A stretch of DNA of 64,000 nt from assembly GCA_021324155.1 (NCBI GenBank), contig JAJPJQ010000023.1, positions 1 through 64,000 of the forward strand. The letters run 5' to 3'. The notes under the pieces were generated by a model. It saw only the letters and a list, made by a program, of their open reading frames with translations, was not told where the DNA came from and searched no databases. Below are positions 1 to 64,000 of the stretch, piece after piece; within the stretch, counting starts at the first letter, position 1, and the number at the start of each line of letters is the position of its first letter. The stretch is from Pseudomonadota bacterium (lineage in GTDB: Bacteria > Desulfobacterota > Binatia > UBA9968). The position numbers were made by a program, and so were the translations under genes.

Positions 1-282
1 GTGGCTCTCCATCTTGAAGACCGCCGCGAGGCCGTGGCCGATATCGACGACGCCGGCATTCTCGCCGGGCCCCTGGATAACGGCTTTTCCTGTCGTAGGC
101 AGTCGCTTCAAATGCGGCCGCGAGCTTTTGTAGCTGCAGTGCTCGGACCACATGACGGAGAAGACGCCGAGCTCCGTATAATTAGGCTCGCGTTCGAGAA
201 GCTGGATGATCTTGCGGTATTCTTCTTCGCTGAGGCCGTGGGCGGCCACGATCTCAGCCGTGATCGCGGGCTCGGAAGGCAT
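1..282 (-). CDS. purL: Phosphoribosylformylglycinamidine synthase subunit PurL (N-terminal part, cut by window edge)
   Basis: Synthetase subunit of FGAM synthase, the fourth step of purine synthesis; it takes ammonia from PurQ with PurS as bridge. The 94 visible codons contain the family N-terminal signature [11 protein letters not shown] and the ATP/FGAR-binding segment [12 protein letters not shown], ending inside the following KMESH motif at the window edge. I start at ATG 282, about 11 nt after a GGGGTGA stretch; an in-frame GTG at 297 that overlaps the purQ stop is the alternative. It is the last visible gene of the run purB-purS-purQ-purL, which matches the three-subunit (small PurL) form of the enzyme. 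Confidence 0.95.
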
Positions 283-293
283 TTTCAGCGCGC

Positions 294-1010
294 TCACCCC
301 GCCCATGCTTTTTTCTCGGGTCTGCCTACGGCCAAGATAATCGAGGAGAAGATCTTGAGCCCGTCATCGCTGCCGAGAATCTTTTCGGTCGCATCCTCCG
401 GATGCGGCATCAGGCCAAAGACGTTTCTTGCCTCGTTGCAAACACCCGCGATGTTGTCGAGCGAGCCGTTCGGATTGGCCGCCGCCGTGGCTTTTCCCTT
501 GGCGTCGACATACCGGAGCAGCACCTGGCGATTTTCCTTGAGGCGCTCCAGCGTCGCGGCGTCGGCGAAGTAGCAGCCTTCGCCGTGCTTCACCGGTAGG
601 CGCAAGAGCTGGCCTTTCTTCGCCGAGGACGTAAATGGGGTATCGGTCTCCTCGACGCGGAGATAAACCGGCTTGCAAACAAACTGCAGTGAAGCGTTCC
701 TCACGAGCGCGCCCGGCAAAAGGCCCGATTCGCAGAGAATCTGGAAGCCGTTGCAGATGCCGAGAACAAGCCCGCCGCGGGCGGCGAACTCGACGACATC
801 TCCCATGATCGGCGAGAAGCGCCCCATCGCGCCGCAGCGGAGATAATCGCCGTAAGAAAATCCGCCCGGCAGCACCACACAGTCAAGTCCGGCGGGCAGC
901 CGGTCTTTATGCCAGAGAAACTCGACCTTCTGCTTGAGCACGCGCTTAATGGCGTCGTAGACGTCGTGATCGTCACAGGAGCCGGGAAAAACGATGACGC
1001 CCCATCTCAT
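294..1010 (-). CDS. purQ: Phosphoribosylformylglycinamidine synthase glutaminase subunit PurQ
   Basis: Class I glutamine amidotransferase that supplies ammonia to PurL in the cytoplasm. At 238 aa it has the usual PurQ length. Visible residues are the N-terminal VIVFPGS, the nucleophile Cys86 in LGICNGFQ and the His203/Glu205 pair in LMPHPEDA. The family normally begins MKFGVIVFPG, so I start at the Met of [10 protein letters not shown] (1010) rather than at the upstream in-frame Met at 1037. No strong Shine-Dalgarno sequence precedes it. The usual Asn of GSNCD is absent (GSCDDHD). purS lies upstream across a 113-nt repeat-like gap, and purL follows with a gap of only 11 nt. Confidence 0.97.
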
Positions 1011-1123
1011 AAAATAGGTCTCAGAATAAATAGACAAGCCAGGAGTCAGAAGGAAGAGCCGGAGAATGCAAACAGAATATCTCCCATCCGACTTCTGAAT
1101 TCTGGCTGCTGCCTTCTATGTTC
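1011..1123. repeat. Reduplicated intergenic word tract between purS and purQ
   Basis: This 113-nt gap contains repeated and partly self-complementary words. On the minus strand they read GCAGCCAGAATTCAGAAGTC and then TTCTGACTCCTGGCTTG. The same style of reduplicated text, with different words, fills other minus-strand gaps in this window (near 2680, 20865, 55230 and 57220). I see no open reading frame or convincing promoter in it. Confidence 0.5.
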
Positions 1124-1366
1124 TTAATTTTCAATCTCAAATCGGTAGTCCTCGATCACGGGGTTGGCGAGCAGTTTATCGCACATCTCCCGGAGCCGAG
1201 CCTCCGCCGTTTCGCGGGACGCGGCGTCCAGTTCGACTTCGAGATATTTCCCCATGCGCACGTCGCGGACCTCCTGGTAGCCCAGCGTATGCAGAGACCG
1301 CTCGACCGCCTTTCCCTGTGGATCGAGCACTCCGTTCTTGAAGGAAATAAAAATTTTAGCGCGCAT
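1124..1366 (-). CDS. purS: Phosphoribosylformylglycinamidine synthase subunit PurS
   Basis: Small 80-aa bridging subunit of the PurLQS complex, required for ammonia transfer between PurQ and PurL. The family pattern is clear: an N-terminal beta strand with KNGVLDPQGKAVERSLHTLG, the central VRMGKYLEVEL strand, and a C-terminal CDKLLANPVIEDYRFEI. It starts 6 nt after the purB stop, so the two are almost certainly co-transcribed and perhaps translationally coupled. Its presence confirms the PurLQS enzyme rather than the single-chain long PurL of enterobacteria. Confidence 0.96.
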   Translation of the reverse strand: MRAKIFISFKNGVLDPQGKAVERSLHTLGYQEVRDVRMGKYLEVELDAASRETAEARLREMCDKLLANPVIEDYRFEIEN

Positions 1367-1372
1367 AATCGC

Positions 1373-2665
1373 TCAATGAAAGACCCGCTTGAAGATCGCG
1401 TCGACGTTTTTGAGGTGATGCTTTACATCCAGCGCGTCCTCGATATCCGCGGGCGAGAGGTAGCGCCGGACCTCCGGATCGCTCAAGAGCTCGCGCTTGA
1501 GCTCGCCGCCTTCTCTCCCGACCTTCAGTGCATGACGCTGGACCATGCGGTAGGCCTGGTCCCGAGCAATGCCTTTTTCCACCAGTTTCAAGAGAATCCG
1601 CTCGGAGAAGATCGCGCCGCCGCTCTTTCCCATGTTGCGGAGCATGTTATCAGGATAGACGACAAGGTTGCCGAGGACGTAGGTCATTCGGCGCAGCATG
1701 AAATCGAGTAGGATCGTAGCGTCGGGCGCGATCACTCGCTCGACCGAAGAATGGCTGATATCCCGTTCGTGCCACAGCGCAACGTCCTCCATTGCCGCCA
1801 GCGCGTAAGAACGCATGAGCCGCGACAGGCCGGCGACGTTTTCGGAGAGAATCGGATTGCGCTTGTGCGGCATAGCGGAAGAGCCCTTCTGACCTGCTGT
1901 GAACGGCTCCTCGGCCTCCTGAACTTCGGTGCGCTGCAGATGCCTCACCTCGACGGCGAATTTTTCCAGCGAACTCGCAATCACCGCGAGCGTCGCGAAG
2001 AAAAAGGCGTGTCGGTCGCGCTGGATGATCTGGTTCGAGACCGGCGCTGGCTTGAGACCCGTCTTCTTACAAACGTAGGCTTCGACCTTCGGCGAGATCT
2101 GCGCGAACGTGCCGACCGCGCCGGAGATCATTCCGACCGCGACGTCGTCGGCCGCGGCCTGAAGCCGCGCGAGATTGCGCCGCATCTCCTCGTGCCAGAC
2201 GGCTAACTTCAATCCGAACGTGATCGGCTCTGCATGCACCCCGTGCGTGCGGCCGATCATCGGCGTGTCTTTGTATTTGAGCGCCTGCCGCCGCAGGACG
2301 CGGATCATTTCTTTGACGTCCTCGATCAAGATCGCCGACGCTTCTTTGAGCTGGAGCGCGAAGGCGGTGTCCATAACGTCCGACGACGTCATGCCGACGT
2401 GCAGGTGGCGCGCCTCGTCGCCGACATATTCCGCGACCGAGCTCAAGAAAGCGATGGTTTCATGCTTGACCTCGCGCTCGATCTCGCGGATTCGCTCGAC
2501 GTCGAAGCGCGCTTTTTTACGGATGCGCGCTGCGACGCCCTTCGGCACGGTGCCCAATTGTTCGAGGGCCTCGGTCGCAAGAATCTCGACATCGAGCCAC
2601 TTCTGGAATTGGTTTTCTTCCGTCCAGATGCGGCCCATTTCCGGCCTCGTATATCGTGCAATCAA
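1373..2665 (-). CDS. purB: Adenylosuccinate lyase
   Basis: Fumarase/aspartase-superfamily enzyme of 430 aa that cleaves SAICAR to AICAR and adenylosuccinate to AMP. Visible motifs are TGMTSSDVMDT-like residues 89-100 (VGMTSSDVMDT), the catalytic His in GRTHGVHAEP (residues 138-147) and the superfamily signature GSSAMPHKRNP at 261-271. The N-terminus MIARYTRPEMGRIW matches the family, which fixes a TTG start at 2665, with AGGG about 8 nt upstream. It heads the purB-purS-purQ-purL segment; dut lies 70 nt upstream. Confidence 0.97.
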   Translation of the reverse strand: MIARYTRPEMGRIWTEENQFQKWLDVEILATEALEQLGTVPKGVAARIRKKARFDVERIREIEREVKHETIAFLSSVAEYVGDEARHLHVGMTSSDVMDTAFALQLKEASAILIEDVKEMIRVLRRQALKYKDTPMIGRTHGVHAEPITFGLKLAVWHEEMRRNLARLQAAADDVAVGMISGAVGTFAQISPKVEAYVCKKTGLKPAPVSNQIIQRDRHAFFFATLAVIASSLEKFAVEVRHLQRTEVQEAEEPFTAGQKGSSAMPHKRNPILSENVAGLSRLMRSYALAAMEDVALWHERDISHSSVERVIAPDATILLDFMLRRMTYVLGNLVVYPDNMLRNMGKSGGAIFSERILLKLVEKGIARDQAYRMVQRHALKVGREGGELKRELLSDPEVRRYLSPADIEDALDVKHHLKNVDAIFKRVFH

Positions 2666-2735
2666 CGATTGAACCCTAATGTTGAATGGTTAATTTTGAG
2701 TTTGGAATTAGAAATTCAACATTCATTATTCAATA
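2666..2735. repeat. AT-rich reduplicated intergenic tract between dut and purB
   Basis: The gap is built from short words related to TTGAATG and AATTCAACATT, for example TTGAGTTTGGAATTAG followed by AAATTCAACATTCATTATTC, giving overlapping imperfect direct and inverted repeats. No gene fits here. It belongs to the same class of intergenic word tracts as those near 1040, 20865, 55230 and 57220. Confidence 0.45.
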
Positions 2736-3191
2736 TTATTTTTTATCGGTGTGTCCGAAGCCGCCTTCTTGCCGCTTAGACGCCGGCAGCGCTTCGACTT
2801 CCTGCCAATGGACGCGGCAGACGCGCTGCACGATCATCTGCGCGACGCGCTGTCCGCGTCGAACGATTACCGTTTCGCGGCCGAGATTGATGGTGATCAA
2901 TTGAATCTCGCCGCGATAGTCCGCATCGATCGTCCCGGGGCTATTCACCAGCGTCACGCCTTCGCGCAGCGCGAGGCCGCTCCGTGGCCGAATCTGCGCC
3001 TCGAACCCCTTCGGCAGAGCGATCGCGACGCCCGTCGGAATCAGCGCGCGTTCGAGCGGTTCGAGGCGCAAGTCCTCGTCCAGATCGGCCGCGAGATCCA
3101 TGCCGGCGGAGCCCTCGGTCATGTAATCGGGGAGAGGCAGGTCGCGCGCGCGGTCACGCACCCGCATGATCTGAATTCGAACCTCTTCCAT
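2736..3191 (-). CDS. dut: dUTP diphosphatase
   Basis: Trimeric dUTPase (151 aa) that hydrolyses dUTP to dUMP and pyrophosphate, keeping uracil out of DNA and feeding dTMP synthesis. All five family motifs are visible: GSAGMDL (27-33), PTG (52-54), RPRSGLAL (68-75), [11 protein letters not shown] (86-96) and the mobile C-terminal RQEGGFGHT (140-148). His replaces the common Ser in the last motif. The start at 3191 gives the usual length before the LPLPDY segment; a second Met nine codons in is possible. It sits between the M16 protease and purB on the minus strand. Confidence 0.96.
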
Positions 3192-3256
3192 GTAAGAGAA
3201 AAAGTCTCGCGTTTCGCAGCCGCGTGGGCCGAATACCGCGACCGGGAACTAGAAAC

Positions 3257-4522
3257 TCATACTCCAAAAGAGCTTCCGAAATCCAGCTTTTTTTTGCCGA
3301 TGTCGGCGAGCAGCGTGAGCGCCATCGCTTCCGGCCGGAGGGTCGAGGCCGCCAGCTCGACGACGGCGTCCCGGGTGACGGCGCGGATGTCGCGGATAAC
3401 GTCGTCGAGCGAAATCGCCCGGCCAAAAAAGATCTCGTCCTTGGCGATGTCGCGCATCCACGAATCCGAGCTCTCGAGGCCGAGAATGATATTGCCCACG
3501 AGCTGATTTCTCGTGCGCTCGATCTCGTCGTCGCGGATCTCGCCGGCGGCGAGCTTTTTGATCTCGGCGATGACCAGCTCTACGACCTCTTCGCTCCATT
3601 CGACGCTCGTACCCGCGTAAATTCCGAGATAGCCGATGTCGCGGTAAGACGAAAGAAAAGAATAGACGGAGTAAACGCGTCCGCGTTTTTCGCGGATCTC
3701 CTGGAAAAGCCGCGAGCTCATCCCGCCGCCGAGCAGCGTATTGAGCACGTAGGCGACATAGCGGCGCGGGTCCGACTGATTCACCGAGGCGAGGCCGAAG
3801 CACAGGTGCGCCTGCTCAAGCTTTTTCGCATGTTGGAAGATGCCGTTTTGCAGCTGCGGCACGGCGCCTTCGCCGTCGCGCAATTGCGCAGCTCGCTCAA
3901 TCGAGCCTAGACGCCGCGCGATCTCTTCCGTGAGATATTCATGCTTCAGGTTTCCGGCGGCGGAAACGATGACGCGGCCGGGAAGATAGCGGTCGCGGAC
4001 GAAGGCGAGAAAATCTTCGCGATGAAGCGCGTTGACGGTCTCGGGATCGCCGCAGATCGGTCGGCCTAGCGGATGATCGGCGAAAAAATCCAGGCTAAAG
4101 AGATCGTGCACGTAGTCGTCGGGAGTATCCTCGGTCTGCGAGATCTCCTGGAGAATGACCTGCCGCTCCCGCTCGATCTCTTCAGGATCGAAAACCGAGT
4201 GCAGAAAAATGTCGCATAGGAGGTCGACCGCGAGCGGAAGATTTTCGTCCAGCACCTTGGCGTAGTAGCAGGTGTACTCTTTGGCGGTGAAAGCGTTGAG
4301 CACGCCGCCGACCGAATCCATCTCCTCGGCGATGCGCGCGGCGCTCCGCTGCTCGGTACCCTTGAAGAAGAGATGCTCGATGAAATGCGAGATGCCGTTT
4401 TGGCGGCGGGATTCGTGGCGCGAGCCGTTTTCCACCCAGATTCCGAGGGTCACGGAACGGGTGCCGGGCATCTCGCGGGAAACCACGCGGATGCCGTTGG
4501 CGAGAACGGTCTTGTTGAACAC
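3257..4522 (-). CDS. M16-family zinc peptidase (mitochondrial processing peptidase/YmxG-like)
   Basis: Inverzincin-type metallopeptidase of 421 aa. The inverted zinc motif HFIEH is at residues 46-50 and the third ligand Glu126 falls 76 residues further, as in active members. The C-terminal half carries the second, inactive M16 fold. It starts with a GTG at 4522, 24 nt after pnp. The pnp-M16 arrangement next to rpsO is the conserved rpsO-pnp-ymxG order seen in many bacteria. There is no signal peptide, so it is probably cytoplasmic. The substrate is unknown. Confidence 0.93.
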   Translation of the reverse strand: MFNKTVLANGIRVVSREMPGTRSVTLGIWVENGSRHESRRQNGISHFIEHLFFKGTEQRSAARIAEEMDSVGGVLNAFTAKEYTCYYAKVLDENLPLAVDLLCDIFLHSVFDPEEIERERQVILQEISQTEDTPDDYVHDLFSLDFFADHPLGRPICGDPETVNALHREDFLAFVRDRYLPGRVIVSAAGNLKHEYLTEEIARRLGSIERAAQLRDGEGAVPQLQNGIFQHAKKLEQAHLCFGLASVNQSDPRRYVAYVLNTLLGGGMSSRLFQEIREKRGRVYSVYSFLSSYRDIGYLGIYAGTSVEWSEEVVELVIAEIKKLAAGEIRDDEIERTRNQLVGNIILGLESSDSWMRDIAKDEIFFGRAISLDDVIRDIRAVTRDAVVELAASTLRPEAMALTLLADIGKKKLDFGSSFGV

Positions 4523-4546
4523 GATTGCTTTGGACGCAAGCGAGGC

Positions 4547-6637
4547 TTACGTGGCGTTCGCCTCTTCGAGCGCCTCTTTGCGGCTGAGCTTGATCTTTCC
4601 CTGTTTGTCGATGTCCAGGACTTTCACCATCACCTCGTCGCCCTCGCTCAGCACGTCGCTGACACGCCGGACGCGCTCGGGCGCGAGCTGCGAGATATGC
4701 AGCAGGCCGTCGGTGCCGGGGAGAATTTCCACGAAAGCGCCGAAGTCGACGATCTTTCTCACCGTACCGCGGTAAATCTTTCCGACTTCCGGCTCCGCGA
4801 CAATGCGTTGGACCATCTCGATCGCGCGGCGGCTCGCCGCCTCGTCGTTCGATGCGATCATGACCGTGCCGTCGTCCTCGACGTCGATCTTTACGCCAGT
4901 CTCCTCGACGATGCCGCGGATGACCTTGCCTCCGGGGCCGATGATCTCGCGGATCTTCTCGGGCCGGACTTTGAGCGTGATGATACGCGGAGCGTGACTC
5001 GACATCTCACGGCACGGCTCGGAGATCGTCTGGTTCATGATACCGAGGATATGCTCGCGGCCTTCCTTCGCCTGGTAGAGCGCGTCGCGCATGACCTCGC
5101 GCGTAACGCCGGCGATCTTAATATCCATCTGCAGCGATGTGACGCCTTGGCTCGTGCCCGCGACTTTGAAATCCATATCGCCGAGATGGTCCTCATCGCC
5201 GAGAATGTCCGAAAGAACGCGGATCTGATCGCCTTCTTTGATGAGCCCCATTGCGATGCCGGCGACGGGCGCGCGGGTCGGCACGCCGGCCGACATCAAT
5301 GCCAGCGAGCCGCCGCAGACAGTCGCCATCGAAGTGGACCCGTTCGATTCGAGAATCTCAGAGACCACCCGGACGGTATAGGGAAAAGCTTCTTCCGGCG
5401 GCAGCACTGGAATCAGCGCGCGCTCGGCCAGGTTGCCGTGGCCGATATCGCGGCGGCTCGGGCCGCGCAGAAATTTGACCTCGCCGACGCTGAACGGCGG
5501 AAAATTATAATGCAGCATGAATTTTTTATAGTGCTCGCCGATCAGCGCGTCGATCTTCTGCTCGTCGGAGGTAGTACCGAGCGTCGCAACCACGAGCGCT
5601 TGGGTCTCGCCGCGCGTGAATAGCGCCGAGCCGTGCGTGCGCGGCAGGACCTCGATCTCGCAGGTGATGGGCCGGATATCCTTAAGGCCGCGGCCGTCGA
5701 TGCGGCGGCGGTCGTGCACGATCTGATAGCGGAAGTATTTCTTTTTGAGCTCGTCGAAGCTCGCTTTAATCTCTTTCTCGCGCTCCGGGAACTGCTGCGC
5801 CGCCTGCTCGATGACTTCGCGCTTGACCTCATCGAGTTTTTTATAGCGCTCGAGCTTCTCACCGATCGCGATGGCGCCCAGAATCTTGTCGCGCGCCAAT
5901 CCTTCGACGCTTTGGAGCAGGTTCTTATCCGTCTCGATAAGAGGGACCTGCCGCTTGGCTTTGCCGACGGCGCGCTTGATCTCTTCCTGATAATCGAGCA
6001 GCGGCTGAATCGCCTCGTGGCCCTTGAACAGCGCTTCGAGGATCTCGTCCTCGGGGACAATGCGCGCGCCGCCCTCGACCATGACGATGGCGTCGCGGCT
6101 GCCGGAGAGAAAGATATCGACGTCGCTCTCCTGGAGCTGGCTTTGCGTGGGATTCATTACCCACTGCCGATTGACCCGGCCGATTCGGACGCCGGCGAGA
6201 GGTCCGTTAAACGGAATATCGGAGACTTCGAGCGCAGCGGATGCGCCGAGCATAGCGACGACATCGGGATCATTTTCGCGATCCGCGGAGAGGACGGTGG
6301 CGATGATTTGGGTTTCGGCGCGAAGGCCGCCGGCGAAAAGCGGCCTGATCGACCGGTCGATCAACCGGCACGTTAGGATTTCCTTTTCCGAAGGACGCCC
6401 TTCACGCTTAAAAAAACCGCCGGGAATTTTACCGGCGGCGAAGGTCCGCTCCTGGTAGTCGACCGTGAGCGGAAAGAAATCCGCTTCGGCCCTTACTTCC
6501 TTTGCAGCGACAGCGGTGACGAGCACGACAGTCTCGCCGTATTGGACCAGCGCGGCGCCGTCGGCCTGCTTGGCCACCCGGCCGACCTCTATAGATAAAG
6601 GACGGCCGTGAAAATCGACTTGTATTTTTTTAACCAT
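4547..6637 (-). CDS. pnp: Polyribonucleotide nucleotidyltransferase (PNPase)
   Basis: Phosphorolytic 3'-5' exoribonuclease and RNA polymerase of the degradosome, 696 aa. Two RNase PH cores flank an alpha-helical linker; the second core contains the [18 protein letters not shown] region. A KH domain follows (about residues 553-615, with [12 protein letters not shown]) and then an S1 domain near the end ([17 protein letters not shown]). It lies 69 nt downstream of rpsO, the classic rpsO-pnp pairing in which pnp expression is often autoregulated through its leader; no specific leader structure is obvious here. Confidence 0.98.
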
Positions 6638-6706
6638 GGGTTGGACCCTCTGAATGAACGGCAGGAAAGTGTGAAAACCGGGCGGGAGGAGCGCCAGCGA
6701 GAACCA

Positions 6707-6976
6707 CTACTTGCGGATGCCTAGCCGCTGGATCAAGCTTCGGTATCTCTCGTAGTTGTTCTTGCGGAGATAATCGAGAAGCCTTCTCCGCTGGCCGACC
6801 AGCTTGAGAAGCCCGCGGCGGGAGTGGTGATCCTTCACGTGGATCTTGAAATGCTCCGTGAGGTGATCAATGCGCTGGCTCAGCAAAGCGACTTGAACCT
6901 CCGGCGAGCCAGTATCGCTCTGATGGAGTTTGAACTGCTCAATCACTTCTTTGCGCTCAGGTTGAGCAATTCCCAT
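6707..6976 (-). CDS. rpsO: 30S ribosomal protein S15
   Basis: Primary 16S-rRNA binding protein of the small-subunit platform. The start at 6976 gives the canonical 89 aa and is preceded by GGAGG 4 nt upstream; an upstream in-frame ATG at 6994 would remove this Shine-Dalgarno from use and add six residues not found in the family. Family segments visible are [19 protein letters not shown] and [19 protein letters not shown]. It begins the minus-strand run that continues with pnp. Confidence 0.98.
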
Positions 6977-7101
6977 CGTTCCTCCGTTCATCATCTCTCT
7001 TTCTTGATTTTATTGATAATATTTCTAACACAGACATCCCCCCATGTAAAGGCGGCTAAAGCGCGTTTTTCTCGCCGTGCGGTTGTGGTACATTGACGCC
7101 G

Positions 7102-7701
7102 ATGAATGTTAGACCGGTTTTGATCGCGGCGGCATTACTCGCAGCCGTGGCGTCGGCGCGAGCGCAGATCGTCGAGATGTATCGCTGGACCGACGCCGCA
7201 GGAATCGTCCACTTCACGAACAATATCAACGAAATTCCCGAGCAATCTCGCTCCCGGGCGACATTGATTCGACGCGCGGAGCAGCAGGCAGCTCCGGTCG
7301 CGCCGCCTAAGCCGGACAAGGCGTCCATCCAGTTTCAGCGACGCGGCGATCTCATGGTCGTCAAAGGCGTGCTGAACGGCACTGTTCCGGTAAACTTCGT
7401 GGTCGATACCGGAGCGAGCTATACGACGATCTCTCAGGCGACGGCCGCCGCCATCAACCTGGACCTCGGCCCAAATCCGCCCACGCTTTCTTTCAACACG
7501 GCAAACGGCGTTATCCAGGCTCCGCTCGCCACCGTCCGATCGATGGAGGTCGGCGGCATGGAGCTCAAAAACGTGACGGTCGCGGTCCACGACGTCTTCC
7601 CGGATGCGGCGGTCGCGGGCCTTCTAGGGCTCAATTTCTTGAGCAACTTCCGCCTCGACATCGACAGCCAAAGCGGTCTGCTGAATTTGCAGAAAAAATA
7701 G
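7102..7701 (+). CDS. Secreted retropepsin-like aspartic protease with N-terminal DUF4124 domain
   Basis: About 199 aa. A signal peptide (residues 1-21, cleavage near ARAQ) is followed by a DUF4124-type segment, MYRWTDAAGIVHFTN (about 26-40), then a clan AA aspartic protease domain with the catalytic DTGAS at 102-106 and the partner VAGLLGLNFLSNF near the C-terminus. Such single-domain proteases work as dimers, probably in the periplasm here. I start at the second ATG (7102) because the signal peptide begins there; ATG 7093 is also possible. It diverges from rpsO. The substrate is unknown. Confidence 0.85.
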   Translation: MNVRPVLIAAALLAAVASARAQIVEMYRWTDAAGIVHFTNNINEIPEQSRSRATLIRRAEQQAAPVAPPKPDKASIQFQRRGDLMVVKGVLNGTVPVNFVVDTGASYTTISQATAAAINLDLGPNPPTLSFNTANGVIQAPLATVRSMEVGGMELKNVTVAVHDVFPDAAVAGLLGLNFLSNFRLDIDSQSGLLNLQKK

Positions 7702-7722
7702 GTTGCGGCGAGGTAGCGGGCG

Positions 7723-8055
7723 CTAGCGGCGCGAGCTGGGCAGATCCACGATCGAGCTGCGGCTGCCGACAAGTTGTCTGATCTCGGCGAGATAGCGGCG
7801 AATATCGCCGAGCAGTCGGGTTCGGCTCATCGGCAGGAGTGCGTAATTCAAATAATCGCCCTTTAAAAACTGACACTCCTTGCAGCTTGCGACGGTATTT
7901 TCGGGAGTGTCTTCCCCGCCCTTCGAAAGCGGCACGATGAAGTCTTTTACTTTCGTGTCGAAGCGGCCCCCGAAGACGGAGAGCCGCCGCCCGCAGTACG
8001 TGCAAAGCTTCGCGGCGCTGAGCGCTTTAGTGCAGAAAGACTTTACTTCTCCCAT
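7723..8055 (-). CDS. HNH-type zinc-binding protein with altered catalytic residues
   Basis: A 110-aa protein with the layout of a small HNH endonuclease: a CTYC pair (residues 18-21), the core DFIVPLSKGGEDTPEN, and a CKEC pair followed by QFLKGD. The catalytic His of the usual DHIVPLSKGG is Phe here, and the Asn of CxxCNxxKGD is Gln. The fold and zinc site look intact, but nuclease activity is doubtful. It lies 27 nt downstream of nrdJ on the same strand and is probably co-transcribed with it. Confidence 0.7.
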   Translation of the reverse strand: MGEVKSFCTKALSAAKLCTYCGRRLSVFGGRFDTKVKDFIVPLSKGGEDTPENTVASCKECQFLKGDYLNYALLPMSRTRLLGDIRRYLAEIRQLVGSRSSIVDLPSSRR

Positions 8056-8082
8056 TCCTCGTCGTTATGTGCTGCAGAAGCC

Positions 8083-10839
8083 TTACGAGCAGCCGCTCAC
8101 GGCTCCGCAGTTCATGCATTTATAGCAGGCGCCGCTCCTGATCATGATCGCGCCGCAGTCGGGACACGGCGGCGCGTCCTGCTGATACAGGCTCGTGACG
8201 CTGCTGATCGATACCGGGGCTCCGCCGCGCGGAGCGGCGGCTGCGAGTTGAACGACCTTATGCTCGCCTTTAGCCTCGACGCTCTCCTCGCCTCCGTTGT
8301 CGCGTATGACTCCTGCCTCCTGCTGCGCGTCGCCATCGAGGAACTTCGTCGCGAGCCAGCGGAAGATGTAGTCCATGATCGATTTGGCGATCGGGATGTT
8401 CGGATTTTTCGTGAATCCCGACGGCTCGAGGCGCATGTGGCTGAACTTGTCGACGAGCGCCTTCAGCGGCACGCCGTACTGCAGCGACATGGAAATCGCA
8501 GTGGCGAACGAGTCCATTAGCCCGGAGATCGTCGAGCCTTCCTTGGACATGACGATGAAGATCTCTCCCGGCTGTCCGTCTTCGTACATACCCGCGGTGA
8601 TGTAGCCTTCATGGCCCGCGATGTCGAACTTGTGCGTGATCGAACGGCGCTCATCGGGGAGTTTGCGTCTGAATGGGCGCGTTTCCTTCGCTTCAGTCTT
8701 CGAAGCTTTCGCTTCTTCTTTCGAGGTGTTGAGCGGCTGCGTGCGCTTTGAGCCGTCGCGGTAAATCGCCACCGCCTTGACGCCGAGCTTCCAAGCCTCG
8801 ACGTAGGCCTGCATGATCTCGTCCACACTCACGTCCGACGGCATGTTGATCGTCTTCGAGATGGCCCCGGAGATGAACGGCTGCACGGCGCCCATCATCT
8901 TCAAATGACCCATATAATGGATCGTGCGGCTGCCGTTCTGCGGCTTGAAGGCGCAGTCGAAGACCGGCAGGTCCTCGTCGCGCAGATGCGGCGCGCCCTC
9001 GATCGTCTCGTGCTCCTCGATGTACTCCATCATGTCCTGGATCTGCTTCACATCGTAGCCGAGACGCCGGAGCGCGCGCGGGACAGTGTGATTGACGATC
9101 TTCAGGAGTCCGCCGCCGACGAGCTTTTTGTACTTGACGAGCGCGATGTCGGGCTCGACGCCGGTCGTGTCGCAGTCCATCATGAAGGCGATCGTGCCGG
9201 TCGGCGCAAGAACGGAGATCTGCGAGTTCTTGACGCCGTGGACCTCGGCCTCTTTGCAGACTTCGTCCCAGGACTCGCGCGCCGCGGCGAGAAGATCGAG
9301 CGGCACCTGCGACGGCGAGATCTTGTAGGCCGCGCTGCGGTGCTTGCCGAGAACGCGGAGCATCGGCTGGCGGTTCGTATCGAAACCTTCGAACGGCTGT
9401 AAAGCGGCGGCGACCCGCGCGGACTGCAAATATCCTTCACCGGACATGAGCGCCGTGATGGCGGCCGCATAAGCGCGTCCGCCGTCGGAGTCGTAAGGCA
9501 AGCCCAGCGACATGAGCAGCGCGCCTAGATTGGCGTAGCCCATGCCGAGCTCGCGGAATGCGTGCGCGTTGGCGGCGATTTCCGGCGTGGGATACGACGA
9601 ATTGTCTACCAGAATGTCTTGCGCGAGGATGATGATATCGACGGTCCGGCGAAATGCGTCCACGTCGAAGCCGCCGTCGTCGCGGAGAAACTTGAGCAGG
9701 TTGAGCGACGCGAGATTGCACGCGGAATTGTCGAGATGCATGTACTCGGAGCACGGATTCGAGCCGTTGATGCGCCCCGTATTCGCGCACGTGTGCCAAT
9801 CGTTGATCGTAGAGTCGAACTGCATACCCGGATCGCCGCAGAAATACGTCCCCTCGGCGATCATGCGCAGCAGGTCCCGCGCTTTATACGTATCGCAGAC
9901 CTCGCCGCTTTTGACGTAACGCGTCTGCCAATCGCGATCCTCGATGACCGCCTGCATGAATTCGTCGGTGGCGCGCACCGAGTTGTTGGCGTTCTGGAAA
10001 AACACGCTGCCGTAGGCAGGGCCGTCGAGGCTCGCGTCGTAGCCGGCGTCGATCAGCGCCCAAGCCTTTTTCTCTTCCTCGACCTTGCATTTAATGAACT
10101 CTTCGATGTCGGGATGGTCGGAGTTGAGAATGACCATCTTCGCCGCACGCCGTGTTTTGCCGCCGGATTTGATGACGCCGGCAGAGGCGTCGGCAGCCTT
10201 CATGAAGGACACCGGCCCTGACGCAGTGCCGCCGCCGGTCATTTGCTCCTTAGCGGAGCGGATTTTCGACAGGTTGACGCCCGAACCGGAGCCGCCTTTG
10301 AAGATAACACCCTCTTTGCGGTACCAGTCGAGGATCGATTCCATCGTGTCGTCGACCGATAAGATGAAACAAGCCGAGCACTGCGGCTTTTCTTCGATGC
10401 CGCAGTTAAACCACACCGGGCTGTTGAAGCAGGCGAGCTGGTGGACGAGGATATGCGTGAGCTCGTCGGAAAACGTCTGGGCGTCCTCCTCCGTCGCGAA
10501 ATACCCGTCCTTCCTTCCCCAACCGGTTACGGTATTGACGACGCGGCCGATGAGTTGCTTGACGCTATGCTCGCGCTGAGGACTCCCAAGCGGCCCGCGG
10601 AAATACTTCGATACCACGACATTGGTCGCCATCAGCGACCAGGCTTTGGGAATCTCGACGTTTGCCTGCTCGAAAACGACCTTGCCTTTTTCATTGACAA
10701 TGGCGGCCGACCGCACCTCCCATTCCATCTCGTCGTATGGGCTGATCCCGGCGCGAGTGAAATATCGCTCAAGGGTCAGACCTGTGGGACCGTTTTTCCC
10801 TGGATTTTCGCTGGTTTCATACGGTGCGGCTTTTGCCAT
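8083..10839 (-). CDS. nrdJ: Adenosylcobalamin-dependent ribonucleotide reductase (class II)
   Basis: Reduces ribonucleotides to deoxyribonucleotides using a B12-generated thiyl radical, independent of oxygen; 918 aa. Visible landmarks are NSPVWFNCGI with the redox Cys, FKGGSGSGVNLS, the active-site loop NPCSEYMHLDNSACNLASLN, and APTGTIAFMMDCDTTGVEPD. The C-terminus carries a zinc-ribbon-like tail with CPDCG and CYKCMNCG. GGAG lies 7 nt before the ATG at 10839. No cobalamin riboswitch is evident upstream; instead there is a sigma70-like promoter and an NrdR-like box. Confidence 0.97.
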   Translation of the reverse strand: MAKAAPYETSENPGKNGPTGLTLERYFTRAGISPYDEMEWEVRSAAIVNEKGKVVFEQANVEIPKAWSLMATNVVVSKYFRGPLGSPQREHSVKQLIGRVVNTVTGWGRKDGYFATEEDAQTFSDELTHILVHQLACFNSPVWFNCGIEEKPQCSACFILSVDDTMESILDWYRKEGVIFKGGSGSGVNLSKIRSAKEQMTGGGTASGPVSFMKAADASAGVIKSGGKTRRAAKMVILNSDHPDIEEFIKCKVEEEKKAWALIDAGYDASLDGPAYGSVFFQNANNSVRATDEFMQAVIEDRDWQTRYVKSGEVCDTYKARDLLRMIAEGTYFCGDPGMQFDSTINDWHTCANTGRINGSNPCSEYMHLDNSACNLASLNLLKFLRDDGGFDVDAFRRTVDIIILAQDILVDNSSYPTPEIAANAHAFRELGMGYANLGALLMSLGLPYDSDGGRAYAAAITALMSGEGYLQSARVAAALQPFEGFDTNRQPMLRVLGKHRSAAYKISPSQVPLDLLAAARESWDEVCKEAEVHGVKNSQISVLAPTGTIAFMMDCDTTGVEPDIALVKYKKLVGGGLLKIVNHTVPRALRRLGYDVKQIQDMMEYIEEHETIEGAPHLRDEDLPVFDCAFKPQNGSRTIHYMGHLKMMGAVQPFISGAISKTINMPSDVSVDEIMQAYVEAWKLGVKAVAIYRDGSKRTQPLNTSKEEAKASKTEAKETRPFRRKLPDERRSITHKFDIAGHEGYITAGMYEDGQPGEIFIVMSKEGSTISGLMDSFATAISMSLQYGVPLKALVDKFSHMRLEPSGFTKNPNIPIAKSIMDYIFRWLATKFLDGDAQQEAGVIRDNGGEESVEAKGEHKVVQLAAAAPRGGAPVSISSVTSLYQQDAPPCPDCGAIMIRSGACYKCMNCGAVSGCS

Positions 10840-10899
10840 CGCGCAACTCCAATCCGAAGGCCCGCCCTAGGTGTAGTGGGCATCCCTTCTATTCTACCC

Positions 10900-10909
10900 C
10901 AATATATTG
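10900..10909. promoter_or_regulatory. NrdR-box-like palindrome upstream of nrdJ
   Basis: The perfect 10-bp palindrome CAATATATTG, in the wider context CCCCAATATATTGTTA (10897-10912), agrees with about 12 of 16 positions of the NrdR consensus acaCwAtATaTwGtgt. It sits about 15 nt downstream of the predicted -10, where a repressor would block nrdJ transcription. NrdR boxes usually occur in pairs; I do not see a clear second one. Confidence 0.55.
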
Positions 10910-10923
10910 TTATGACAAAGGCC

Positions 10924-10952
10924 CTTATGAGACCATTTAAAATGATTGTCAA
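10924..10952 (-). promoter_or_regulatory. Predicted sigma70-type promoter of nrdJ
   Basis: On the minus strand a perfect TTGACA (10952-10947) is followed after exactly 17 nt by CATAAG (10929-10924, four of six matches to TATAAT). The start of nrdJ is 85 nt downstream. The -35 box overlaps the left arm of the inverted repeat at 10947-10990. Confidence 0.6.
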
Positions 10953-10990
10953 GAAATTTTTTTTTCATTTCAAAAAAATTTTTCTTGACA
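10947..10990. repeat. AT-rich inverted repeat with TGTCAAGAAA arms
   Basis: Arms of 19 nt with two mismatches: TGTCAAGAAATTTTTTTTT at 10947-10965, and its complement ending TTTCTTGACA at 10990. Each outer end contains a TTGACA hexamer pointing outward. The left one is the nrdJ -35 box. The right one has no good -10 at 17 nt, so a divergent promoter toward the DUF721 gene is unproven. The rest of the 10840-11126 gap shows no gene. Confidence 0.6.
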
Positions 10991-11126
10991 GAAAGCGGCG
11001 ACTTCGTTCTCCGAATGAAAGATCGCGCTTCGCGTCATTTCGGTATGAAAATTTGATGTTCTTACGAGCCGCAATAAATAAAAAATTCTGGCTCCGAGAG
11101 TGACGTTTTGTTATAACTTTGCGCAT

Positions 11127-11591
11127 ATGGCGAAGAACGATGCGTTCGTCGAGCAGCTGGGTCAAGTATTGGAGAAGTCGCTTAAGCGCATCGATCCGTC
11201 CGGAAGGCTGGCCGAATATGGCGTGTGGCCGATCTGGAACGAAGTCGTCGGCGATATCATCGCGCGTAACGCCCAGCCGGAGAAAATCCGCAACGGCACG
11301 CTGTTCGTCAAAGTATCGAGTCACGTCTGGATGCAGCAACTGCAGTACATGAAGGACACGATCACCGACAAGGTTAACGAGAAGCTCGGACGCGAGGTAG
11401 TCAAGAATATTTTTTTCTACGTCGGCGAAGTAACTTCGTCAATCGCTGAAATCGCCGCAACGGACACTCTAGCCGCCCCTCAGGCGCCCGCAGCGCTCGG
11501 AGAAGAGACGCTGCACTCCGTCAAGGACCCGGAAATCCGCCGCGCGCTCAACAGGCTTTTCGCTGCCCACGCGCGACGGCGCAAGGCTTAG
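11127..11591 (+). CDS. DUF721 protein (DciA-like)
   Basis: A 154-aa protein with the DUF721 core IWNEVVGDIIARNAQPEKIRNGTL followed by VKVSSHVWMQQLQYMK. The family includes DciA, the replicative helicase loader of bacteria that lack DnaC/DnaI; for this member that role is inference. I start at ATG 11127 (MAKNDAF), since the upstream codons of the open frame show no family similarity. Its stop overlaps by 4 nt the stop of the convergent methyltransferase gene. Confidence 0.8.
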   Translation: MAKNDAFVEQLGQVLEKSLKRIDPSGRLAEYGVWPIWNEVVGDIIARNAQPEKIRNGTLFVKVSSHVWMQQLQYMKDTITDKVNEKLGREVVKNIFFYVGEVTSSIAEIAATDTLAAPQAPAALGEETLHSVKDPEIRRALNRLFAAHARRRKA

Positions 11592-12346
11592 CTTTCAATT
11601 TTGCCTGCCAGCAGCGCGCATACCTCCGGCGTGTACTCGCGTCCGGCAGTATAGATCGTTAAAGGCGGCAATACCTTGAGTTCGGCGCGGCCGTTTTTAA
11701 CGCCTTCGGCCAACGCGAGCGACGCTTCCGCGCCCGCAAACGAATGCACGAGCCTGAGGCGCTTGGGCTCGAAACGCTCCCGCCGCATCGTTTCGAGCAA
11801 ATCGATCAGGCGCCCCGCCGGATAGACGACGGCGAGGCCGCCGCCGGGCCGCACGGCATGCGCGGCGGCGCGCACGAAGTCGCCGACGCCGGCGACAATC
11901 TCGTGACGCGCCATGCGCTTTTCCGCGTCGGGATTGATTCTGCCGCTGGAAGCCGCCCGGTAAGGCGGATTCGCGACCGCATAATCGCAAGTTTCTCTTC
12001 CGAGGAGCGAACCGATCGCGCGAACGTCTCCGAGCAGCGACGTCACGCGGCTGGCGAAGCCGTTGAGCGCCGCGCTTCTGCGTGCGCGTTCGACCATGCT
12101 TTCCTGCAGCTCGATCCCGACCACCTCGGCGTCACGATCGAGCTCGGCCAGGATCATGCCGACAACGCCGCTACCGGAGCCAAGGTCGACGATCCTCCGA
12201 GCGTTCTTCACCGTCGCGAAATGCGCCAGCAGCAGCGCATCGATCGAAAAACGGTATCCAGTTCGCTTCTGGATGATGGAGACTTTCCCGTTGAAGACCG
12301 TGTCCACCGTTTCGTCGGGAGCGAATTTCGACTTTGTAACCGCCAT
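11588..12346 (-). CDS. N6-adenine methyltransferase of the TrmN6/YfiC type
   Basis: A 252-aa Rossmann-fold methyltransferase. Motif I is VDLGSGSGVVGMILA (about residues 53-67), the acidic motif II VVGIEL is near 75-80, and motif IV NPPY at 126-129 indicates methylation of an exocyclic amino group. The N-terminal IIQKRTGYRFSIDALLLAHF is typical of the YfiC/TrmN6 group, which methylates A37 of tRNA1(Val); that exact substrate is inferred from family only. It is divergent from mlaE and convergent with the DUF721 gene. Confidence 0.85.
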   Translation of the reverse strand: MAVTKSKFAPDETVDTVFNGKVSIIQKRTGYRFSIDALLLAHFATVKNARRIVDLGSGSGVVGMILAELDRDAEVVGIELQESMVERARRSAALNGFASRVTSLLGDVRAIGSLLGRETCDYAVANPPYRAASSGRINPDAEKRMARHEIVAGVGDFVRAAAHAVRPGGGLAVVYPAGRLIDLLETMRRERFEPKRLRLVHSFAGAEASLALAEGVKNGRAELKVLPPLTIYTAGREYTPEVCALLAGKIES

Positions 12347-12401
12347 CGACTTGCAAATCTTCCGGCTTTTTTATATTAGCGTGAGGTTAACCCGCACAGC
12401 G

Positions 12402-13172
12402 ATGCTTTTCCTCTTAAGTCAAATCGGCAGATTTACTCTACGCCAGCTTTCGGAGATGGGTAGAATCTTCCTCTTTCTGCTCTCCGCGGTCGGCTTGGCG
12501 TTCCGTCCGCCGGCGAAACTTCGGCTTGTCGTCTATCATCTAAAGACGATCGGCGTCGACTCGCTGTCCGTCGTCCTCCTGTCGGGCTTTTTTACCGGCA
12601 TGGTGATGGGATTTCAATTTTATTATAGCCTGCGGAAGTTCAACGCCGAAAGCTGGCTCGGCTCCGCCGCGGCGCTCAGCCTTTTGCGCGAGTTGGGCCC
12701 GGTGCTCTCCGCATTCATGGTCACCGGCAGGACCGGCTCCGCCATGGCGGCCGAGCTCGGCACCATGCGCGCGACCGAACAGATCGACGCGCTTTCTTCA
12801 ATGGCGATCAATCCCGTCAAGTATCTGGTGTCTCCGCGTATCATCGCGAGCCTGATAGCGATGCCACTGTTGACGGCGATCTTCGACGTCGTCGGCATTT
12901 TCGGCGCTTACATCATCGGCGTAGGGCTCCTGGGCGTCAGCTCCGGCAGCTATTTCGCCGGCATGGATACGAGCGTCGTGTTCCAGGACGTCTACAGCGG
13001 CTTCGTGAAATCGTTGAGCTTCGGCCTTATTATCACCTGGGTGTGCTGCTACAAGGGATTCAACGCGCCGCCGATGGCGACGGGAGTCAGCAAAGCGACG
13101 ACCGAATCCGTCGTGCTGTCGTTTGTTCTTGTTCTGGTTTGGGATTACTTTTTGACGTCGATTATGCTTTAA
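12402..13172 (+). CDS. mlaE: MlaE-type ABC transporter permease
   Basis: Inner-membrane permease of the phospholipid transport complex that links inner and outer membranes; 256 aa with about five or six membrane segments. The family motif LLRELGPVLSAFMVTGRTGSA-like region is clear (ELGPVLSAFMVTGRTGSAMA), followed by MRATEQIDALSSMAI. I start at ATG 12402; GTG 12381 is an in-frame alternative. It begins a four-gene operon mlaE-mlaF-mlaD-mlaC with gaps of 14, 8 and -11 nt. Confidence 0.95.
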   Translation: MLFLLSQIGRFTLRQLSEMGRIFLFLLSAVGLAFRPPAKLRLVVYHLKTIGVDSLSVVLLSGFFTGMVMGFQFYYSLRKFNAESWLGSAAALSLLRELGPVLSAFMVTGRTGSAMAAELGTMRATEQIDALSSMAINPVKYLVSPRIIASLIAMPLLTAIFDVVGIFGAYIIGVGLLGVSSGSYFAGMDTSVVFQDVYSGFVKSLSFGLIITWVCCYKGFNAPPMATGVSKATTESVVLSFVLVLVWDYFLTSIML

Positions 13173-13186
13173 ATCGCGTTCGCCCA

Positions 13187-13933
13187 ATGATACGAGTAGT
13201 CGATCTGCATAAGAGCTTCGGGACACAACGAGTTCTGAGGGGCGTCAACCTGGAATTCGTCACCGGGAAAACGACGACGATCGTCGGAACGAGCGGCTGC
13301 GGCAAGACCGTGCTCCTAAAACACCTGAACCTGTTGCTGACGCCCGATCGCGGGGAAATCCTGGTCGATGGCACCGATATCACGAAGCTCAAACAGAAAG
13401 AGCTCTATGAAATCCGGAGCCGGTTCGGCGTCCTTTTTCAGGGCGCGGCGTTGCTCGACTCGATGACTATTTTCGACAACGTGGCCTTCCCGCTGCGCGA
13501 AAAAACGCGTCTCAACGAGACCGAGATTCAAAAGAAAGTGGACGACCGTTTGGAACAGGTCGGTCTCGAAGGCATGGGTTATAAATTTCCGGCGGAGCTT
13601 TCCGGCGGCATGCGAAAGCGCGCCGGCCTAGCGCGCGCTCTCGTGACCGATCCGCAGATCGTCCTTTTCGACGAGCCTACGACGGGCCTCGATCCGATTC
13701 TCGCCGCGAGCATTCACCAGCTGATCGCGCGGACACAGCGGACATTCGGCTTCACCGCCGTCGTTGTAAGCCACACGATTCCGCAGGTCTTCGATATTTC
13801 CGATTACGTGGCGATTCTCGCCAACGGCGTGATCGAAGAGATCAAACCCTCGAACGAGTTCCAGGCTTCAAAAAACCCTATTGTTCAGCAATTCATTCGA
13901 GGAGATACGGAAGGACCTATACAAGTCCTGTAG
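13187..13933 (+). CDS. mlaF: MlaF-type ABC transporter ATPase
   Basis: Cytoplasmic ATPase of the Mla lipid transporter, 248 aa starting at MIRVVDLHKSF. Motifs: Walker A GTSGCGKT (preceded by TTTIV), Q-loop VLFQGAALLDSMT, ABC signature LSGGMRKRAGLARAL, Walker B IVLFDEPTTGLDP and the switch His in VVVSHTI. LSGGMRKR rather than LSGGQ is characteristic of the MlaF subgroup. The open frame extends upstream into mlaE, but no family similarity is present there. Confidence 0.96.
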   Translation: MIRVVDLHKSFGTQRVLRGVNLEFVTGKTTTIVGTSGCGKTVLLKHLNLLLTPDRGEILVDGTDITKLKQKELYEIRSRFGVLFQGAALLDSMTIFDNVAFPLREKTRLNETEIQKKVDDRLEQVGLEGMGYKFPAELSGGMRKRAGLARALVTDPQIVLFDEPTTGLDPILAASIHQLIARTQRTFGFTAVVVSHTIPQVFDISDYVAILANGVIEEIKPSNEFQASKNPIVQQFIRGDTEGPIQVL

Positions 13934-13941
13934 GAGAAGCC

Positions 13942-14454
13942 GTGAACAATACGCGTACTGAAATCGCCGTCGGTATCTTCGTTCTGATCGGCATCCTCTG
14001 CCTCGGATATCTCGCCGTTCGCCTCGGAAAGCTCGAGGTTCTCGGAAATCAAGGCTATGTCGTTTACGCCGACTTCGCCTCCGTTGCCGGCCTCAAGCCA
14101 GGCGATCCGATCGAGATCGCCGGCGTCAAAGTCGGGCGCGTCGAGACCTTGTCACTCGCCGGCGACCGTGCCCGCTTGGGATTTCGCATGAATGCGGATG
14201 TCAAGCTGCAGGACGACGTCATCGCTTCGATTCGCTCGCGCGGACTCATTGGCGACAAGTTCGTTCTAATCAGCCCGGGTTCTTCCGACAAACTCATCCC
14301 CAGCGGAGGCAAGATTCGCGAGACGGAATCGCCACCCGATATAATTGACTTGCTCGGCAAACTTATCGGCGGCGACCTCACCTCCAAGGGCGGCGGCGAT
14401 AAAGGCGGGAGGGACAAGACCGCCGGCGAGAAGGGAAGCAATAATGGGCAGTAA
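13942..14454 (+). CDS. mlaD: MlaD-type MCE-domain lipid-binding protein
   Basis: A 170-aa protein anchored by one N-terminal membrane helix (about residues 7-27), with an MCE domain spanning about 38-115, including VAGLKPGDPIEIAGVKVGRV. In E. coli MlaD forms a hexameric periplasmic lipid-binding ring on MlaFE. The GTG at 13942 is preceded by AGGAG at 13932-13936. The C-terminus is a Gly/Lys/Asp-rich tail (GGGDKGGRDK) whose coding sequence overlaps the start of mlaC. Confidence 0.94.
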   Translation: MNNTRTEIAVGIFVLIGILCLGYLAVRLGKLEVLGNQGYVVYADFASVAGLKPGDPIEIAGVKVGRVETLSLAGDRARLGFRMNADVKLQDDVIASIRSRGLIGDKFVLISPGSSDKLIPSGGKIRETESPPDIIDLLGKLIGGDLTSKGGGDKGGRDKTAGEKGSNNGQ

Positions 14455-15136
14455 CTTCGCTCCTGCCGCGGCTGCGGCGCTGGTGATATGCTGCTTGATG
14501 AATACACTCCCGGCGGCGGCGGCCGCGCCGGATAAAGCGCGCGGGCCGGCAAAATCGCAACCCCCGGCGGCGCCGGCGACAAGACCCGACTTGTTGACGC
14601 CGACCGACCAGGTGCGCGGGACGGTAAATGAAATCACGACGATTCTGAAAAATCCCGGGCTCAAGAGCGAAGCGAAGAAAAAAGAGCGCCGCGACCTGCT
14701 CCGAAAAGCGCTCTATGCGCGCTTCGATTTCACGGAGATGGCCCGCCGCTCGTTAGGCGCGGAATGGAGAAATCGAAGTCCGAGAGAGCAGGATGAATTT
14801 ACGCAGCTTTTCACCGACCTCCTCGAGCGCGCTTATATCGAACAAATCGAATCGTACACGAACGAGAAATTCGTTTACGGCAAAGAAATGATCGACAGCG
14901 ACTACGCCGAGGTCCAGAGCAGGATACTCACCGCAAAAGGCGAAGAATACGCGCTTAATTACCGGCTTCGGCAGGCCGGCAAAGAATGGAAAATCTACGA
15001 CGTCGTCGTAGAAAACATCAGCATCGTTAACAACTATCGCTCCCAGTTCAACCGCATCATCGCCAACCAATCGTACGACGAGCTCGTCCGCAGGCTGAGA
15101 GACAAGCAAATCCAGACGGCAATCGAGAAGCACTAG
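14444..15136 (+). CDS. mlaC: MlaC-type periplasmic phospholipid shuttle
   Basis: Soluble carrier that moves phospholipid between the outer membrane and the MlaFED complex. 230 aa; the signal peptide ends near AAAAAP, and a Pro/Ala-rich stretch precedes the Tt2/MlaC fold (RARFDFTEMARRSLG-type segment, FTQLFTDLLERAYIEQI, WKIYDVVVENISIVNNYRSQF). It starts at ATG 14444 after GGGAAG and overlaps mlaD by 11 nt, indicating coupling. It ends the mla operon; lhgO follows after 79 nt. Confidence 0.92.
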   Translation: MGSNFAPAAAAALVICCLMNTLPAAAAAPDKARGPAKSQPPAAPATRPDLLTPTDQVRGTVNEITTILKNPGLKSEAKKKERRDLLRKALYARFDFTEMARRSLGAEWRNRSPREQDEFTQLFTDLLERAYIEQIESYTNEKFVYGKEMIDSDYAEVQSRILTAKGEEYALNYRLRQAGKEWKIYDVVVENISIVNNYRSQFNRIIANQSYDELVRRLRDKQIQTAIEKH

Positions 15137-15215
15137 GCGCCATCCACCATGATCGCCTTGCCGGTCGAAGGGCTCGCCTGCCGCCTGGAATTCGACACGG
15201 TCGACACCTAACGGT

Positions 15216-16442
15216 ATGGCGGGCGGCCAATACGACATCATCATCATCGGCGGCGGCATTATCGGCCTCGCCACCGCGATGAAAATGGCGGAACGGTTTC
15301 CACGCCTGCGCATCGTTGTACTCGAGAAAGAATCCGAGATCGCGCGCCACCAGACGGGTCACAACAGCGGCGTCATCCACGCCGGCATTTACTACAAGCC
15401 CGGTTCGCTGAAAGCAGCGACGTGCGTGTCCGGACGGCGCGCGCTGTTGGAGTTCTGCGACCGCAACGGCATACGCTACGACCTTTGCGGCAAAGTCATT
15501 GTCGCGACGAACGAGGCCGAGCTGCCGCGGCTCGAAGAGCTTTACCGTCGCGGGACGGCGAACGGAGTTTCCGGCCTGCAAATGATCGGTCCCGAGCGTC
15601 TCAAAGAGATCGAGCCGCACGCGCGCGGTATCCGCGCGATTCATTCGCCCGCTACGGGCATTATCGATTTCACCCGTGTGGCCGAGGCGTACGCGAAAAA
15701 CGTGCGCGCGTTCGGCGGTGACATTTTCACGTCGCGTAACGTCAAATATATTTCTTCATCCCCCAATGAGATGATTCTCGGCACCGGCCGGGAGGAGTTC
15801 CGCGGTCGTTTTCTCATCAATTGCGGCGGACTCTTCTCCGATCGCATCGCGCGCCTGATGGAGCAAGCGTTTGCTCGCGTCGGCGTGCAGATCGTTCCCT
15901 TCCGCGGAGAGTATTACAAAGTCGCGCCGCAAAAAAACGATCTGATCAAAGGACTTATCTATCCGGTGCCCGATCCTCGCTTTCCCTTTCTCGGCGTGCA
16001 TTTTACCCGATCGATCCATGGCTACGTCGAGGCCGGCCCCAACCCCGTGCTCGCGCTCGCGCGCGAGGGCTATCGCAAGACGGATTTTAGTCCGCGTGAC
16101 CTGTGGGAGACGCTGTCCTTTTCCGGCTTTCGCTCCGTGGCGCGGCGCTACTGGCGCGTGGGCCTTGCGGAGCAGTACCGCTCGCTCAGCAAGAGTGCCT
16201 TCACGCGAGCGCTTCAGCGTCTCGTGCCAGAGATCACGATTGACGATTTACAGCCGGGCGGCGCGGGCGTCCGCGCGCAAGCGGTCGCAGCGGACGGCGC
16301 GCTGCTCGACGATTTCGTCATCCGGCAGATCGGCAACGCGATCCACGTGCTGAACGCGCCTTCGCCGGGCGCGACGGCTTCGCTCGCAATCGGCGACAGC
16401 ATCGTCGCGACGGCTGTCTCGGCCTTTCGCTTGCGGGATTGA
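15216..16442 (+). CDS. lhgO: L-2-hydroxyglutarate oxidase/dehydrogenase
   Basis: FAD enzyme (408 aa) that oxidises L-2-hydroxyglutarate to 2-oxoglutarate, a metabolite-repair and lysine-catabolism step, probably membrane associated and feeding quinones. The N-terminal dinucleotide fold is GGGIIGLATA (12-21). Family segments RHQTGHNSGVIHAGIYY and the C-terminal LNAPSPGATASLAIG match LhgO. The gene is probably expressed with the following carbonic anhydrase-like gene, 52 nt away. The 79-nt gap upstream contains no clear promoter. Confidence 0.92.
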   Translation: MAGGQYDIIIIGGGIIGLATAMKMAERFPRLRIVVLEKESEIARHQTGHNSGVIHAGIYYKPGSLKAATCVSGRRALLEFCDRNGIRYDLCGKVIVATNEAELPRLEELYRRGTANGVSGLQMIGPERLKEIEPHARGIRAIHSPATGIIDFTRVAEAYAKNVRAFGGDIFTSRNVKYISSSPNEMILGTGREEFRGRFLINCGGLFSDRIARLMEQAFARVGVQIVPFRGEYYKVAPQKNDLIKGLIYPVPDPRFPFLGVHFTRSIHGYVEAGPNPVLALAREGYRKTDFSPRDLWETLSFSGFRSVARRYWRVGLAEQYRSLSKSAFTRALQRLVPEITIDDLQPGGAGVRAQAVAADGALLDDFVIRQIGNAIHVLNAPSPGATASLAIGDSIVATAVSAFRLRD

Positions 16443-16494
16443 TTTGGCGTCTGCCATCCAATAGCTTGAAACGACTTCCGCGGAGGTGGCTTCG

Positions 16495-17022
16495 ATGATC
16501 ATCGAATACAAAGGCCGCAGGCCTAAAATCTCGCCGCAAGCGTTCATCGCTCCGACCGCGGTTTTGATCGGAGACGTCACCGTCGGAGAGGATTCGAGCA
16601 TCTGGTTCGGCGCGGTGCTGCGCTCCGATCAGAACGCCTATCCGATCGTCATCGGCGCGCGCACGAGCGTCCAGGACAACTGCGTCATTCATCAGGGCGA
16701 GGCACCGACGATCATCGAAGACGACGTCACTGTCGGCCACGGTGCGATTATGGAAGGCTGCGTCATCCGGCGCGGTGCGATCATCGGTATGAACGCGACG
16801 ATCCTGGAAAATACCGAAATCGGCGAGGAGTCGCTGATCGCCGCGGGCAGCGTCGTCGTCCCCCACACGAAGATTCCACCGCATGTGCTGGCCGCCGGCA
16901 CACCCGCCACGGTGAAAAAAGAGATCGGCGGCGAGGCGCTCAACTGGATCAAGATGGGGTCTTCGACGTACCAGGCGCTGTGCCGGAGCTACTTGGGAGG
17001 AGATTACAAAGTCATCGGCTGA
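16495..17022 (+). CDS. Gamma carbonic anhydrase family protein (YrdA-like) with a changed metal ligand
   Basis: A 175-aa left-handed beta-helix protein with hexapeptide repeats. It starts at ATG 16495, with GGAGG 8 nt upstream (GTG 16486 is rejected because it overlaps that site). Two of the three expected zinc histidines are present, His66 in CVIHQGE and His82 in VGHGA; the third, normally in LHGC, is Glu87 (MEGC). The replacement makes standard carbonic anhydrase activity uncertain. Known relatives bind zinc, iron or act as transferase-like scaffolds. Confidence 0.88.
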   Translation: MIIEYKGRRPKISPQAFIAPTAVLIGDVTVGEDSSIWFGAVLRSDQNAYPIVIGARTSVQDNCVIHQGEAPTIIEDDVTVGHGAIMEGCVIRRGAIIGMNATILENTEIGEESLIAAGSVVVPHTKIPPHVLAAGTPATVKKEIGGEALNWIKMGSSTYQALCRSYLGGDYKVIG

Positions 17023-17076
17023 GGATGTTCCTGTCCCCTCATTGCACAATCGTCTCCGCTCGTTCAAAATGACTTC

Positions 17077-18390
17077 ATGCTTTCGCGCGCGCGCTTTTCC
17101 TTAGCCGCATTCGCCTTTTTTTTACTTCCTTCGCTCGCCTTCGCCGATCTCGAACAGTATCTGCGTAAACCGGAGCCCGAGTTCGCCTGGAGCCTAAAAG
17201 ACACCAGCGAGCAAGCAGGCGATCGCATTTATACGCTTCAAGTCGTTTCCCAGAACTGGGAAGGCATCACCTGGCGTCACGAGCTACAGGTTTATCAGCC
17301 GAAAGGCGCGGCGCCGAATCGGACGCTGTTTCTCTGGGTCACCGGCGGCTCGCCGCGTCCGGCGCACGCGCTCATCGGCACGGAGCTCGCGCGCAAGATC
17401 GGCGCCCCGGTCGCGTTCCTCTACAACGTTCCGAACCAGCCGCTGCTCGAAGACGGCCTCTACGAAGACAACCTCATCGCCGAGACGTTCGTCCGTTATC
17501 TGAAGACGAAGGACGAGAACTGGCCTCTGCTGTTCCCAATGGTAAAAAGCGTTGTCAAAGCAATGGATGCCTTGCAGGCATTCGCCGCCGGTGACTGGAA
17601 ACAACCGGTCGAGCGCTTTGTTGTGTCCGGATTGTCGAAGCGCGGCTGGACGACGTGGCTCACCGCCGCGGCGGACAAGCGGGTCGCCGCGATCGCGCCG
17701 ATGGTCATCGACACGCTCAACATGGGCGCGCAGATGCCGAAGCAGATTGAAGCCTTCGGCGCGTTCAGCGAGCGTCTGCAACCCTACGTCAAGCGCGGCC
17801 TCCTACCGATCCCGCAAACGCCGGAGGGCCGCCGCCTCTTGAGCATGGTCGATCCGTGGAGCTACCGAGATCGCTTTTCAATGCCTAAGTTCATCGTCAA
17901 CGGGAGCAACGATTTCTACTGGGTGACCGACGCGCTGAATCTCTACTGGAAAGACCTTCCGGGCGATAAATGGGTGCTGTATGTGCCAAACACAGGCCAC
18001 GACCTGCTCCAACCCAATCCCGACAGCATGAACCGTCTGCTGAACGGCGTTGCCGCGTTCACACGGCATCAGATGAGCGGCAAGCCGATGCCGGCGCTGA
18101 AGTGGAACTACGAGCCGAGCGGCTCCAAGCTGCGGCTTACGGTCGATTCCTCCGCCGCGCCGAAGGCCGCGCGGCTGTGGGTAGCGGAGGCGCCCAATGC
18201 GGATTTCCGCACCGCCACATGGAAGAAGCGGCCGGTGGAGATTTCCGGCGGAACGATTGTCGGCGAGGTGAGTGCTCCGGAAAGAGGTTATCTTGCATTT
18301 TTCGGCGAGCTCGATTACGACGATCAGGGAATGACTTACCAGCTCTCGACGCAGATCCGTATCGTCGGCGCGCCGGCGAAAGCCGATTAG
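17077..18390 (+). CDS. PhoPQ-activated pathogenicity-related (PqaA-like) secreted alpha/beta hydrolase
   Basis: A 437-aa protein of the PhoPQ_related family. A clear signal peptide (residues 1-23, ending LAFA) is followed by an alpha/beta hydrolase-like domain. The likely nucleophile is Ser in VSGLSKRGWTTW, the acid Asp in NGSNDFYW and the base His in NTGHDL. A C-terminal beta-rich domain follows after about residue 335. The family was named in Salmonella as PhoP-regulated, but its substrate is not established. Probably periplasmic. Only 8 nt separate it from the next gene. Confidence 0.88.
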   Translation: MLSRARFSLAAFAFFLLPSLAFADLEQYLRKPEPEFAWSLKDTSEQAGDRIYTLQVVSQNWEGITWRHELQVYQPKGAAPNRTLFLWVTGGSPRPAHALIGTELARKIGAPVAFLYNVPNQPLLEDGLYEDNLIAETFVRYLKTKDENWPLLFPMVKSVVKAMDALQAFAAGDWKQPVERFVVSGLSKRGWTTWLTAAADKRVAAIAPMVIDTLNMGAQMPKQIEAFGAFSERLQPYVKRGLLPIPQTPEGRRLLSMVDPWSYRDRFSMPKFIVNGSNDFYWVTDALNLYWKDLPGDKWVLYVPNTGHDLLQPNPDSMNRLLNGVAAFTRHQMSGKPMPALKWNYEPSGSKLRLTVDSSAAPKAARLWVAEAPNADFRTATWKKRPVEISGGTIVGEVSAPERGYLAFFGELDYDDQGMTYQLSTQIRIVGAPAKAD

Positions 18391-18398
18391 CGACTGCG

Positions 18399-19145
18399 AT
18401 GCCGCGACTGCTCGTTTTCCAGCACGTCCCGCACGAAATTCTTGGCACCCTCAATCCGCTTCTCAAACGCGCCGGTTTTCGCATCCGCTACGTGAATTTC
18501 GGCCGCCATCCGGACGCGCAGCCGGCGCTCGACGGCTATCACGGCTTGGTCGTCCTCGGCGGGCCGATGAGCGTCAACGATACGGCCGAATATCCGCATC
18601 TCGCCACCGAGATGCGGCTCATCGAAAACGCCCTCAATCGCGACATGCCGGTTTTGGGAATTTGCCTCGGAGCGCAATTGATCGCGAAAACGCTGGGCGC
18701 ATCGGTGTATAAAAACTGCGAGAAGGAGATCGGCTGGTACGACGTCGCCACCACGGCGAAGGGTTCGAGCGATCCCCTTCTCACGCATTTCGAAGCCCGG
18801 GAAAAAATCTTCCAGTGGCACGGCGACACCTTCGAGCTGCCGCGCGGCGCGGACCACCTCGCGTCGTCGCCGCTCTGCGAGCAGCAGGCGTTTCGCTACG
18901 GCGAGAAAGTCTACGCGCTTCAGTTTCACCTGGAGGTCGATCAGCCGATGATCGAGCGCTGGCTCAACGTTCCGTCGAACAGCGACGAGATCACCGAGCT
19001 GGGTGGAAAAATCGACGCGGAAACGATCCGGCGCGAGACGCCCGAATACATCCAGCATTTGAAAGCTTTAAGCGACCGCGCTTTCGGCGGCTTCATCAAG
19101 CTGTTCGGATTCGAAAAGACGCGGCGCGGGCTCGCGTCGCGCTGA
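18399..19145 (+). CDS. Class I glutamine amidotransferase domain protein
   Basis: A stand-alone 248-aa GATase1 resembling GMP-synthase-like amidotransferases. The triad is Cys89 in GICLGAQ with His177 and Glu179 in LQFHLEVD. The N-terminus is RLLVFQHVPHEILG. Similar proteins take part in gamma-glutamyl or C-N ligation reactions with unidentified acceptors; no specific partner is present here. The start at 18399 follows the PqaA-like stop by 8 nt. It ends convergent with mutM, 6 nt apart. Confidence 0.85.
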   Translation: MPRLLVFQHVPHEILGTLNPLLKRAGFRIRYVNFGRHPDAQPALDGYHGLVVLGGPMSVNDTAEYPHLATEMRLIENALNRDMPVLGICLGAQLIAKTLGASVYKNCEKEIGWYDVATTAKGSSDPLLTHFEAREKIFQWHGDTFELPRGADHLASSPLCEQQAFRYGEKVYALQFHLEVDQPMIERWLNVPSNSDEITELGGKIDAETIRRETPEYIQHLKALSDRAFGGFIKLFGFEKTRRGLASR

Positions 19146-19151
19146 ATTGTT

Positions 19152-19973
19152 TCATTTCTGGCAGCGCGGGCAGTAAAAGGCGCTGCGGTTTCCGACCGCC
19201 ACGCGTTTTATCGAAGCGCCGCACGCGCGGCACTTCTCCCGCTCGCGATCGTAGACCCTGAGATGCTTTTGAAAGTTGCCATATTGGTTGTCGGCGTCGC
19301 GATAATCGGAAAACGATGTGCCGCACCAGCGGATCGCCTCGCGCAGAATCTTCGGCGTTAGTTTCGCGACACGTTCAACCTCGGAGCGGCGGAGCTTCCA
19401 CGCCCGCGCCGTCGGCCGCACGCCGGCGTGAAAAAGGATTTCGTTGGCGTAGATGTTGCCGAGACCGGCGACGGTCGTCTGATCGATCAGCAGATCGCGG
19501 ATTTTCCGCCGCGAGCCGCGCGTAGCGCCGTATAGGTAGTCCGCGTTGAATTCTCCGTCGAGCGGCTCGGGCCCGAGCGTCTTTATGTGCGGCAGCGAAC
19601 CGAGCTCGGCCCGCGTGGTGACGAGCGACAGGCCGAAACGGCGCGGGTCGTGATACCGAAGCTCGTTGCCGCCATCGAGTTTTACGATGATGTGATCGTG
19701 TTTTTCGCGCCGTCTACCGGCGTTGACCCAGATGAGCTTCCCCGACATGCCGAGATGGGTCATCCAGACCGAGCCGTCGTCCAGGTCGATCAGAATATAT
19801 TTCGCGCGGCGGCTGACCGCCGCAATGGTTTTGCCGGTGAGCGCCGACGCGAAATCCTCGCCGACGCGGGTGCGGAGTCGCGGCTCAAGCACATCGACGC
19901 CGACGATGCGGCGACCGACGATGCGCGAGCGCAGACCGCGGCAGATCGTCTCGACCTCGGGAAGCTCGGGCAT
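19152..19973 (-). CDS. mutM: Formamidopyrimidine-DNA glycosylase
   Basis: Bifunctional glycosylase/AP lyase of base-excision repair that removes 8-oxoguanine. 273 aa with the catalytic N-terminus MPELPEVETICRGL (Pro2, Glu3), the helix-two-turn-helix region containing QTTVAGLGNIYANEILF, and a C-terminal zinc finger built from CRAC and CPRC. Located 5 nt after ksgA, so likely co-transcribed with it. Confidence 0.97.
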   Translation of the reverse strand: MPELPEVETICRGLRSRIVGRRIVGVDVLEPRLRTRVGEDFASALTGKTIAAVSRRAKYILIDLDDGSVWMTHLGMSGKLIWVNAGRRREKHDHIIVKLDGGNELRYHDPRRFGLSLVTTRAELGSLPHIKTLGPEPLDGEFNADYLYGATRGSRRKIRDLLIDQTTVAGLGNIYANEILFHAGVRPTARAWKLRRSEVERVAKLTPKILREAIRWCGTSFSDYRDADNQYGNFQKHLRVYDREREKCRACGASIKRVAVGNRSAFYCPRCQK

Positions 19974-19978
19974 ACTCC

Positions 19979-20851
19979 TCAGTCACTTTCGTTAGAGGCG
20001 GGGATGCGCAGAACTTGAATCGCACGCGCGAGCCGGACGAATTCGTCGACCGCGAGCGTTTCGCCGCGCCGCATCGGATCGATGTTTTGCGCACGCAGCA
20101 GCCGCTCGATTTCCCCGCGCGGTCGTTTGAGCCCGCCGGTAAGATTGTTTAGCAGAGTTTTTCTTCTTTGGCCGAATGACGCGCGAACCAATCCCTGCAT
20201 TACAGCAATCTCATCGGCCGCAATGAGCGGCTCGGATCGGAGCTCGATCTTCAGCACCATCGACCTTACTTTGGGGCGAGGATAAAACGCCTCGGGTGCG
20301 ACCGGAACTTTAGCGACAATGCGGCCATAGATCTGGCACCACACCGACAGCGCGCCGTAGGTCTTGGTCCCCGGCGCGCTCGCCATGCGCTCGGCGACCT
20401 CGCGCTGCACCATGAGAACGAAGAAGGAAAATCGCTCGCGCAGCTCGAACAAGCGGAAGAGCACCGGCGTCGAGATGCTGTAAGGCAGGTTCGCCACAAG
20501 CTTGATACTTCGCTCCGGCAGGATCGATTCGAGCGGCAGCTCCAGAATGTCTCCGTGGATCAGCTCGAGCGACGAATGGGCCGTCAGATCGCTCTCGCGC
20601 AGCTTCGCGACCAGCTTCGGATCGACTTCGACTGCGAAGATGCGGCGCGCGCCGCTTTCGACCAGCCGGCGCGTCAAAGAGCCGAGACCGGGGCCGATCT
20701 CTAGAATCTCGTCCTCGGGAGCCGGTTCGACGAGCCGCATGATCGCGTCGAGCACCGATTCGTGAACGAGAAAATTCTGCCCGAGGCGCTTCTTCGGCTT
20801 GAAGTCAGAATCTTTCAGCGCTTCGCGGGCGTCCCGGTAGAGGCTCGCCAT
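19979..20851 (-). CDS. rsmA: 16S rRNA dimethyladenosine transferase
   Basis: KsgA/RsmA dimethylates A1518 and A1519 near the 3' end of 16S rRNA during small-subunit maturation. 290 aa with KKRLGQNFLVHESVLD at the N-terminus, the SAM motif LEIGPGLGSLTRRL, and motif IV NLPYSISTPVLFRL; a C-terminal helical domain follows. Located between tsaD and mutM on the minus strand. Confidence 0.97.
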   Translation of the reverse strand: MASLYRDAREALKDSDFKPKKRLGQNFLVHESVLDAIMRLVEPAPEDEILEIGPGLGSLTRRLVESGARRIFAVEVDPKLVAKLRESDLTAHSSLELIHGDILELPLESILPERSIKLVANLPYSISTPVLFRLFELRERFSFFVLMVQREVAERMASAPGTKTYGALSVWCQIYGRIVAKVPVAPEAFYPRPKVRSMVLKIELRSEPLIAADEIAVMQGLVRASFGQRRKTLLNNLTGGLKRPRGEIERLLRAQNIDPMRRGETLAVDEFVRLARAIQVLRIPASNESD

Positions 20852-20855
20852 ACTA

Positions 20856-20928
20856 TTTTTTTATGCCAAAATTTTCGATTTTTGATTTTCGATTAATCGA
20901 AAGTGGCAATCGACAATCCCAAATCGCT
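20856..20928. repeat. Reduplicated intergenic tract between tsaD and rsmA
   Basis: The gap repeats the words ATTTTCGATT and its complement AATCGAAA several times (for example CGATTTTTGATTTTCGATTA, then TCGAAAGTGG and CAATCGACAATC), so it is both directly repeated and self-complementary. No gene or promoter is evident. Same class as the tracts near 1040, 2680, 55230 and 57220. Confidence 0.5.
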
Positions 20929-21918
<990 letters not shown>

Positions 21919-21926
21919 AACGTTTC

Positions 21927-22733
21927 TCAGCGCTGCGCCGGCCCGTTCTCGTTCTGAACACGCGCAAGCCCGTCGGCGGCGACTTTGTTTCCGGGATTGA
22001 AGCGGAGCGCCTGCGTGTAATTCGTTTCGGCGCGCTCGTAGGAGCCGAGCGCCCGGTAATTTTCGCCGCGCAATGCGAAGACCTCCGCGAGCCAATAGGG
22101 ATTGTTTCCGAACAGCGGCTCGGCGACGTCGAGAAACCGCAGCGACTCTTGATTGCGCCCGAGCGCGTGCTGCGCCTTGGCGAGATAATAATAACCGTAC
22201 GGGTTCGACGAATCGATGGCGATGGTCTTTTCCAGTCGTCCGAGCGCGCGCGAGGCATCGCCCGCCTCGAGCAGCTTCCTGCCCTCGTCTGTCAGGCGGA
22301 GCGAAGCGGCACGTTGCGGCGGCGTTGACGGCGTAATCTTGGCGAGCAAAGAGCTGTCATCCGGCAGCGGCGGCGGCGCGGGCGCGGGCAGCGGCGTCGA
22401 TGGCGCCGACGGCGGTAGCGACGGCGTGCGCGAATACTCTTCCTGCGCAGGCGGCGACGGCGTGCGCGGCGCCTGGCGCGGAGTCTCGCTCAAATCTTCT
22501 TCGCGAAGCGGCCGGTCGAGCGGCGCGCGCGGCGGCGGAGGCGGTGAAGGCGGCTCGCGCGGCGGCGGATAATACTCCGGCGGCGCAGGCGGCCGGCGCT
22601 CTGGCGTAGTGCGCGGCGGGATGCCGCGGTAAATGCTTCCGGTCTCGCACGACGCGGCTCCGAGCGCCGTCAATAGGACAGCAATAGCCATAACAGCGTG
22701 ACGGCTGTCGAAAAAGTTCACGTTATCTTCCAA
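21927..22733 (-). CDS. Proline-rich TPR lipoprotein
   Basis: A 268-aa envelope protein. An N-terminal hydrophobic segment (about 13-28) ends in a lipobox-like GAASC, so it is probably lipidated at that Cys. A long Pro-rich low-complexity linker (about 40-125) follows, then about three TPR repeats (about 145-262, with PYGYYYLAKAQHALGRNQES and FALRGENYRALGSYERAETN). Its start overlaps the PBP1 gene by 11 nt. The overlap suggests a functional link to peptidoglycan synthesis, in the manner of outer-membrane lipoproteins that activate class A PBPs, but this is inference. Confidence 0.75.
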   Translation of the reverse strand: MEDNVNFFDSRHAVMAIAVLLTALGAASCETGSIYRGIPPRTTPERRPPAPPEYYPPPREPPSPPPPPRAPLDRPLREEDLSETPRQAPRTPSPPAQEEYSRTPSLPPSAPSTPLPAPAPPPLPDDSSLLAKITPSTPPQRAASLRLTDEGRKLLEAGDASRALGRLEKTIAIDSSNPYGYYYLAKAQHALGRNQESLRFLDVAEPLFGNNPYWLAEVFALRGENYRALGSYERAETNYTQALRFNPGNKVAADGLARVQNENGPAQR

Positions 22734-25083
22734 ACAGCGGCGCGACCAGCCGGTTGATGAAATCGGCCGGCGCGGACAAAAATCCGTACGGATGGAGCGG
22801 GCAATACCCCGTCGGCTCCTCGCCTTCGAGAAAAACTTCTTGGATCACCGTCGGACAGTTAGGCGTCGCGCGGCCGCCGCTCAGGGGATCGATGTCGATC
22901 AGCTTGACGCCGGGCGGCGGCGCAAAGTCCGTCACCTGCGTGCCCGCGGTCGCTTTCTTCATGAAATCGGCCCAGATCGGCACCGCCGCTTGTGCGCCGG
23001 AAAGACCTAATTTCGTGCCGTTGTCGAAGCCGACCCACACGACCGCCAGTAGATCGGGCGTGTAGCCGGCGAACCACGCATCTTTGGTGTCATTGGTGGT
23101 GCCGGTTTTTCCCGCGGCCGGACGCGTAAAGCCTAGCTGCCGCGCTGCGCGCGCGGTACCGCGGTCGAGAACGCCCTTCATCATGTAATTCATCATGAAC
23201 GCGAGCTGCGGCGTGATGACCTTCTCGACCTGGATGTCCCGCTTCTCGAGCACGCGCGCCTCCTGATCGATTACCTGCTTGACGGCGAGCGGCTGCGTGC
23301 GCACGCCGCCGTTCGCCAGCGCCGCGTACGCAACCGCGACCTCCAGCGGCGTCACTTCCGCCGAGCCGAGCGCCAGCGAAGGAAAGACCGGCAGCGGACT
23401 CTGAATACCGAGACGATAGGCGATGTCGCGCACATGGCGAATGCCGACGTCTCGTGCGACGCGCGCCGTAGCCGAATTGAGCGACCGCTCGAGCGCCGTC
23501 TGGAGCGTCACGCTGCCGAAATACTCGCCGCGATAATTCGCGGGCTGCCATTCCTGGCCCTCGTAGCTCCAGGTGAACTGCGAGTCGTCGACCATGGTCA
23601 CGGGAGTGAAGCGCTTGCCGCCCTCGCCGCCGTACATCAAGGCGGCTAGATAGACGAAGGGCTTGAAAACCGAACCGGGCTGTCGCCGTGACTGAAAGAT
23701 TCTGTTGAATTGGGATTTCTGATATTCGCGACCGCCGACCATCGCTTTGATCTCGCCGGTCTGCGGCTTGATCACGATGATCGAACCTTCGAGATTGTCG
23801 TCCTCGCCGCGCTTCTTGAGGTACGGATATTGAGCCTCCAGCTGCTTTAAGCCGTCGGCGAGCGACTTCTCGGCTATCCGCTGGAGTCCGAGGTCGAGGC
23901 TGCTGAAGATACGAAGGCCCTCTTTCGTCAGCTGGTCGTGGCCGTAGTTCTCGGCAAGCTCGCGCCGCAAATAATCGACGTAATAAGGCGCGTCATTGGT
24001 GACCTTGATCAGGTCGCGGCGCGGAATGACTTCCTTGACGGCGGTGTCGTACTGCCGGCGCGTGATCAGCTTGTCGTCGAACATTTTTGCCAGGACGACG
24101 TTTCTTCTCTGTTTCGCTGCTTCAACGCTACGGTACGGCGAATAGCGGCCGGGAGCCCGGATGAGCCCCGCCATCAAGGCGATCTCGCCGACGCTCAGCT
24201 GCGGCAGGTCTTTAGCGAAATAGAATTCCGCGCCCTGCCAGACGCCGAAAATCCCCTGCGACCCGCGCTGCCCGAGGTAAATCTCGTTGAGGTAGTTCTC
24301 CAGGATCTCGTCTTTTGAATATTTCCGCTCTGCGATGAGCGCCATGATCGCTTCTTTGATCTTACGATGGAACGTGCGCTCATCGTTCAAAAAGAAATTT
24401 TTCATCAACTGCTGCGTGAGCGTGCTGCCGCCCTGCACGACGCCCCCGCTTCGCAGGTTCGTCCACATCGCGCGGAGCACCCCGATCGGGTCGATGCCAC
24501 GGTGGCGGTAGAAGCGCTCATCTTCAATGGCGAGCACCGCGCGCACGAGCAGCGGCGGCACTTCGGCGAGCGTCACTACTCGCCGCTCCTGCCAAATGCG
24601 GTCGTAAAGGCCAGCGATGAGCTCGGGCTCGAGCTCGAGCGAGAAGACGTCCTGACCGGTCGCGAGATTTTCCATGCGCGTGACGGCGACGCCTTGAAAG
24701 GCGATCCGGATGGGGAAGCCTTTGAAGTTCTCCATGGGATAAGCGAAGTCATGGAGATAAATTTCCGCTGCCTCACCTTTTGCGAAGCGGTATTCACCCT
24801 TGTTCATCTCGCCGCGCGTCTCGCGATATCCCAGGCGCCGAAGTTTTTCCGAGAGGTCCTCCCGCCGCAGATTCATGCCGACGTAGAGCAGCGTGGTATC
24901 CGAGTAGATCTTCGAGGGATGCGGCCACTTCGACCCTTCGAATTTGGCCGTGACGATTCCTTCCAGGTGCCGCACGTACCAGACACCGAAGATTCCCAGA
25001 AGGACGACGAGAGCGGTCAGGGAAACGAGGAAGACTTTAGGGCGCGGCAGCGAAAGTTTTTTGAACCAGCGCGGCTTTTTCAA
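22723..25083 (-). CDS. Bifunctional class A penicillin-binding protein (PBP1B-like)
   Basis: Peptidoglycan glycosyltransferase/transpeptidase, 786 aa. One membrane helix (about 17-37) is followed by a UB2H-like region (about 50-150), a GT51 domain with AIEDERFYRHRGIDPIGVLR and QGGSTLTQQLMKNFFL, and a transpeptidase domain with the active-site Ser in QPGSVFKPFVYLAAL and the KTG motif AAGKTGTTND. The UB2H region points to PBP1B rather than PBP1A. It begins with TTG at 25083 with GAGG upstream. Next gene: TPR lipoprotein, overlapping. Confidence 0.94.
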   Translation of the reverse strand: MKKPRWFKKLSLPRPKVFLVSLTALVVLLGIFGVWYVRHLEGIVTAKFEGSKWPHPSKIYSDTTLLYVGMNLRREDLSEKLRRLGYRETRGEMNKGEYRFAKGEAAEIYLHDFAYPMENFKGFPIRIAFQGVAVTRMENLATGQDVFSLELEPELIAGLYDRIWQERRVVTLAEVPPLLVRAVLAIEDERFYRHRGIDPIGVLRAMWTNLRSGGVVQGGSTLTQQLMKNFFLNDERTFHRKIKEAIMALIAERKYSKDEILENYLNEIYLGQRGSQGIFGVWQGAEFYFAKDLPQLSVGEIALMAGLIRAPGRYSPYRSVEAAKQRRNVVLAKMFDDKLITRRQYDTAVKEVIPRRDLIKVTNDAPYYVDYLRRELAENYGHDQLTKEGLRIFSSLDLGLQRIAEKSLADGLKQLEAQYPYLKKRGEDDNLEGSIIVIKPQTGEIKAMVGGREYQKSQFNRIFQSRRQPGSVFKPFVYLAALMYGGEGGKRFTPVTMVDDSQFTWSYEGQEWQPANYRGEYFGSVTLQTALERSLNSATARVARDVGIRHVRDIAYRLGIQSPLPVFPSLALGSAEVTPLEVAVAYAALANGGVRTQPLAVKQVIDQEARVLEKRDIQVEKVITPQLAFMMNYMMKGVLDRGTARAARQLGFTRPAAGKTGTTNDTKDAWFAGYTPDLLAVVWVGFDNGTKLGLSGAQAAVPIWADFMKKATAGTQVTDFAPPPGVKLIDIDPLSGGRATPNCPTVIQEVFLEGEEPTGYCPLHPYGFLSAPADFINRLVAPLFGR

Positions 25084-25184
25084 ACAGGGAGACCTCGCTT
25101 AAATTGCCCCTCAGTGTAACGCCTTTCGACACTAATAAAAAGAGCCGGACGCGTATGCGCTGCAAACCACCGAGGCACCGTCTT

Positions 25185-26699
25185 TTACTGCGGTGGTTTC
25201 AAAGCGAGGAAGATGGTGCTGGTGCCGCGGCGCACCAGAAACAGGACGCCTTTGCCTTTTTTGACCTCGCCGACCGCTTTGCGATAATCGGCGACTTTGC
25301 GCACCGGCTTGCGGTCGACTTCCAGGATGATATCTCCACGCCGGAGTCCCGCATCATCCGCAACGCTGCCGGGGTCAACAGCGGTAATGACGACTCCGTC
25401 GGGGCGGTCGAGGCCCAAACTTTCGGCGATCTCCGGCGTTACCTGCTGTACGGTCACGCCCAGCTCGCTTTTTTCCGAAGCCGAAGCGACGCTCTCCTGC
25501 TCTTTCATCTCGCCGACAGTAATGCCGAGCGTGATTTGTTTCTTCTCCCGCAAAAGTTTCACCTGCGTCTTTTTATCGACCGGCGTGCGAGCGACAATAA
25601 TCGGCAGATCATTCGACTCGCGGACCTCTTTACCGTCGAACTCGACGATGACGTCGCCGACTTTGACGCCGGCCGAGTCGGCCGGTCCGCCTTTGGTGAC
25701 ATCCGCCACGAGCGCACCGCGCGGCTTGTCCATGCCGAGCGATTCGGCGATCTCCGGCGTGACCTTCTGGATGAGGACGCCGAGATAGCCTCGCGTGACT
25801 TTGCCCTTGCCTTTGAGCTGAGGCAGCAGTTCCTTCACCAGATTCATGGGAATCGCGAATCCGATGCCGATGTTGCCGCCCGAGCGGCTGTATATCGCCG
25901 AGTTGATTCCTACAACTTCGCCCCGGAGATTGATGAGCGGTCCCCCGGAGTTGCCGGGATTGATCGAGGCATCGGTCTGGATGAAGCTGTCGTACGGGCC
26001 GCCGCCGGGCAGGTGACGGCCTTTGCCGCTGACGATGCCGGATGTGACAGTGTTGTCTAGGCCGAATGGATTGCCGATCGCCATGACCCACTCGCCCACT
26101 TCCAGCTGATCGGAATCCCCGAGTGGTGCAACCGGCAGATTCTCATTCAGGTTGATTTTGATGACGGCAATATCGGTCTTCGGATCGCGGCCGACGACTT
26201 TTGCCTCGAGTTCTCTCTCGTCGGAAAGCTTAACGAGGATCTTTGATGCGTTCTCGACGACGTGGTTGTTGGTCAGGATCGATCCGTCCTTATCGATGAT
26301 GAAGCCGGATCCCAGGCTTTTCTGCCTGTAAGGACCGCGCGGCGCAGGACCGCCGAAAAACTTACGCCAGAAATCGCCGAACGGATCGTCCTCGCCGCCG
26401 AACGGACTGTCGAAACCTTGCCCTTGACCGCCTTGGCTCACCTGCGTCGTCGAAACGTTAACGACGACCGGCCTCAGCCTTTTCGATAGCGTCACGAAAT
26501 CCGGCAACCCCTGCGGCGTAAGTACCGGCTCCGAGACCGCCCGTGAGCCTTCGCCCTGATTGAACAAGTGGGCGATCTTCGGCGCGCTGAAACGCTCGAA
26601 ACCGCCGCTCATCCCGAAACCGATCAGCAACGCTGCAAGGGCCGCGGCGCCGAGGAGCCTCAGTCCGACGCGCCGGTTCCATACCCGGTTGTCTTCCAT
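25185..26699 (-). CDS. degP: DegP/HtrA-type periplasmic serine protease
   Basis: Heat-shock protease/chaperone for misfolded envelope proteins. 504 aa: N-terminal membrane anchor or uncleaved signal (about 13-30), trypsin-like domain with His146 in LTNNHVVENA, Asp176 in KTDIAVIKI and Ser251 in NPGNSGGPL, then two PDZ domains (about 300-385 and 410-500). The Gly/Gln-rich LA-like loop precedes the protease core. It starts 12 nt after the DUF1844 gene. Its 3' end contains an inverted repeat (AAACCACCG at 25164-25172 and CGGTGGTTT at 25191-25199) lacking a T-run. Confidence 0.95.
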   Translation of the reverse strand: MEDNRVWNRRVGLRLLGAAALAALLIGFGMSGGFERFSAPKIAHLFNQGEGSRAVSEPVLTPQGLPDFVTLSKRLRPVVVNVSTTQVSQGGQGQGFDSPFGGEDDPFGDFWRKFFGGPAPRGPYRQKSLGSGFIIDKDGSILTNNHVVENASKILVKLSDERELEAKVVGRDPKTDIAVIKINLNENLPVAPLGDSDQLEVGEWVMAIGNPFGLDNTVTSGIVSGKGRHLPGGGPYDSFIQTDASINPGNSGGPLINLRGEVVGINSAIYSRSGGNIGIGFAIPMNLVKELLPQLKGKGKVTRGYLGVLIQKVTPEIAESLGMDKPRGALVADVTKGGPADSAGVKVGDVIVEFDGKEVRESNDLPIIVARTPVDKKTQVKLLREKKQITLGITVGEMKEQESVASASEKSELGVTVQQVTPEIAESLGLDRPDGVVITAVDPGSVADDAGLRRGDIILEVDRKPVRKVADYRKAVGEVKKGKGVLFLVRRGTSTIFLALKPPQ

Positions 26700-26711
26700 T
26701 CACTAACGCTC

Positions 26712-27155
26712 CTATTTCCTCTTCACCGCATCGACGTATCGCAGGCGCAGATCGTAAAGCACATCTTCGACGAGCTGCTGCTCTCCGGCATCGAGATTGC
26801 CGCGGGTTTTTTCCTGAAGGAGGCTGATGATGTCGATCATCTGCTTAGCGACGGGAAGATCGGTCTCCGCCTTGCCCGAAAGCGGATCCGCAATCTCGCC
26901 CAGATGCATCAGCGCCTGCGTGCTGAGACTGATAACGAAAGTGGAGAAGTTGATCTCGGGAATCGCCGCTTCGGCTTCGTCCTTCGATCGCCCCAGAACG
27001 GCTTCCGAGGTCGTCCGGCGCGGCGCGTCCGAGCGCGGCTCGTCGGCCCTTTTCTCTTCGTCCTTGGATGTATCGCGCGCCTCTCCGGTTTCGGAAAAGC
27101 GCCGGCGGTCTTCGACTTTGAAGCCCTTGCTTTGTTTTTCTCCCTCGTCGGCCAT
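26712..27155 (-). CDS. DUF1844 protein
   Basis: A 147-aa protein. The charged, low-complexity N-terminal half (about 1-65) is likely disordered. The DUF1844 domain follows with INFSTFVISLSTQALMHLG and AKQMIDIISLLQEKTRGNL. The function of the family is not known. It is just upstream of degP (12 nt) and downstream of a terminator that separates it from htpX. Confidence 0.85.
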   Translation of the reverse strand: MADEGEKQSKGFKVEDRRRFSETGEARDTSKDEEKRADEPRSDAPRRTTSEAVLGRSKDEAEAAIPEINFSTFVISLSTQALMHLGEIADPLSGKAETDLPVAKQMIDIISLLQEKTRGNLDAGEQQLVEDVLYDLRLRYVDAVKRK

Positions 27156-27178
27156 CGAACCTCCGGAGTTCAGGCAAG

Positions 27179-27203
27179 AAAAAAGCCGGGGCGACCCGGC
27201 CGG
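27179..27203 (-). terminator. Rho-independent terminator after htpX
   Basis: On the minus strand the perfect GC stem GCCGGG/CCCGGC (27200-27185, 4-nt loop) is followed directly by six T residues (27184-27179). It lies 25 nt beyond the htpX stop and separates htpX from the DUF1844-degP unit. Confidence 0.8.
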
Positions 27204-27225
27204 GGATTATTTTTGCTCGCCACGG

Positions 27226-28077
27226 TCAATGCGCCATCGCGCGGAGCCGGGCGATTCTTTCCTCGATCGGCGGGTGTGTGCTGAAAAGATTCGCCAATGA
27301 GCGGCCTGAAAGCGGGTTGACGATGAAAAGATGCGCCGTTTCGGGACGGACATCCATCGGCGCAATTTCATTCGCGCGCGAAAGCTTGCCGAGGGCCGAG
27401 GCGAGGCCGAGCGGACTGCCGATGGTCTTCGCACCGCTCGCATCGGCCTGATACTCGCGCGAGCGCGAGATCGCCATCTGGATCAACATCGCAGCGAGGG
27501 GCGCAACGATAATGGTCACAAGCAGCCCGATCGCGCCGCCTCCCTCGCCTTCGCGGTCGCGGCCGCCGACGCCGCCGAAGATCGCCGCCCAGCGCGCCAT
27601 GTGCGCGAGCATCATGATGACGCCGGCAAGCGCTGCAGCGACGCTGCTGATAAGAATATCTCGATTTTTCACGTGCGATATCTCGTGCGCCAGGACGCCC
27701 TCGAGCTCTTCGCGATTCATCAAGCGAAGAATGCCTTCGGTGGCGGCCACGGCGGCGTGCTCGGGGTTTCTGCCGGTGGCGAAGGCATTCGGTGTCTCGG
27801 TCGGAATGATGTAGACGCGCGGCATCGGCATACCGGCGCGAAGCGCGACGTTATGCACCATGCTATATAGCTCCGGCGCCTCGGCTTCGCTCACTTCCCG
27901 GGCATTGTACATTTTCAAGACGATCTTGTCGGAGAACCAGTAGCTGCCGAAGTTAAGCAGAATGGAGAAAATCAGGGCGATGACCATGCCTTGCGAGCCG
28001 CCTAACATTTGCCCGATAGCGAGGATGAGCCCGGTTAACAGACCCAACAGAAGGACTGTTTTTATCGAATTGGACAT
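27226..28077 (-). CDS. htpX: Membrane zinc metalloprotease HtpX
   Basis: Inner-membrane protein quality-control protease (M48), 283 aa. Membrane segments lie at about 6-25, 29-47 and two more in 145-205; the HEISH zinc motif is at 131-135, facing the cytoplasm. The C-terminal [17 protein letters not shown] is typical of the family. I start at [10 protein letters not shown] (28077), since the upstream codons of the open frame are not family-like. Heat- and envelope-stress control is known for homologues; no such operator is evident here. Confidence 0.96.
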
Positions 28078-28137
28078 TTTCGCTCTCTTAAAAATGACTC
28101 TCCGGTGATTGAACTTTAATGCCACCCTACCCCCTTG

Positions 28138-29133
28138 TCAAGGAGAGTCAAAAGCCGGTTTTTCAAGCAGAATTCGTTCTACGGCGGCAATGACGCCCGC
28201 AGGCCGCAACGTGGTCAGGCACTTGCGATGCGGGCAGCTCTTCATGGCCGGATGCTCGCATGGTGAGCATCCGACCTGTAGGGTTATGACCTCGACACCC
28301 TTGCCGCGCGGCGCCCATTCGGCAGGATCGGTCGGGCCGAAGAGCGCGATCGTTTTGACGCCGACAGCCGCGGCGATATGCGTCACGCCGCTGTCGTTTC
28401 CGAGATAGACATCCGCCATCGATAACAACGCGGCGAGTTGCCCGAGGGTCAGGCCGCGGGCGACCGCCGCATGCGGCCTCCAGAAGGCATGTTCGCCCTC
28501 TTCCGCCGGGCCCAGGACTACCGCTGCTTTACCACCAGGAGACCGCCGCCAATATTGTATAACCTCGCGATAATCATCGCGCGGCCAATTTTTTTCTTGC
28601 GCGCCGCTGCCGGGTGCGATGGCGAGCAATCTTGCGCCTTCTAGGCCGTTTGCGCGAAGCCACGCGCGCGCCCACTCGACGCTTTCGCGCGTGAGCGCAA
28701 TCGTCGGATGGCCGCCCGGCGGCGCGCCGACGCATTCGAGATAGTAGTCGATAATATGCGTCCGCGCCCCGGCGGGGCGGAACGGAAAGAGCCGCCCACG
28801 CGATCCCGCGGCGCACGCGAAATTTTCTCGGAACACCGCGTCGCCGCTGCCCGACCAGGAGTATACGATTTCGAATTTCCCGAAGAACGCTTCCGCCTCG
28901 CGCAAGTCCGCGCCGGCGACGAACAGTCGGCCGAGCTCGCGCCGCTCGATGCTCTGCGCATGGATGTTCGCCGGCACGAGCGCGCCGTATTCCGCGCGCG
29001 CATAGAGATCGACGACGCGCCCGCGCGCGACCGCGTGCAGCGCCGGAAGAAAGCACACGAAATCCCCCAGCGCACCGGGAAAAATAACCAGCGCCTTCGC
29101 GCCCGTACGCGCGCTATTTAATTGACTTTCCAC
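28138..29133 (-). CDS. Glycosyltransferase family 9 (heptosyltransferase-like)
   Basis: About 331 aa, GT-B fold, probably transferring heptose or a related sugar to lipopolysaccharide core. N-terminal ALVIFPGALGDFVCFLPAL resembles the heptosyltransferase start; the C-terminal nucleotide-sugar site includes YLGNDSGVTHIAAAVGVKTIALFGPT. No ATG fits near the domain start, so I choose GTG 29133; the longer open frame runs under cysK and is rejected. A C-terminal Cys-rich patch (QVGCSPCEH, KSCPHRKC) is common in this family. Divergent from cysK. Confidence 0.85.
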   Translation of the reverse strand: MESQLNSARTGAKALVIFPGALGDFVCFLPALHAVARGRVVDLYARAEYGALVPANIHAQSIERRELGRLFVAGADLREAEAFFGKFEIVYSWSGSGDAVFRENFACAAGSRGRLFPFRPAGARTHIIDYYLECVGAPPGGHPTIALTRESVEWARAWLRANGLEGARLLAIAPGSGAQEKNWPRDDYREVIQYWRRSPGGKAAVVLGPAEEGEHAFWRPHAAVARGLTLGQLAALLSMADVYLGNDSGVTHIAAAVGVKTIALFGPTDPAEWAPRGKGVEVITLQVGCSPCEHPAMKSCPHRKCLTTLRPAGVIAAVERILLEKPAFDSP

Positions 29134-29200
29134 CGGCTGAAATATAGCATAGAGACGAATCGATGCGACTGCTCCCGACACTCTTCCGAAGGCGCGAGCC

Positions 29201-30126
<926 letters not shown>

Positions 30127-30151
<25 letters not shown>

Positions 30152-30936
30152 CCGAGATCGTCGCGGCCGCGGATAACCTTCTCGTAGCTTTCTCCGGCGG
30201 CGTCGATTCGACCTTTTTATTAAAGGTCGCGCATCAGACGCTCGGCGAGCGCGCCGTCGGGCTTACCGCCGCGTCGCCGACCGCTCCGCCGGGAGAGCTC
30301 GAAGCCGCCGCCGAGCTCGCGCGCCTGATCGGCTGCCGCCACATCGTGATTGACTCTCACGAACTGGAGAATCCTTCGTTCACCGAGAATCCCGTCAACC
30401 GCTGCTTCTTCTGCAAGGACGAACTTTACCGCATCTGCCGCGAGCAGGCGGCGAAGCTCGGATTCTCGACCATCGCCGACGGCACCAACCTCGACGATCT
30501 CAAGGACCACCGGCCCGGCCTCAAGGCGGCGAAAGAGCAGCGCATCCGCCATCCGCTCGTCGAAGCCGACATGACGAAGGACGACATCCGCCGTCTCAGC
30601 CGCGATTTCAATCTGCCCACCTGGGACAAGCCCGCGATCGCCTGCCTCACGTCACGCTTTCCCTACGGCGTCGAGATCAACCTCGAGCGCCTGGGCAAAA
30701 TCGCCGCGTGCGAGAAGACGCTGAAGGAATTGGGCTTCCGCGAGTTCCGCGTGCGCTATCACGAAGACCTCGTCCGCATCGAAGCCGGCGCGAAAGAAAT
30801 CGACCGTTTGCTCGACCCCGCCGTCCGCGAAACCATCGTCACCCGCTTCAAGGAGATCGGCTTCACCTACGTAAGCGTCGACCTCGAAGGCTACCGCACG
30901 GGCAGCATGAACGAAGCGATCAAGAAGACGGGATAG
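30127..30936 (+). CDS. larE: ATP-dependent sacrificial sulfur transferase LarE
   Basis: PP-loop enzyme that sulfurates the pyridinium dicarboxylate precursor of the nickel-pincer cofactor of lactate racemase-type enzymes. 269 aa from GTG 30127. The PP-loop SGGVDS is at 23-28, the CFFC pair at 93-96, and Cys173 in [13 protein letters not shown] aligns with the sacrificed Cys176 of Lactobacillus LarE. No larA, larB or larC lies in the window. The last 39 nt recur downstream at 31982-32020, and a longer divergent copy lies at 38604-38659. Confidence 0.93.
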
Positions 30937-31005
30937 AGGCGCGTAGCTTAATCAAGCAACAAGACCTGTCCCGTGAGCCGCAGTGTCCTAATTGCTGAAA
31001 CGCAA

Positions 31006-31175
31006 ATGGCTTCACGAACCGCTCAGAGGATTTGCAACGCACTTTGCTTCCTTGCCGTCGGTAATTTTCTGGCTTTCGCCATCGCTACAGCCGACTGCAC
31101 GCCCTCAGCCTTTTCGTCACATATCCATTGGCTATGTTCGCGGCTTTTTTGATTTGCCGCATGAAGTCAAGATGA
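31006..31175 (+). pseudogene. Decayed small membrane-protein gene (copy A)
   Basis: Starts ATG 31006 with MASRTAQRICNAL then a hydrophobic AVGNFLAFAIA, and resumes in another frame with YSRLHALSLFVTYPLAMF, ending at TGA 31173-31175. Compared with copy B (33227-33512) about 115 nt of the middle is missing, which breaks the frame. The stop overlaps the ATG at 31172 of the next gene as ATGA, so the ancestral pair was probably translationally coupled. The function of the family is unknown; two membrane helices are implied. Confidence 0.65.
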
Positions 31176-31953
31176 AGGCCTGGAGATTGGCTGTCCTGTT
31201 GGCGGTGCTCGCGGTTACGGGTATCGCCCTGCGTGAAGCGCGCGCGGATCGTACCGGCTACGCAAGTATTGTCGATCTGCGCGCCGACGGCGATACCTTC
31301 ATCGTGAAGCATCACCATGACTGGTCTGAGGCAACCAGAGCCAGCCGCTACAAGATGATCGCAACGCACCAAGATCCGTTCCGTGCCGACAACGACTACG
31401 CCTACGTCGCCTGGTACTCGCGCGGCGACGGCCGGCGTCTTCGGCAGATGCCCAGTCCTGCTCTCACATGGCTTGGCGTATCGCCCGACTCGCGCTATGT
31501 GATCGGTCTGTCGAATGTCAAGCACGACAATCCCTATCAACTCGTCGTCTACAATCGAGCGGACGAGCTTTTGCTCAAGCGCCATATCGGCTCCCAGGTT
31601 GCATGTTTGACGCCCGAGAAATACCGGGAGCTGCGTCATGCGCATCCGCGGCAGTTTGAACTTCTGAACGAAAGTATTTGGACAAAAGACGGGGTCGTGT
31701 ACGTCGACTTTATGACCATGGATATGCCCACCCGTCTTGGTCAGCTGTGGGCACGCTTTATTCTTTTGTGTGCCATTCTCCCTTCTCTCCGAATTTTTCC
31801 GAGTCGGTCTCAAACTGGGTGTATTGGTACGACGAGAAATCCCCCGCGCCGGTGGTGGTTGAGAATGCGGGACAGCCGGTGGCGATTCGCCTTAAGGACC
31901 CCAAGGGTATCGAGTTCACCATGCCGTTTAAGCTTGAACAACCCGGTCAGTAA
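31172..31953 (+). pseudogene. Frameshifted gene for a secreted protein of unknown function
   Basis: Begins MKAWRLAVLLAVLAVTG, a good signal peptide ending near REARA, followed by a soluble region with TWLGVSPDSRYVIGLSN. Near 31750-31765 the coding frame changes: it reads to RLGQLWARF in the first frame and continues as SFVCHSPFSPNF and SNWVYWYDEKSPAPVV in another, ending PFKLEQPGQ at 31953. The net shift is -1 (or +2). No canonical slippery heptamer is present, so a mutation or sequencing error is more likely than programmed frameshifting. I do not recognise the family. Confidence 0.65.
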
Positions 31954-31981
31954 GTAGCCGAAGGCGACGCGAACGAGATCG

Positions 31982-32020
31982 ACCGGCAGCATGAACGAGG
32001 CGATCAAGAAGACGGGGTAA
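31982..32020 (+). repeat. Second copy of the larE 3' end
   Basis: This 39-nt stretch matches 30898-30936 at about 35 or 36 positions, including the core GGCAGCATGAACGA and CGATCAAGAAGACGGG, and encodes [10 protein letters not shown] followed by a stop. It lies downstream of the frameshifted secreted-protein gene and so, with larE itself, brackets the 30937-31981 cargo as direct repeats. Confidence 0.75.
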
Positions 32021-32068
32021 TTAACACCGCGCCTTCGCAGTTTCATCCTGAAACTTCCCGGCCTAGCT

Positions 32069-33037
32069 TCAGAGATCGCTCGCGTCGTAGCGCACTTTTT
32101 CTAATTGCAGCGCGAGCGCTTCGATCTGCTCCTGCCAATAGCGCTCGGTGCCGTAATCGGGAAACGCGGCTTTGAAAGCGCTGTCCTCCCAGCGGCGCGC
32201 GACCCACGCGGAAAAGTGAATCATACGCAGCGCCCGCAGCGGCTCGATGAGCTGCATCGTCGTCGCGTCGAAATCCCTGATCTCTTCGTAGGCCTCGAGC
32301 AGGATGCGCCTTTGCTCTTTCCCGTAGTCGTCGTCCGCGCCCGTGAGCATCCAGATGTCCTGGACGGGAGGCGCGTAGAGCATGTCGTCGAAATCGATGA
32401 AGTACGGTTCGTCTCTATTCCACAAAATATTTCCCGAATGACAGTCGCCGTGAAGCAGAATGTACTGGACGCCCGCAAAACGCGGCGTCACGGCGTCGCA
32501 AAGCTGCGTGACGATCGTCTCGAATCGGCTCGCGAGCTCCATCGGAATGAAGTTGCCGTCTTTGAGAAACTTCAAAGGCTCCCGCCCGTACGTTTCCGGA
32601 TCGAGCCGCAGCCGCGGGGCGTCTTTGACCGCCGCTCCGACAGTATGCAGACGGGCCATGAATCTTCCCAGGCGCGTGAGCTGTTCCGCCGTCAGCTCCG
32701 GCTCGAGCCGCCCCGGGCGCTTCGGGAAGATGGTGAACATCACTTCGTTGATCGTGAAAATAGTTTGTCCGTTGCCGTCGCTCAGCGGGGCGACGACGGG
32801 AATCTCGCTTTCTTCGAGGGCCTTCAGAAAATCGTGCTCGGCCTGAATCGCGGCGCGGCTCCAGCGGCCGGGGCGGTAAAATTTGACGACGACGTGCGGG
32901 CCTTCTTCCATCTCGATGTCGTACACGCGGTTTTCCAGCGCGTTGAGCGCGTAGAAGCGGCCCGTGCAGCGCCCGCCCAATGTCTCGGCGGCGGCGAAAA
33001 TCACCTCCGGAAGAATCTCAAGGAAATTGTCCGGCAT
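32069..33037 (-). CDS. srkA: Stress-response serine/threonine kinase SrkA (RdoA/YihE-like)
   Basis: A 322-aa aminoglycoside-phosphotransferase-fold kinase. Visible are ENRVYDIEMEEGPHVVVKFY (nucleotide-binding lobe), the catalytic loop LLHGDCHSGNILW and the metal site FIDFDDM. The E. coli relative is a cytoplasmic kinase protecting against stress-induced death. High GC and codon use match the host, unlike the island to its right. It is flanked by repeat debris on both sides. The 7-bp inverted repeat GCCCGCC/GGCGGGC at 33059-33081 lies in its upstream region. Confidence 0.9.
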   Translation of the reverse strand: MPDNFLEILPEVIFAAAETLGGRCTGRFYALNALENRVYDIEMEEGPHVVVKFYRPGRWSRAAIQAEHDFLKALEESEIPVVAPLSDGNGQTIFTINEVMFTIFPKRPGRLEPELTAEQLTRLGRFMARLHTVGAAVKDAPRLRLDPETYGREPLKFLKDGNFIPMELASRFETIVTQLCDAVTPRFAGVQYILLHGDCHSGNILWNRDEPYFIDFDDMLYAPPVQDIWMLTGADDDYGKEQRRILLEAYEEIRDFDATTMQLIEPLRALRMIHFSAWVARRWEDSAFKAAFPDYGTERYWQEQIEALALQLEKVRYDASDL

Positions 33038-33168
33038 AGCTGCATCCTAGAGGAGCGCGCCCGCCTTAACAAACGGCGGGCCATGCATCCGGGACATGCT
33101 CGCGGGATGACGCAAAAACGGGGAAATGGTATTCTGGCGGAAGTTAAGAGGCTCTTATGGCGAAAAGC

Positions 33169-33206
33169 GTCGGCTTTCAAAATGTCAAGATTCAAGAGCC
33201 GACCCC
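33169..33206. repeat. REP-like hairpin, left side of the defence island
   Basis: Arms GTCGGCTTT (33169-33177) and AGAGCCGAC (33195-33203) pair with one mismatch. Read on the minus strand, 33206-33184 matches the right-hand element at 38340-38362 at about 20 of 23 positions, sharing TCTTGAAT and TTGACATTT. The element lies in opposite orientation to the right-hand copy. Elements of this look are often associated with REP-associated tyrosine transposases; no such gene is in the window. Confidence 0.6.
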
Positions 33207-33226
33207 GTGAGTCACCTATCAGATGC

Positions 33227-33512
33227 AAATAGCTCCTCGAACATTACAGAGGATTTGCAACGCAGTCTTGTTGCTTGCCGTCGTTAATTTCTGGCTTTCG
33301 CTATCATTTCCTCAATCCATGGAGGCGATGCGCTTACCGGGAAGATAGAGGACGGGCATCATTCTCTAAGGTACCGCGGCCAATATACCGAGGTCTCGGC
33401 GGCAGTTTTTCAGTACAGCCGACTCCACGCGCTCAGCCTTTTCATAACGTTTCCTCTGGGGATATTCGCGGCTTTTTTGATTTATCGGACGAGGTCAAGA
33501 TCCAAGACCTGA
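33227..33512 (+). pseudogene. Decayed small membrane-protein gene (copy B)
   Basis: Homologue of copy A. The initiation codon is ATA (33227 region, reading IAPRTLQRICNAVLLLAVV), and a one-base loss near 33290 relative to copy A shifts the frame. The remainder reads clearly from 33321 as GGDALTGKIEDGHHSLRYRG, QYTEVSAAVFQYSRLHALSL, then a membrane segment FITFPLGIFAAFLIY, to TGA at 33510-33512. The ancestral protein was about 95 aa with two membrane helices around a polar GKIEDGHH loop. The rest of the 33038-33759 stretch holds repeats and one doubtful small frame. Confidence 0.65.
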
Positions 33513-33700
33513 GCTGACCTCAATTGGCTGAGAAGGTTGTCGGGAATAGGAAGTCTGACCCCGGGACTCCACTTTACTCCATTCAGGCCAGCGACAACGG
33601 CTACGGCGATTACGACAACAAGGATAACCAGCAAAAGCCACGCTGGCCCCAGATAAACAATGTGCCGCCTAGAACCCTTGTATTGCAAGTATGTTTTCAT
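33482..33700 (-). CDS. Possible small single-pass membrane protein
   Basis: A 72-codon frame from ATG 33700 (AAAGGA about 8 nt upstream) with a charged start MKTYLQYKGSRR and one strong membrane helix, VYLGPAWLLLVILVVVIAVA. Its 3' third runs antisense through the repeat element at 33490-33562, so the original C-terminus may have been replaced. I do not recognise the family. It could be a real small gene cut by the element or a chance frame. Confidence 0.35.
   Translation of the reverse strand: MKTYLQYKGSRRHIVYLGPAWLLLVILVVVIAVAVVAGLNGVKWSPGVRLPIPDNLLSQLRSAQVLDLDLVR
33490..33562 (-). repeat. Left inverted repeat of the defence island
   Basis: Read on the minus strand it begins GGGGTCAGACTTCCTATTCC and later contains TCAGGTCTTGGATCTTGAC. 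The plus-strand stretch 38283-38366 begins GGGATCAGGTTTTCTATTCT and later contains TCAGGTCTTGAATTTTGAC. The first blocks match at 26 of 33 positions, all seven differences being transitions; the second blocks match at 17 of 19. The two copies therefore form a divergent inverted pair around the low-GC genes. Confidence 0.7.
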
Positions 33701-33759
33701 TTTAGCCATCCTTTCTAAAAATTGTCCCAAACTGTAGACGTATCCTAGGTTTCGTAAAG

Positions 33760-34749
33760 ATGTCGAAACGAAAGCAAGATACTGTTGTGAAGTCAGGGGC
33801 TTACAAGGATCCGTCGCGGGCTTCCCCGGCAACGAGGGCCGAGTCTCGATCAAGAAATCTCGATGAAGAATTAGAGTGGTGGGGTAACGCTTCGGTTTGG
33901 TCAAGTGTTTCGACATCGAGAACCCTGAAGGAGAAGGATGCTCTGCCAGTAAATAGTAAAGGCCCCAGGATTTCGTGGTTCACGAATTGGAAGCGAGACT
34001 TTTTATTAGGTGACGACGAGAAAGGGCATTTTGGAGCCTTTCCAGCTCTCGAAAAGCTCCACAAAAAAACCGTTTCCCTAGTTCCAATTCTCAGTGAGAT
34101 AGCCCAAACACGGGTGCTTCTCGAACCCTCAAAGGCACTCCGGCGCTCAATGGCATCCCGAAACGAGCGATGGGGTGATGCAGAAAAGTTGAGAAATGGC
34201 ACCGCCGAAGAAAGATGGCAGGTGCTTAACAAGTGGGCACCTATCCTGAGACATCACACCCCATCGGTCAAGATTACGATCGTGCAGAGCTGCAATAACG
34301 AATCAGAAAAGTTCGCTATTATTCAACGGTGGGATGTCACTCAAAAAAAATACAAACCTGATTTAGTTCTGCCCCCTAGAACTCGGCGTATCAAATATAT
34401 TCAGGCCAAGGCATATCCAGATCAACAGATTCTTAAGCAAATAGGTCAAGTCGATCCCGATCCAGAGGTTTTAGAATGGGTTGCAAAACGGTTGCTACAA
34501 ATAGGTGCAGCAAAAACGCACAGACCTTTAGAGTTTGAAATCTATAACTGCGCACTAAAAATTACCGAGTTAATCAAAAAGCAAATTGGTACTCCGTGCA
34601 ATCGAGAAACCGGCGAGTTACTACACGCTGCGTTTCCTGAATACTTTAGCCCGAAGGGCGATATTGCTAACGTGACAATGAAATTGATCCAAAGAGCAAG
34701 GGTTTGGAAGAGAACTTTTCAACGTGCTAGGAAATCTCGTAAAAGTTGA
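33760..34749 (+). CDS. Unrecognised 329-aa protein upstream of the Gabija-like pair
   Basis: I do not recognise this family. The N-terminus is charged and Ser/Arg-rich (about 1-40), then Trp-rich (ELEWWGNASVW, RISWFTNWKRDF). The C-terminal half is basic with RTRRIKYIQAKAYPDQQI and ends in Arg/Lys clusters (RARVWKRTFQRARKSRKS), suggesting nucleic-acid contact (inference). There are no membrane segments and no Walker motifs. GC and codon use are low, as in the two following genes. It ends 171 nt before the OLD gene and could be an accessory component or an independent passenger. Confidence 0.7.
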   Translation: MSKRKQDTVVKSGAYKDPSRASPATRAESRSRNLDEELEWWGNASVWSSVSTSRTLKEKDALPVNSKGPRISWFTNWKRDFLLGDDEKGHFGAFPALEKLHKKTVSLVPILSEIAQTRVLLEPSKALRRSMASRNERWGDAEKLRNGTAEERWQVLNKWAPILRHHTPSVKITIVQSCNNESEKFAIIQRWDVTQKKYKPDLVLPPRTRRIKYIQAKAYPDQQILKQIGQVDPDPEVLEWVAKRLLQIGAAKTHRPLEFEIYNCALKITELIKKQIGTPCNRETGELLHAAFPEYFSPKGDIANVTMKLIQRARVWKRTFQRARKSRKS

Positions 34750-34892
34750 CGTTCCATGACCTTTAAGCCGGATCCAACATCCTGCCTACTATTCCTTTAC
34801 TTCTAACAGCAAGCAACGCGAAACCCACATAAGTATCTTCTGATCTTGGACTTCTCCTTGAAGTCGAAAATGTGCTAAATTCGCGCCGCTCC

Positions 34893-34912
34893 ATACAAGG
34901 AGATACAAGGAG
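34893..34912 (+). promoter_or_regulatory. Tandemly duplicated Shine-Dalgarno of the OLD gene
   Basis: The 10-nt word ATACAAGGAG occurs twice in a row. The second copy places AAGGAG 8 nt before GTG 34921 and 5 nt before TTG 34918. The region 34750-34892 upstream has no gene; a weak extended -10 (TGCTAAATT, about 34873) is the only promoter-like signal I see. Confidence 0.5.
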
Positions 34913-34920
34913 AGGCATTG

Positions 34921-36732
34921 GTGAAAATCGCCCTGCTAACAATTGAAAACTTTCGAGGAATTCAATCGGGCAAAGTACAATTCCGAGACCATACAGTACT
35001 TGTTGGTCCGAATAACTGCGGGAAGACGACGGTTATCGAAGCCCTCGCTCTAATGCTAGGGCGAGATCGATTAATTAGAGACCTAACGGAACATGATTTT
35101 TTTGGCTCTAATCCACAACCCACAGATCGCATCCGATTTGTCGCAACAGTAACTGGATTTAGCTCCGAGGATTTCACTGAGCACAGCGATTGGTTCCGTG
35201 ACGGCCGTGGGGTGCCTGTCTGGTTTGATCCACAGGCTGCCGATGTAGTCTCTGAAAGGACTCGTGATCATCAAACATTGGCATGTCAAATTGCTTTTGC
35301 TGCGCGCTTCGATCGTGAAAGCCTCGAAGTTGAAACAGCTCGATACTTTTATGACAGCGACATAGACGTATTTGCGGAAGACAGCTTCCTTCCCGTCCCC
35401 GCTAAGCTAATCCGGGAGATCGGCCTATTTTTAATTCCTGCAAGCCGATCTTGGGATCGCATGCTCTCGTTCGGCTCGGAATTATTCCGACGTGTGATTC
35501 GCTCAGCAAGTGGGTTGCCGGCCGAAACAATCCTTGCGGAACGTGATCGCCTTCGGGAGCCAATAAATCGTCTCGAAGAAGATGAGCGGCTAAAACCCGT
35601 TGTCGATCAAGTGAATGCTGAAATCGTAAATCTACTCGGTGTTGAAAGCCCCGTGCGGCTTAGAATAACCGGGACAGACAGTGATAGCGTGATCGAATGT
35701 GTAACACCGCATTTCGCAACAGCAAGCACCAGAGTTGTACCCTCAAAACGCCAGGGAAGTGGAATGCTTTCCCTGCAAAGCCTTTTTCTACTTCTTCATT
35801 TTGGACAAAAGCGCATTGAGGCTGGAGAGAGCTTTTGTATGACTCTGGAAGAACCTGAGCTTCATTTGCCACCAATGATCCAGCGTCGAGTTCTTTCGCG
35901 CCTCAGGTCGTTATCTACACAAACAATCATCACTACTCATTCTCCGCTTGTGGCTGCTTTTTGCGATGCTACCTCACTGCTAATTCTACGAAATGAAAAT
36001 GGCAGATTATTAGCAAAGCCAATGCTCGAACGGCCGCTTGAGCAACGTGCAACAAATAGCTTGCGTAAGCTATTCCAGATCAACCGAATCGAGACCGTAA
36101 GCGCAATGATGAACGAGTATGTTCTAGTTCCGGAGGGTAAGTCTGATTTCGACTGGCTAAATCTCTTGGTGCGGGCTGTCGAGCTTGAACGGCAACCGAC
36201 TAATGCCTGTTTATTCGGTGTTCAGGTGGGAGTAGTCCCTACACATGATGCTAAGATAAAGGAAGCGTGCGAGGTCCTGAGCAAATCGCACCAGCAAATC
36301 ATGGCGTTGGTGGATGGCGATGCAAATGGTCGGCATTATGTTCGCGACCTTCGCAATCCAAACGTAGGGGTTCGTAGAATATTGCGGTGGCCGAACGACT
36401 GGACCATCGAAGATGTCATTGCATGGATAATAGAAGCCGATGATGCGGTGGCTATGGAGCGAATTAACAGTGATCTTGCCACGTCTCCCGGTGATCGCAA
36501 TACACTGCTCGCTCGCCTAAAGACAAATGATCACGCACAGCATGGAATGAAGGGTGATTTTGTAGCCCATGAAATTATAGCGAATGCTTTGGCTGATAGT
36601 CCAATCTGTATTCAGCGTACAAGTATCGTTCTGCAAGCCATCGCACAGGTTTGTGCTGGCGTAGCGACTGAGCATTTTGAACAGGTTGAAGCGGGTGAAG
36701 TACCCATATTCATTTTTAAACCATGCCCATAA
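34921..36732 (+). CDS. OLD-family ATP-dependent nuclease (GajA-like)
   Basis: A 603-aa overcoming-lysogenization-defect protein. The N-terminal ABC-type ATPase has KIALLTIENFRGI, Walker A GPNNCGKTT (29-37), a signature-like RQGSGMLSLQSL (278-289), Walker B with Glu310/Glu311 in CMTLEEPELHL, and His340 in IITTHSP. The C-terminal TOPRIM domain has Glu405 in VPEGKSD, Asp465/Asp467 in LVDGD and Lys544 in MKGDFVAHEI. With the overlapping UvrD-like helicase it forms the class 2 OLD arrangement known as Gabija, where the A subunit nicks or cuts phage DNA when nucleotide is depleted. GTG 34921 is preferred; TTG 34918 is possible. Confidence 0.88.
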   Translation: MKIALLTIENFRGIQSGKVQFRDHTVLVGPNNCGKTTVIEALALMLGRDRLIRDLTEHDFFGSNPQPTDRIRFVATVTGFSSEDFTEHSDWFRDGRGVPVWFDPQAADVVSERTRDHQTLACQIAFAARFDRESLEVETARYFYDSDIDVFAEDSFLPVPAKLIREIGLFLIPASRSWDRMLSFGSELFRRVIRSASGLPAETILAERDRLREPINRLEEDERLKPVVDQVNAEIVNLLGVESPVRLRITGTDSDSVIECVTPHFATASTRVVPSKRQGSGMLSLQSLFLLLHFGQKRIEAGESFCMTLEEPELHLPPMIQRRVLSRLRSLSTQTIITTHSPLVAAFCDATSLLILRNENGRLLAKPMLERPLEQRATNSLRKLFQINRIETVSAMMNEYVLVPEGKSDFDWLNLLVRAVELERQPTNACLFGVQVGVVPTHDAKIKEACEVLSKSHQQIMALVDGDANGRHYVRDLRNPNVGVRRILRWPNDWTIEDVIAWIIEADDAVAMERINSDLATSPGDRNTLLARLKTNDHAQHGMKGDFVAHEIIANALADSPICIQRTSIVLQAIAQVCAGVATEHFEQVEAGEVPIFIFKPCP

Positions 36733-37994
36733 CTGCGTTTGAGGGACCAGCGGGCACTGGAAAAACGTACAACCTTATCGCTGAACTCTGTGTAAGGTTG
36801 CGTAACAGAGCCTTAGCCTCGCATGAAAGAGTATTGGCTTTAACTTTCATGCACGGTGCCCGCCGGCGGCTAGATCAGCAACTGCGTCAAATCCGAGAAT
36901 TAGATTGCCGATTTCAAGCTGTCACTCTCGATAGTTTTGCGTGGAAATTAGTACAAAGATGGCGGCGTCTGGCTTCGTCACTTGGTTATGCGCTTCCTGC
37001 AGAGGAAAATTACGACGATACATGTGCACTTGCGGCCAAACTTATGGCGAGACCCACTATTAAGTCATGGATTCGGCTCTCCTATCCCATACTGGTCGTT
37101 GATGAGGCGCAAGACCTAAGTTTCGAAAGGTCTGCTATGATCTCCGCTGCAACTGACAGCTGTCACGTCTTATTAGCTTTTGATGAGTTCCAATGTCTAG
37201 ATCCAGGTCTTCGTCCGATGGCAATTCACAGTTGGCTCACTAATCTCTGTACACCTACAAGCCTGACGCAATGTCGCCGTACAGACGTAAATGAACTTCT
37301 GGAAGCTGCACATGCAATCCGGAATGGCCAGGCGATTAGGCACGACGGCTCTCGTTTCAAGGTAGCCATCACACCAAGTACAGTTCTAGCTGCAACTTAT
37401 TTGGCAAATGCAATTTCATGGCGCGGTGGGGGAACTCTTGCAGTACTAACCCCTTCGCGGGCCGGTGGATTCGTAAATGAAGTTATCAGCATGGTTCAAC
37501 GTCAACCGCTCGGACGACAGAGAAGCGGTCCTTATCCGATTCAGTGGGAAGGTAGCGATGAGAGTGACCACAGGGAAATATGTGGTGCTTTACGAATTCC
37601 AGAACGTTGCACGGTAGCCGAGGCAATTGCACACCTCGATCAGCACATGAATACTCCGGTCGTCAAAGCACTTAAAGAATGGGTGATAAGGCAAAGACGG
37701 GTTTTAGGACTTGAGGAGATATCTGTCGATCAGATTCATCGATTTCTCAAGCGGTCGTTCACCGCACGGCGTCGTCACGCGGGAAACAGGCAGTCACAGT
37801 TATTGGCAATGACTATCCAACAGGCTAAAAATCGCGAATTCGACCATGTAGTCGTGATCTGGCCATACACAGTGCCGAATGATAACGAGCAGAAGCGACG
37901 ATTACTTTACAACGCACTTACGCGTGCACAACAGAGCTGCTTGGTCCTTGTACAAGCGCAACGATTGCTTAATCAACCGCCTTTCTCATCCTAA
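36723..37994 (+). CDS. UvrD-like superfamily 1 helicase (GajB-like)
   Basis: A compact 423-aa SF1A helicase whose ATG overlaps the OLD gene by 10 nt. Motif I GPAGTGKT (8-15), Ia LTFMHGARRRL, II VVDEAQD (125-131), III-like FDEFQCLD, IV-like TQCRRT, V MTIQQAKNREFDHVVVIW and VI LLYNALTRAQ are visible. It lacks the long 1B/2B insertions of full UvrD and is shorter than described GajB proteins (about 490 aa). In Gabija the helicase binds the GajA ring and is thought to sense or process DNA ends. GC is low and codon use differs from the flanks. Confidence 0.85.
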   Translation: MPITAFEGPAGTGKTYNLIAELCVRLRNRALASHERVLALTFMHGARRRLDQQLRQIRELDCRFQAVTLDSFAWKLVQRWRRLASSLGYALPAEENYDDTCALAAKLMARPTIKSWIRLSYPILVVDEAQDLSFERSAMISAATDSCHVLLAFDEFQCLDPGLRPMAIHSWLTNLCTPTSLTQCRRTDVNELLEAAHAIRNGQAIRHDGSRFKVAITPSTVLAATYLANAISWRGGGTLAVLTPSRAGGFVNEVISMVQRQPLGRQRSGPYPIQWEGSDESDHREICGALRIPERCTVAEAIAHLDQHMNTPVVKALKEWVIRQRRVLGLEEISVDQIHRFLKRSFTARRRHAGNRQSQLLAMTIQQAKNREFDHVVVIWPYTVPNDNEQKRRLLYNALTRAQQSCLVLVQAQRLLNQPPFSS

Positions 37995-38050
37995 CCCGCA
38001 GGGAGAGTCACTCGACACTTCTGTACTCTCGTTGAAGTCTTCCTGCGGGT
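37994..38050. repeat. Inverted repeat at the end of the helicase gene
   Basis: Perfect 9-bp arms ACCCGCAGG (37994-38002) and CCTGCGGGT (38042-38050), with a further GAGAG/CTCTC pairing possible inside. It begins at the last base of the helicase stop codon, so it could act as a transcript-end hairpin, but no T-run follows. Confidence 0.5.
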
Positions 38051-38282
38051 CCGATTACGAAGACCGTTCCTGGCGAATGCTAGGGAGAATGCCAGCCTAG
38101 GCTGTTTGTGAGATTCAGATAATTCGCAATCTCGTCGAACAACGATAAGATCTGAGGCTACATCGAGTGGTTCCTTGTGGTAAAAGTATAACTACTCATT
38201 ATCGTTCCAATACCGCACATGGCTTCTTAATATACTTGCCGGATCAGATGGTTTTCGGAAAACGTCTCTCATGTGAGTCCTT
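38051..38282. other. Low-GC stretch without a recognisable gene
   Basis: Between the helicase-end hairpin and the right inverted repeat I see no convincing coding frame, promoter or RNA. The short open frames here lack ribosome sites and family features. Confidence 0.4.
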
Positions 38283-38366
38283 GGGATCAGGTTTTCTATT
38301 CTCGACAATCTTCCCGCGCCACCCTCTGCAAGTGGCCTTGGGGTCAGGTCTTGAATTTTGACATTT
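38283..38366 (+). repeat. Right inverted repeat of the defence island
   Basis: Partner of 33490-33562 in opposite orientation (26 of 33 matches in the outer block, 17 of 19 in the inner block). Between the blocks this copy carries about 14 extra nt. It marks the right edge of the low-GC DNA; sequence beyond 38400 becomes GC-rich again. Confidence 0.7.
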
Positions 38367-38379
38367 CAACCTGATCCCC
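38340..38379. repeat. REP-like hairpin, right side of the defence island
   Basis: GGGGTCAGGTCTTGAA (38340-38355) can pair with TTTCAACCTGATCCCC (38364-38379) over most of its length, with small bulges. It shares its core with the minus-strand element at 33206-33184. It overlaps the inner block of the right inverted repeat. Confidence 0.6.
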
Positions 38380-38493
38380 CTCTTTACTTCCCTCTCCTTC
38401 CTGCCATAGCATCCAGCATCGGGACGGCCCCCCACGCTATGCGAGTGTCGTTGCGATGGTGCTTGCCTGCGCCGGGAGCGCCGGCGACGGTGC

Positions 38494-38592
38494 GGTATTT
38501 CATTGAAGGACTTCGACGAGGCGGTACGCCTGGCCGACGGCGAGACCGGACGGCAAAAGGTCTTGCTCGACTTCTCCGAAAGGACGACCTAA
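38494..38592 (+). pseudogene. C-terminal gene remnant
   Basis: A GC-rich frame reading GISLKDFDEAVRLADG and QKVLLDFSERTT to a TAA at 38590-38592, with no upstream start or domain. It has the look of the C-terminal end of a dehydrogenase-like protein, but I cannot name the family. It abuts the third larE-tail copy and marks host-like debris at the right edge of the accessory zone. Confidence 0.4.
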
Positions 38593-38603
38593 CCGGCGGA
38601 GAT

Positions 38604-38659
38604 CCTCGAAGGCTACCGCGCCCGCAGCATGAACGAGGCGATGAAGAAAGATGGGGTGA
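38604..38659 (+). repeat. Third, divergent copy of the larE 3' end
   Basis: Encodes LEGYRARSMNEAMKKDG against [17 protein letters not shown] at the true larE end (30882-30936), in the same orientation. Nucleotide identity is high over CCTCGAAGGCTACCGC and GCAGCATGAACGA. It is more diverged than the 31982 copy. It could be the remnant of a second larE-like gene or a recombination scar. It lies 25 nt before the cupin stop. Confidence 0.65.
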
Positions 38660-38684
38660 GCGCCGCCGCTGCGACCCATTTACT

Positions 38685-39104
38685 TTACTTCGCCGGGATC
38701 GCGAGCGGCTGGCCTTTTTCGGTGATGAGCGTCGTGACGAGCTTGAGCGTCTTGGTCTTGCTCGTATTGATGCCTTCGTGGACGTAGGTGGGCTTGGCGG
38801 GATCGGACTCGAAGTAAATCGCCATGCCGGGCTTCAGCTCCAGCGGCGGCTTGCCGGCTTCCTCGATCCTGCCCTCGCCTTCCACGACGTAAATGAATTC
38901 CTGGCCGGGGTGATAATGCTTGCCGGTGCGCGCGCCGGGCTTGAACTCCGCCATGAAGATCGTGACTTCTTTCTTCGCGTCGGCCTCGAGCGGCTTCTTG
39001 AGCAGCACCGTGCGCGTCACGCCCTCCTGCGCGGGCGCGGCGCCGCCGAGCGCGAGCCCGATCGCAACCGTAAAAATAAAGATGAAAGATTGGTTCGTCT
39101 TCAT
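38685..39104 (-). CDS. Secreted cupin-domain protein
   Basis: A 139-aa single-domain cupin with a signal peptide (1-26, ending APAQ). Metal ligands appear intact: His63, His65, Glu69 in GKHYHPGQE and His109 in TYVHEG. Small exported cupins of this type bind a metal, and their substrates are mostly unknown. I start at MKTNQSFIF (39104), where the signal peptide begins. The first plausible host gene right of the accessory zone; divergent from the HD-domain gene. Confidence 0.82.
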   Translation of the reverse strand: MKTNQSFIFIFTVAIGLALGGAAPAQEGVTRTVLLKKPLEADAKKEVTIFMAEFKPGARTGKHYHPGQEFIYVVEGEGRIEEAGKPPLELKPGMAIYFESDPAKPTYVHEGINTSKTKTLKLVTTLITEKGQPLAIPAK

Positions 39105-39258
39105 GGCTCTTCCTCCTCTGCGTGGATTTATTAACTTCACGAATGAAGCGCCTGGAGCCGGGCAAGTCAAGACGGGATCAAACGCCGCGTCCCCTCTTTC
39201 CCGAAATTCTTAAAACGTGGTAAAGGGTCGAGCAGCGTCAAGATAGGAGGATCGAGCC

Positions 39259-40017
39259 ATGGCTGAGAAGATGTCGCTGACCGAGCGCGCCGACGCGCTC
39301 GAGCGCAAGATGAGCGAGGAGCTCGACGTGCTGATCTCGAAATCGGCGCTGTTCAATATGGCGGACGGCAACCTCGGCGCGGCCATCATGAGGCCCCATC
39401 CCGGGGCCAAACATCCGCAGTATCAATTGATGACGGACGATCCGCGGCTGCCGAAGATGCCGGCCAAGCCGACCCTGCTCGATTATTTCGAATGCCGCGC
39501 GGCCGGCATCAACCACATGCTGCAAAGCGCGACCCACGCGCTGAAGGCGGGCATGCCGGAGAAAACGATTCTCGCCTGCCTGCTGCACGACATGGCTAAC
39601 GCGATCTTCATCAAGAGCGACCACGGCTACTGGGGCGCGCAGTTGATCGAGCCCTACGTCGACGAGGAGGTGAGCTGGGCGGTGCGCGCGCACCAGGCGC
39701 TGCGCTTCTTCCCCGACGAATCGGTCGGCTACGCGTATCCGGAAATGTACATCCGCCATTTCGGCAAGGACTACGAACCCGACGACTACATCAAGGAGGC
39801 GTATAAGCGCGCCCGCAACCACAAGTGGTACATGACGGGCCGTATGATCACCGTCCACGACATCTACTCCTTCGATCCCAACGCGAAGGTGAGCTGGGAG
39901 CCGTTCGCCGACATCGTCGGGCGCAACTTCAGGCAGCCGAAGGAAGGCCTGGGCTTCGACGACAGCCCGGTCGCGCACATGTGGCGCACGATCCGGCGTC
40001 CGACCAAGTATCTCTGA
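39259..40017 (+). CDS. HD-domain protein
   Basis: A 252-aa protein with an HD-type metal site, CLLHDMANAIF, preceded by the HMLQSATHALKAG helix. A second His-rich region (VRAHQALRFFPDE) may complete the metal site. AGGAGG at 39245-39250 lies 8 nt before the ATG. HD proteins hydrolyse phosphate esters, often nucleotides or second messengers; the substrate here cannot be read from sequence. The PPOX gene follows 45 nt downstream. Confidence 0.78.
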   Translation: MAEKMSLTERADALERKMSEELDVLISKSALFNMADGNLGAAIMRPHPGAKHPQYQLMTDDPRLPKMPAKPTLLDYFECRAAGINHMLQSATHALKAGMPEKTILACLLHDMANAIFIKSDHGYWGAQLIEPYVDEEVSWAVRAHQALRFFPDESVGYAYPEMYIRHFGKDYEPDDYIKEAYKRARNHKWYMTGRMITVHDIYSFDPNAKVSWEPFADIVGRNFRQPKEGLGFDDSPVAHMWRTIRRPTKYL

Positions 40018-40062
40018 GCCGGGGCTCACAATTTTCAGCGATTACACGAAAGCGGAGGAAAC

Positions 40063-40503
40063 ATGGCTCTGCAGCATCCGAACATGACGGTGGCGCATCG
40101 GCAGTTGAACGCGAAGGAGCGCCAGATTCTCGAGAAGCAGGTGCTCGTCCACGTCGGCATCGTTTTGCCGGACGGGACGCCTCACGTATCGGCGATGTGG
40201 GTCGATCTCGACGGTGAGGATATCATTCTCAACACAGCGGAGGGGCGGACCAAAGCCAGCGTCCTCCGCCTCGGGAGCCCGGTCGCGCTGAGCGTCCTCG
40301 ATCCTGAAAACCCCTACCGCAACCTCGGCCTCCGCGGCCGCGTCGTCGAGGTCGTTAGCGAAGAGCGGGGCGCCGGAGCGGGGATCAACCGCCTTGCCAA
40401 GAAGTATCTCGGAGTCGAGGAATACCCGTATCGCGCCCCGGGAGAACGACGCGTGCAGTTCCGAGTGCGGCCCGAGGTCGTCAGCGGCTGGGGCAAAGAC
40501 TGA
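40063..40503 (+). CDS. PPOX-class (pyridoxamine oxidase-like) flavin or F420-binding protein
   Basis: A 146-aa split-barrel protein with the typical opening VHVGIVLPDGTPHVSAMWVD, the strand DIILNTAEGRTKASVLR and LSVLDPENPYRNLGLRGRV. The length and N-terminal pattern fit F420- or FMN-dependent reductases of this superfamily; the cofactor cannot be decided from sequence. It starts at ATG 40063 after GGAGG. Confidence 0.82.
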   Translation: MALQHPNMTVAHRQLNAKERQILEKQVLVHVGIVLPDGTPHVSAMWVDLDGEDIILNTAEGRTKASVLRLGSPVALSVLDPENPYRNLGLRGRVVEVVSEERGAGAGINRLAKKYLGVEEYPYRAPGERRVQFRVRPEVVSGWGKD

Positions 40504-40591
40504 CCTAACGGGTTTGCGGGCAATCCGGATTCAGTCAAGTGATGCGTCCTTGCAAGACCCGACCCTAAATCCGCGAGTTATATGCAATCAA

Positions 40592-40864
40592 ATGAATAGC
40601 AACTTATTGAACATGTTTTTGGAAACGATGCTATTCGGAATATGTGTCGGAGTTGTTGGCCGACTTGGCGTAATCGCTTGGGATAACTTTTTTCATATAA
40701 ATTTTAACAAGTCAGACCTTGGACTTTTTGCCGGCAGCATCATAGGACTTTTTATTCTAATGAGGGCAGTTGGATTGAGCCTGCGTGCTAGCTGGCTATT
40801 TGGAGGCCTCATTATACTCCATTATTTTCTAATCAAGTTAATTATAAAGCGATTTCCAGCGTAG
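40592..40864 (+). CDS. Small hydrophobic membrane protein of unknown function
   Basis: A 90-aa protein starting MNSNLLNMFLETMLFG, with about three membrane helices (LFGICVGVVGRLGVI, GLFAGSIIGLFILM, LFGGLIILHYFLIKLI) and a basic end. GC is far lower than in its neighbours, so it is probably acquired. It is preceded at 40552 by CAAGACCCGACCC and CGCGAG, a lead-in resembling those before the decayed membrane-protein genes at 30958 and 33184. Confidence 0.6.
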   Translation: MNSNLLNMFLETMLFGICVGVVGRLGVIAWDNFFHINFNKSDLGLFAGSIIGLFILMRAVGLSLRASWLFGGLIILHYFLIKLIIKRFPA

Positions 40865-40869
40865 AGCTG

Positions 40870-40994
40870 CCGCGCTTGCGCGGGAATCGGATATTTCGAT
40901 GTTTCGAAAATTTTCGAAACGTGGAACTTTCGCCTAGGGGATCGTAACGCCAGCGGTAACTGTCCGTAAAACCCGGGTCAGCGCAACCTGAGCC
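40870..40994 (+). promoter_or_regulatory. Candidate ydaO-type c-di-AMP riboswitch remnant or variant
   Basis: The 3' part (40957-40994) reads GGTAAC, TGTCCG, AAAACCC, GTCAGC, CAACCT and GAGCC in order, resembling the ydaO consensus GGTAGGG, TGTCCG, AATCC, GTCAGC, TAACCT and CGTARGC. The core spacing is longer than usual by several nt, and the 5' half is only loosely matched. The downstream gene is KimA-like, the classic ydaO-controlled gene of Bacillus. This is a hypothesis; chance similarity is possible. Confidence 0.3.
40901..40920. promoter_or_regulatory. Perfect 20-bp palindrome upstream of the KimA-like gene
   Basis: GTTTCGAAAATTTTCGAAAC is its own reverse complement over all 20 bases. 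It lies 188 nt before the transporter start. It could be an operator for a dimeric regulator, or a hairpin within a structured leader. Confidence 0.6.
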
Positions 40995-41107
40995 AAAATC
41001 TTGCAATTAAGTGACCGAAATCCCGCAATTCCTTCTTAACAAAATTTTAGCGCTCTAAACCCCCATTTTAATTTGGCCGCGCGCGGCGGAGCTCTTACCA
41101 TGCAGGC

Positions 41108-43171
41108 ATGAGCGCATACTCCCCGGCCGCTGCCAAGCAGCGCAATCCGGTTAAGCAGCTTATCTTCGGCAAACCGAAAGACCCGCTCGATCCCAAGGTC
41201 TTCCACCAGGTCTCGCTCGTCGCCTTTCTCGCCTGGGTCGGCCTCGGCTCGGACGGGCTCAGCTCGTCCGCCTACGGGCCCGAAGAGGCCTTCCGCGCGC
41301 TCGGCGACCAGCACTACCTCGCCGTCGGGCTGATCGTCGCCACCAGCGTCACGATCTTCGTCATCGCCTACGCCTATTCGCGCATCATCGAGCATTTCCC
41401 CTTCGGCGGCGGCGGCTACATCGTCGCGACGAAGCTCCTGGGCTCGGGCTTCGGCGTCGTGTCGGGCGCGGCGCTTGTCGTCGATTACATTCTCACCATC
41501 TCGGTCTCGATCGCCGCCGCGTCCGACGCAATCTTCAGCTTCCTGCCGCGCGACCTGCACGCCTGGAAGCTGACCGTCGAGTTCGCCGCGATCGGCGTGT
41601 TCATGCTGATGAACATCCGCGGCGTCAAGGAATCCGTCACGGTGATCGCGCCGGTCTTCATGCTGTTCATCCTCACGCACGTCGTCGTCATCCTAGGCAC
41701 GATCGCGCTCCATCTCGGCGCGATCCCGCAGATCGCCGGCGAAGTGCGCGAGGGCTTCGCGCACGGCCGCGCGACTTTAGGCTGGGGCGGCCTCACCGCG
41801 CTCTTTCTTTTCGCCTACACGCGCGGCGCCGGCACCTACACCGGCATCGAGGCGGTCTCGAACGGGCTCCAGATCATGCGCGAGCCGACGGTCGAGACCG
41901 GCAAGAAGACGATGCTCTACATTGCGACCTCGCTCGCGCTCACCGCCTGCGGGATTCTGCTCTGCTACCTGCTGATCCACGCCGTACCCGTCGAGGGCAA
42001 GACGATGAACGCGGTCCTGATCGAGCGCTTCGCCGCCGGATTCCACTGGGGCGGTCTGCCGCTCGGCCGCTGGATCATTATTCTCACGCTCGCGAGCGAG
42101 GCGGCGATCCTCTTCATCGCCGCGCAGACGGGTCTCATCGACGGCCCGCGCGTGATGGCGAACATGGCGTCGGATTCCTGGCTGCCGCACCGCTTCGCGC
42201 ATCTCTCCGAGCGCCTCACGGTGCAGAACGGCGTCGTGCTGATATCGACGGCGGCGGCGCTGACGCTCCTCTATACGGGCGGCGAGACGAGCCTGCTCGT
42301 GCTCATGTACTCGATCAACGTCTTCCTTACCTTCTCGCTGTCGGAGTCCGGCATGGTGCGCTACTGGATCCATCACCGGCGCGAGTACCGCGACTGGAAG
42401 CGGCACATCTCGATTCACATTACCGGCCTGATCCTCTGTCTCTCGATTCTCGCAGTGATGATCGTGGAGAAATTCACCGAGGGCGGCTGGGTGACGATGG
42501 CGATCACGGCCGGATTCATCTCGATCTGCTACGCGGTCAAGACGCACTACGACCGCGTGCGCACGGCGCTCAAAGGGCTGGACGAGACACTGATCAATAT
42601 TCCGTTCAAGCCAGACCTGCGGCCGGTGCCGGCGAAGAAGCCGGGCGCCGCGGCCGCAGTCATCGTCGCGCGCGCGTTCGACGGCGTGACGATCCACACG
42701 CTGCTCAACATCCAGAGGCTGTTCCCGAATCACTTCAAGAACATCATCTTCGTCTCCGTCGGCGTCATCGACTCCGGCCGCTTCAAGGGCGCGCGCGAGA
42801 TCGAAAGCCTGCGCAAGGCGAAGGAAGAGGACTTGCACAGCCTGGTCGAGTTCGCCAACGCGCTCGGCTGGTACGCCGAATCGCGCCTCGCGCTCGGCGT
42901 CGATCTCATCGCGGAGCTGGAGAAGCTCTGCAACGACGCGGTGCGCGATTTTCCCACGGCGGTTTTCTTTGCCGGCAAGCTCGTCTTCGAGCGCGAGTCG
43001 CTATTCTCGCGGCTCCTCCACAACCATACGCCGTACGCGCTGCAGCGGCGGCTCTATTTCAGCGGGCACAACATGATGATTCTCCCGATCCGCGTCTATC
43101 TTATGCAGCCGGGCGCACGGGACCCCGATCAAGTCACAACGAAGAGATTAAGCGAGACCGCTGCGTCATGA
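41108..43171 (+). CDS. APC-superfamily permease, KimA-like potassium importer
   Basis: A 687-aa membrane protein with about 12 helices (residues about 30-490) and a C-terminal cytosolic domain (about 510-680). Family segments include FLAWVGLGSDGLSSSAYGPE near the N-terminus, EHFPFGGGGYIVATKLLG, and ASDSWLPHRFAHLSERL. This pattern matches KimA-type proton/potassium symporters, where the C-terminal domain takes part in regulation by c-di-AMP. The adjacent Kdp-like two-component genes support a potassium role. Its stop overlaps the start of the next small gene. Confidence 0.85.
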   Translation: MSAYSPAAAKQRNPVKQLIFGKPKDPLDPKVFHQVSLVAFLAWVGLGSDGLSSSAYGPEEAFRALGDQHYLAVGLIVATSVTIFVIAYAYSRIIEHFPFGGGGYIVATKLLGSGFGVVSGAALVVDYILTISVSIAAASDAIFSFLPRDLHAWKLTVEFAAIGVFMLMNIRGVKESVTVIAPVFMLFILTHVVVILGTIALHLGAIPQIAGEVREGFAHGRATLGWGGLTALFLFAYTRGAGTYTGIEAVSNGLQIMREPTVETGKKTMLYIATSLALTACGILLCYLLIHAVPVEGKTMNAVLIERFAAGFHWGGLPLGRWIIILTLASEAAILFIAAQTGLIDGPRVMANMASDSWLPHRFAHLSERLTVQNGVVLISTAAALTLLYTGGETSLLVLMYSINVFLTFSLSESGMVRYWIHHRREYRDWKRHISIHITGLILCLSILAVMIVEKFTEGGWVTMAITAGFISICYAVKTHYDRVRTALKGLDETLINIPFKPDLRPVPAKKPGAAAAVIVARAFDGVTIHTLLNIQRLFPNHFKNIIFVSVGVIDSGRFKGAREIESLRKAKEEDLHSLVEFANALGWYAESRLALGVDLIAELEKLCNDAVRDFPTAVFFAGKLVFERESLFSRLLHNHTPYALQRRLYFSGHNMMILPIRVYLMQPGARDPDQVTTKRLSETAAS

Positions 43172-43497
43172 TGCCGAATTTCGCCGTTTACGAAACCGAT
43201 ACCGAAGACGCTGTGCGGCGGCTGCTCGAAGCGCACCGGCGATACGCGCGCATGAGCGGCGCGAAAAACTTCGCGCTGCACCTTCTCGCGTTGGTGAGCT
43301 TGACGCTCTGGATCGGCGCGATGTGGCCGGCAGTTTTCCCCGTCGCGGTGCTCGACGACGCGCTGGCGATCTGGATCGCCGTGCTTGGCTTCGCCGTTCT
43401 CACCGGCATCGAGGAGTGGCTGTGGCGCCGGTGTGTTGCGCAATACCAGTTCGACCGACAGGCCATGCATCACCGCGCGCGTGACGATGCCGCATGA
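43168..43497 (+). CDS. Small two-helix membrane protein
   Basis: A 109-aa protein with an N-terminal amphipathic region and two membrane helices (LHLLALVSLTLWIGAMWPAV, then LAIWIAVLGFAVLTGI). Its ATG overlaps the transporter stop (ATGATG at 43168), indicating translational coupling. I do not recognise the family; it may be a subunit or regulator of the transporter (inference from coupling only). Confidence 0.65.
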   Translation: MMPNFAVYETDTEDAVRRLLEAHRRYARMSGAKNFALHLLALVSLTLWIGAMWPAVFPVAVLDDALAIWIAVLGFAVLTGIEEWLWRRCVAQYQFDRQAMHHRARDDAA

Positions 43498-43505
43498 TCC
43501 CGCCC

Positions 43506-43535
43506 TTCAAACGATGCCCGCACCTGAGATATACT
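43506..43535 (+). promoter_or_regulatory. Predicted promoter of the Kdp-like two-component genes
   Basis: TTCAAA (43506-43511, four of six) and TATACT (43530-43535, five of six) are separated by 18 nt. The kinase gene begins 96 nt downstream, so it may have a promoter separate from the transporter. Confidence 0.45.
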
Positions 43536-43630
43536 TTCGAATAACGAACCGGACAGCGCCCCGTGCTCATCAGGAACACGGAACGCTTCCCTACACGGTC
43601 CGGGCGCGGCGCCGTCCGGTCGTAGAAACC

Positions 43631-45106
43631 ATGAGTGAATTCATCATAGCGAGTCTTTTGATCGCGTTTGTGACCGCAGCGTCCTTCGCGCTGGAGCCGC
43701 TGACCGGCTACCTCTCGATCGCACTGCTTTATCTGCTCCTCGTGGTCGCGCTCGGTCTCAGGATGCGGCGGCCTACCGTTTTGACTGTGGCGGCGATCAG
43801 TGCGCTGTTGTGGAATTTTGTTTTCATCCCGCCGCGGCTAACGTTCTACATCGACAAAGTCGAAGACGGGATGATGTTCGCGACGTTCTTTGTCGTTGCG
43901 ATGGCGATGGGGCACCTGACAACGAGGCTGCGGCGCATCGAGCTCGCCGAACGGCAGCGTGAGCGGCGGACCGCCGCCTTGTACGAGCTGGCGCATCAAG
44001 CGGCGTTCGCAAGCGACCTAGACACAGGTCTCCGCGCGGCGGTGGCGTTGATCGACTCTATTTTCGGCGCACCCGCCGCCCTGCATCTACGCGCCAAAGA
44101 TCATTCATTGTCTTCCGCCCCGCATGCGGCGAGCACGCTTGCGCTCTCGCCTGCGGAGTTCCGCGAGGCTGCCGTAGTCTTCGGCGGTCCCGCGGTAGCC
44201 GAGGAGAGTAAAGCGCTATCAAATGTCATTCATGTTGTTTTGCAGGGACGAACCGCCCGCATGGGTGTCTTATCGATCCGGCCTTTGCCGGGAAGGCTCT
44301 TTGAGTCCGTCGAGAGAGAACTCCTCGAGGCCTTCGCCGTCCTTATCGGTCTTACGCTCGAGAAAGACCACGTGGTGGAAGCGCTCAAGCGTGCGGAAAT
44401 TCTCGAGACGTCCGACCGCCTCAGCCGCGCGCTGCTCGACAGCGTCTCGCACGAGCTCAAGACGCCGCTCGCCGCCGTGCAGGCGGGCGTCGACGGCCTG
44501 GAGCGTCAGATCGGCGGCGACAAGCCAACGGCGACGCTCGCGGAGATGCGCGCCGCGACGCGGCGGCTCCGTCGCGTGATCGACAATCTCCTCGACATGA
44601 CACGCATCGAGGCGGGCGTGATCGAGCTGAAGCTCGACTGGTCGGACGTGGGCGATCTCGTCACCGAGGCGATTTCGCTCGCGGGCGACGCCCTCGCCAC
44701 GCATGACGTGAAGGTCGAGGGCGCCGAAGGCCTGCCGATGGTGAAGCTCGATCAGCCGCTGATCGAGCAGGCGCTGTCGAATTTTCTTCTCAATGCCGCC
44801 GCGTGGAGCGGCGCCGGGACGAAGATCGTCGTCCGCGCGTGGGTGCGCGAGGGAAGGCTGTCGTTGTCGGTTCTCGACGAAGGGCCGGGTCTGCAAAACG
44901 GCGATCTCCGCCGCGTGTTCGACAAATTCTACCGCGCGCCCGGCGCCCGCACCGGCGGCACCGGGCTGGGCCTTTCGATCGTCGAAGGCTTTGTGCGCGC
45001 GCACGGCGGCAGTGTCCGCGCCGCCAACCGATCGACCGGCGGCGGGGAGTTCACGCTCGATATTCCGGTCGAGACAATGCGCGCCGAGCTGGGGGAATTC
45101 GCATGA
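43631..45106 (+). CDS. KdpD-like sensor histidine kinase without the KdpD N-terminal domain
   Basis: A 491-aa kinase that begins directly with the four-helix DUF4118 region of KdpD (about 1-95, with FVFIPPRLTFYI), then a GAF-like segment (about 115-245), HisKA with His274 in DSVSHELKTPLAAV and HATPase with NFLLNAAAW, DEGPGL and GGTGLGLSIVEGF. E. coli KdpD has an extra ~370-aa N-terminal KdpD/USP module, which is absent here. Start ATG 43631. It overlaps the response regulator by ATGA. Confidence 0.9.
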   Translation: MSEFIIASLLIAFVTAASFALEPLTGYLSIALLYLLLVVALGLRMRRPTVLTVAAISALLWNFVFIPPRLTFYIDKVEDGMMFATFFVVAMAMGHLTTRLRRIELAERQRERRTAALYELAHQAAFASDLDTGLRAAVALIDSIFGAPAALHLRAKDHSLSSAPHAASTLALSPAEFREAAVVFGGPAVAEESKALSNVIHVVLQGRTARMGVLSIRPLPGRLFESVERELLEAFAVLIGLTLEKDHVVEALKRAEILETSDRLSRALLDSVSHELKTPLAAVQAGVDGLERQIGGDKPTATLAEMRAATRRLRRVIDNLLDMTRIEAGVIELKLDWSDVGDLVTEAISLAGDALATHDVKVEGAEGLPMVKLDQPLIEQALSNFLLNAAAWSGAGTKIVVRAWVREGRLSLSVLDEGPGLQNGDLRRVFDKFYRAPGARTGGTGLGLSIVEGFVRAHGGSVRAANRSTGGGEFTLDIPVETMRAELGEFA

Positions 45107-45798
45107 GCGATAAAGCCACGGCTCTCATCGTCGACGACGAAGCGCAGATCCGCCGCCTAGCGCGCGTCGTGCTCGAAGCGGACGGTTACCGCGTGCTGGA
45201 GTCGGAGAGCGGTGAGCAGGGGCTCGCCGACGTCGCGCTGCGGCGGCCCGACGTGGTGCTGCTCGATCTCGGTCTGCCGAAGCTCGACGGCGTCGCGGTG
45301 CTCAAGCGCCTGCGCGAGTGGAGCCGCGTGCCCGTTCTGGTGCTCTCGGTCCGCGATCGTCCGGAGGACAAGGTTGCGGCGCTCGATGCCGGCGCCGACG
45401 ATTACATCCAGAAGCCGTTCGAGAGCGCCGAGCTGCTGGCGCGGCTCCGCGCCGTGCAGCGCCGCGTCGCGTCGGACAAGGACGAGCCCTATTTTCGCGC
45501 CAGTCATCTCGGCATCGACTTCATGGCGCACACGGTCACCGTCAAAGGCAAAGAAGTGAAGCTTACGGCGACCGAATACGCGCTGCTCAAAATCCTCGCG
45601 CAGCACGCCGGCAAGGTCGTGACGCATAAGCAGCTCCTGCGTGAGGTCTGGGGACCGAATGCCGAGGAGCAATCGCAATATCTCCGCGTCTACATGACGT
45701 ATCTCAGGAAAAAGATCGAGGCTCCGGGCGCCAAGGAAAAACTACTGCGCACGGAAAGCGGTATCGGCTACCGCCTAGTGCTGCCTGCCAAAGAGTAA
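45103..45798 (+). CDS. KdpE-like OmpR-family response regulator
   Basis: A 231-aa regulator: receiver domain with the acidic pair at 11-12, phospho-acceptor Asp55 in VVLLDLGLPKLDG and Lys in DYIQKPF, then a winged-helix DNA-binding domain (about 130-228, with LTATEYALLKILAQHAGKVV and YLRVYMTYLRKKIE). This C-terminal pattern is KdpE-like. Start ATG 45103 overlaps the kinase stop. No kdpFABC is present; the nearest likely target is the KimA-like gene upstream. Confidence 0.93.
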   Translation: MSDKATALIVDDEAQIRRLARVVLEADGYRVLESESGEQGLADVALRRPDVVLLDLGLPKLDGVAVLKRLREWSRVPVLVLSVRDRPEDKVAALDAGADDYIQKPFESAELLARLRAVQRRVASDKDEPYFRASHLGIDFMAHTVTVKGKEVKLTATEYALLKILAQHAGKVVTHKQLLREVWGPNAEEQSQYLRVYMTYLRKKIEAPGAKEKLLRTESGIGYRLVLPAKE

Positions 45799-45824
45799 GA
45801 AGAAATTTCAGCGACGCGCTGCGT

Positions 45825-46520
45825 CTACGATTTGCCGGAGGACTGAAGAAGGAGCGCTTCGGCAAGCGCGAGATCCTCGGGCGTCGTGATCTTGATGTTG
45901 CGCCGCTCGCCTTCCACGACCACCACTTTCCTGCCCAGACGCTCGACCAGCATGGCGTCGTCGGTTGCTTCAATTGCCTCGAGCTTCGCCTTGCGATGCG
46001 CTTCGCGCAGCAGCTCGACACCGAACGCCTGCGGCGTCTGGATCGCCCACAGCGAATCGCGCGGCGGCGTCGCTTCGATGCGCCGGTCGATCGAGACGAT
46101 CTTGATCGTGTCGGCCACGGGGAGGCCGGCGACGGCCGCGCCGTCTTTCCCCGCGGCCGCGATGCAGCGGTCGATGAGCGCCGCTGAGACCAGCGGCCGC
46201 ACGGCGTCGTGTACGACGACGAGCTCGCAGTCGGCGTCGAGGAGCTCGAGACCGCGCGCGACGGAATCCTGGCGCCGCACTCCGCCGCTTTGCAGCGTCC
46301 ATTCGAGACGGCCGAGATCGCTTGCGCGCAGCAGCATATCGAAGCGCGGGCGCTCCTGCTCCGGCACGACGACGACCGTTTTGCCGGCGCGCGACGCGGC
46401 GAAGGCCGCGAGCGTATGGAGAATCACCGGCCGGCCGCCGAGCGCGAGCAGCGGCTTGGGCGCAGCCGCGCCCATGCGCTTTCCTTCGCCGGCGGCGACG
46501 ATTACCGCGTTGATGCGCAT
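45825..46520 (-). CDS. ispD: 2-C-methyl-D-erythritol 4-phosphate cytidylyltransferase
   Basis: Third enzyme of the MEP isoprenoid pathway; couples CTP to MEP. 231 aa with the nucleotide-binding AVIVAAGEGKRMGAAAPKPLL at the N-terminus, VVVHDAVRPLVSAALI in the middle and TDDAMLVERLGRKVVVVEG at the C-terminal side. No ispF follows within the window. It lies 11 nt beyond the carD terminator and so probably has its own promoter or depends on read-through. Confidence 0.94.
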   Translation of the reverse strand: MRINAVIVAAGEGKRMGAAAPKPLLALGGRPVILHTLAAFAASRAGKTVVVVPEQERPRFDMLLRASDLGRLEWTLQSGGVRRQDSVARGLELLDADCELVVVHDAVRPLVSAALIDRCIAAAGKDGAAVAGLPVADTIKIVSIDRRIEATPPRDSLWAIQTPQAFGVELLREAHRKAKLEAIEATDDAMLVERLGRKVVVVEGERRNIKITTPEDLALAEALLLQSSGKS

Positions 46521-46530
46521 CGCGAATACG

Positions 46531-46563
46531 GAAAATAAAAAGGCCGGGGGAATTCCCCCGGCC
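46531..46563 (-). terminator. Strong rho-independent terminator after carD
   Basis: GGCCGGGGG (46542-46550) and CCCCCGGCC (46555-46563) form a perfect 9-bp stem with an AATT loop. On the minus strand the stem is followed by TTTTTATTTT (46541-46532). It is 33 nt beyond the carD stop. Confidence 0.9.
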
Positions 46564-46595
46564 GATAAAACACTGTCAATGCGCCGCGCCGAAAA

Positions 46596-47078
46596 TTAAT
46601 GTGTGAAGATATGGCGCAGCTCCTCCATGATCTTGTCTTCGGAATGCGAGCGCGCGATCGACAGCTCCTTCACCAGGAGATTCTTAGCGGTGTCGAGCAT
46701 CTTGCGCTCGCCGAAAGACAGCTCCTTGTCGCCTTTCAAGACGAACAAGTCGCGCAGCACTTTGGCGATTTCGAGAATCGATCCGGTCTTGATCTTTTCG
46801 GTGTATTCGCGGTAGCGGCGGTTCCAGGTTTGCTGATCGCTTTCGATTTTTTTCTGGCGGAGGACTTTGTAGACTTGCGAGACCATGTTGCGGTCGATGA
46901 CTTTTCTCAACCCGACCGAGTCGACGTTGTCGACAGGGATCATGATTTTCATGTCGCTGTCGAGAATTCTTAACATGTAAAATCTTTTTTCAGTGCCGGA
47001 GATGACTTGCGTGCGGATCGCTTCGATCTGACCTACGCCGTGCGCAGGATAGACGACTTTCTCGCCGACTTTAAACAT
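46596..47078 (-). CDS. carD: CarD/CdnL-family RNA polymerase-binding regulator
   Basis: A 160-aa transcription factor that stabilises open complexes, especially at rRNA promoters. The N-terminal RNA polymerase-interacting Tudor-like domain has MFKVGEKVVYPAHGVGQIEAI; the C-terminal helical domain includes WNRRYREYTEKIKTGSILEIAKVLRDL. The C-terminal KMLDTAKNLLVKELSIAR is typical of CdnL. It is monocistronic, bounded by a terminator. The gene supports a lineage outside Gammaproteobacteria (inference). Confidence 0.95.
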   Translation of the reverse strand: MFKVGEKVVYPAHGVGQIEAIRTQVISGTEKRFYMLRILDSDMKIMIPVDNVDSVGLRKVIDRNMVSQVYKVLRQKKIESDQQTWNRRYREYTEKIKTGSILEIAKVLRDLFVLKGDKELSFGERKMLDTAKNLLVKELSIARSHSEDKIMEELRHIFTH

Positions 47079-47242
47079 GAGTCCCTCCTGTAAAGATTAG
47101 GGCACACCCGACGGTCGGGAGAGTCGGAATCGCGCGGCTAGAAATATAACAATGAGTGGAGGGAGAAAGTCGGCGGGCGAACATCAACGGTTCGCGTATC
47201 AGCTCTAGCGCAGTCACAATCCCGTTTGACCCTGTTGGCGTG

Positions 47243-47277
47243 CAAAAAATTTAGCGGCCCAAGATACAGGCCGCTAA
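47243..47277 (-). terminator. Rho-independent terminator downstream of rimI
   Basis: TTAGCGGCC (47251-47259) pairs perfectly with GGCCGCTAA (47269-47277) around a 9-nt loop. In minus-strand sense the stem is followed by an A and six T (47250-47244). It lies about 150 nt beyond the rimI stop. Confidence 0.75.
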
Positions 47278-47383
47278 GCAAATTTAACCGTAACTTCAGT
47301 ATACACAGCGCCCCGAAGACCGTCAAGAGATGGGCCAACCAGGGAAAAGATCCAATGAAGATATAATTATTTATAGATTAAAT

Positions 47384-47426
47384 CTCATGTATTACGTGAG
47401 CAGTTAATGCTCATGTGATATGTGAG
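47384..47426. repeat. Pair of 17-nt palindrome-like motifs
   Basis: CTCATGTATTACGTGAG (47384-47400) and CTCATGTGATATGTGAG (47410-47426) match at 14 of 17 positions. Each is nearly palindromic with CTCA/TGAG ends. Centre spacing is 26 nt. They lie just beyond the rimI stop, so an operator role is not obvious. Confidence 0.5.
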
Positions 47427-47428
47427 AT

Positions 47429-47905
47429 TCAGCGCGATTCGAGCTCGAGCGCCATCACCACCGCGTCCTCGCCGTCGTCGGAATAGTAGCCTTTGCGGAC
47501 CCCCTTCGCGACGAATCCGAGCGCGTGGTAAAGCCTCTGCGCGGCATCGTTGGACTTACGCACCTCGAGCGTTACGCGCGTCAACTTCTGGCGCTTGGCG
47601 TCGCCGATGACGGCCTGGAGCAGCGCGCGGCCGACGCCGCGACGCCGGAAGGCGGGCGCGACGGCGAGATTATGGATGTCGATCTCGCGCGGGAGCAGCC
47701 AGTAGATCACGTAGCCGACGGTGCGCCCTTCGACGAGCGCGAGATGCGAGCGCGCGCAAGCGACCTTCAACTCCTGGACGAAGAAGCTCGCGCTCCACGG
47801 AAAGGTAAAGGACGCGCGCTCGATCTCAAGGATGTCGGCGAGATCGCCGGATTCCATCGGACGGAAGCGCAGATTCGCCGCCGTGCGCGGAAACGCGCGC
47901 TCCAC
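47429..47905 (-). CDS. rimI: Ribosomal-protein-alanine N-acetyltransferase RimI
   Basis: GNAT enzyme of 158 aa that acetylates the N-terminal alanine of ribosomal protein S18 in well-studied species. The acetyl-CoA site is VAPAFRRRGVGRALLQAVI, followed by VTLEVRKSNDAAQRLYHALGF, the RimI pattern. It starts 43 nt after the ferredoxin-fusion gene. An internal Met at residue 17 is a possible alternative start. tsaD, which is often near rimI, is elsewhere in this window. Confidence 0.88.
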   Translation of the reverse strand: MERAFPRTAANLRFRPMESGDLADILEIERASFTFPWSASFFVQELKVACARSHLALVEGRTVGYVIYWLLPREIDIHNLAVAPAFRRRGVGRALLQAVIGDAKRQKLTRVTLEVRKSNDAAQRLYHALGFVAKGVRKGYYSDDGEDAVVMALELESR

Positions 47906-47948
47906 CCTGCGTGGTTTGTCGATGAAGGCGTCGCGCTCTAGCTTGGGC

Positions 47949-49313
47949 TTAGAGATGTCGGCTCTCCTCGCCGGCGCGCGCGGGCTGCTTCAACAGTAGG
48001 ATCTCGAGAAGCTTGTCCCCGAAGCGGTGCGAGAAACCCTGAACTTTTTCTTTGAGCGGCACCACCGTCGTGAATTCGGTCGGAAAAGCGCCGACGCTGC
48101 TGGTGATCTTGCGGATTCTTTCGTCCACCACCCTGCCCTTGATGATGAAGTGGCCGTTTTTGAGCGCGAGATCGTAGTCGTAATCCGGCATCTCTTCCGG
48201 GAGCTCGCTTGTTTCCGGAATGCCGACCTCGGGAACGCGCGTGGGAAATTCGAGACGGAGAAAATACGCGTCGCCCCAGTCCTGGAGCGTATAGACGTTG
48301 CCATAACGCCGCTCGCGCTCGAGCTTGTCGACGAAGCCGCGCGCGTAAAACCCGTCGACCGGAATCGGCGCGGCGCGAAGCATGCCGTATTGGCGCGCGA
48401 GCAGCGGCTTGAGAGCGATGGAAAGCGGCACACCGTACAAGGCTGCGCGAAACTCGATTTCCTCGACGGGCTTCGCGCGGAAAATCCCGTCCTTCAGACG
48501 GTAGACGCCTTCGACGAGAGCGACGAGAACGCCCAGGATTATATAGCTGTTGACTCCCGGACTGAATACCAGTCCGGCGCCGCCGACGATAGCGGCGATA
48601 ACAATCCCGATCAACGGATAAAGAACCAGATTGTGGAGAATGTTGAGAGCGGTCGAGCCGCCGGCACTGAACGCGGCGGAGCTGCCGGCCGATTTTTGCA
48701 GCGCGACTTTATCCCGGTGCGGCAGCGCGCCCAAAAAAGGCTGCGCGATAAAGAGCGCGCTTCGTATGAGCGGCTTGCCGAGCGCCGAGCGCTGATGGAC
48801 GCTCGAGAGGACTTCGTCGAAGCTGCCGGCCACCTCGCCGGCAAAATGTTTTTCCGGACGCGGCGCCTTGACTTCGACCTTTGGCGGCGGCGCCGGTTTC
48901 GGCGCGGCTTTCGGAGCCGGAGCGGCTGCGACAGCGGCAGGCTTCGCGGCGGGGACGGGCTTCGCTTCCGCGGCGGACGCCGCTGCGGCCGGTTTCGCCG
49001 CGGGCACGGCCGCCGGCTGTCCCGCGGCCTTGCGGAAGCGCGACTCGAAGGTATCGGGGAACGCGACGTCCTGATGGATCGCCTTGGCGCGCGCGATCAG
49101 CGCGTCCTCGCCTTCGACGTTGTTGGGATCCGTGACACAGCAGTCGACCGGGCAAACGGCGGCGCAGGCTTCGTAATCGTGAAAGCCTACGCACTCGGTG
49201 CAGAGCAGCGGATCGATGACGTAGAGTTCTTCACTCTGGCTGATCGCGTTGTTGGGGCATTCGGGCTCGCATGCCCCGCAATTGATGCACTCGCTTGTGA
49301 TCATCGTCGCCAT
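47949..49313 (-). CDS. Ferredoxin fused to an Ala/Pro linker, membrane segments and a possible Hsp20-like tail
   Basis: A 454-aa protein of unusual build. Residues 1-75 are an YfhL-like 2[4Fe-4S] ferredoxin: Cys9, 12, 15, 19 in CINCGACEPECP and Cys38, 41, 50, 54 with an insert between the pairs, as in Alvin-type ferredoxins. Residues 95-155 are an Ala/Pro/Lys linker. A middle domain follows with two membrane helices (about 230-275, LYPLIGIVIAAIVGGAGLVF and IILGVLVALVEGVY). The C-terminal 340-445 has strands such as DYDYDLALKNGHFIIKGRV and VPLKEKVQGFSHRFGDKLLE, resembling an Hsp20/CS fold (weak). The whole architecture is not one I recognise; an electron-transfer role at the membrane is inference. 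Confidence 0.75.
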   Translation of the reverse strand: MATMITSECINCGACEPECPNNAISQSEELYVIDPLLCTECVGFHDYEACAAVCPVDCCVTDPNNVEGEDALIARAKAIHQDVAFPDTFESRFRKAAGQPAAVPAAKPAAAASAAEAKPVPAAKPAAVAAAPAPKAAPKPAPPPKVEVKAPRPEKHFAGEVAGSFDEVLSSVHQRSALGKPLIRSALFIAQPFLGALPHRDKVALQKSAGSSAAFSAGGSTALNILHNLVLYPLIGIVIAAIVGGAGLVFSPGVNSYIILGVLVALVEGVYRLKDGIFRAKPVEEIEFRAALYGVPLSIALKPLLARQYGMLRAAPIPVDGFYARGFVDKLERERRYGNVYTLQDWGDAYFLRLEFPTRVPEVGIPETSELPEEMPDYDYDLALKNGHFIIKGRVVDERIRKITSSVGAFPTEFTTVVPLKEKVQGFSHRFGDKLLEILLLKQPARAGEESRHL

Positions 49314-49430
49314 GACTGTGAAGACTCCGAATTTGTTGATTAATTACTTGTTTCGCTCCGAGTTGTCAACGATTTCGTAGCGTTGCGCGGGTTGGAAGCG
49401 GTGGAAAATTTGTGTTAGCGTGTGACGTAA

Positions 49431-49506
49431 GGCGGCGTACCCAAGTGGTTAAGGGAGAGGTCTGCAAAACCTCGATGCAGCGGTTCGAATCCGCTCGCCG
49501 CCTCCA
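49431..49506 (+). tRNA. tRNA-Cys (GCA anticodon)
   Basis: The acceptor arms GGCGGCG (49431-49437) and CGCCGCC (49496-49502) pair fully; discriminator T and an encoded CCA follow (49503-49506). The anticodon stem GAGGT/ACCTC encloses CTGCAAA, giving anticodon GCA. The T-loop GGTTCGAATCC is standard. The 49314-49430 gap upstream holds no other gene. Confidence 0.96.
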
Positions 49507-49523
49507 ATTTTTTTCCACAATTC

Positions 49524-49796
49524 TTACGCCGCATCGCCGCTCGCCCCGACCAGACGATCCAGCTCGCCGGACTGTTCCATCTCGTAAAGCTCGTCGTAAC
49601 CTCCGATCGAGCGGCCGTCGATAAAAATCTGCGGCACCGTGCGGCGGCCGCCGGAGAGGCGGATCGCCTCCTCGCGCCGTTTTGGGTCGCGGGCGACGTC
49701 GATCTCTTCGAATTCCAGACTTTTCGAGCGCAGCAGCGCTTTCGCGCGCACGCAGTACGGACAGACTTGTGTGGTATAAACGACGATTTTCGCCAT
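49524..49796 (-). CDS. grxC: Glutaredoxin (GrxC-type)
   Basis: A 90-aa glutathione-dependent disulfide reductase with the active site CPYC (Cys12, Cys15) near the start, the cis-Pro region RRTVPQIFIDGRSIGGYDEL and a C-terminal helix. I start at MAKIVVYTTQVCPYC (49796); the upstream 13 codons of the open frame are not family-like. It faces the tRNA-Cys gene convergently, 17 nt away. Confidence 0.94.
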   Translation of the reverse strand: MAKIVVYTTQVCPYCVRAKALLRSKSLEFEEIDVARDPKRREEAIRLSGGRRTVPQIFIDGRSIGGYDELYEMEQSGELDRLVGASGDAA

Positions 49797-49842
49797 GGAA
49801 CAATTATCGCACGAAGGCGGGCTTTCTGAAAACACCGCTGGG

Positions 49843-50217
49843 CTAATCTTCTTTGAGGATTTTTTTCAGCGCGGCGCCGAGCTCGCGATGGGTGAAAGGC
49901 TTGGCGATGTAGTCGGTGCAGCCGCTCTGCATGCACTTTTCGCGATCGCCCGGAAGCGCGCGAGCCGTCGCGGCGAGAACCGGAATCAACTGCGTCTTCG
50001 GATTCTTCCGGATGAGAGCGGTCGCCTGGAGCCCATCCATGCCGGGCAATGAAATGTCCATGATAATGAGGTCCGGCAGATGCGTTTCGGCCATCTGGAC
50101 AGCCTTGTCGCCCGTATCGGCGGTAATCGCATCATAGCCGAGAAACTCGAGCTCTTTCTGGACTACGTCGACCGTGGCGGGATTATCTTCAACCAGGAGA
50201 ATTCGCTTCTTGCTCAT
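49843..50217 (-). CDS. Stand-alone receiver-domain response regulator (DivK/CheY-like)
   Basis: A 124-aa single receiver domain. Acidic residues at 10-11, phospho-acceptor Asp54 in IIMDISLPGMDG, and Lys in DYIAKPFTHRE are all present. The pattern KRILLVEDNPATVDVVQ with LQATALIRKNPKT resembles DivK-type regulators. No kinase is adjacent, so the partner is unknown. It lies 46 nt upstream of grxC on the same strand. Confidence 0.9.
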   Translation of the reverse strand: MSKKRILLVEDNPATVDVVQKELEFLGYDAITADTGDKAVQMAETHLPDLIIMDISLPGMDGLQATALIRKNPKTQLIPVLAATARALPGDREKCMQSGCTDYIAKPFTHRELGAALKKILKED

Positions 50218-50265
50218 TGTCGTAGTTTCGCCGCCTCATAGAATATCATAGGCGCGTCCGGCGTG

Positions 50266-51120
50266 CTATCCGCCGGATTCCTCGGCGAGCTCGATATTGA
50301 CGCTACCGATGAAGACCTGCGCCGACATCTTGACGGGCAGCCTCTGCTCGTCGGCCGTGATCCACGCCGTAGCCTGGCGGACACGTTTGGCGTACCCCGA
50401 TTTGTTGAGATCGGCGACTTTGGGAACGATCTTGAACGCCTCGTATTGCTTGCCCTTGACCGAGACGCGCTCTTTGCCTACGACGTCGAGCGTCACGAGG
50501 TAGCGGCTTTTGCCGCCGAAGACCTCTAACTGGAACGAATCTCCGGGCTTGAATTCGAGGCTGCGCGCGAGGTAAACGGCCGCCACCGTATCCAGCGTAT
50601 AGGGCGATTCGAATTCGAAATCCTTACGCTTCTTGTTTTCTTTTCGCTGAACGGTCCATTTGTGCGTTGCTGGATCGACGGTCGCGATCGTATCGTTGGC
50701 CTTTTTGTTCTCGCGCTGGATGAACGAGAAGCGCAGCGGATGCAGCGTCTCGGCATCGAACGTGGACTCGATGACATCGCGCATCTTGAAGATCCAATCG
50801 AGACCGCGCCACGAGTCGGCCTTGACCGTCGCGTGATAAGTCTTTTTTCCATCGGTGACGATCGGACGCATGTCGATCGTCGCCGAAGCGACCGGCACGC
50901 CGAGCCAGCTCGCGTTGTAGACGGCGTGCTCTCCCTTGTCGAACGGCCGGTACTTGGGCGCGTAGTTCTTGAACTGGGGCGGGCTGTCGGCCGCGGGAGC
51001 GGCCGCCGCGAGGAACACGGCACAAAGAAGAATTAGGCGCGCAACATACGCCGCACGTCTGCGACTCGGCGTTAAAGACCTCGATCGTTCTGGATTTGGG
51101 GATGAACGGCGGGCTCGCAA
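50266..51120 (-). CDS. DUF3108 periplasmic protein
   Basis: A 284-aa protein with a basic N-terminus, a signal sequence (ARLILLCAVFLAAAAPAA, about 27-44) and the DUF3108 domain: FDKGEHAVYNASWLGVPVAS, WIFKMRDVIESTFDAETLHP and ATAWITADEQRLPVKMSAQV. DUF3108 proteins are beta-rich envelope proteins of unknown role. The long Arg/Ser-rich start may include upstream non-coding codons, as no later Met precedes the signal sequence. leuD ends 7 nt upstream of it. Confidence 0.82.
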   Translation of the reverse strand: MRARRSSPNPERSRSLTPSRRRAAYVARLILLCAVFLAAAAPAADSPPQFKNYAPKYRPFDKGEHAVYNASWLGVPVASATIDMRPIVTDGKKTYHATVKADSWRGLDWIFKMRDVIESTFDAETLHPLRFSFIQRENKKANDTIATVDPATHKWTVQRKENKKRKDFEFESPYTLDTVAAVYLARSLEFKPGDSFQLEVFGGKSRYLVTLDVVGKERVSVKGKQYEAFKIVPKVADLNKSGYAKRVRQATAWITADEQRLPVKMSAQVFIGSVNIELAEESGG

Positions 51121-51127
51121 AGCTGCG

Positions 51128-51742
51128 TCAGGATCTGAAGCCGGTCATATACGGCAGCTTCGCCGCGGTGGCTTTGACCTTGTCGAGATTGGCGCGCAGC
51201 ATGCCCGTGGAGTCCCACGAGCCGTCGACGAGCGCCTTGCGGTGCGTCTCAGGAATGTCGACGGGAATGGATTTGCCGTCGTAAGCTAGCCTCTTCGCCT
51301 CAATATCGAGCGCGAAGGAAGTCTCGGGTTTCGAATCGGCGAGGCCCATCAAGTCTTCGATCTCGCGCTCGCCGACCGTGACCGTCGGCATGCCGATCAT
51401 GACGCAGTTGCCGGCGAAAATCGCGGCGAACGATTCGCCGACAACGGCGTGAACGCCGAAGCGGTAGAGCGCCTGCGGCGCGTGCTCGCGCGACGAGCCG
51501 CAACCGAAGTTTTTGTTGACGAACAAGAGCGAAGCGCCCTTGAACTTCGGATCGTTGAACGGGTGCGGTTTCGTTTTGCCGGCGGCGTCGAAGCGCTCGT
51601 CGAAAAAAGGATAATCGCCCATGCGCGCGAACGTCGGCTCCTTTAAATATCGCGCGGGGATGATGCGGTCGGTGTCAATGTCGTTGCCGCGGACAACGAT
51701 GGCGCGGCCCGAGACGTTGGTGATTTTGGAATCATTGCTCAT
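51128..51742 (-). CDS. leuD: 3-isopropylmalate dehydratase small subunit
   Basis: Swivelling-domain subunit of isopropylmalate isomerase (leucine synthesis), 204 aa. Visible: RAIVVRGNDIDTDRIIPARYL, NFGCGSSREHAPQAL and FAAIFAGNCVMIG, the expected signatures. The leuC gene lies 13 nt upstream on the same strand, so the two subunits are co-transcribed. leuA and leuB are not in the window. Confidence 0.97.
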   Translation of the reverse strand: MSNDSKITNVSGRAIVVRGNDIDTDRIIPARYLKEPTFARMGDYPFFDERFDAAGKTKPHPFNDPKFKGASLLFVNKNFGCGSSREHAPQALYRFGVHAVVGESFAAIFAGNCVMIGMPTVTVGEREIEDLMGLADSKPETSFALDIEAKRLAYDGKSIPVDIPETHRKALVDGSWDSTGMLRANLDKVKATAAKLPYMTGFRS

Positions 51743-51755
51743 CGTATTGTCGATC

Positions 51756-53159
51756 CTATGCGAGATACTCGCGCACGTCGACGACTTTGCCGCTCAGCGC
51801 GGCGGCGGCGACCATCGCCGGGCTCATCAGCAGTGTCCGGCCGCCCGGGCTCCCCTGCCGGCCGATGAAGTTGCGGTTGGACGACGACGCGCAGATCTCG
51901 CGCCCTTGCAGCCGGTCGGGATTCATCGCGAGACACATCGAGCAGCCCGCCTCGCGCCACTCGAAGCCGGCGGCGGTGAAGATTTTGTGCAGCCCTTCTT
52001 TTTCCGCCAGCGTCTTGACCTCGGCCGACCCGGGCACGACGAGCGCGCGGATACCCGGTGCGACTCTTTTCCCCTGCGCGATCTTCGCCGCCGCGCGGAG
52101 GTCGCTTAATCGCGAGTTGGTGCACGAGCCGACGAACGCGACGTTGATCGGCGTGCCGAGGATCGGCGCCCCGGGGCTCCATCCCATGTGATCGTAAGCC
52201 TTGCGCGCGCCGTCGGGATCGGGGAATTCTTCAGGCCGCGGCAGCTTCTCGGAAATCCCCACCGCCTGGCCGGGATTGATGCCCCACGTCACCGTGGGCT
52301 CGAGCTTCACGCCTTCTACGTCGACGACATCGTCGTAGCGCGCGCCGGCATCCGATGCGACCGATTTCCAGTACGTCACGGCGCGGTCGAACGCCTCGCC
52401 TTTCGGGACGTACTCCCGCCCGCGGAGAAAATCGAATGTGGTCTGATCGGGATTGACATAGCCGACGAGCGCGCCGCCCTCGATGCTCATGTTGCAGACG
52501 GTCATGCGCTCTTCCATGCTCATGCGGTCGAGCACGGCGCCGCCGTACTCGTAGGCGAAGCCCTTACCGCCCGAGACACCGAGCTTCCGGATGATATTGA
52601 GGATCACGTCTTTAGCATAGACGCCCGGCGGCAGCGATCCGTTTACATTGATGCGCCGGACTTTTAAGCGGTCGATCGCGAGCGTCTGCGTCGCTAGCAC
52701 GTCGCGCACCTGGCTCGTGCCGATACCGAATGCGAGCGTGCCGAAAGCGCCGTGCGTGCTCGTATGGCTGTCGCCGCAGGCGAGCGTGATGCCCGGCTGC
52801 GTGAGCCCGAGCTGCGGCCCGATGACGTGGACGATTCCCTGCTTGTCGCTGTCGAGGCCGAAGAAGTCGATGCCGAACTCGCCGACGTTTTTCTCGAGCA
52901 CCTGGATCAATGTCTCGGCCTCGGCGTCGAGAAACGGCCGCGTGCGCAGGTCGGTCGGGACGATGTGATCGACGGTCGCGAAGGTTCGCTCGGGAAACGC
53001 GACCTTAAAGCCGTTCTCCCGCAGCATGTCGAACGCCGGCGCCGTCGTGATCTCGTGAATCAAATGAAGGCCGACGAAGAGCTGCGTCTGCCCGGTCGGG
53101 AGAATGTCGACGGTGTGCGAATCCCAAATCTTATCGTAAAGCGTGCGCCCTGAAGCCAT
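51756..53159 (-). CDS. leuC: 3-isopropylmalate dehydratase large subunit
   Basis: Aconitase-superfamily catalytic subunit with a [4Fe-4S] cluster, 467 aa. Cluster and substrate motifs: [37 protein letters not shown] (first Cys) and [14 protein letters not shown] (two Cys). The N-terminal [15 protein letters not shown] matches LeuC. It heads the leuC-leuD pair. Confidence 0.97.
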
Positions 53160-53231
53160 AATCGGTTCTCCGAGTGAAAAATCAATATAACCGGCGGCCC
53201 GCGCCCGCGCAAGCGAGCGAGAGGCTGGCGC

Positions 53232-54203
53232 TTACAGGCCCAATTCTTTCTGCGCCTGCTTGAGGTAGCTGAGATCGAGATACTTTTCGGGCGGGGGCAG
53301 CGGCTCTTTGACGAGGCCGTCGTTCGCCTGAACCTGGATGTTCATTTTAAAGCCGTCGAGCGTAACGGCGCCGTCGGACGGATAAACCTTGTGCTTGACG
53401 AAATAATCGACGCCGATTTTTCCGTACGGCGGCTTCATGCCCATTTCCTTCGTGAGAAATTCCGCCGCCTGGTCGGGCGCGTCGTTGATCCAGCGGAGAC
53501 TCCGGATATGCGCCTTGATGAAACGGACCAGCGAAGGGCGGTTCTTTTCCGCCCATGACGGATTCACGTTGACGGCGTTAAACTGATACGCCTGGATGAC
53601 TTCCGTCGTGTCGCCGAGCTTGTTGAAGCCTTTGTCGATCGCCATGTCCGCGAACGGCACGCCGAGCACCGCGCCGGCGATCGCGCCGCTCTCCAAGGCT
53701 GTGAGGCGCGCGGGCGTGCCGCCGGCGATGACCGCGAGGCTGAAGTCGCGCGGGTGCTGCAATCCTTTGCTCTTCAAATAGCCGAGCAGGATCGAGGTCG
53801 CGCCGCCGGTGAGGCTCGCGACGCCGAGGCGCGCGCCTTTGAGGTCTTCGATCTTCTTAAAATTTTTGCCGCCGATGAGATAATACGGCGCCGCGTTGCT
53901 CGATCCGGCGACAGTTTTCAGGCTGCCGCCCTTCTCATCCCACAGGATAACGCTGTCCGGATTGATGTTCGCGACATGCAGCTCGCCGGCGACAAGCGCC
54001 CTGAGCTGGAGATCGGCGCCACCGATGAAGACGAGCTCGACCTGCACGCCCTCCGCCGCGTAGAAGCCTTTTTTCTGCGCGACGAAGAAAGGCAGATAAT
54101 TGAGATCGCGCGAGACGTAGCCGGCCTTGATCGTCTCGGCGGAAACGTGGGCTGAGAAAAACAGCGGAACGAAGAGGACCCAAAATGCCAGGCGGCGTTT
54201 CAT
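53232..54203 (-). CDS. NMT1/SsuA-like ABC transporter substrate-binding protein
   Basis: A 323-aa exported binding protein: signal peptide (1-22, ending HVSA), then IKAGYVSRDLNYLPFFVAQK and KGFYAAEGVQVELVFIGG, the usual start of this family, and DLKGARLGVASLTGGATS in the second lobe. Ligands in the family include sulfonates, nitrate, thiamine precursors and aromatic acids; none can be assigned. No permease or ATPase gene is nearby. The next gene upstream is the polysaccharide deacetylase-like one. Confidence 0.85.
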   Translation of the reverse strand: MKRRLAFWVLFVPLFFSAHVSAETIKAGYVSRDLNYLPFFVAQKKGFYAAEGVQVELVFIGGADLQLRALVAGELHVANINPDSVILWDEKGGSLKTVAGSSNAAPYYLIGGKNFKKIEDLKGARLGVASLTGGATSILLGYLKSKGLQHPRDFSLAVIAGGTPARLTALESGAIAGAVLGVPFADMAIDKGFNKLGDTTEVIQAYQFNAVNVNPSWAEKNRPSLVRFIKAHIRSLRWINDAPDQAAEFLTKEMGMKPPYGKIGVDYFVKHKVYPSDGAVTLDGFKMNIQVQANDGLVKEPLPPPEKYLDLSYLKQAQKELGL

Positions 54204-54252
54204 GGCAATCCCTCCGATGTAGGGCTGGCTTAAAGCCCGCCCTTAGCAATGA

Positions 54253-55170
54253 TCAGTTACCGACGCAGTTTTCTAGCAGCCATTTCACGACGTCGATGCG
54301 GCGCGCGAACCATATATCCGAAAATGATTTCGCATACTGAATCGATTCGTCGTAGACCTTGCCGGTGGCGGGAAACGCCATCTGGCAGTGCATCGCCATC
54401 GTGAGCATCTTCGGCTCCTCGGCCGACTCCTCGTAGAGCATGTCGAACTCGTCCTTGAACGCGCCGAAAAGGTCGCGCGCGGTGATACCGCGCCGGTACA
54501 TGCCGGTGTCGTTGAGGCCGCTGATCGCGTTGCGGTACGGCACCTCGATCAAACGCTTGCCGTTGACTTCCACAAGATACGGCGTGTCGTCGTTGACCGC
54601 GTCCCCGTGCCAGAGAAAACCTTCGTCGGCGAGCAGCTCCAGCGTGTGCTCGGTGTGGCGCATGCCGGACGAGAGGCAGCCGTACGGCCGCACCCCGACA
54701 AGGTCTTGGAAGATTTTCATGCAGGCGCGGATCTCGTCGCGCTCCTGCTCTTTCGTGAGATAAATCGACTGCACGTCCTCGGCGTAGTTGTGGCCGACGA
54801 TCTCGTGCCCTTGCGCATGGACCGCCTTTACCGCTTCGGGATAGCGAATCGCCGCCAGGCCGTTGATATTGAACGACGCCTTGAGGCCGTGCTTGCGGAG
54901 GATTCTGAGAATGCGCCATACGCCGGTGCGGCCGCCGTAGTCGTTCTCGCTCGCCGTGCGGAAATCGTATTTGCTGCGCGTGTCCTCCGCCGTGATCGGG
55001 TTCGACCCGCCGACGTGATGCGTGCGCCGATTTTTCGGGTCCGGCACTTCCGTCCACGCCTCGAGATTGCCCGCGAGCGCCACGGCCATGCGCGCGCCGT
55101 TCGGCCATTTGATCGTGATTTTCTTGCCCTTGGAAAAGACATCGTAGAAATTATCGTGCGACGGCATCAT
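54253..55170 (-). CDS. Polysaccharide deacetylase-family protein (NodB/PuuE-like)
   Basis: About 305 aa, starting at MMPSHDNFYDVFSKGKKITI (55170; the next Met is 55167). The family pattern includes ASFNINGLAAIRYPEAVKAV and GHEIVGHNYAEDVQS, where the metal-binding His residues of NodB motif 2 would lie, and HGDAVNDDTPYLVEV further on. No signal peptide is seen, so a cytoplasmic allantoinase-like (PuuE) role is possible besides sugar deacetylation. Located 49 nt upstream of the NMT1-like gene. Confidence 0.82.
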   Translation of the reverse strand: MMPSHDNFYDVFSKGKKITIKWPNGARMAVALAGNLEAWTEVPDPKNRRTHHVGGSNPITAEDTRSKYDFRTASENDYGGRTGVWRILRILRKHGLKASFNINGLAAIRYPEAVKAVHAQGHEIVGHNYAEDVQSIYLTKEQERDEIRACMKIFQDLVGVRPYGCLSSGMRHTEHTLELLADEGFLWHGDAVNDDTPYLVEVNGKRLIEVPYRNAISGLNDTGMYRRGITARDLFGAFKDEFDMLYEESAEEPKMLTMAMHCQMAFPATGKVYDESIQYAKSFSDIWFARRIDVVKWLLENCVGN

Positions 55171-55289
55171 GAACCCGCCCTCCCGTCTTAAGGCTGGATA
55201 TACAGGCAAAGTTCGCGGAGTGTCAACGAAGCAGGTTTCAGGTTCCAGTTTCAAGTCCGAAACCAGAAATTTGAAACTTGAGACTATAT
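55171..55289. repeat. Reduplicated intergenic tract
   Basis: Contains GCAGGTTTCAGGTTCCAGTT, TTTCAAGTCCGAAACC and TTTGAAACTTGAGAC: the word GTTTCAAG and its complement CTTGAAAC recur. The same words recur in the gap at 57217-57312. No gene is visible. Confidence 0.5.
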
Positions 55290-56456
55290 TTATTGCTGCT
55301 GACTCAAAAGATCGTAGATCAGCGAGTAAAACTGGAGTGCGGAAGGTATATAGACTGTGAAATACTGTTTGAAGGAGAATTTATTTTGCGATGGATCGAC
55401 GTGGGTAAAAAGGCGGAGGATCGCGACGTGGACGCGCAACTTGTCGCCGACGGCGTCGGCGAGGCGCAAACTTTCGGTATAAGGAATTAACGGGTCGGTG
55501 CTGCCGTGGCCGATAATGAAGCGCGCGCGGATCGCGGGAACCACGGGTGCCATCGAAAGCTTCTGCAGATAGTCGCGAAGGCGCGGGTCGATCTTCTGCA
55601 CCAGATCGGCGGTCTGGTTCGGGTCCGTGTTGGTCAGCAGCTCATAAACGTATTTTCCATTCGAGGTAAGTCTCTGTAGCAGAGGAGCGATGTTCGCCGG
55701 CGCCTCCATCTGTTCGTTCTTAAATATCTCGCGCAGGATTTTTCGGTCGTTTTCGTTGCCAACGTAATCGACGTTGTTTTGAAAGAAGACCCATTTGCCG
55801 TAAGGCTGCGGCTGGAGATAGCCTTTCTCGCGTCCGTATTCGAAATAGCCGGTCGTAATGAAGCGGATGACGTCGATCGGATCGTAGTAGCCGCCGAACG
55901 ACACGACGAACTTGACATGGTCGCGTAACTCCGGCGCAGCCGCTGCCATCATCGTCGGCCCGGCGGCGTAGCTGAAGCCCATGAGCCCGAGCTTCGCCGG
56001 ATCGACGATCTCTTTCAGCGTGGCGAGATAGTGCGTCGACGCGACGATGTCGTCGACGTCGCTGAAGGCGATGCGAAACGACTTCATGCCTTTGAGATCG
56101 GGAACGAGCACGGTGAAGCCGACGCGCGCGAGGGAAATCGCGAAACGCCTGAGACGAGGATCGTTCTTGCCGTCCTCGATGATGCCGTGGGTAAGCAGCA
56201 AGCCGGCGCGCGGCCTGCGGCCCTCCACGTAATAGAGATCGGCCGCGATGTTGTCGTGCTTGCCGGCGATCTCGATGGTTTTCATCGCCGGCGGAGGAGT
56301 AAGCCAGGCGAGCTTGCCGCGCTCCGGCGCATTCAGCGTGCTGCCGTCGAGCATGTCCCACATGAAGAGCGCAGTGAGGACGCCGAGCCGGATTTGGGAA
56401 AAGAACACCACGAAAAGCAGGAGAAGCAGAGCGGCGGCGATGGACAATTTTTTCAA
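55290..56456 (-). CDS. Membrane-anchored alpha/beta hydrolase
   Basis: A 388-aa protein with an N-terminal anchor or signal (about 4-22), then an alpha/beta hydrolase domain: LLLTHGIIEDGKND (oxyanion region), nucleophile Ser in LGLMGFSYAAGPTMM, acid Asp probably in GHGSTDPLIPY and base His in LRLFTHVDPSQNKF. The substrate is unknown. It is 13 nt downstream of truA and likely co-transcribed. Confidence 0.78.
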   Translation of the reverse strand: MKKLSIAAALLLLLFVVFFSQIRLGVLTALFMWDMLDGSTLNAPERGKLAWLTPPPAMKTIEIAGKHDNIAADLYYVEGRRPRAGLLLTHGIIEDGKNDPRLRRFAISLARVGFTVLVPDLKGMKSFRIAFSDVDDIVASTHYLATLKEIVDPAKLGLMGFSYAAGPTMMAAAAPELRDHVKFVVSFGGYYDPIDVIRFITTGYFEYGREKGYLQPQPYGKWVFFQNNVDYVGNENDRKILREIFKNEQMEAPANIAPLLQRLTSNGKYVYELLTNTDPNQTADLVQKIDPRLRDYLQKLSMAPVVPAIRARFIIGHGSTDPLIPYTESLRLADAVGDKLRVHVAILRLFTHVDPSQNKFSFKQYFTVYIPSALQFYSLIYDLLSQQQ

Positions 56457-56469
56457 TTTTGCTCGTGAA

Positions 56470-57216
56470 TTAAGCTTTGGGTTCTTCGTACTGCACTTCC
56501 ATCAGAAATAACCCCTCCGGCGGGGCGGTCGGACCGGCGAGCGTGCGGTCTTTCGCCGCGAGCAGCTCCGCAAACGAATCCGCCGTGCGCTCGCCGCGGC
56601 CGATCTGGACGAGCGTGCCGAGAATGTTCCGCACCATGTGGCGCAGGAACGCGTTCGCCTCGATGTCGAAATATACGAGCTCGCGCTCGCGTCGCAGCGA
56701 GTTCTGGTAGACGCGGCGCACGGAATGCGCCGCCTCGCAGCCCGCCGCCTGAAACGAGGCGAAGTCGTGGTCGCCTTCGAGACAACCGAGCGCGCGCTGC
56801 ATCGCGGCCAGGTCGAGCGGCTCGTGCACGTGCCACGAGTAACGGCGCTCGACGGCCGTCGGCCACGGATCGTTCCAGATGCGGTAGCGATAATGCCGCA
56901 GGCGCGCGTCGCGCCGAGCGTCGAAATTGTCCCGGGCGCGCTCTACGCGGCGGATCGCGATGTCGCGCGGCGTCACGCCGTTGAGGCCGCGCTGCAGACG
57001 CCAAAGATCGACTTCGCCGTCGTGAATAAAGTTCGCGACCTGCCCGAGCGCGTGCACGCCGGCGTCGGTGCGGCCCGAGCCGTTGAGGCGAGTCTTCGCG
57101 CCGAGAATCTGCTCCAGCGCCGCTTCGATCGTCTGCTGCACCGACCGGCCGTTCGGCTGCGCCTGCCAGCCGCAATAGTCGGTGCCGTCGTACTCGATCG
57201 TGAGCTTAACGTTCAT
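56470..57216 (-). CDS. truA: tRNA pseudouridine(38-40) synthase TruA
   Basis: A 248-aa pseudouridine synthase. Catalytic Asp51 is in GSGRTDAGVHALGQV; other family segments are YDGTDYCGWQAQPNGRSVQQ, FDARRDARLRHYRYRI and RHMVRNILGTLVQIGRGE. It modifies the anticodon arm of several tRNAs. Confidence 0.96.
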   Translation of the reverse strand: MNVKLTIEYDGTDYCGWQAQPNGRSVQQTIEAALEQILGAKTRLNGSGRTDAGVHALGQVANFIHDGEVDLWRLQRGLNGVTPRDIAIRRVERARDNFDARRDARLRHYRYRIWNDPWPTAVERRYSWHVHEPLDLAAMQRALGCLEGDHDFASFQAAGCEAAHSVRRVYQNSLRRERELVYFDIEANAFLRHMVRNILGTLVQIGRGERTADSFAELLAAKDRTLAGPTAPPEGLFLMEVQYEEPKA

Positions 57217-57312
57217 AAAAACGGTTTCGAGTTCCGGGTTTTAGTTTCGAGGGAACGATGCTTCTACAATAAAAGCTCTTTCTCGAAACCCGAAGCTTGA
57301 AACTCGAACTTT
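57217..57312. repeat. Reduplicated intergenic tract between ACAD and truA
   Basis: GGTTTCGAGTTCCGGGTTTT, AGTTTCGAGGG, TTCTCGAAACCCGAAGC and TTGAAACTCGAAC succeed each other, so the word GTTTCGAG and its complement CTCGAAAC recur and could fold. Word content resembles the 55171-55289 tract. Confidence 0.5.
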
Positions 57313-58473
57313 TTAATAGGACTTCGGCATGCCGAGGACGTGCTGCGCGAGGAACGCGAGCACGAGATTGTTGCTGACCGGCGCGATCGTGAGCAGCCGG
57401 GTCTCGCGGAATTTCCGCTCGACGTCGTACTCGGCGGCGAAGCCGTAGCCGCCGTGCGTGTTGAGGCAGGCGTTGGCCGCCTCCCATGCCGCCTCGGAGG
57501 CGAGCAGCTTCGCCATGTTCGCCTCCGCGCCGCAGCGCTCCTTGCGGTCGAATTTGGTCGCCGCCTGGAAGCGCACGAGGTCGGCGGCCTCGATGCGCGC
57601 GTACGCCTGCGCGATCGGAAACTGAATGCCCTGGTTCGCGCCGATCGGCCGGTCGAACACGACGCGCTCTTTCGCGTAATTCGCGGCGCGCTCGACGAAC
57701 CAGCGGCCGTCGCCGATCGCCTCCGCGGCGACGAGAATGCGCTCGGCGTTCCAGCCGTCGATGATGTAGCGAAAGCCCATCCCCTCCTCGCCGATCAGGT
57801 TCTCCGCCGGGACTTCGAGTCCGTCGAAGAAAAGCGCATTGGTGTGGTGATTGATCATGATGTCGAGCGGCTTGATTTCGAGCTTACCCTTGGCGTTGCG
57901 CATATCGACGATGAAGACCGAGAGCCCACGAGTCTTGTCCTTCAACTCGTCGTACGGCGTCGTGCGCGCGAGCAGCAGCATCAAATCGGACTCCTGCGCG
58001 CGCGAGATGAAAATCTTTTCCCCTTTGATGACGTATTTGTCGCCGCGCTTGGTGGCCGTCGTCTCGATGCGCGTCGTCTCCGAGCCGGCGTTCGGCTCGG
58101 TGACGCCGAAGGCCTGCAGGCGTAATTCACCGGTCGCGATCTTCGGCAGATATCTTTTTTTCTGCTCGGCGCTGCCGTGGCGCAGCAGCGTTCCCATCGT
58201 ATACATCTGCGCATGGCATGCGGTCGCGCTGCCGCCCGAGCGGTTGATCTCCGCGAGAATAATGCTGCCCTCGGTGATGCCGAGGCCGCTGCCGCCGTAT
58301 TCCTCGGGGATCAGCGCGGCGAGCCAGCCGAGCTCGGTGAGCTTTTTGACGAAGGCGTCGGGATAGCCGCGCTGTTTGTCGACCTCGCGCCAGTAGGTAT
58401 CCGGGAACTCGCGGCAGACTTTCCGCACTTCGTCGCGGATCTGCTGCTGCTCCTCGGTCAGGTTGAAATCCAT
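57313..58473 (-). CDS. Acyl-CoA dehydrogenase
   Basis: A 386-aa FAD enzyme that desaturates an acyl-CoA. Family segments: AALIPEEYGGSGLGITEGS, FGVTEPNAGSETTRIETTAT, KGEKIFISRAQESDLMLLL and CLNTHGGYGFAAEYDVERKF. At the position of the usual catalytic Glu (IYEGTxxI) this protein reads TIAPVSNNLV, so the base may lie elsewhere. I start at MDFNLTEEQQQ (58473), preceded by GGAGGCGAGG. Divergent from the MaoC-CaiB pair, with which it probably forms one acyl-CoA pathway. Confidence 0.92.
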   Translation of the reverse strand: MDFNLTEEQQQIRDEVRKVCREFPDTYWREVDKQRGYPDAFVKKLTELGWLAALIPEEYGGSGLGITEGSIILAEINRSGGSATACHAQMYTMGTLLRHGSAEQKKRYLPKIATGELRLQAFGVTEPNAGSETTRIETTATKRGDKYVIKGEKIFISRAQESDLMLLLARTTPYDELKDKTRGLSVFIVDMRNAKGKLEIKPLDIMINHHTNALFFDGLEVPAENLIGEEGMGFRYIIDGWNAERILVAAEAIGDGRWFVERAANYAKERVVFDRPIGANQGIQFPIAQAYARIEAADLVRFQAATKFDRKERCGAEANMAKLLASEAAWEAANACLNTHGGYGFAAEYDVERKFRETRLLTIAPVSNNLVLAFLAQHVLGMPKSY

Positions 58474-58546
58474 CCTCGCCTCCGATATTTCAGGGAATGC
58501 CGCACGCAGTATATAGCGCGAACGAAAAAATGTCGAAGGAGGAATC

Positions 58547-59053
58547 ATGGCGGTAAAGCCCGGCTGGGAAGGCCGCTACTTCGAGGATTTCACCGTCGGC
58601 GACGTCTATCAGTGCCGGCTCGGCCGCACGATCACCGAGGCGGACAACATCTGGTTCACGCTGCTCACCAACAACACCAACCAGATCCACTTCAACAACG
58701 AATACGCCAAGCGCACGGAGTTCGGAAAGTGCCTGGTGAACAGCGCGCTCACGCTGGCCATCGTCGCCGGCATGGGCGTCGCCGACGTGAGCGAAAACGG
58801 CTTCGCGCTCGGCTGGGACGAGATCAAGCTGCCGAACCCGCTGTTCGTCGGCGACACGCTCTATTCGGAATCGGAAGTCGTCGACAAGCGCGAATCGAAA
58901 TCGAAGCCGCAGTGGGGCATCATCAAGGTGCGCACGCGCGGCGTCCAGCAGGACGGCAAGGTCGTCATCGACTATACGCGCAGCGTCATGGTTTGGAAAA
59001 AGGCGCACGCCCCGCGGCGCGATCTCTTTCCCGAGGTCAAGGATGGCAAATAG
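58547..59053 (+). CDS. MaoC-family hot-dog dehydratase
   Basis: A 168-aa hot-dog-fold enoyl-CoA hydratase. Visible: EGRYFEDFTVGDVYQCRLGR and the active-site region TNNTNQIHFNNEYAKRTEFG, where the usual Asp/His pair is Asn20-like Gln/His (NQIHFN); the typical bacterial motif is N/D-x-x-P-x-H, so a shifted dyad is likely. AAGGAGG precedes ATG 58547. Its end overlaps the CaiB gene by 11 nt. The substrate is unknown. Confidence 0.88.
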   Translation: MAVKPGWEGRYFEDFTVGDVYQCRLGRTITEADNIWFTLLTNNTNQIHFNNEYAKRTEFGKCLVNSALTLAIVAGMGVADVSENGFALGWDEIKLPNPLFVGDTLYSESEVVDKRESKSKPQWGIIKVRTRGVQQDGKVVIDYTRSVMVWKKAHAPRRDLFPEVKDGK

Positions 59054-60233
59054 CGCGCGCGCCCTCGACGGCGTGCGCGTCGTCGCCTTTGAGCAGGTGC
59101 TCTCCGGCCCGTTCTGCACGTCGATCCTCGGCGACATGGGCGCGGAAGTCGTCAAGGTCGAGCGGCCCGGCGTCGGCGATCTCATCCGCCACTGGGACAA
59201 GGCGGTGCGCGGCCTCTCGTCGGGTTACGTTTGGCTCAACCGCAACAAGCAGAGCCTCACGGTCGACGTCAAAGACGAGCGCGGGCGCGAGATTCTCTAC
59301 AAGCTCATTCGCGACGCGGATGTTTTCTTTGAGAACTATGCGCCCGGCGTCGCCGAGCGCTCCGGGTTGGGCCACGAAAAATTAAAATCGCTCAACCCGC
59401 GTCTCATCTATTGCTCGCTTTCCGGCTACGGCCAGGACGGCCCGTATCGCGACGTCAAGGCCTACGATCTCCTGATCCAGGGCGAAGGCGGAATCATCGC
59501 GACGACAGGATACCCCGACAAGCCGGCGAAGGCCGGCATCGCCATCGTCGACATTGCCGCCGGCATGTATGCGGCGCTCGGCATCGTCCTCGCGCTCTTC
59601 CAGCGCGAGAAGACCGGCGAGGGGCAGATGATCGACATCTCGATGTTCGAATCGATCGTCTCGTGGCTCGGCTACTTCCCGCACCACTACTGGCACCAGA
59701 ACGAAGAGCCCGGCCGCGTCGGCATGCGCCACCATTACGTCACGCCGTACGGGCCGTACCTCGCGCGCAACGGCAAGTACGTCAACCTCGCCGTCGCGAC
59801 GCCGAAAGACTGGGAGCTATTCTGCCGCGATGTGATCCAAAAACCGGTCCTACTGGAGGACGAGCGCTTCGACACGGTCGAGAAGCGAAGAAAAAACCGG
59901 GGGATCCTGGAAGAAGAGATCGAAAAAACATTTCTCGAGCGCGACCACACCGAATGGCTGGAGCGCTTGAAGAAAGCGCAGCTGCCGTACGGCGAGGTGC
60001 GCGGCATCGCTGAAGTGCTGGCGCACCCGCAGGCTGCCGCGCGACGGCTGATTCGCGAAGTCGAATCGCCGGTGGGCAAAGTTCCCGTTGTCGGCAATCC
60101 TATCCGCCTCTCCGCGAGCCCGGCGCGTTACGACGCGATCCCGGAGTTGGGCGAGCATACCGAGACGATTCTCAAGAAGCTCGGCTACGATGCCGCGGCG
60201 ATCGAAAAATTACGCCGCGAAAAAGTCATCTGA
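59043..60233 (+). CDS. CaiB/BaiF-family (class III) CoA transferase
   Basis: A 396-aa class III CoA transferase with an interlocked dimer fold. Visible: ALDGVRVVAFEQVLSGPFCT, GDMGAEVVKVERPGVGDLIR, FFENYAPGVAERSGLG and YCSLSGYGQDGPY. The catalytic Asp should be in the VDIAAGMYAALGIV region (IAIVDIAAG). The CoA donor and acceptor are not decided by sequence. Translationally coupled to the MaoC gene; together with the divergent ACAD it points to degradation of an organic acid (inference). Confidence 0.93.
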   Translation: MANSARALDGVRVVAFEQVLSGPFCTSILGDMGAEVVKVERPGVGDLIRHWDKAVRGLSSGYVWLNRNKQSLTVDVKDERGREILYKLIRDADVFFENYAPGVAERSGLGHEKLKSLNPRLIYCSLSGYGQDGPYRDVKAYDLLIQGEGGIIATTGYPDKPAKAGIAIVDIAAGMYAALGIVLALFQREKTGEGQMIDISMFESIVSWLGYFPHHYWHQNEEPGRVGMRHHYVTPYGPYLARNGKYVNLAVATPKDWELFCRDVIQKPVLLEDERFDTVEKRRKNRGILEEEIEKTFLERDHTEWLERLKKAQLPYGEVRGIAEVLAHPQAAARRLIREVESPVGKVPVVGNPIRLSASPARYDAIPELGEHTETILKKLGYDAAAIEKLRREKVI

Positions 60234-60240
60234 AAATATT

Positions 60241-61497
60241 TCACCGTCCCGCGCCGCAGCAGCGTTTATACTTTTTCCCGCTGCCGCAAGGGCACGGATC
60301 GTTCCTTCCCGCTTGCGCCGGCGGCGGCGCGTCCTCGGCGCGGACGACCTCCATTAATTTTTCGAGCGGCTGGTTTGCGTTCCAGAGGTCGACCATCTTT
60401 TGCAGATACGGCCGGCTATGGATGAAGAAGCTCTTGTAGCCGGCACAGAGGTAATTCAGTCCCGGCTCGCCGTCGGGCGTCGCGATGAAGCGGTCCTTGG
60501 GGCAGCCGCCGTTGCACATCGCGCGCACCTCGCATTCGCGGCAATAGCGCGGCAGGCTGTCGCGCTTCGCCTCGCCGAAGGCGCGCTGGGCGGCGCTCTC
60601 CACCATGTCGCCGAGATGCGTCTCGGCGATGTTGCCGACGCGGTACTCCGGCTCGACGAAGTGATCGCAGGAGAAGAAATCGCCGTTGTGCTCGACCACC
60701 GGCACATCGCCGCAGGTCTCGCGGAAAATGCAGAGCGAATGGTCCATGCCCGCGAGCGGCCGCGCCGCCTCGTCGAACATCTGGATTGCGACCTTGCCGA
60801 CATCGTTGCGCAGCCACTCGTCGAAAACGGCGATTAAGAATTTCCCGAACGCCTCCGCCGGCGCGGTGCGTGCGCTGACGCCGCCGTTCTCGCGCTCGAC
60901 GAGCGGCAGAAATTGCAGGAACTCGACCCCGAGGTCTTTGAAAAAGCGGTAGACCTGCGCCGGATGGCGCACGTTTTTGTCGTGCACGACGCAGAGCACG
61001 TCGATGTGAACGTCGTGCTCCGAGAGCATGCGATAGGCGCGTACGACCTGCTTGTGCGTCGGCTTCTGGCCCTTGTCGACGCGGTAGGCGTCGTGCAGCT
61101 CGCGCGGGCCGTCGATGCTGAGGCCGACCGCGAAGCGCTCCGCGGCGAAAAAGCGGCACCATCCCTCGTTCAATAGCGTGCCGTTGGTCTGGATACCATT
61201 GGTGATCTTCTTGCCTTCGGGCCGGTGCTGTTTCTGCAGCGCAACGATCTTCTGAAAATATCCGAGCCCGAGCGCCGTCGGCTCGCCCCCGTGCCAGGCG
61301 AAATTGACTATTGGGCCCGGTGCCGCCTCGATCTGCTGGACGATGTAGCGCTCCAGCACCTCGTCGCTCATGTGAAAGTCGTCGCCCTTCGGATAGAGAA
61401 ATTCTTTTTTGAGATAGTAGCAATAATGGCAATCGAGGTTGCAGATCGCCCCGATCGGCTTCGTCATCACCTGAAATTCGCGCAGCGCCGTCGTCAT
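60241..61497 (-). CDS. Radical-SAM anaerobic sulfatase-maturase-like enzyme with C-terminal SEC-C motif
   Basis: A 418-aa radical SAM protein. The [4Fe-4S] site is Cys19, 23, 26 in CNLDCHYC, followed by YYLKKEFLYPKG. A C-terminal SPASM-type region has CRECEVRAMCNGGCPKDRF. This matches anSME, which converts Cys or Ser in sulfatases to formylglycine. The last 20 residues form a zinc-binding SEC-C motif, CPCGSGKKYKRCC. No sulfatase gene is nearby. Start ATG 61497 (MTTALREFQVMTKPIG); the 43 upstream codons are rejected. Confidence 0.88.
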   Translation of the reverse strand: MTTALREFQVMTKPIGAICNLDCHYCYYLKKEFLYPKGDDFHMSDEVLERYIVQQIEAAPGPIVNFAWHGGEPTALGLGYFQKIVALQKQHRPEGKKITNGIQTNGTLLNEGWCRFFAAERFAVGLSIDGPRELHDAYRVDKGQKPTHKQVVRAYRMLSEHDVHIDVLCVVHDKNVRHPAQVYRFFKDLGVEFLQFLPLVERENGGVSARTAPAEAFGKFLIAVFDEWLRNDVGKVAIQMFDEAARPLAGMDHSLCIFRETCGDVPVVEHNGDFFSCDHFVEPEYRVGNIAETHLGDMVESAAQRAFGEAKRDSLPRYCRECEVRAMCNGGCPKDRFIATPDGEPGLNYLCAGYKSFFIHSRPYLQKMVDLWNANQPLEKLMEVVRAEDAPPPAQAGRNDPCPCGSGKKYKRCCGAGR

Positions 61498-61568
61498 GCA
61501 GACTCCGATCTCACAACAGTACCAAAGGCGTGCTGGAAGGCCAAGCGCTTCCATGTTACGTGGAGATG

Positions 61569-62048
61569 ATGAGCGCCGCGAAAGACCATACCGAGCGCAT
61601 CGAGACCGGCATCTGGCTGATCGCAATCTTCAAGCTCGCGAAGGCGCTCGCCCTTCTCGCCGCCGGTATCGGCGCGGCGCTGCTCTTGCACCACGATGTT
61701 CAAGCGACGCTCCGCCGTTTGACCAGCGCCCTACTGATCGGGCGCGAGAGCCGTGTCATCGAGCTGCTGCTGACTAAAGCAGCATCCATCGATGACCGGC
61801 AACTGAAGCTTGCCGAGGCCGGCACCTTTTTCTACGCCGCGCTCTTTTTCACCGAAGGCACGGGCCTGTTGCTGCGCCGGCGCTGGGCGGAATATCTAAC
61901 GACCATCATTACCGCCTCGTTCATTCCGTTCGAAATCATCGCTGTTGTGAGGCGCTTTGGGCCCGTGCGAATAGTCGTCGTTTTGATCAACATCGCGGTC
62001 GTCTGGTATCTGGTGAGAAAAATCCGGCGCGACCGCAAGGCGTCATAA
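61569..62048 (+). CDS. DUF2127 membrane protein
   Basis: A 159-aa protein with four membrane helices (LIAIFKLAKALALLAAGIGA, FFYAALFFTEGTGLLL, ITASFIPFEIIAVV and IVVVLINIAVVWYL), matching the DUF2127 pattern. Its function is unknown. The start at 61569 (MSAAKDHTERIETGIWLI) is chosen because the GIWLI segment is the family start; upstream Mets at 61530 and 61566 remain possible. Divergent from the maturase gene. The next gene starts 15 nt downstream. Confidence 0.72.
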   Translation: MSAAKDHTERIETGIWLIAIFKLAKALALLAAGIGAALLLHHDVQATLRRLTSALLIGRESRVIELLLTKAASIDDRQLKLAEAGTFFYAALFFTEGTGLLLRRRWAEYLTTIITASFIPFEIIAVVRRFGPVRIVVVLINIAVVWYLVRKIRRDRKAS

Positions 62049-62063
62049 GAAGGAGGCTTTTCC

Positions 62064-62981
62064 ATGGCGGACAACGTACGCATAGGCACATTCGGCAAGG
62101 ACGCGGCGCTGCTCGCAGCCGAGCAGCGCGGCTTCTTCGCGGCGGAGAAAATCCGCACAGACGTCGACATCGTGACCGATTCGCCGACGCTGCTGCGCAA
62201 TCTCATCTCCGGCCGCTACGATCTCATCCTCAATAACGCGGACAACGTCATCGCCTGGGCCGAAGGCCAGGGCGCCGACCCGAAACCGAACGACTTCGTC
62301 ATCTTCATGGGCGGCCAGCAGGGATTGAAACAGAAGCTGGTCGTCGTTCGCGGCGTGAACGGTTTCGCCGACCTCAAAAACAAAGTCCTGGCGGTCGACG
62401 CGCCGACGACCGGCTTCGCGATCGTCATGATCGCCATGCTGAAGCAGAACGGCTTGGAACAAGGGCGCGACTATACCCTCAAGATGTTCGGCAACACGAC
62501 CAAGCGAGCCGACGCCCTCGAGCGCGGCGAGGCGTGGGCGGGCATGCTCAACCTCGCCGACGATGAGATCGCGAAGCGTGGGCTCAAAGTTCTCGCCCGC
62601 GCGGAAGACTACGTGAAGCACTACGCCCGCGGGCTCGGCGCCGCGCGGCGCGATTGGGCGAAGTCGAACGAGGACTTGCTCGTGCGCTTCATCCGCGCGA
62701 CGGTGCGCGCGACCGACTGGACGCTGGAGGCGAAGAACAAAAACGACGTGATCGCGCTGCTGCTGCCGGAAAATAAAAATAATCGTGCGCACGCCGAAGA
62801 GGCCTACGAGGAGACCGTGAGTCCGCGTTTCGGCCTCATGCCGCGCGCGCGCATCGACATGGAGGGCATCCGCTCGGTGCTCGACCTCCGCGAGACCGCG
62901 GGTCTCATGAAACCGCCGGTTCCCAAGGCGGAGAAGTACGTCGACCAGCGCTATTACGAAAAAGCGCTGGCGACGATCTAG
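62064..62981 (+). CDS. NMT1/THI5-like substrate-binding-type protein without signal peptide
   Basis: A 305-aa relative of ABC transporter binding proteins (two-lobed, with RIGTFGKDAALLAAEQRGFF and FADLKNKVLAVDAPTTGFAI). Unlike the gene at 53232 it starts MADNVRIG, with no signal peptide, so either it stays in the cytoplasm or the start lies elsewhere; AGGAGG before ATG 62064 supports this start. No transporter genes adjoin. A ligand cannot be assigned. Confidence 0.8.
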   Translation: MADNVRIGTFGKDAALLAAEQRGFFAAEKIRTDVDIVTDSPTLLRNLISGRYDLILNNADNVIAWAEGQGADPKPNDFVIFMGGQQGLKQKLVVVRGVNGFADLKNKVLAVDAPTTGFAIVMIAMLKQNGLEQGRDYTLKMFGNTTKRADALERGEAWAGMLNLADDEIAKRGLKVLARAEDYVKHYARGLGAARRDWAKSNEDLLVRFIRATVRATDWTLEAKNKNDVIALLLPENKNNRAHAEEAYEETVSPRFGLMPRARIDMEGIRSVLDLRETAGLMKPPVPKAEKYVDQRYYEKALATI

Positions 62982-62991
62982 CGGACTGCGA

Positions 62992-63576
62992 TCAGCGCGG
63001 CGGCCGGCGCATGTACCAGGTAGGCACGCCGATCACATTTTCATCGCGGACGACGGAGAAGCCGAACTTCTTGTAGAAATCCACGTTGCCGGCTCTGTCC
63101 GTTTCGAGATAGCCCTCGATTTTTTCGCCGTCGAGATGCTCGACATAGGGTTTCATCAGCGCCCGGCCGACGCCCTGACGCTGATAACCCGGGACGACCC
63201 CGATCGGACCCAAATGCGCGTGCGGCTCTTCCGGATCGAGACGTGCCCAGCGCGCGAACCATTCAATGACACGCGGCACCGCGTCTTCGAGCGGGCGCAG
63301 CTCTGCGGCGGCGAACGCGGGAAGCGCCTCGGGCGGCGGCAGGCACTGCGGTGCGGTATTAAAATGCATGTAGCCAACGACTTCGCCGCCGTCGACCGCG
63401 ACGAACGCCGAGCCGGTGAACATGTGCCGGAGTCCGACACGAAAGAAAAATCGGGTGCGGTCGAGCCGCTCCGGACCGAACGCCGCGAGGTGCAGCGGAT
63501 TCGTAACGAACGCGGCGGCGAGCGCTTCGAGGGTCGCGTCGAGCCGCTTCGGAGAATAGGGTTCGACAGCCACCAT
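62992..63576 (-). CDS. GNAT-family N-acetyltransferase
   Basis: A 194-aa GNAT protein. Acetyl-CoA site: IGVVPGYQRQGVGRALMKPY; the C-terminal strand reads VDFYKKFGFSVVRDENVI. An N-terminal region FRVGLRHMFTGSAFVAVD contributes the acceptor side. The substrate cannot be read from sequence. Convergent with the binding-protein gene, 10 nt apart. Confidence 0.85.
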   Translation of the reverse strand: MVAVEPYSPKRLDATLEALAAAFVTNPLHLAAFGPERLDRTRFFFRVGLRHMFTGSAFVAVDGGEVVGYMHFNTAPQCLPPPEALPAFAAAELRPLEDAVPRVIEWFARWARLDPEEPHAHLGPIGVVPGYQRQGVGRALMKPYVEHLDGEKIEGYLETDRAGNVDFYKKFGFSVVRDENVIGVPTWYMRRPPR

Positions 63577-63653
63577 GATATTTACGTTACCGCAAGGATG
63601 AACGAGTTCAAGCGCCCTCTTCCAAAAGCCGGCGCGTGCTTTAAACTAACCGC

Positions 63654-63848
63654 ATGAAATACGAAGTCCGGAAATCCGAAGAGCGCGACGGCGCGTACGC
63701 CGCCGTCGCCGTGAACGAAGGCGACGAGCGGGGCGAGACTCCTTGCGCGGTGTTCATCGGCCCCGAGGCGAGGCAGCGCGCGCAGGATTACGCCGATTGG
63801 CAGAACAGTCAATTGGCCGTCAGCGGAGAGCAGCTGCTGCGCCGCTGA
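63654..63848 (+). CDS. Small soluble protein of unknown function
   Basis: A 64-aa frame from ATG 63654 reading MKYEVRKSEERDGAYAAVAV and ending EQLLRR. The amino-acid mix is well balanced for coding, and the gene lies 10 nt before the gluconokinase gene, which supports a genuine small gene. I do not recognise the family. Confidence 0.5.
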   Translation: MKYEVRKSEERDGAYAAVAVNEGDERGETPCAVFIGPEARQRAQDYADWQNSQLAVSGEQLLRR

Positions 63849-63858
63849 TCCGCGTCTC

Positions 63859-64000
63859 GTGATTGTCATCATCACCGGCGTGGCGGGCGCCGGCAAGACG
63901 ACCGCCGGCGCGCTGCTCGCGCGCGAGCTCGGCTGGCAATTCCACGACGCCGACGACCTGCATCCCGCCGCGAACGTCGAAAAGATGCGTCGCGGCGAGC
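63859..64000 (+). CDS. gntK: Gluconokinase (N-terminal part, cut by window edge)
   Basis: Starts GTG 63859. The P-loop GVAGAGKTT and the family signature HDADDLHPAANVEKMRRGE identify thermoresistant-type gluconokinase, which phosphorylates gluconate to 6-phosphogluconate. 47 codons are visible before the window ends. Confidence 0.88.
   Translation, partial: MIVIITGVAGAGKTTAGALLARELGWQFHDADDLHPAANVEKMRRGE

What the first reader, a model, noticed from the sequence alone, without database searches (positions are those of the whole stretch)
34921..37994. Gabija-type (class 2 OLD) anti-phage pair in a low-GC island
An OLD ATPase-TOPRIM nuclease overlaps by 10 nt a compact UvrD-like helicase. This gene order and overlap is that of Gabija. 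The helicase is shorter (423 aa) than described GajB proteins, and motif III/IV are unusual (FDEFQCLD, TQCRRT), so it may be a distinct subtype. GC and codon use differ sharply from the flanks.
Basis: partly seen in the sequence, partly recalled or inferred. Interest (0 to 1): 0.7.

Follow-up and report, generated by a model that had tools for sequence, protein, structure and literature searches.

The report
Gabija-type defence pair with mini-helicase
Two overlapping genes encode a probable DNA-cutting enzyme and a trimmed-down helicase that together look like a widespread, little-noticed branch of the known bacterial anti-phage system Gabija, apparently acquired here from another bacterium.

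Summary
Window 34921-36732 (+) encodes a 603-aa OLD ABC-ATPase/TOPRIM protein and 36723-37994 (+) a 423-aa UvrD-like helicase, overlapping by 10 nt, with GC3 (0.43) far below the window's other long ORFs (0.77 +/- 0.06). Profile searches, fold search of the nuclease and trees agree on a Gabija (class 2 OLD) pair. The short helicase is no private oddity: a profile scan found 104 relatives; in 75 of the 80 loci kept, the OLD gene lies directly upstream, overlapping in 74. Record titles span about 11 phyla; 18 plasmids carry it; none of 394 other sampled genomes of the window's own phylum does. Both proteins form one clade, next to the same Gabija subgroup; with PcrA/UvrD as outgroup the helicase nests inside GajB. 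Against 13 other GajBs it has about 75 residues fewer around subdomain 1B and 70 fewer around 2B, no N-terminal Q-motif segment, and KN for KG in motif V. I call it a compact-GajB variant of Gabija: a new variant of a known kind. Anti-phage activity is inferred, not shown.

The parts
34921..36732 (+). GajA-like class 2 OLD protein (603 aa): ABC ATPase plus C-terminal TOPRIM nuclease
36723..37994 (+). Compact GajB-like SF1A helicase (423 aa)
36723..36732 (+). 10-nt overlap of the two reading frames; in the 75 paired relatives the overlap is 4, 10, 11 or 20 nt, with a 2-nt gap in one
34907..34915 (+). Likely ribosome-binding site AAGGAGAGG, 5 nt before GTG 34921
   Evidence: read from the sequence; role inferred
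35005..35031 (+). GajA Walker A (GPNNCGKTT, residues 29-37)
   Evidence: G29 and K35 in 81 of 81
36130..36147 (+). TOPRIM motif PEGKSD (E405 = BpOLD E400 / GajA E379; D409 at the BpOLD E404 position)
   Evidence: equivalences by motif and spacing
36313..36321 (+). TOPRIM DGD (D465, D467 = GajA D432, D434)
   Evidence: 81 of 81
36403..36411 (+). T495-I-E497, at the likely position of the BpOLD metal-B ligands T506/E508
   Evidence: E497 in 81 of 81, T495 in 35 of 81
36744..36767 (+). Helicase Walker A (GPAGTGKT); 7 residues precede it, and only one more codon of the frame is open upstream, without a start
37101..37115 (+). Helicase motif II (DEAQD)
37182..37199 (+). Helicase motif III, family form DEFQCL
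37272..37283 (+). Helicase motif IV, CRRT (R186 in 82 of 82)
37824..37838 (+). Helicase motif V, AKNRE (KG in place of KN in 13 of 13 other GajBs)
37908..37925 (+). Helicase motif VI, YNALTR

Best explanation
A two-gene Gabija-type (class 2 OLD) defence system with a compact GajB, acquired by horizontal transfer. Proposed working: the OLD proteins assemble through their ATPase domains into a nuclease scaffold kept quiet by bound nucleotide (published for VD045 GajA, inferred here). The small helicase docks on it and uses ATP to follow or sense exposed DNA ends or single strands of an entering genome that are not protected by RecBCD-type enzymes. This licenses the two-metal TOPRIM centre to nick or cut that DNA before it circularises and replicates. 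Shown here: the gene pair, its conserved overlap and joint descent, and the ATPase, nuclease and helicase motifs. Inferred: complex formation, DNA-end sensing, cutting, phage protection. Because the regions of subdomains 1B and 2B are reduced and the Q-motif segment is missing, I expect a translocase or sensor rather than a processive unwinding helicase.
For: PADLOC: all 59 OLD proteins of A4 match GajA PDLC00086 and all 62 helicases of A3 match GajB PDLC04173 at E <= 1e-5 (A3 and A4 hold 61 and 58 of the 80 loci plus the window). Foldseek: GajA chains are ranks 1-4 for the OLD protein; VIA-align 2 lists 8x5i_D with Z 17.3, rmsd 7.3, 448 aligned, residues 1-584. E405, D465, D467, E497 in 81 of 81 and G437 in 80 of 81; helicase K14, D127, E128, Q130, Q157, R186, R401 in 82 of 82. 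Pairing: 75 of 80 loci. One clade for each protein with 100% SH-aLRT, next to the same PDLC00086 pairs in both genes (99; 99/96; 96). With one and the same family profile the three GajB partners of PDLC00086 score highest (65-74 bits), above ten PcrA/UvrD proteins (33-63) (outgroup identity checked). AU test rejects the other GajBs as a group without the short ones (p 0.0021). Pairwise distances of the two proteins correlate, r = 0.95 over 62 representatives (no control for shared descent).
Against: No functional data. PADLOC scores (176 and 75 bits) are far below those of three full-length members of the same GajA model (721-882 bits), and a GajB model hits all 19 of 19 genomes tested at E <= 1e-10 and 11 of 14 control genomes, so the GajB label alone is weak. 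The fold matches of the OLD protein are loose: TM-score 0.47-0.49, rmsd 14-15 for the best GajA chains, and VIA-align 2 ranks SMC/Rad50 heads higher (Z 20.6) through the ATPase domain. The helicase model resembles UvrD (Foldseek rank 1; VIA Z 29.0) more than GajB (Foldseek ranks 32, 39, 43). By the same profile the other twelve GajBs score 36-52, below most of the PcrA/UvrD proteins. The BpOLD E404 position is D in 75 of 81 and T506 is kept in only 35 of 81, although both were reported as absolutely conserved in class 2. Branches leading to the short clade are long (1.96-2.34), so long-branch attraction is not excluded, and the group for the AU test was named after the tree was seen. No control set was run for the neighbours.
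Confidence: 0.8

Rival explanations
1. A separate OLD-plus-helicase defence system, not Gabija by descent: an OLD gene paired independently with a UvrD-type helicase that was secondarily shortened.
For: Structure closest to UvrD; the family profile scores nine of ten PcrA/UvrD proteins (50-63 bits) about as high as or higher than the twelve GajBs outside the PDLC00086 group (36-52).
Against: The same profile puts the three PDLC00086 partners first (65-74 bits); rooted trees place the helicase inside GajB, AU p 0.0021 for the alternative; the OLD tree gives the same neighbouring group.
Confidence: 0.13
2. A DNA-repair or plasmid-maintenance pair rather than an anti-phage system, acting on broken or unprotected DNA ends of mobile elements.
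For: 18 plasmid records, with recombination or transfer genes near several of the 12 fetched, and among 127 neighbours in genomes; Schiltz et al. 2019 speculated on repair or replication for class 2 OLD (PMC6755086, passages).
Against: Both proteins match defence families, spread is patchy across phyla, defence genes lie nearby in some loci (no control); the class 2 pairs described in the passages seen (VD045, PA14) defend against phage.
Confidence: 0.1
3. A decaying or inactive island remnant in this genome.
For: Alien composition; broken copies exist in relatives (L009, L013, L093, L096).
Against: Both frames are full length in the window with the catalytic motifs intact.
Confidence: 0.05

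Closest known systems
Gabija of Bacillus cereus VD045 (GajA/GajB)
   Same: Gene order, OLD ATPase-TOPRIM with the same key residues (E379, G409, D432, D434), SF1A partner with DExQ motif (PMC10781630 passages)
   Different: Partner 423 aa against 494; 57 residues between motifs Ic and II, less than the 83 of VD045's Nacc (1B) subdomain alone (residues 73-155). VD045 GajB was not aligned here, so its Q-motif segment, motif V and 2B were not compared
PADLOC PDLC00086-type GajA with its helicase (loci L140-L142)
   Same: Nearest group in both the OLD and the helicase tree and best helicase scores
   Different: Helicase frames of 571-603 codons; the OLD protein of the window scores 176 bits where three full-length members score 721-882
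Class 2 OLD BpOLD/XccOLD
   Same: Tandem, often overlapping UvrD/PcrA/Rep-like gene; TOPRIM site with E, DxD and a helical-domain Glu (passages)
   Different: D for E404 in 75 of 81; T506 kept in 35 of 81
Class 1 OLD (T. scotoductus 6p74, P2 Old)
   Same: Same two-domain architecture
   Different: Class 1 stands alone; here the helicase partner is nearly always present
Retron-Eco8 and Septu PtuA ATPases
   Same: Related ABC ATPase domain
   Different: No reverse transcriptase or HNH partner among the genes scanned beside the pair

Membership tests
Gabija (GajAB) / class 2 OLD | First protein is an OLD ABC ATPase plus TOPRIM | tested here: met
Gabija (GajAB) / class 2 OLD | TOPRIM Glu, Gly and DxD (GajA E379, G409, D432, D434) | tested here: met
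   E405, G437, D465, D467; 81, 80, 81, 81 of 81; equivalence by motif and spacing
Gabija (GajAB) / class 2 OLD | Metal-B ligands Glu, Thr and Glu (BpOLD E404, T506, E508), reported as conserved rather than used to define the class | tested here: inconclusive
   E497 in 81 of 81; position 409 acidic in 81 of 81 but Glu in only 6; T495 in 35 of 81, present in the window
Gabija (GajAB) / class 2 OLD | Tandem UvrD/PcrA/Rep-like helicase directly downstream | tested here: met
   75 of 80 genome loci; 10 of the 12 plasmid loci fetched (of 18 plasmid records) intact
Gabija (GajAB) / class 2 OLD | Helicase belongs to the GajB clade | tested here: met
   Nested in GajB with PcrA/UvrD outgroup, 99/96; AU p 0.0021; best profile scores to PDLC00086 partners. 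Long-branch caveat; VD045 GajB itself was not in the tree
Gabija (GajAB) / class 2 OLD | Recognised by curated GajA and GajB models | tested here: inconclusive
   Best models are GajA and GajB, but at low scores; PADLOC's own thresholds are not shown and a GajB model is unspecific
Gabija (GajAB) / class 2 OLD | Four-subdomain helicase (1A, 1B, 2A, 2B) | tested here: inconclusive
   AlphaFold2 pLDDT 93.7 and alignment to UvrD over 1-423; insert regions for 1B and 2B present but reduced; model not inspected in 3D
Gabija (GajAB) / class 2 OLD | GajA4:GajB4 octamer | not testable with these tools
   No complex prediction available
Gabija (GajAB) / class 2 OLD | Anti-phage activity needing both genes | not testable with these tools
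   Needs a bench test
Retron class 3 OLD | Reverse transcriptase beside the OLD gene (the ncRNA was not searched for) | tested here: not met
   None among the 11 window ORFs scanned with Pfam between 30992 and 43168; RVT_1 in 2 of 127 neighbours of relatives

The most novel reading that the evidence does not exclude
A minimal Gabija: the clade has trimmed the helicase's 1B region by more than half and its 2B region by about a third relative to other GajBs, and lost the Q-motif segment. In VD045 the 1B subdomain takes part in the GajA-GajB contact and probably in the GajB-GajB contact. So the compact system assembles differently (for instance an OLD tetramer with monomeric motors that do not pair) and is licensed by sensing of DNA ends or single strands without unwinding. 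It would be close to the natural core of what Gabija needs.
Probability: 0.35. Interest if true: 0.55.

Novelty: new variant of a known kind. Interest (0 to 1): 0.42.

Why it matters
Whether GajB is a working helicase is disputed for VD045 (passages). A whole clade that keeps its ATPase motifs while trimming the accessory subdomains makes the question testable: if it still protects, full-size 1B and 2B are not what Gabija needs. It also shows that present GajA/GajB models score a widely spread branch only at their edge, and that a GajB model alone does not tell GajB from PcrA/UvrD.

Tried and rejected
Third component: I do not count the gene upstream (P0003, 33760-34749) as part of the system. 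It has no Pfam, NCBIfam, PADLOC or PHROG match and no relative was found in 72,556 plasmid records, in 394 other genomes of the phylum or in viral contigs (a single-sequence query reaches close relatives only). Neighbours of relatives show no widely shared family (most frequent: 3 of 127).

Phage-borne origin: no helicase relative in viral contigs or in phage records. The OLD profile gave 9 viral loci, all far weaker; L159 has a 635-codon GajB-like frame beside the OLD-like one.

Exact island borders: the left gene P0004 has close orthologues in five genomes of the same family, but DNA similarity stops at 33057-33067 in all five stretches fetched and no other part of window 25001-50000 matched them (DNA only, 1.4 kb or more available on that side), so no empty site was found. 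Promoter and terminator scans gave no more than shuffles.

Redbeta/RecT likeness of OLD residues 153-203 (E 0.03 in PDB; 0.003 in PHROGs) was not listed by the 11-sequence family profile at E <= 0.001; treated as chance.

GajB is not among the 50 VIA-align 2 rows shown for the helicase, which is no evidence of difference.

A first comparison of PcrA/UvrD and GajB scores mixed two profiles; one search repeats it with one profile and replaces it. The '7 residues before Walker A' depends on start codons chosen nearest to the profile's first position; one search tests this. In the window only one codon is open upstream; of 82 members, 41 have no upstream start codon in frame and 46 have a stop within 25 codons upstream, so a full Q-motif segment is impossible in those 46 and not excluded by this test in the other 36; no conserved Q is seen in the upstream translations.

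Rows left out: L129 in all trees (helicase start unclear); L126 and L132 also as near-copies; 32 of 81 OLD proteins and 32 of 82 helicases were used helicases in 113 and 114. The 81/82 sets leave out seven loci as broken or truncated (L009, L013, L031, L046, L057, L089, L094), besides those without an intact frame (L045 for the OLD protein, L072, L078, L093, L096).

Literature: six phrases such as 'Gabija-like', 'Gabija subtype', 'short GajB' gave 0 papers. In the listings I saw no title or abstract start that describes a compact-GajB clade; subscription papers are mostly not held. So 'not described' means not found in these searches.
Full report
1. What is there. Two + strand genes overlap by 10 nt: an OLD-type protein of 603 aa (34921-36732, GTG start with AAGGAGAGG 5 nt upstream) and a UvrD-like helicase of 423 aa (36723-37994). 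GC3 is 0.425 and 0.428 against 0.768 (sd 0.059) for 31 other ORFs of at least 250 aa in the window. The upstream orphan P0003 shares the low GC (GC3 0.444). In 72 relatives' loci the pair does not differ from its flanks in GC (mean difference -0.004, lower in 39 of 72), so the contrast speaks of arrival in this genome from elsewhere, not of the system.

2. What the proteins are. Pfam: AAA_15 and UvrD_C_2/UvrD-helicase above cut-off. PADLOC's best models are GajA (PDLC00086, 176 bits) and GajB (PDLC04173, 75 bits). Three full-length members of PDLC00086 score 721-882 bits, so the protein lies at the edge of that model. The GajB score alone means little: a GajB model matched all 19 of 19 genomes tested at E <= 1e-10 and 11 of 14 control genomes, and the ten such proteins looked at are PcrA/UvrD-type. 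AlphaFold2 models (built with relatives from the scan) are good: helicase pLDDT 93.7; OLD protein 85.8, with weak stretches at 176-204, 251-261 and 276-278. Foldseek puts the OLD protein nearest to Gabija GajA (8u7i, 8sm3, 8x5i; TM-score 0.47-0.49, rmsd 14-15), then OLD 6p74; VIA-align 2 ranks SMC/Rad50 heads first through the ATPase domain (Z 20.6) and lists 8x5i_D at Z 17.3 (rmsd 7.3, 448 aligned) across 1-584. The helicase is nearest to UvrD (Foldseek rank 1; VIA 2is6_B Z 29.0, rmsd 4.3, 370 aligned); GajB is at Foldseek ranks 32, 39 and 43.

3. Active sites. Against GajA and BpOLD (passages of PMC10781630 and PMC6755086), matched by motif and spacing, the OLD family keeps E405, D465, D467 and E497 in 81 of 81 and G437 in 80 of 81. 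The BpOLD E404 position is D in 75 of 81 and E in 6; the T506 position is T in 35 of 81, M in 31, and T in the window. Walker A (G29, K35), signature (G279, G281) and Walker B (E310, E311) residues are kept in 81 of 81, H340 in 80. The helicase keeps Walker A G13-K14-T15, DE-Q, motif III Q, motif IV R and motif VI R in 82 of 82. Motif names are recalled.

4. What sets the helicase apart. Compared with 13 other GajBs, the distance from motif Ic to motif II (region of subdomain 1B) has a median of 57 residues against 132, and from the P244 motif to motif V (region of 2B) 124 against 195; the other spacings differ by at most 13 in the medians (16 family members). Walker A comes after 7 residues in 81 of 82 members, 8 in one, with starts chosen nearest to the profile's first position. 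In the window only one further codon is open; of the 82, 41 have no upstream start codon in frame and 46 have a stop within 25 codons upstream. The other 13 GajBs carry a further N-terminal segment, with the Q-motif glutamine in 11 of 13; L141 and L142, in the nearest group, have the segment without the Q. Motif V reads KNR(E/Q), where 13 of 13 others have KG (KN in 82 of 82, E372 in 69). Motif III has F before the conserved Q in 79 of 82 and C after it in 68, which none of the 13 shows. The scan's own patterns included AKNR and DEFQCL, so these counts are biased upward, but the 11 sequences of A1, ten of them found by plain tblastn, agree. In VD045 the GajA-GajB contact uses GajB 1A and 1B, and the GajB-GajB contact helix alpha-5 (PMC10822852 passages); alpha-4 to alpha-8 form the Nacc (1B) subdomain in PMC10681800 (passages; helix numbering may differ between the papers). 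The most reduced region is thus the one that helps to build the VD045 ring.

5. Distribution and pairing. tblastn found 18 of 72,556 plasmid records, 17 covering at least 80% of the query. The profile scan of genome contigs found 104 relatives; 80 loci were kept. In 75 of 80 the OLD gene is directly upstream: overlap 4 nt in 59, 20 nt in 11, 11 nt in 3, 10 nt in 1, and a 2-nt gap in 1 (three of these OLD genes are cut by a contig end, one is split between frames, and one helicase is frame-shifted). Of the other five, L072 and L078 lie at contig ends, L045 has an OLD fragment upstream, and L093 and L096 are broken copies without it. Of the 12 plasmid loci fetched (of 18), 10 are intact pairs, L009 and L013 are broken. 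Record titles point to about 11 phyla (Pseudomonadota, Acidobacteriota, Verrucomicrobiota, Lentisphaerota, Myxococcota, Planctomycetota, Chloroflexota, Bacteroidota, Gemmatimonadota, Thermodesulfobacteriota, Fermentibacterota; some placements recalled; many are MAGs). In the window's own phylum none of 394 other sampled genomes has the helicase at E <= 1e-8 or the OLD protein at E <= 1e-30. No helicase relative was found in viral contigs or phage records.

6. Descent. In quick trees each protein forms one clade against 13 other Gabija pairs with 100% SH-aLRT. The midpoint-rooted OLD tree puts the PDLC00086 group next to it (99). With ten PcrA/UvrD proteins (identity checked) as outgroup, the helicase clade lies inside GajB, next to the partners of the same PDLC00086 proteins (99/96; 96 on conserved columns only). 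The AU test rejects the other GajBs as a clade without it (p 0.0021; the group was named after the tree was seen). A family profile scores the three PDLC00086 partners highest (65-74 bits), ten PcrA/UvrD proteins at 33-63 and the other twelve GajBs at 36-52. Distances of the two proteins correlate with r = 0.95 over 62 representatives, without a control for shared descent. Long branches (1.96-2.34) keep attraction possible. VD045 GajB itself was not in the trees.

7. Surroundings. Neighbours are mixed. Among 127 flanking ORFs from the 75 paired loci (selected automatically, 150-900 aa, at most one on each side) Pfam finds TatD DNases 3 (the same number match PADLOC QatD), phage integrase 3, AbiEii 2, reverse transcriptase 2, resolvase 2, Shedu SduA 2 (25 families shown of 105 and of 247). 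Annotated plasmid loci show DUF4297, NERD, Z1, PD-(D/E)XK, VapBC, integrases and recombinases. No control set was run, so I claim no enrichment. In the window, the genes around the low-GC stretch that Pfam names (APH-like kinase, HD domain, cupin, PNPOx, permease) look unrelated to defence.

8. Working model and its limits. Published Gabija work gives three ideas: nucleotide-gated nicking, GajB (d)ATPase activity without unwinding (PMC10568477 passages), and attack on linear DNA free of RecBCD (PMC12407980 abstract, discussion section and passages). The clade keeps the residues the nuclease and the ATPases need and trims the helicase's accessory regions, so the mechanism I think most likely is end or ssDNA sensing by the compact motor that licenses cutting by the OLD nuclease. 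The gene anatomy is shown; the mechanism is inferred.

9. Verdict. Gabija-type pair confirmed, of a compact-GajB clade that I did not find described in the searches. New variant of a known kind. The checks mended several statements; none called for a change of odds.

Noticed in passing
33180-33206 (-) and 38340-38366 (+): A 27-nt, 89% complementary inverted repeat with GGGGTCAGGTCTTGAA brackets the low-GC stretch. The 16-mer (up to 2 mismatches) occurs 15 times in the genome against 0 for the reversed control: a dispersed repeat, perhaps REP-like (recalled).
   Followed up: partly
33760-34749 (+): Low-GC orphan ORF of 329 aa (P0003) with no family match and no relative found.
   Followed up: yes
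31002-31173 and 33225-33501: Blocks of 66 and 88 nt repeated at 80% and 82% identity, 2.2-2.3 kb apart, on either side of the APH-like kinase gene.
   Followed up: no
L011:7578-9425: A second, different OLD-like ATPase frame (37 bits to the family profile) lies just behind the pair on Aminobacter plasmid pAM01.
   Followed up: no
L159:4986-8436: A viral contig (IMG/VR) carries an OLD-like frame whose end overlaps a 635-codon GajB-like frame (stop to stop), a likely Gabija-type pair outside the compact clade.
   Followed up: partly
L009, L013, L093, L096: Broken copies of the helicase or the pair on plasmids and in genomes, suggesting loss after transfer.
   Followed up: no
genomes G395-G413: PADLOC GajB model PDLC00104 matches every one of 19 genomes (best hit 49-125 bits) and 11 of 14 control genomes; ten of the hits are PcrA/UvrD-type: a warning for GajB calls made without GajA.
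   Followed up: partly
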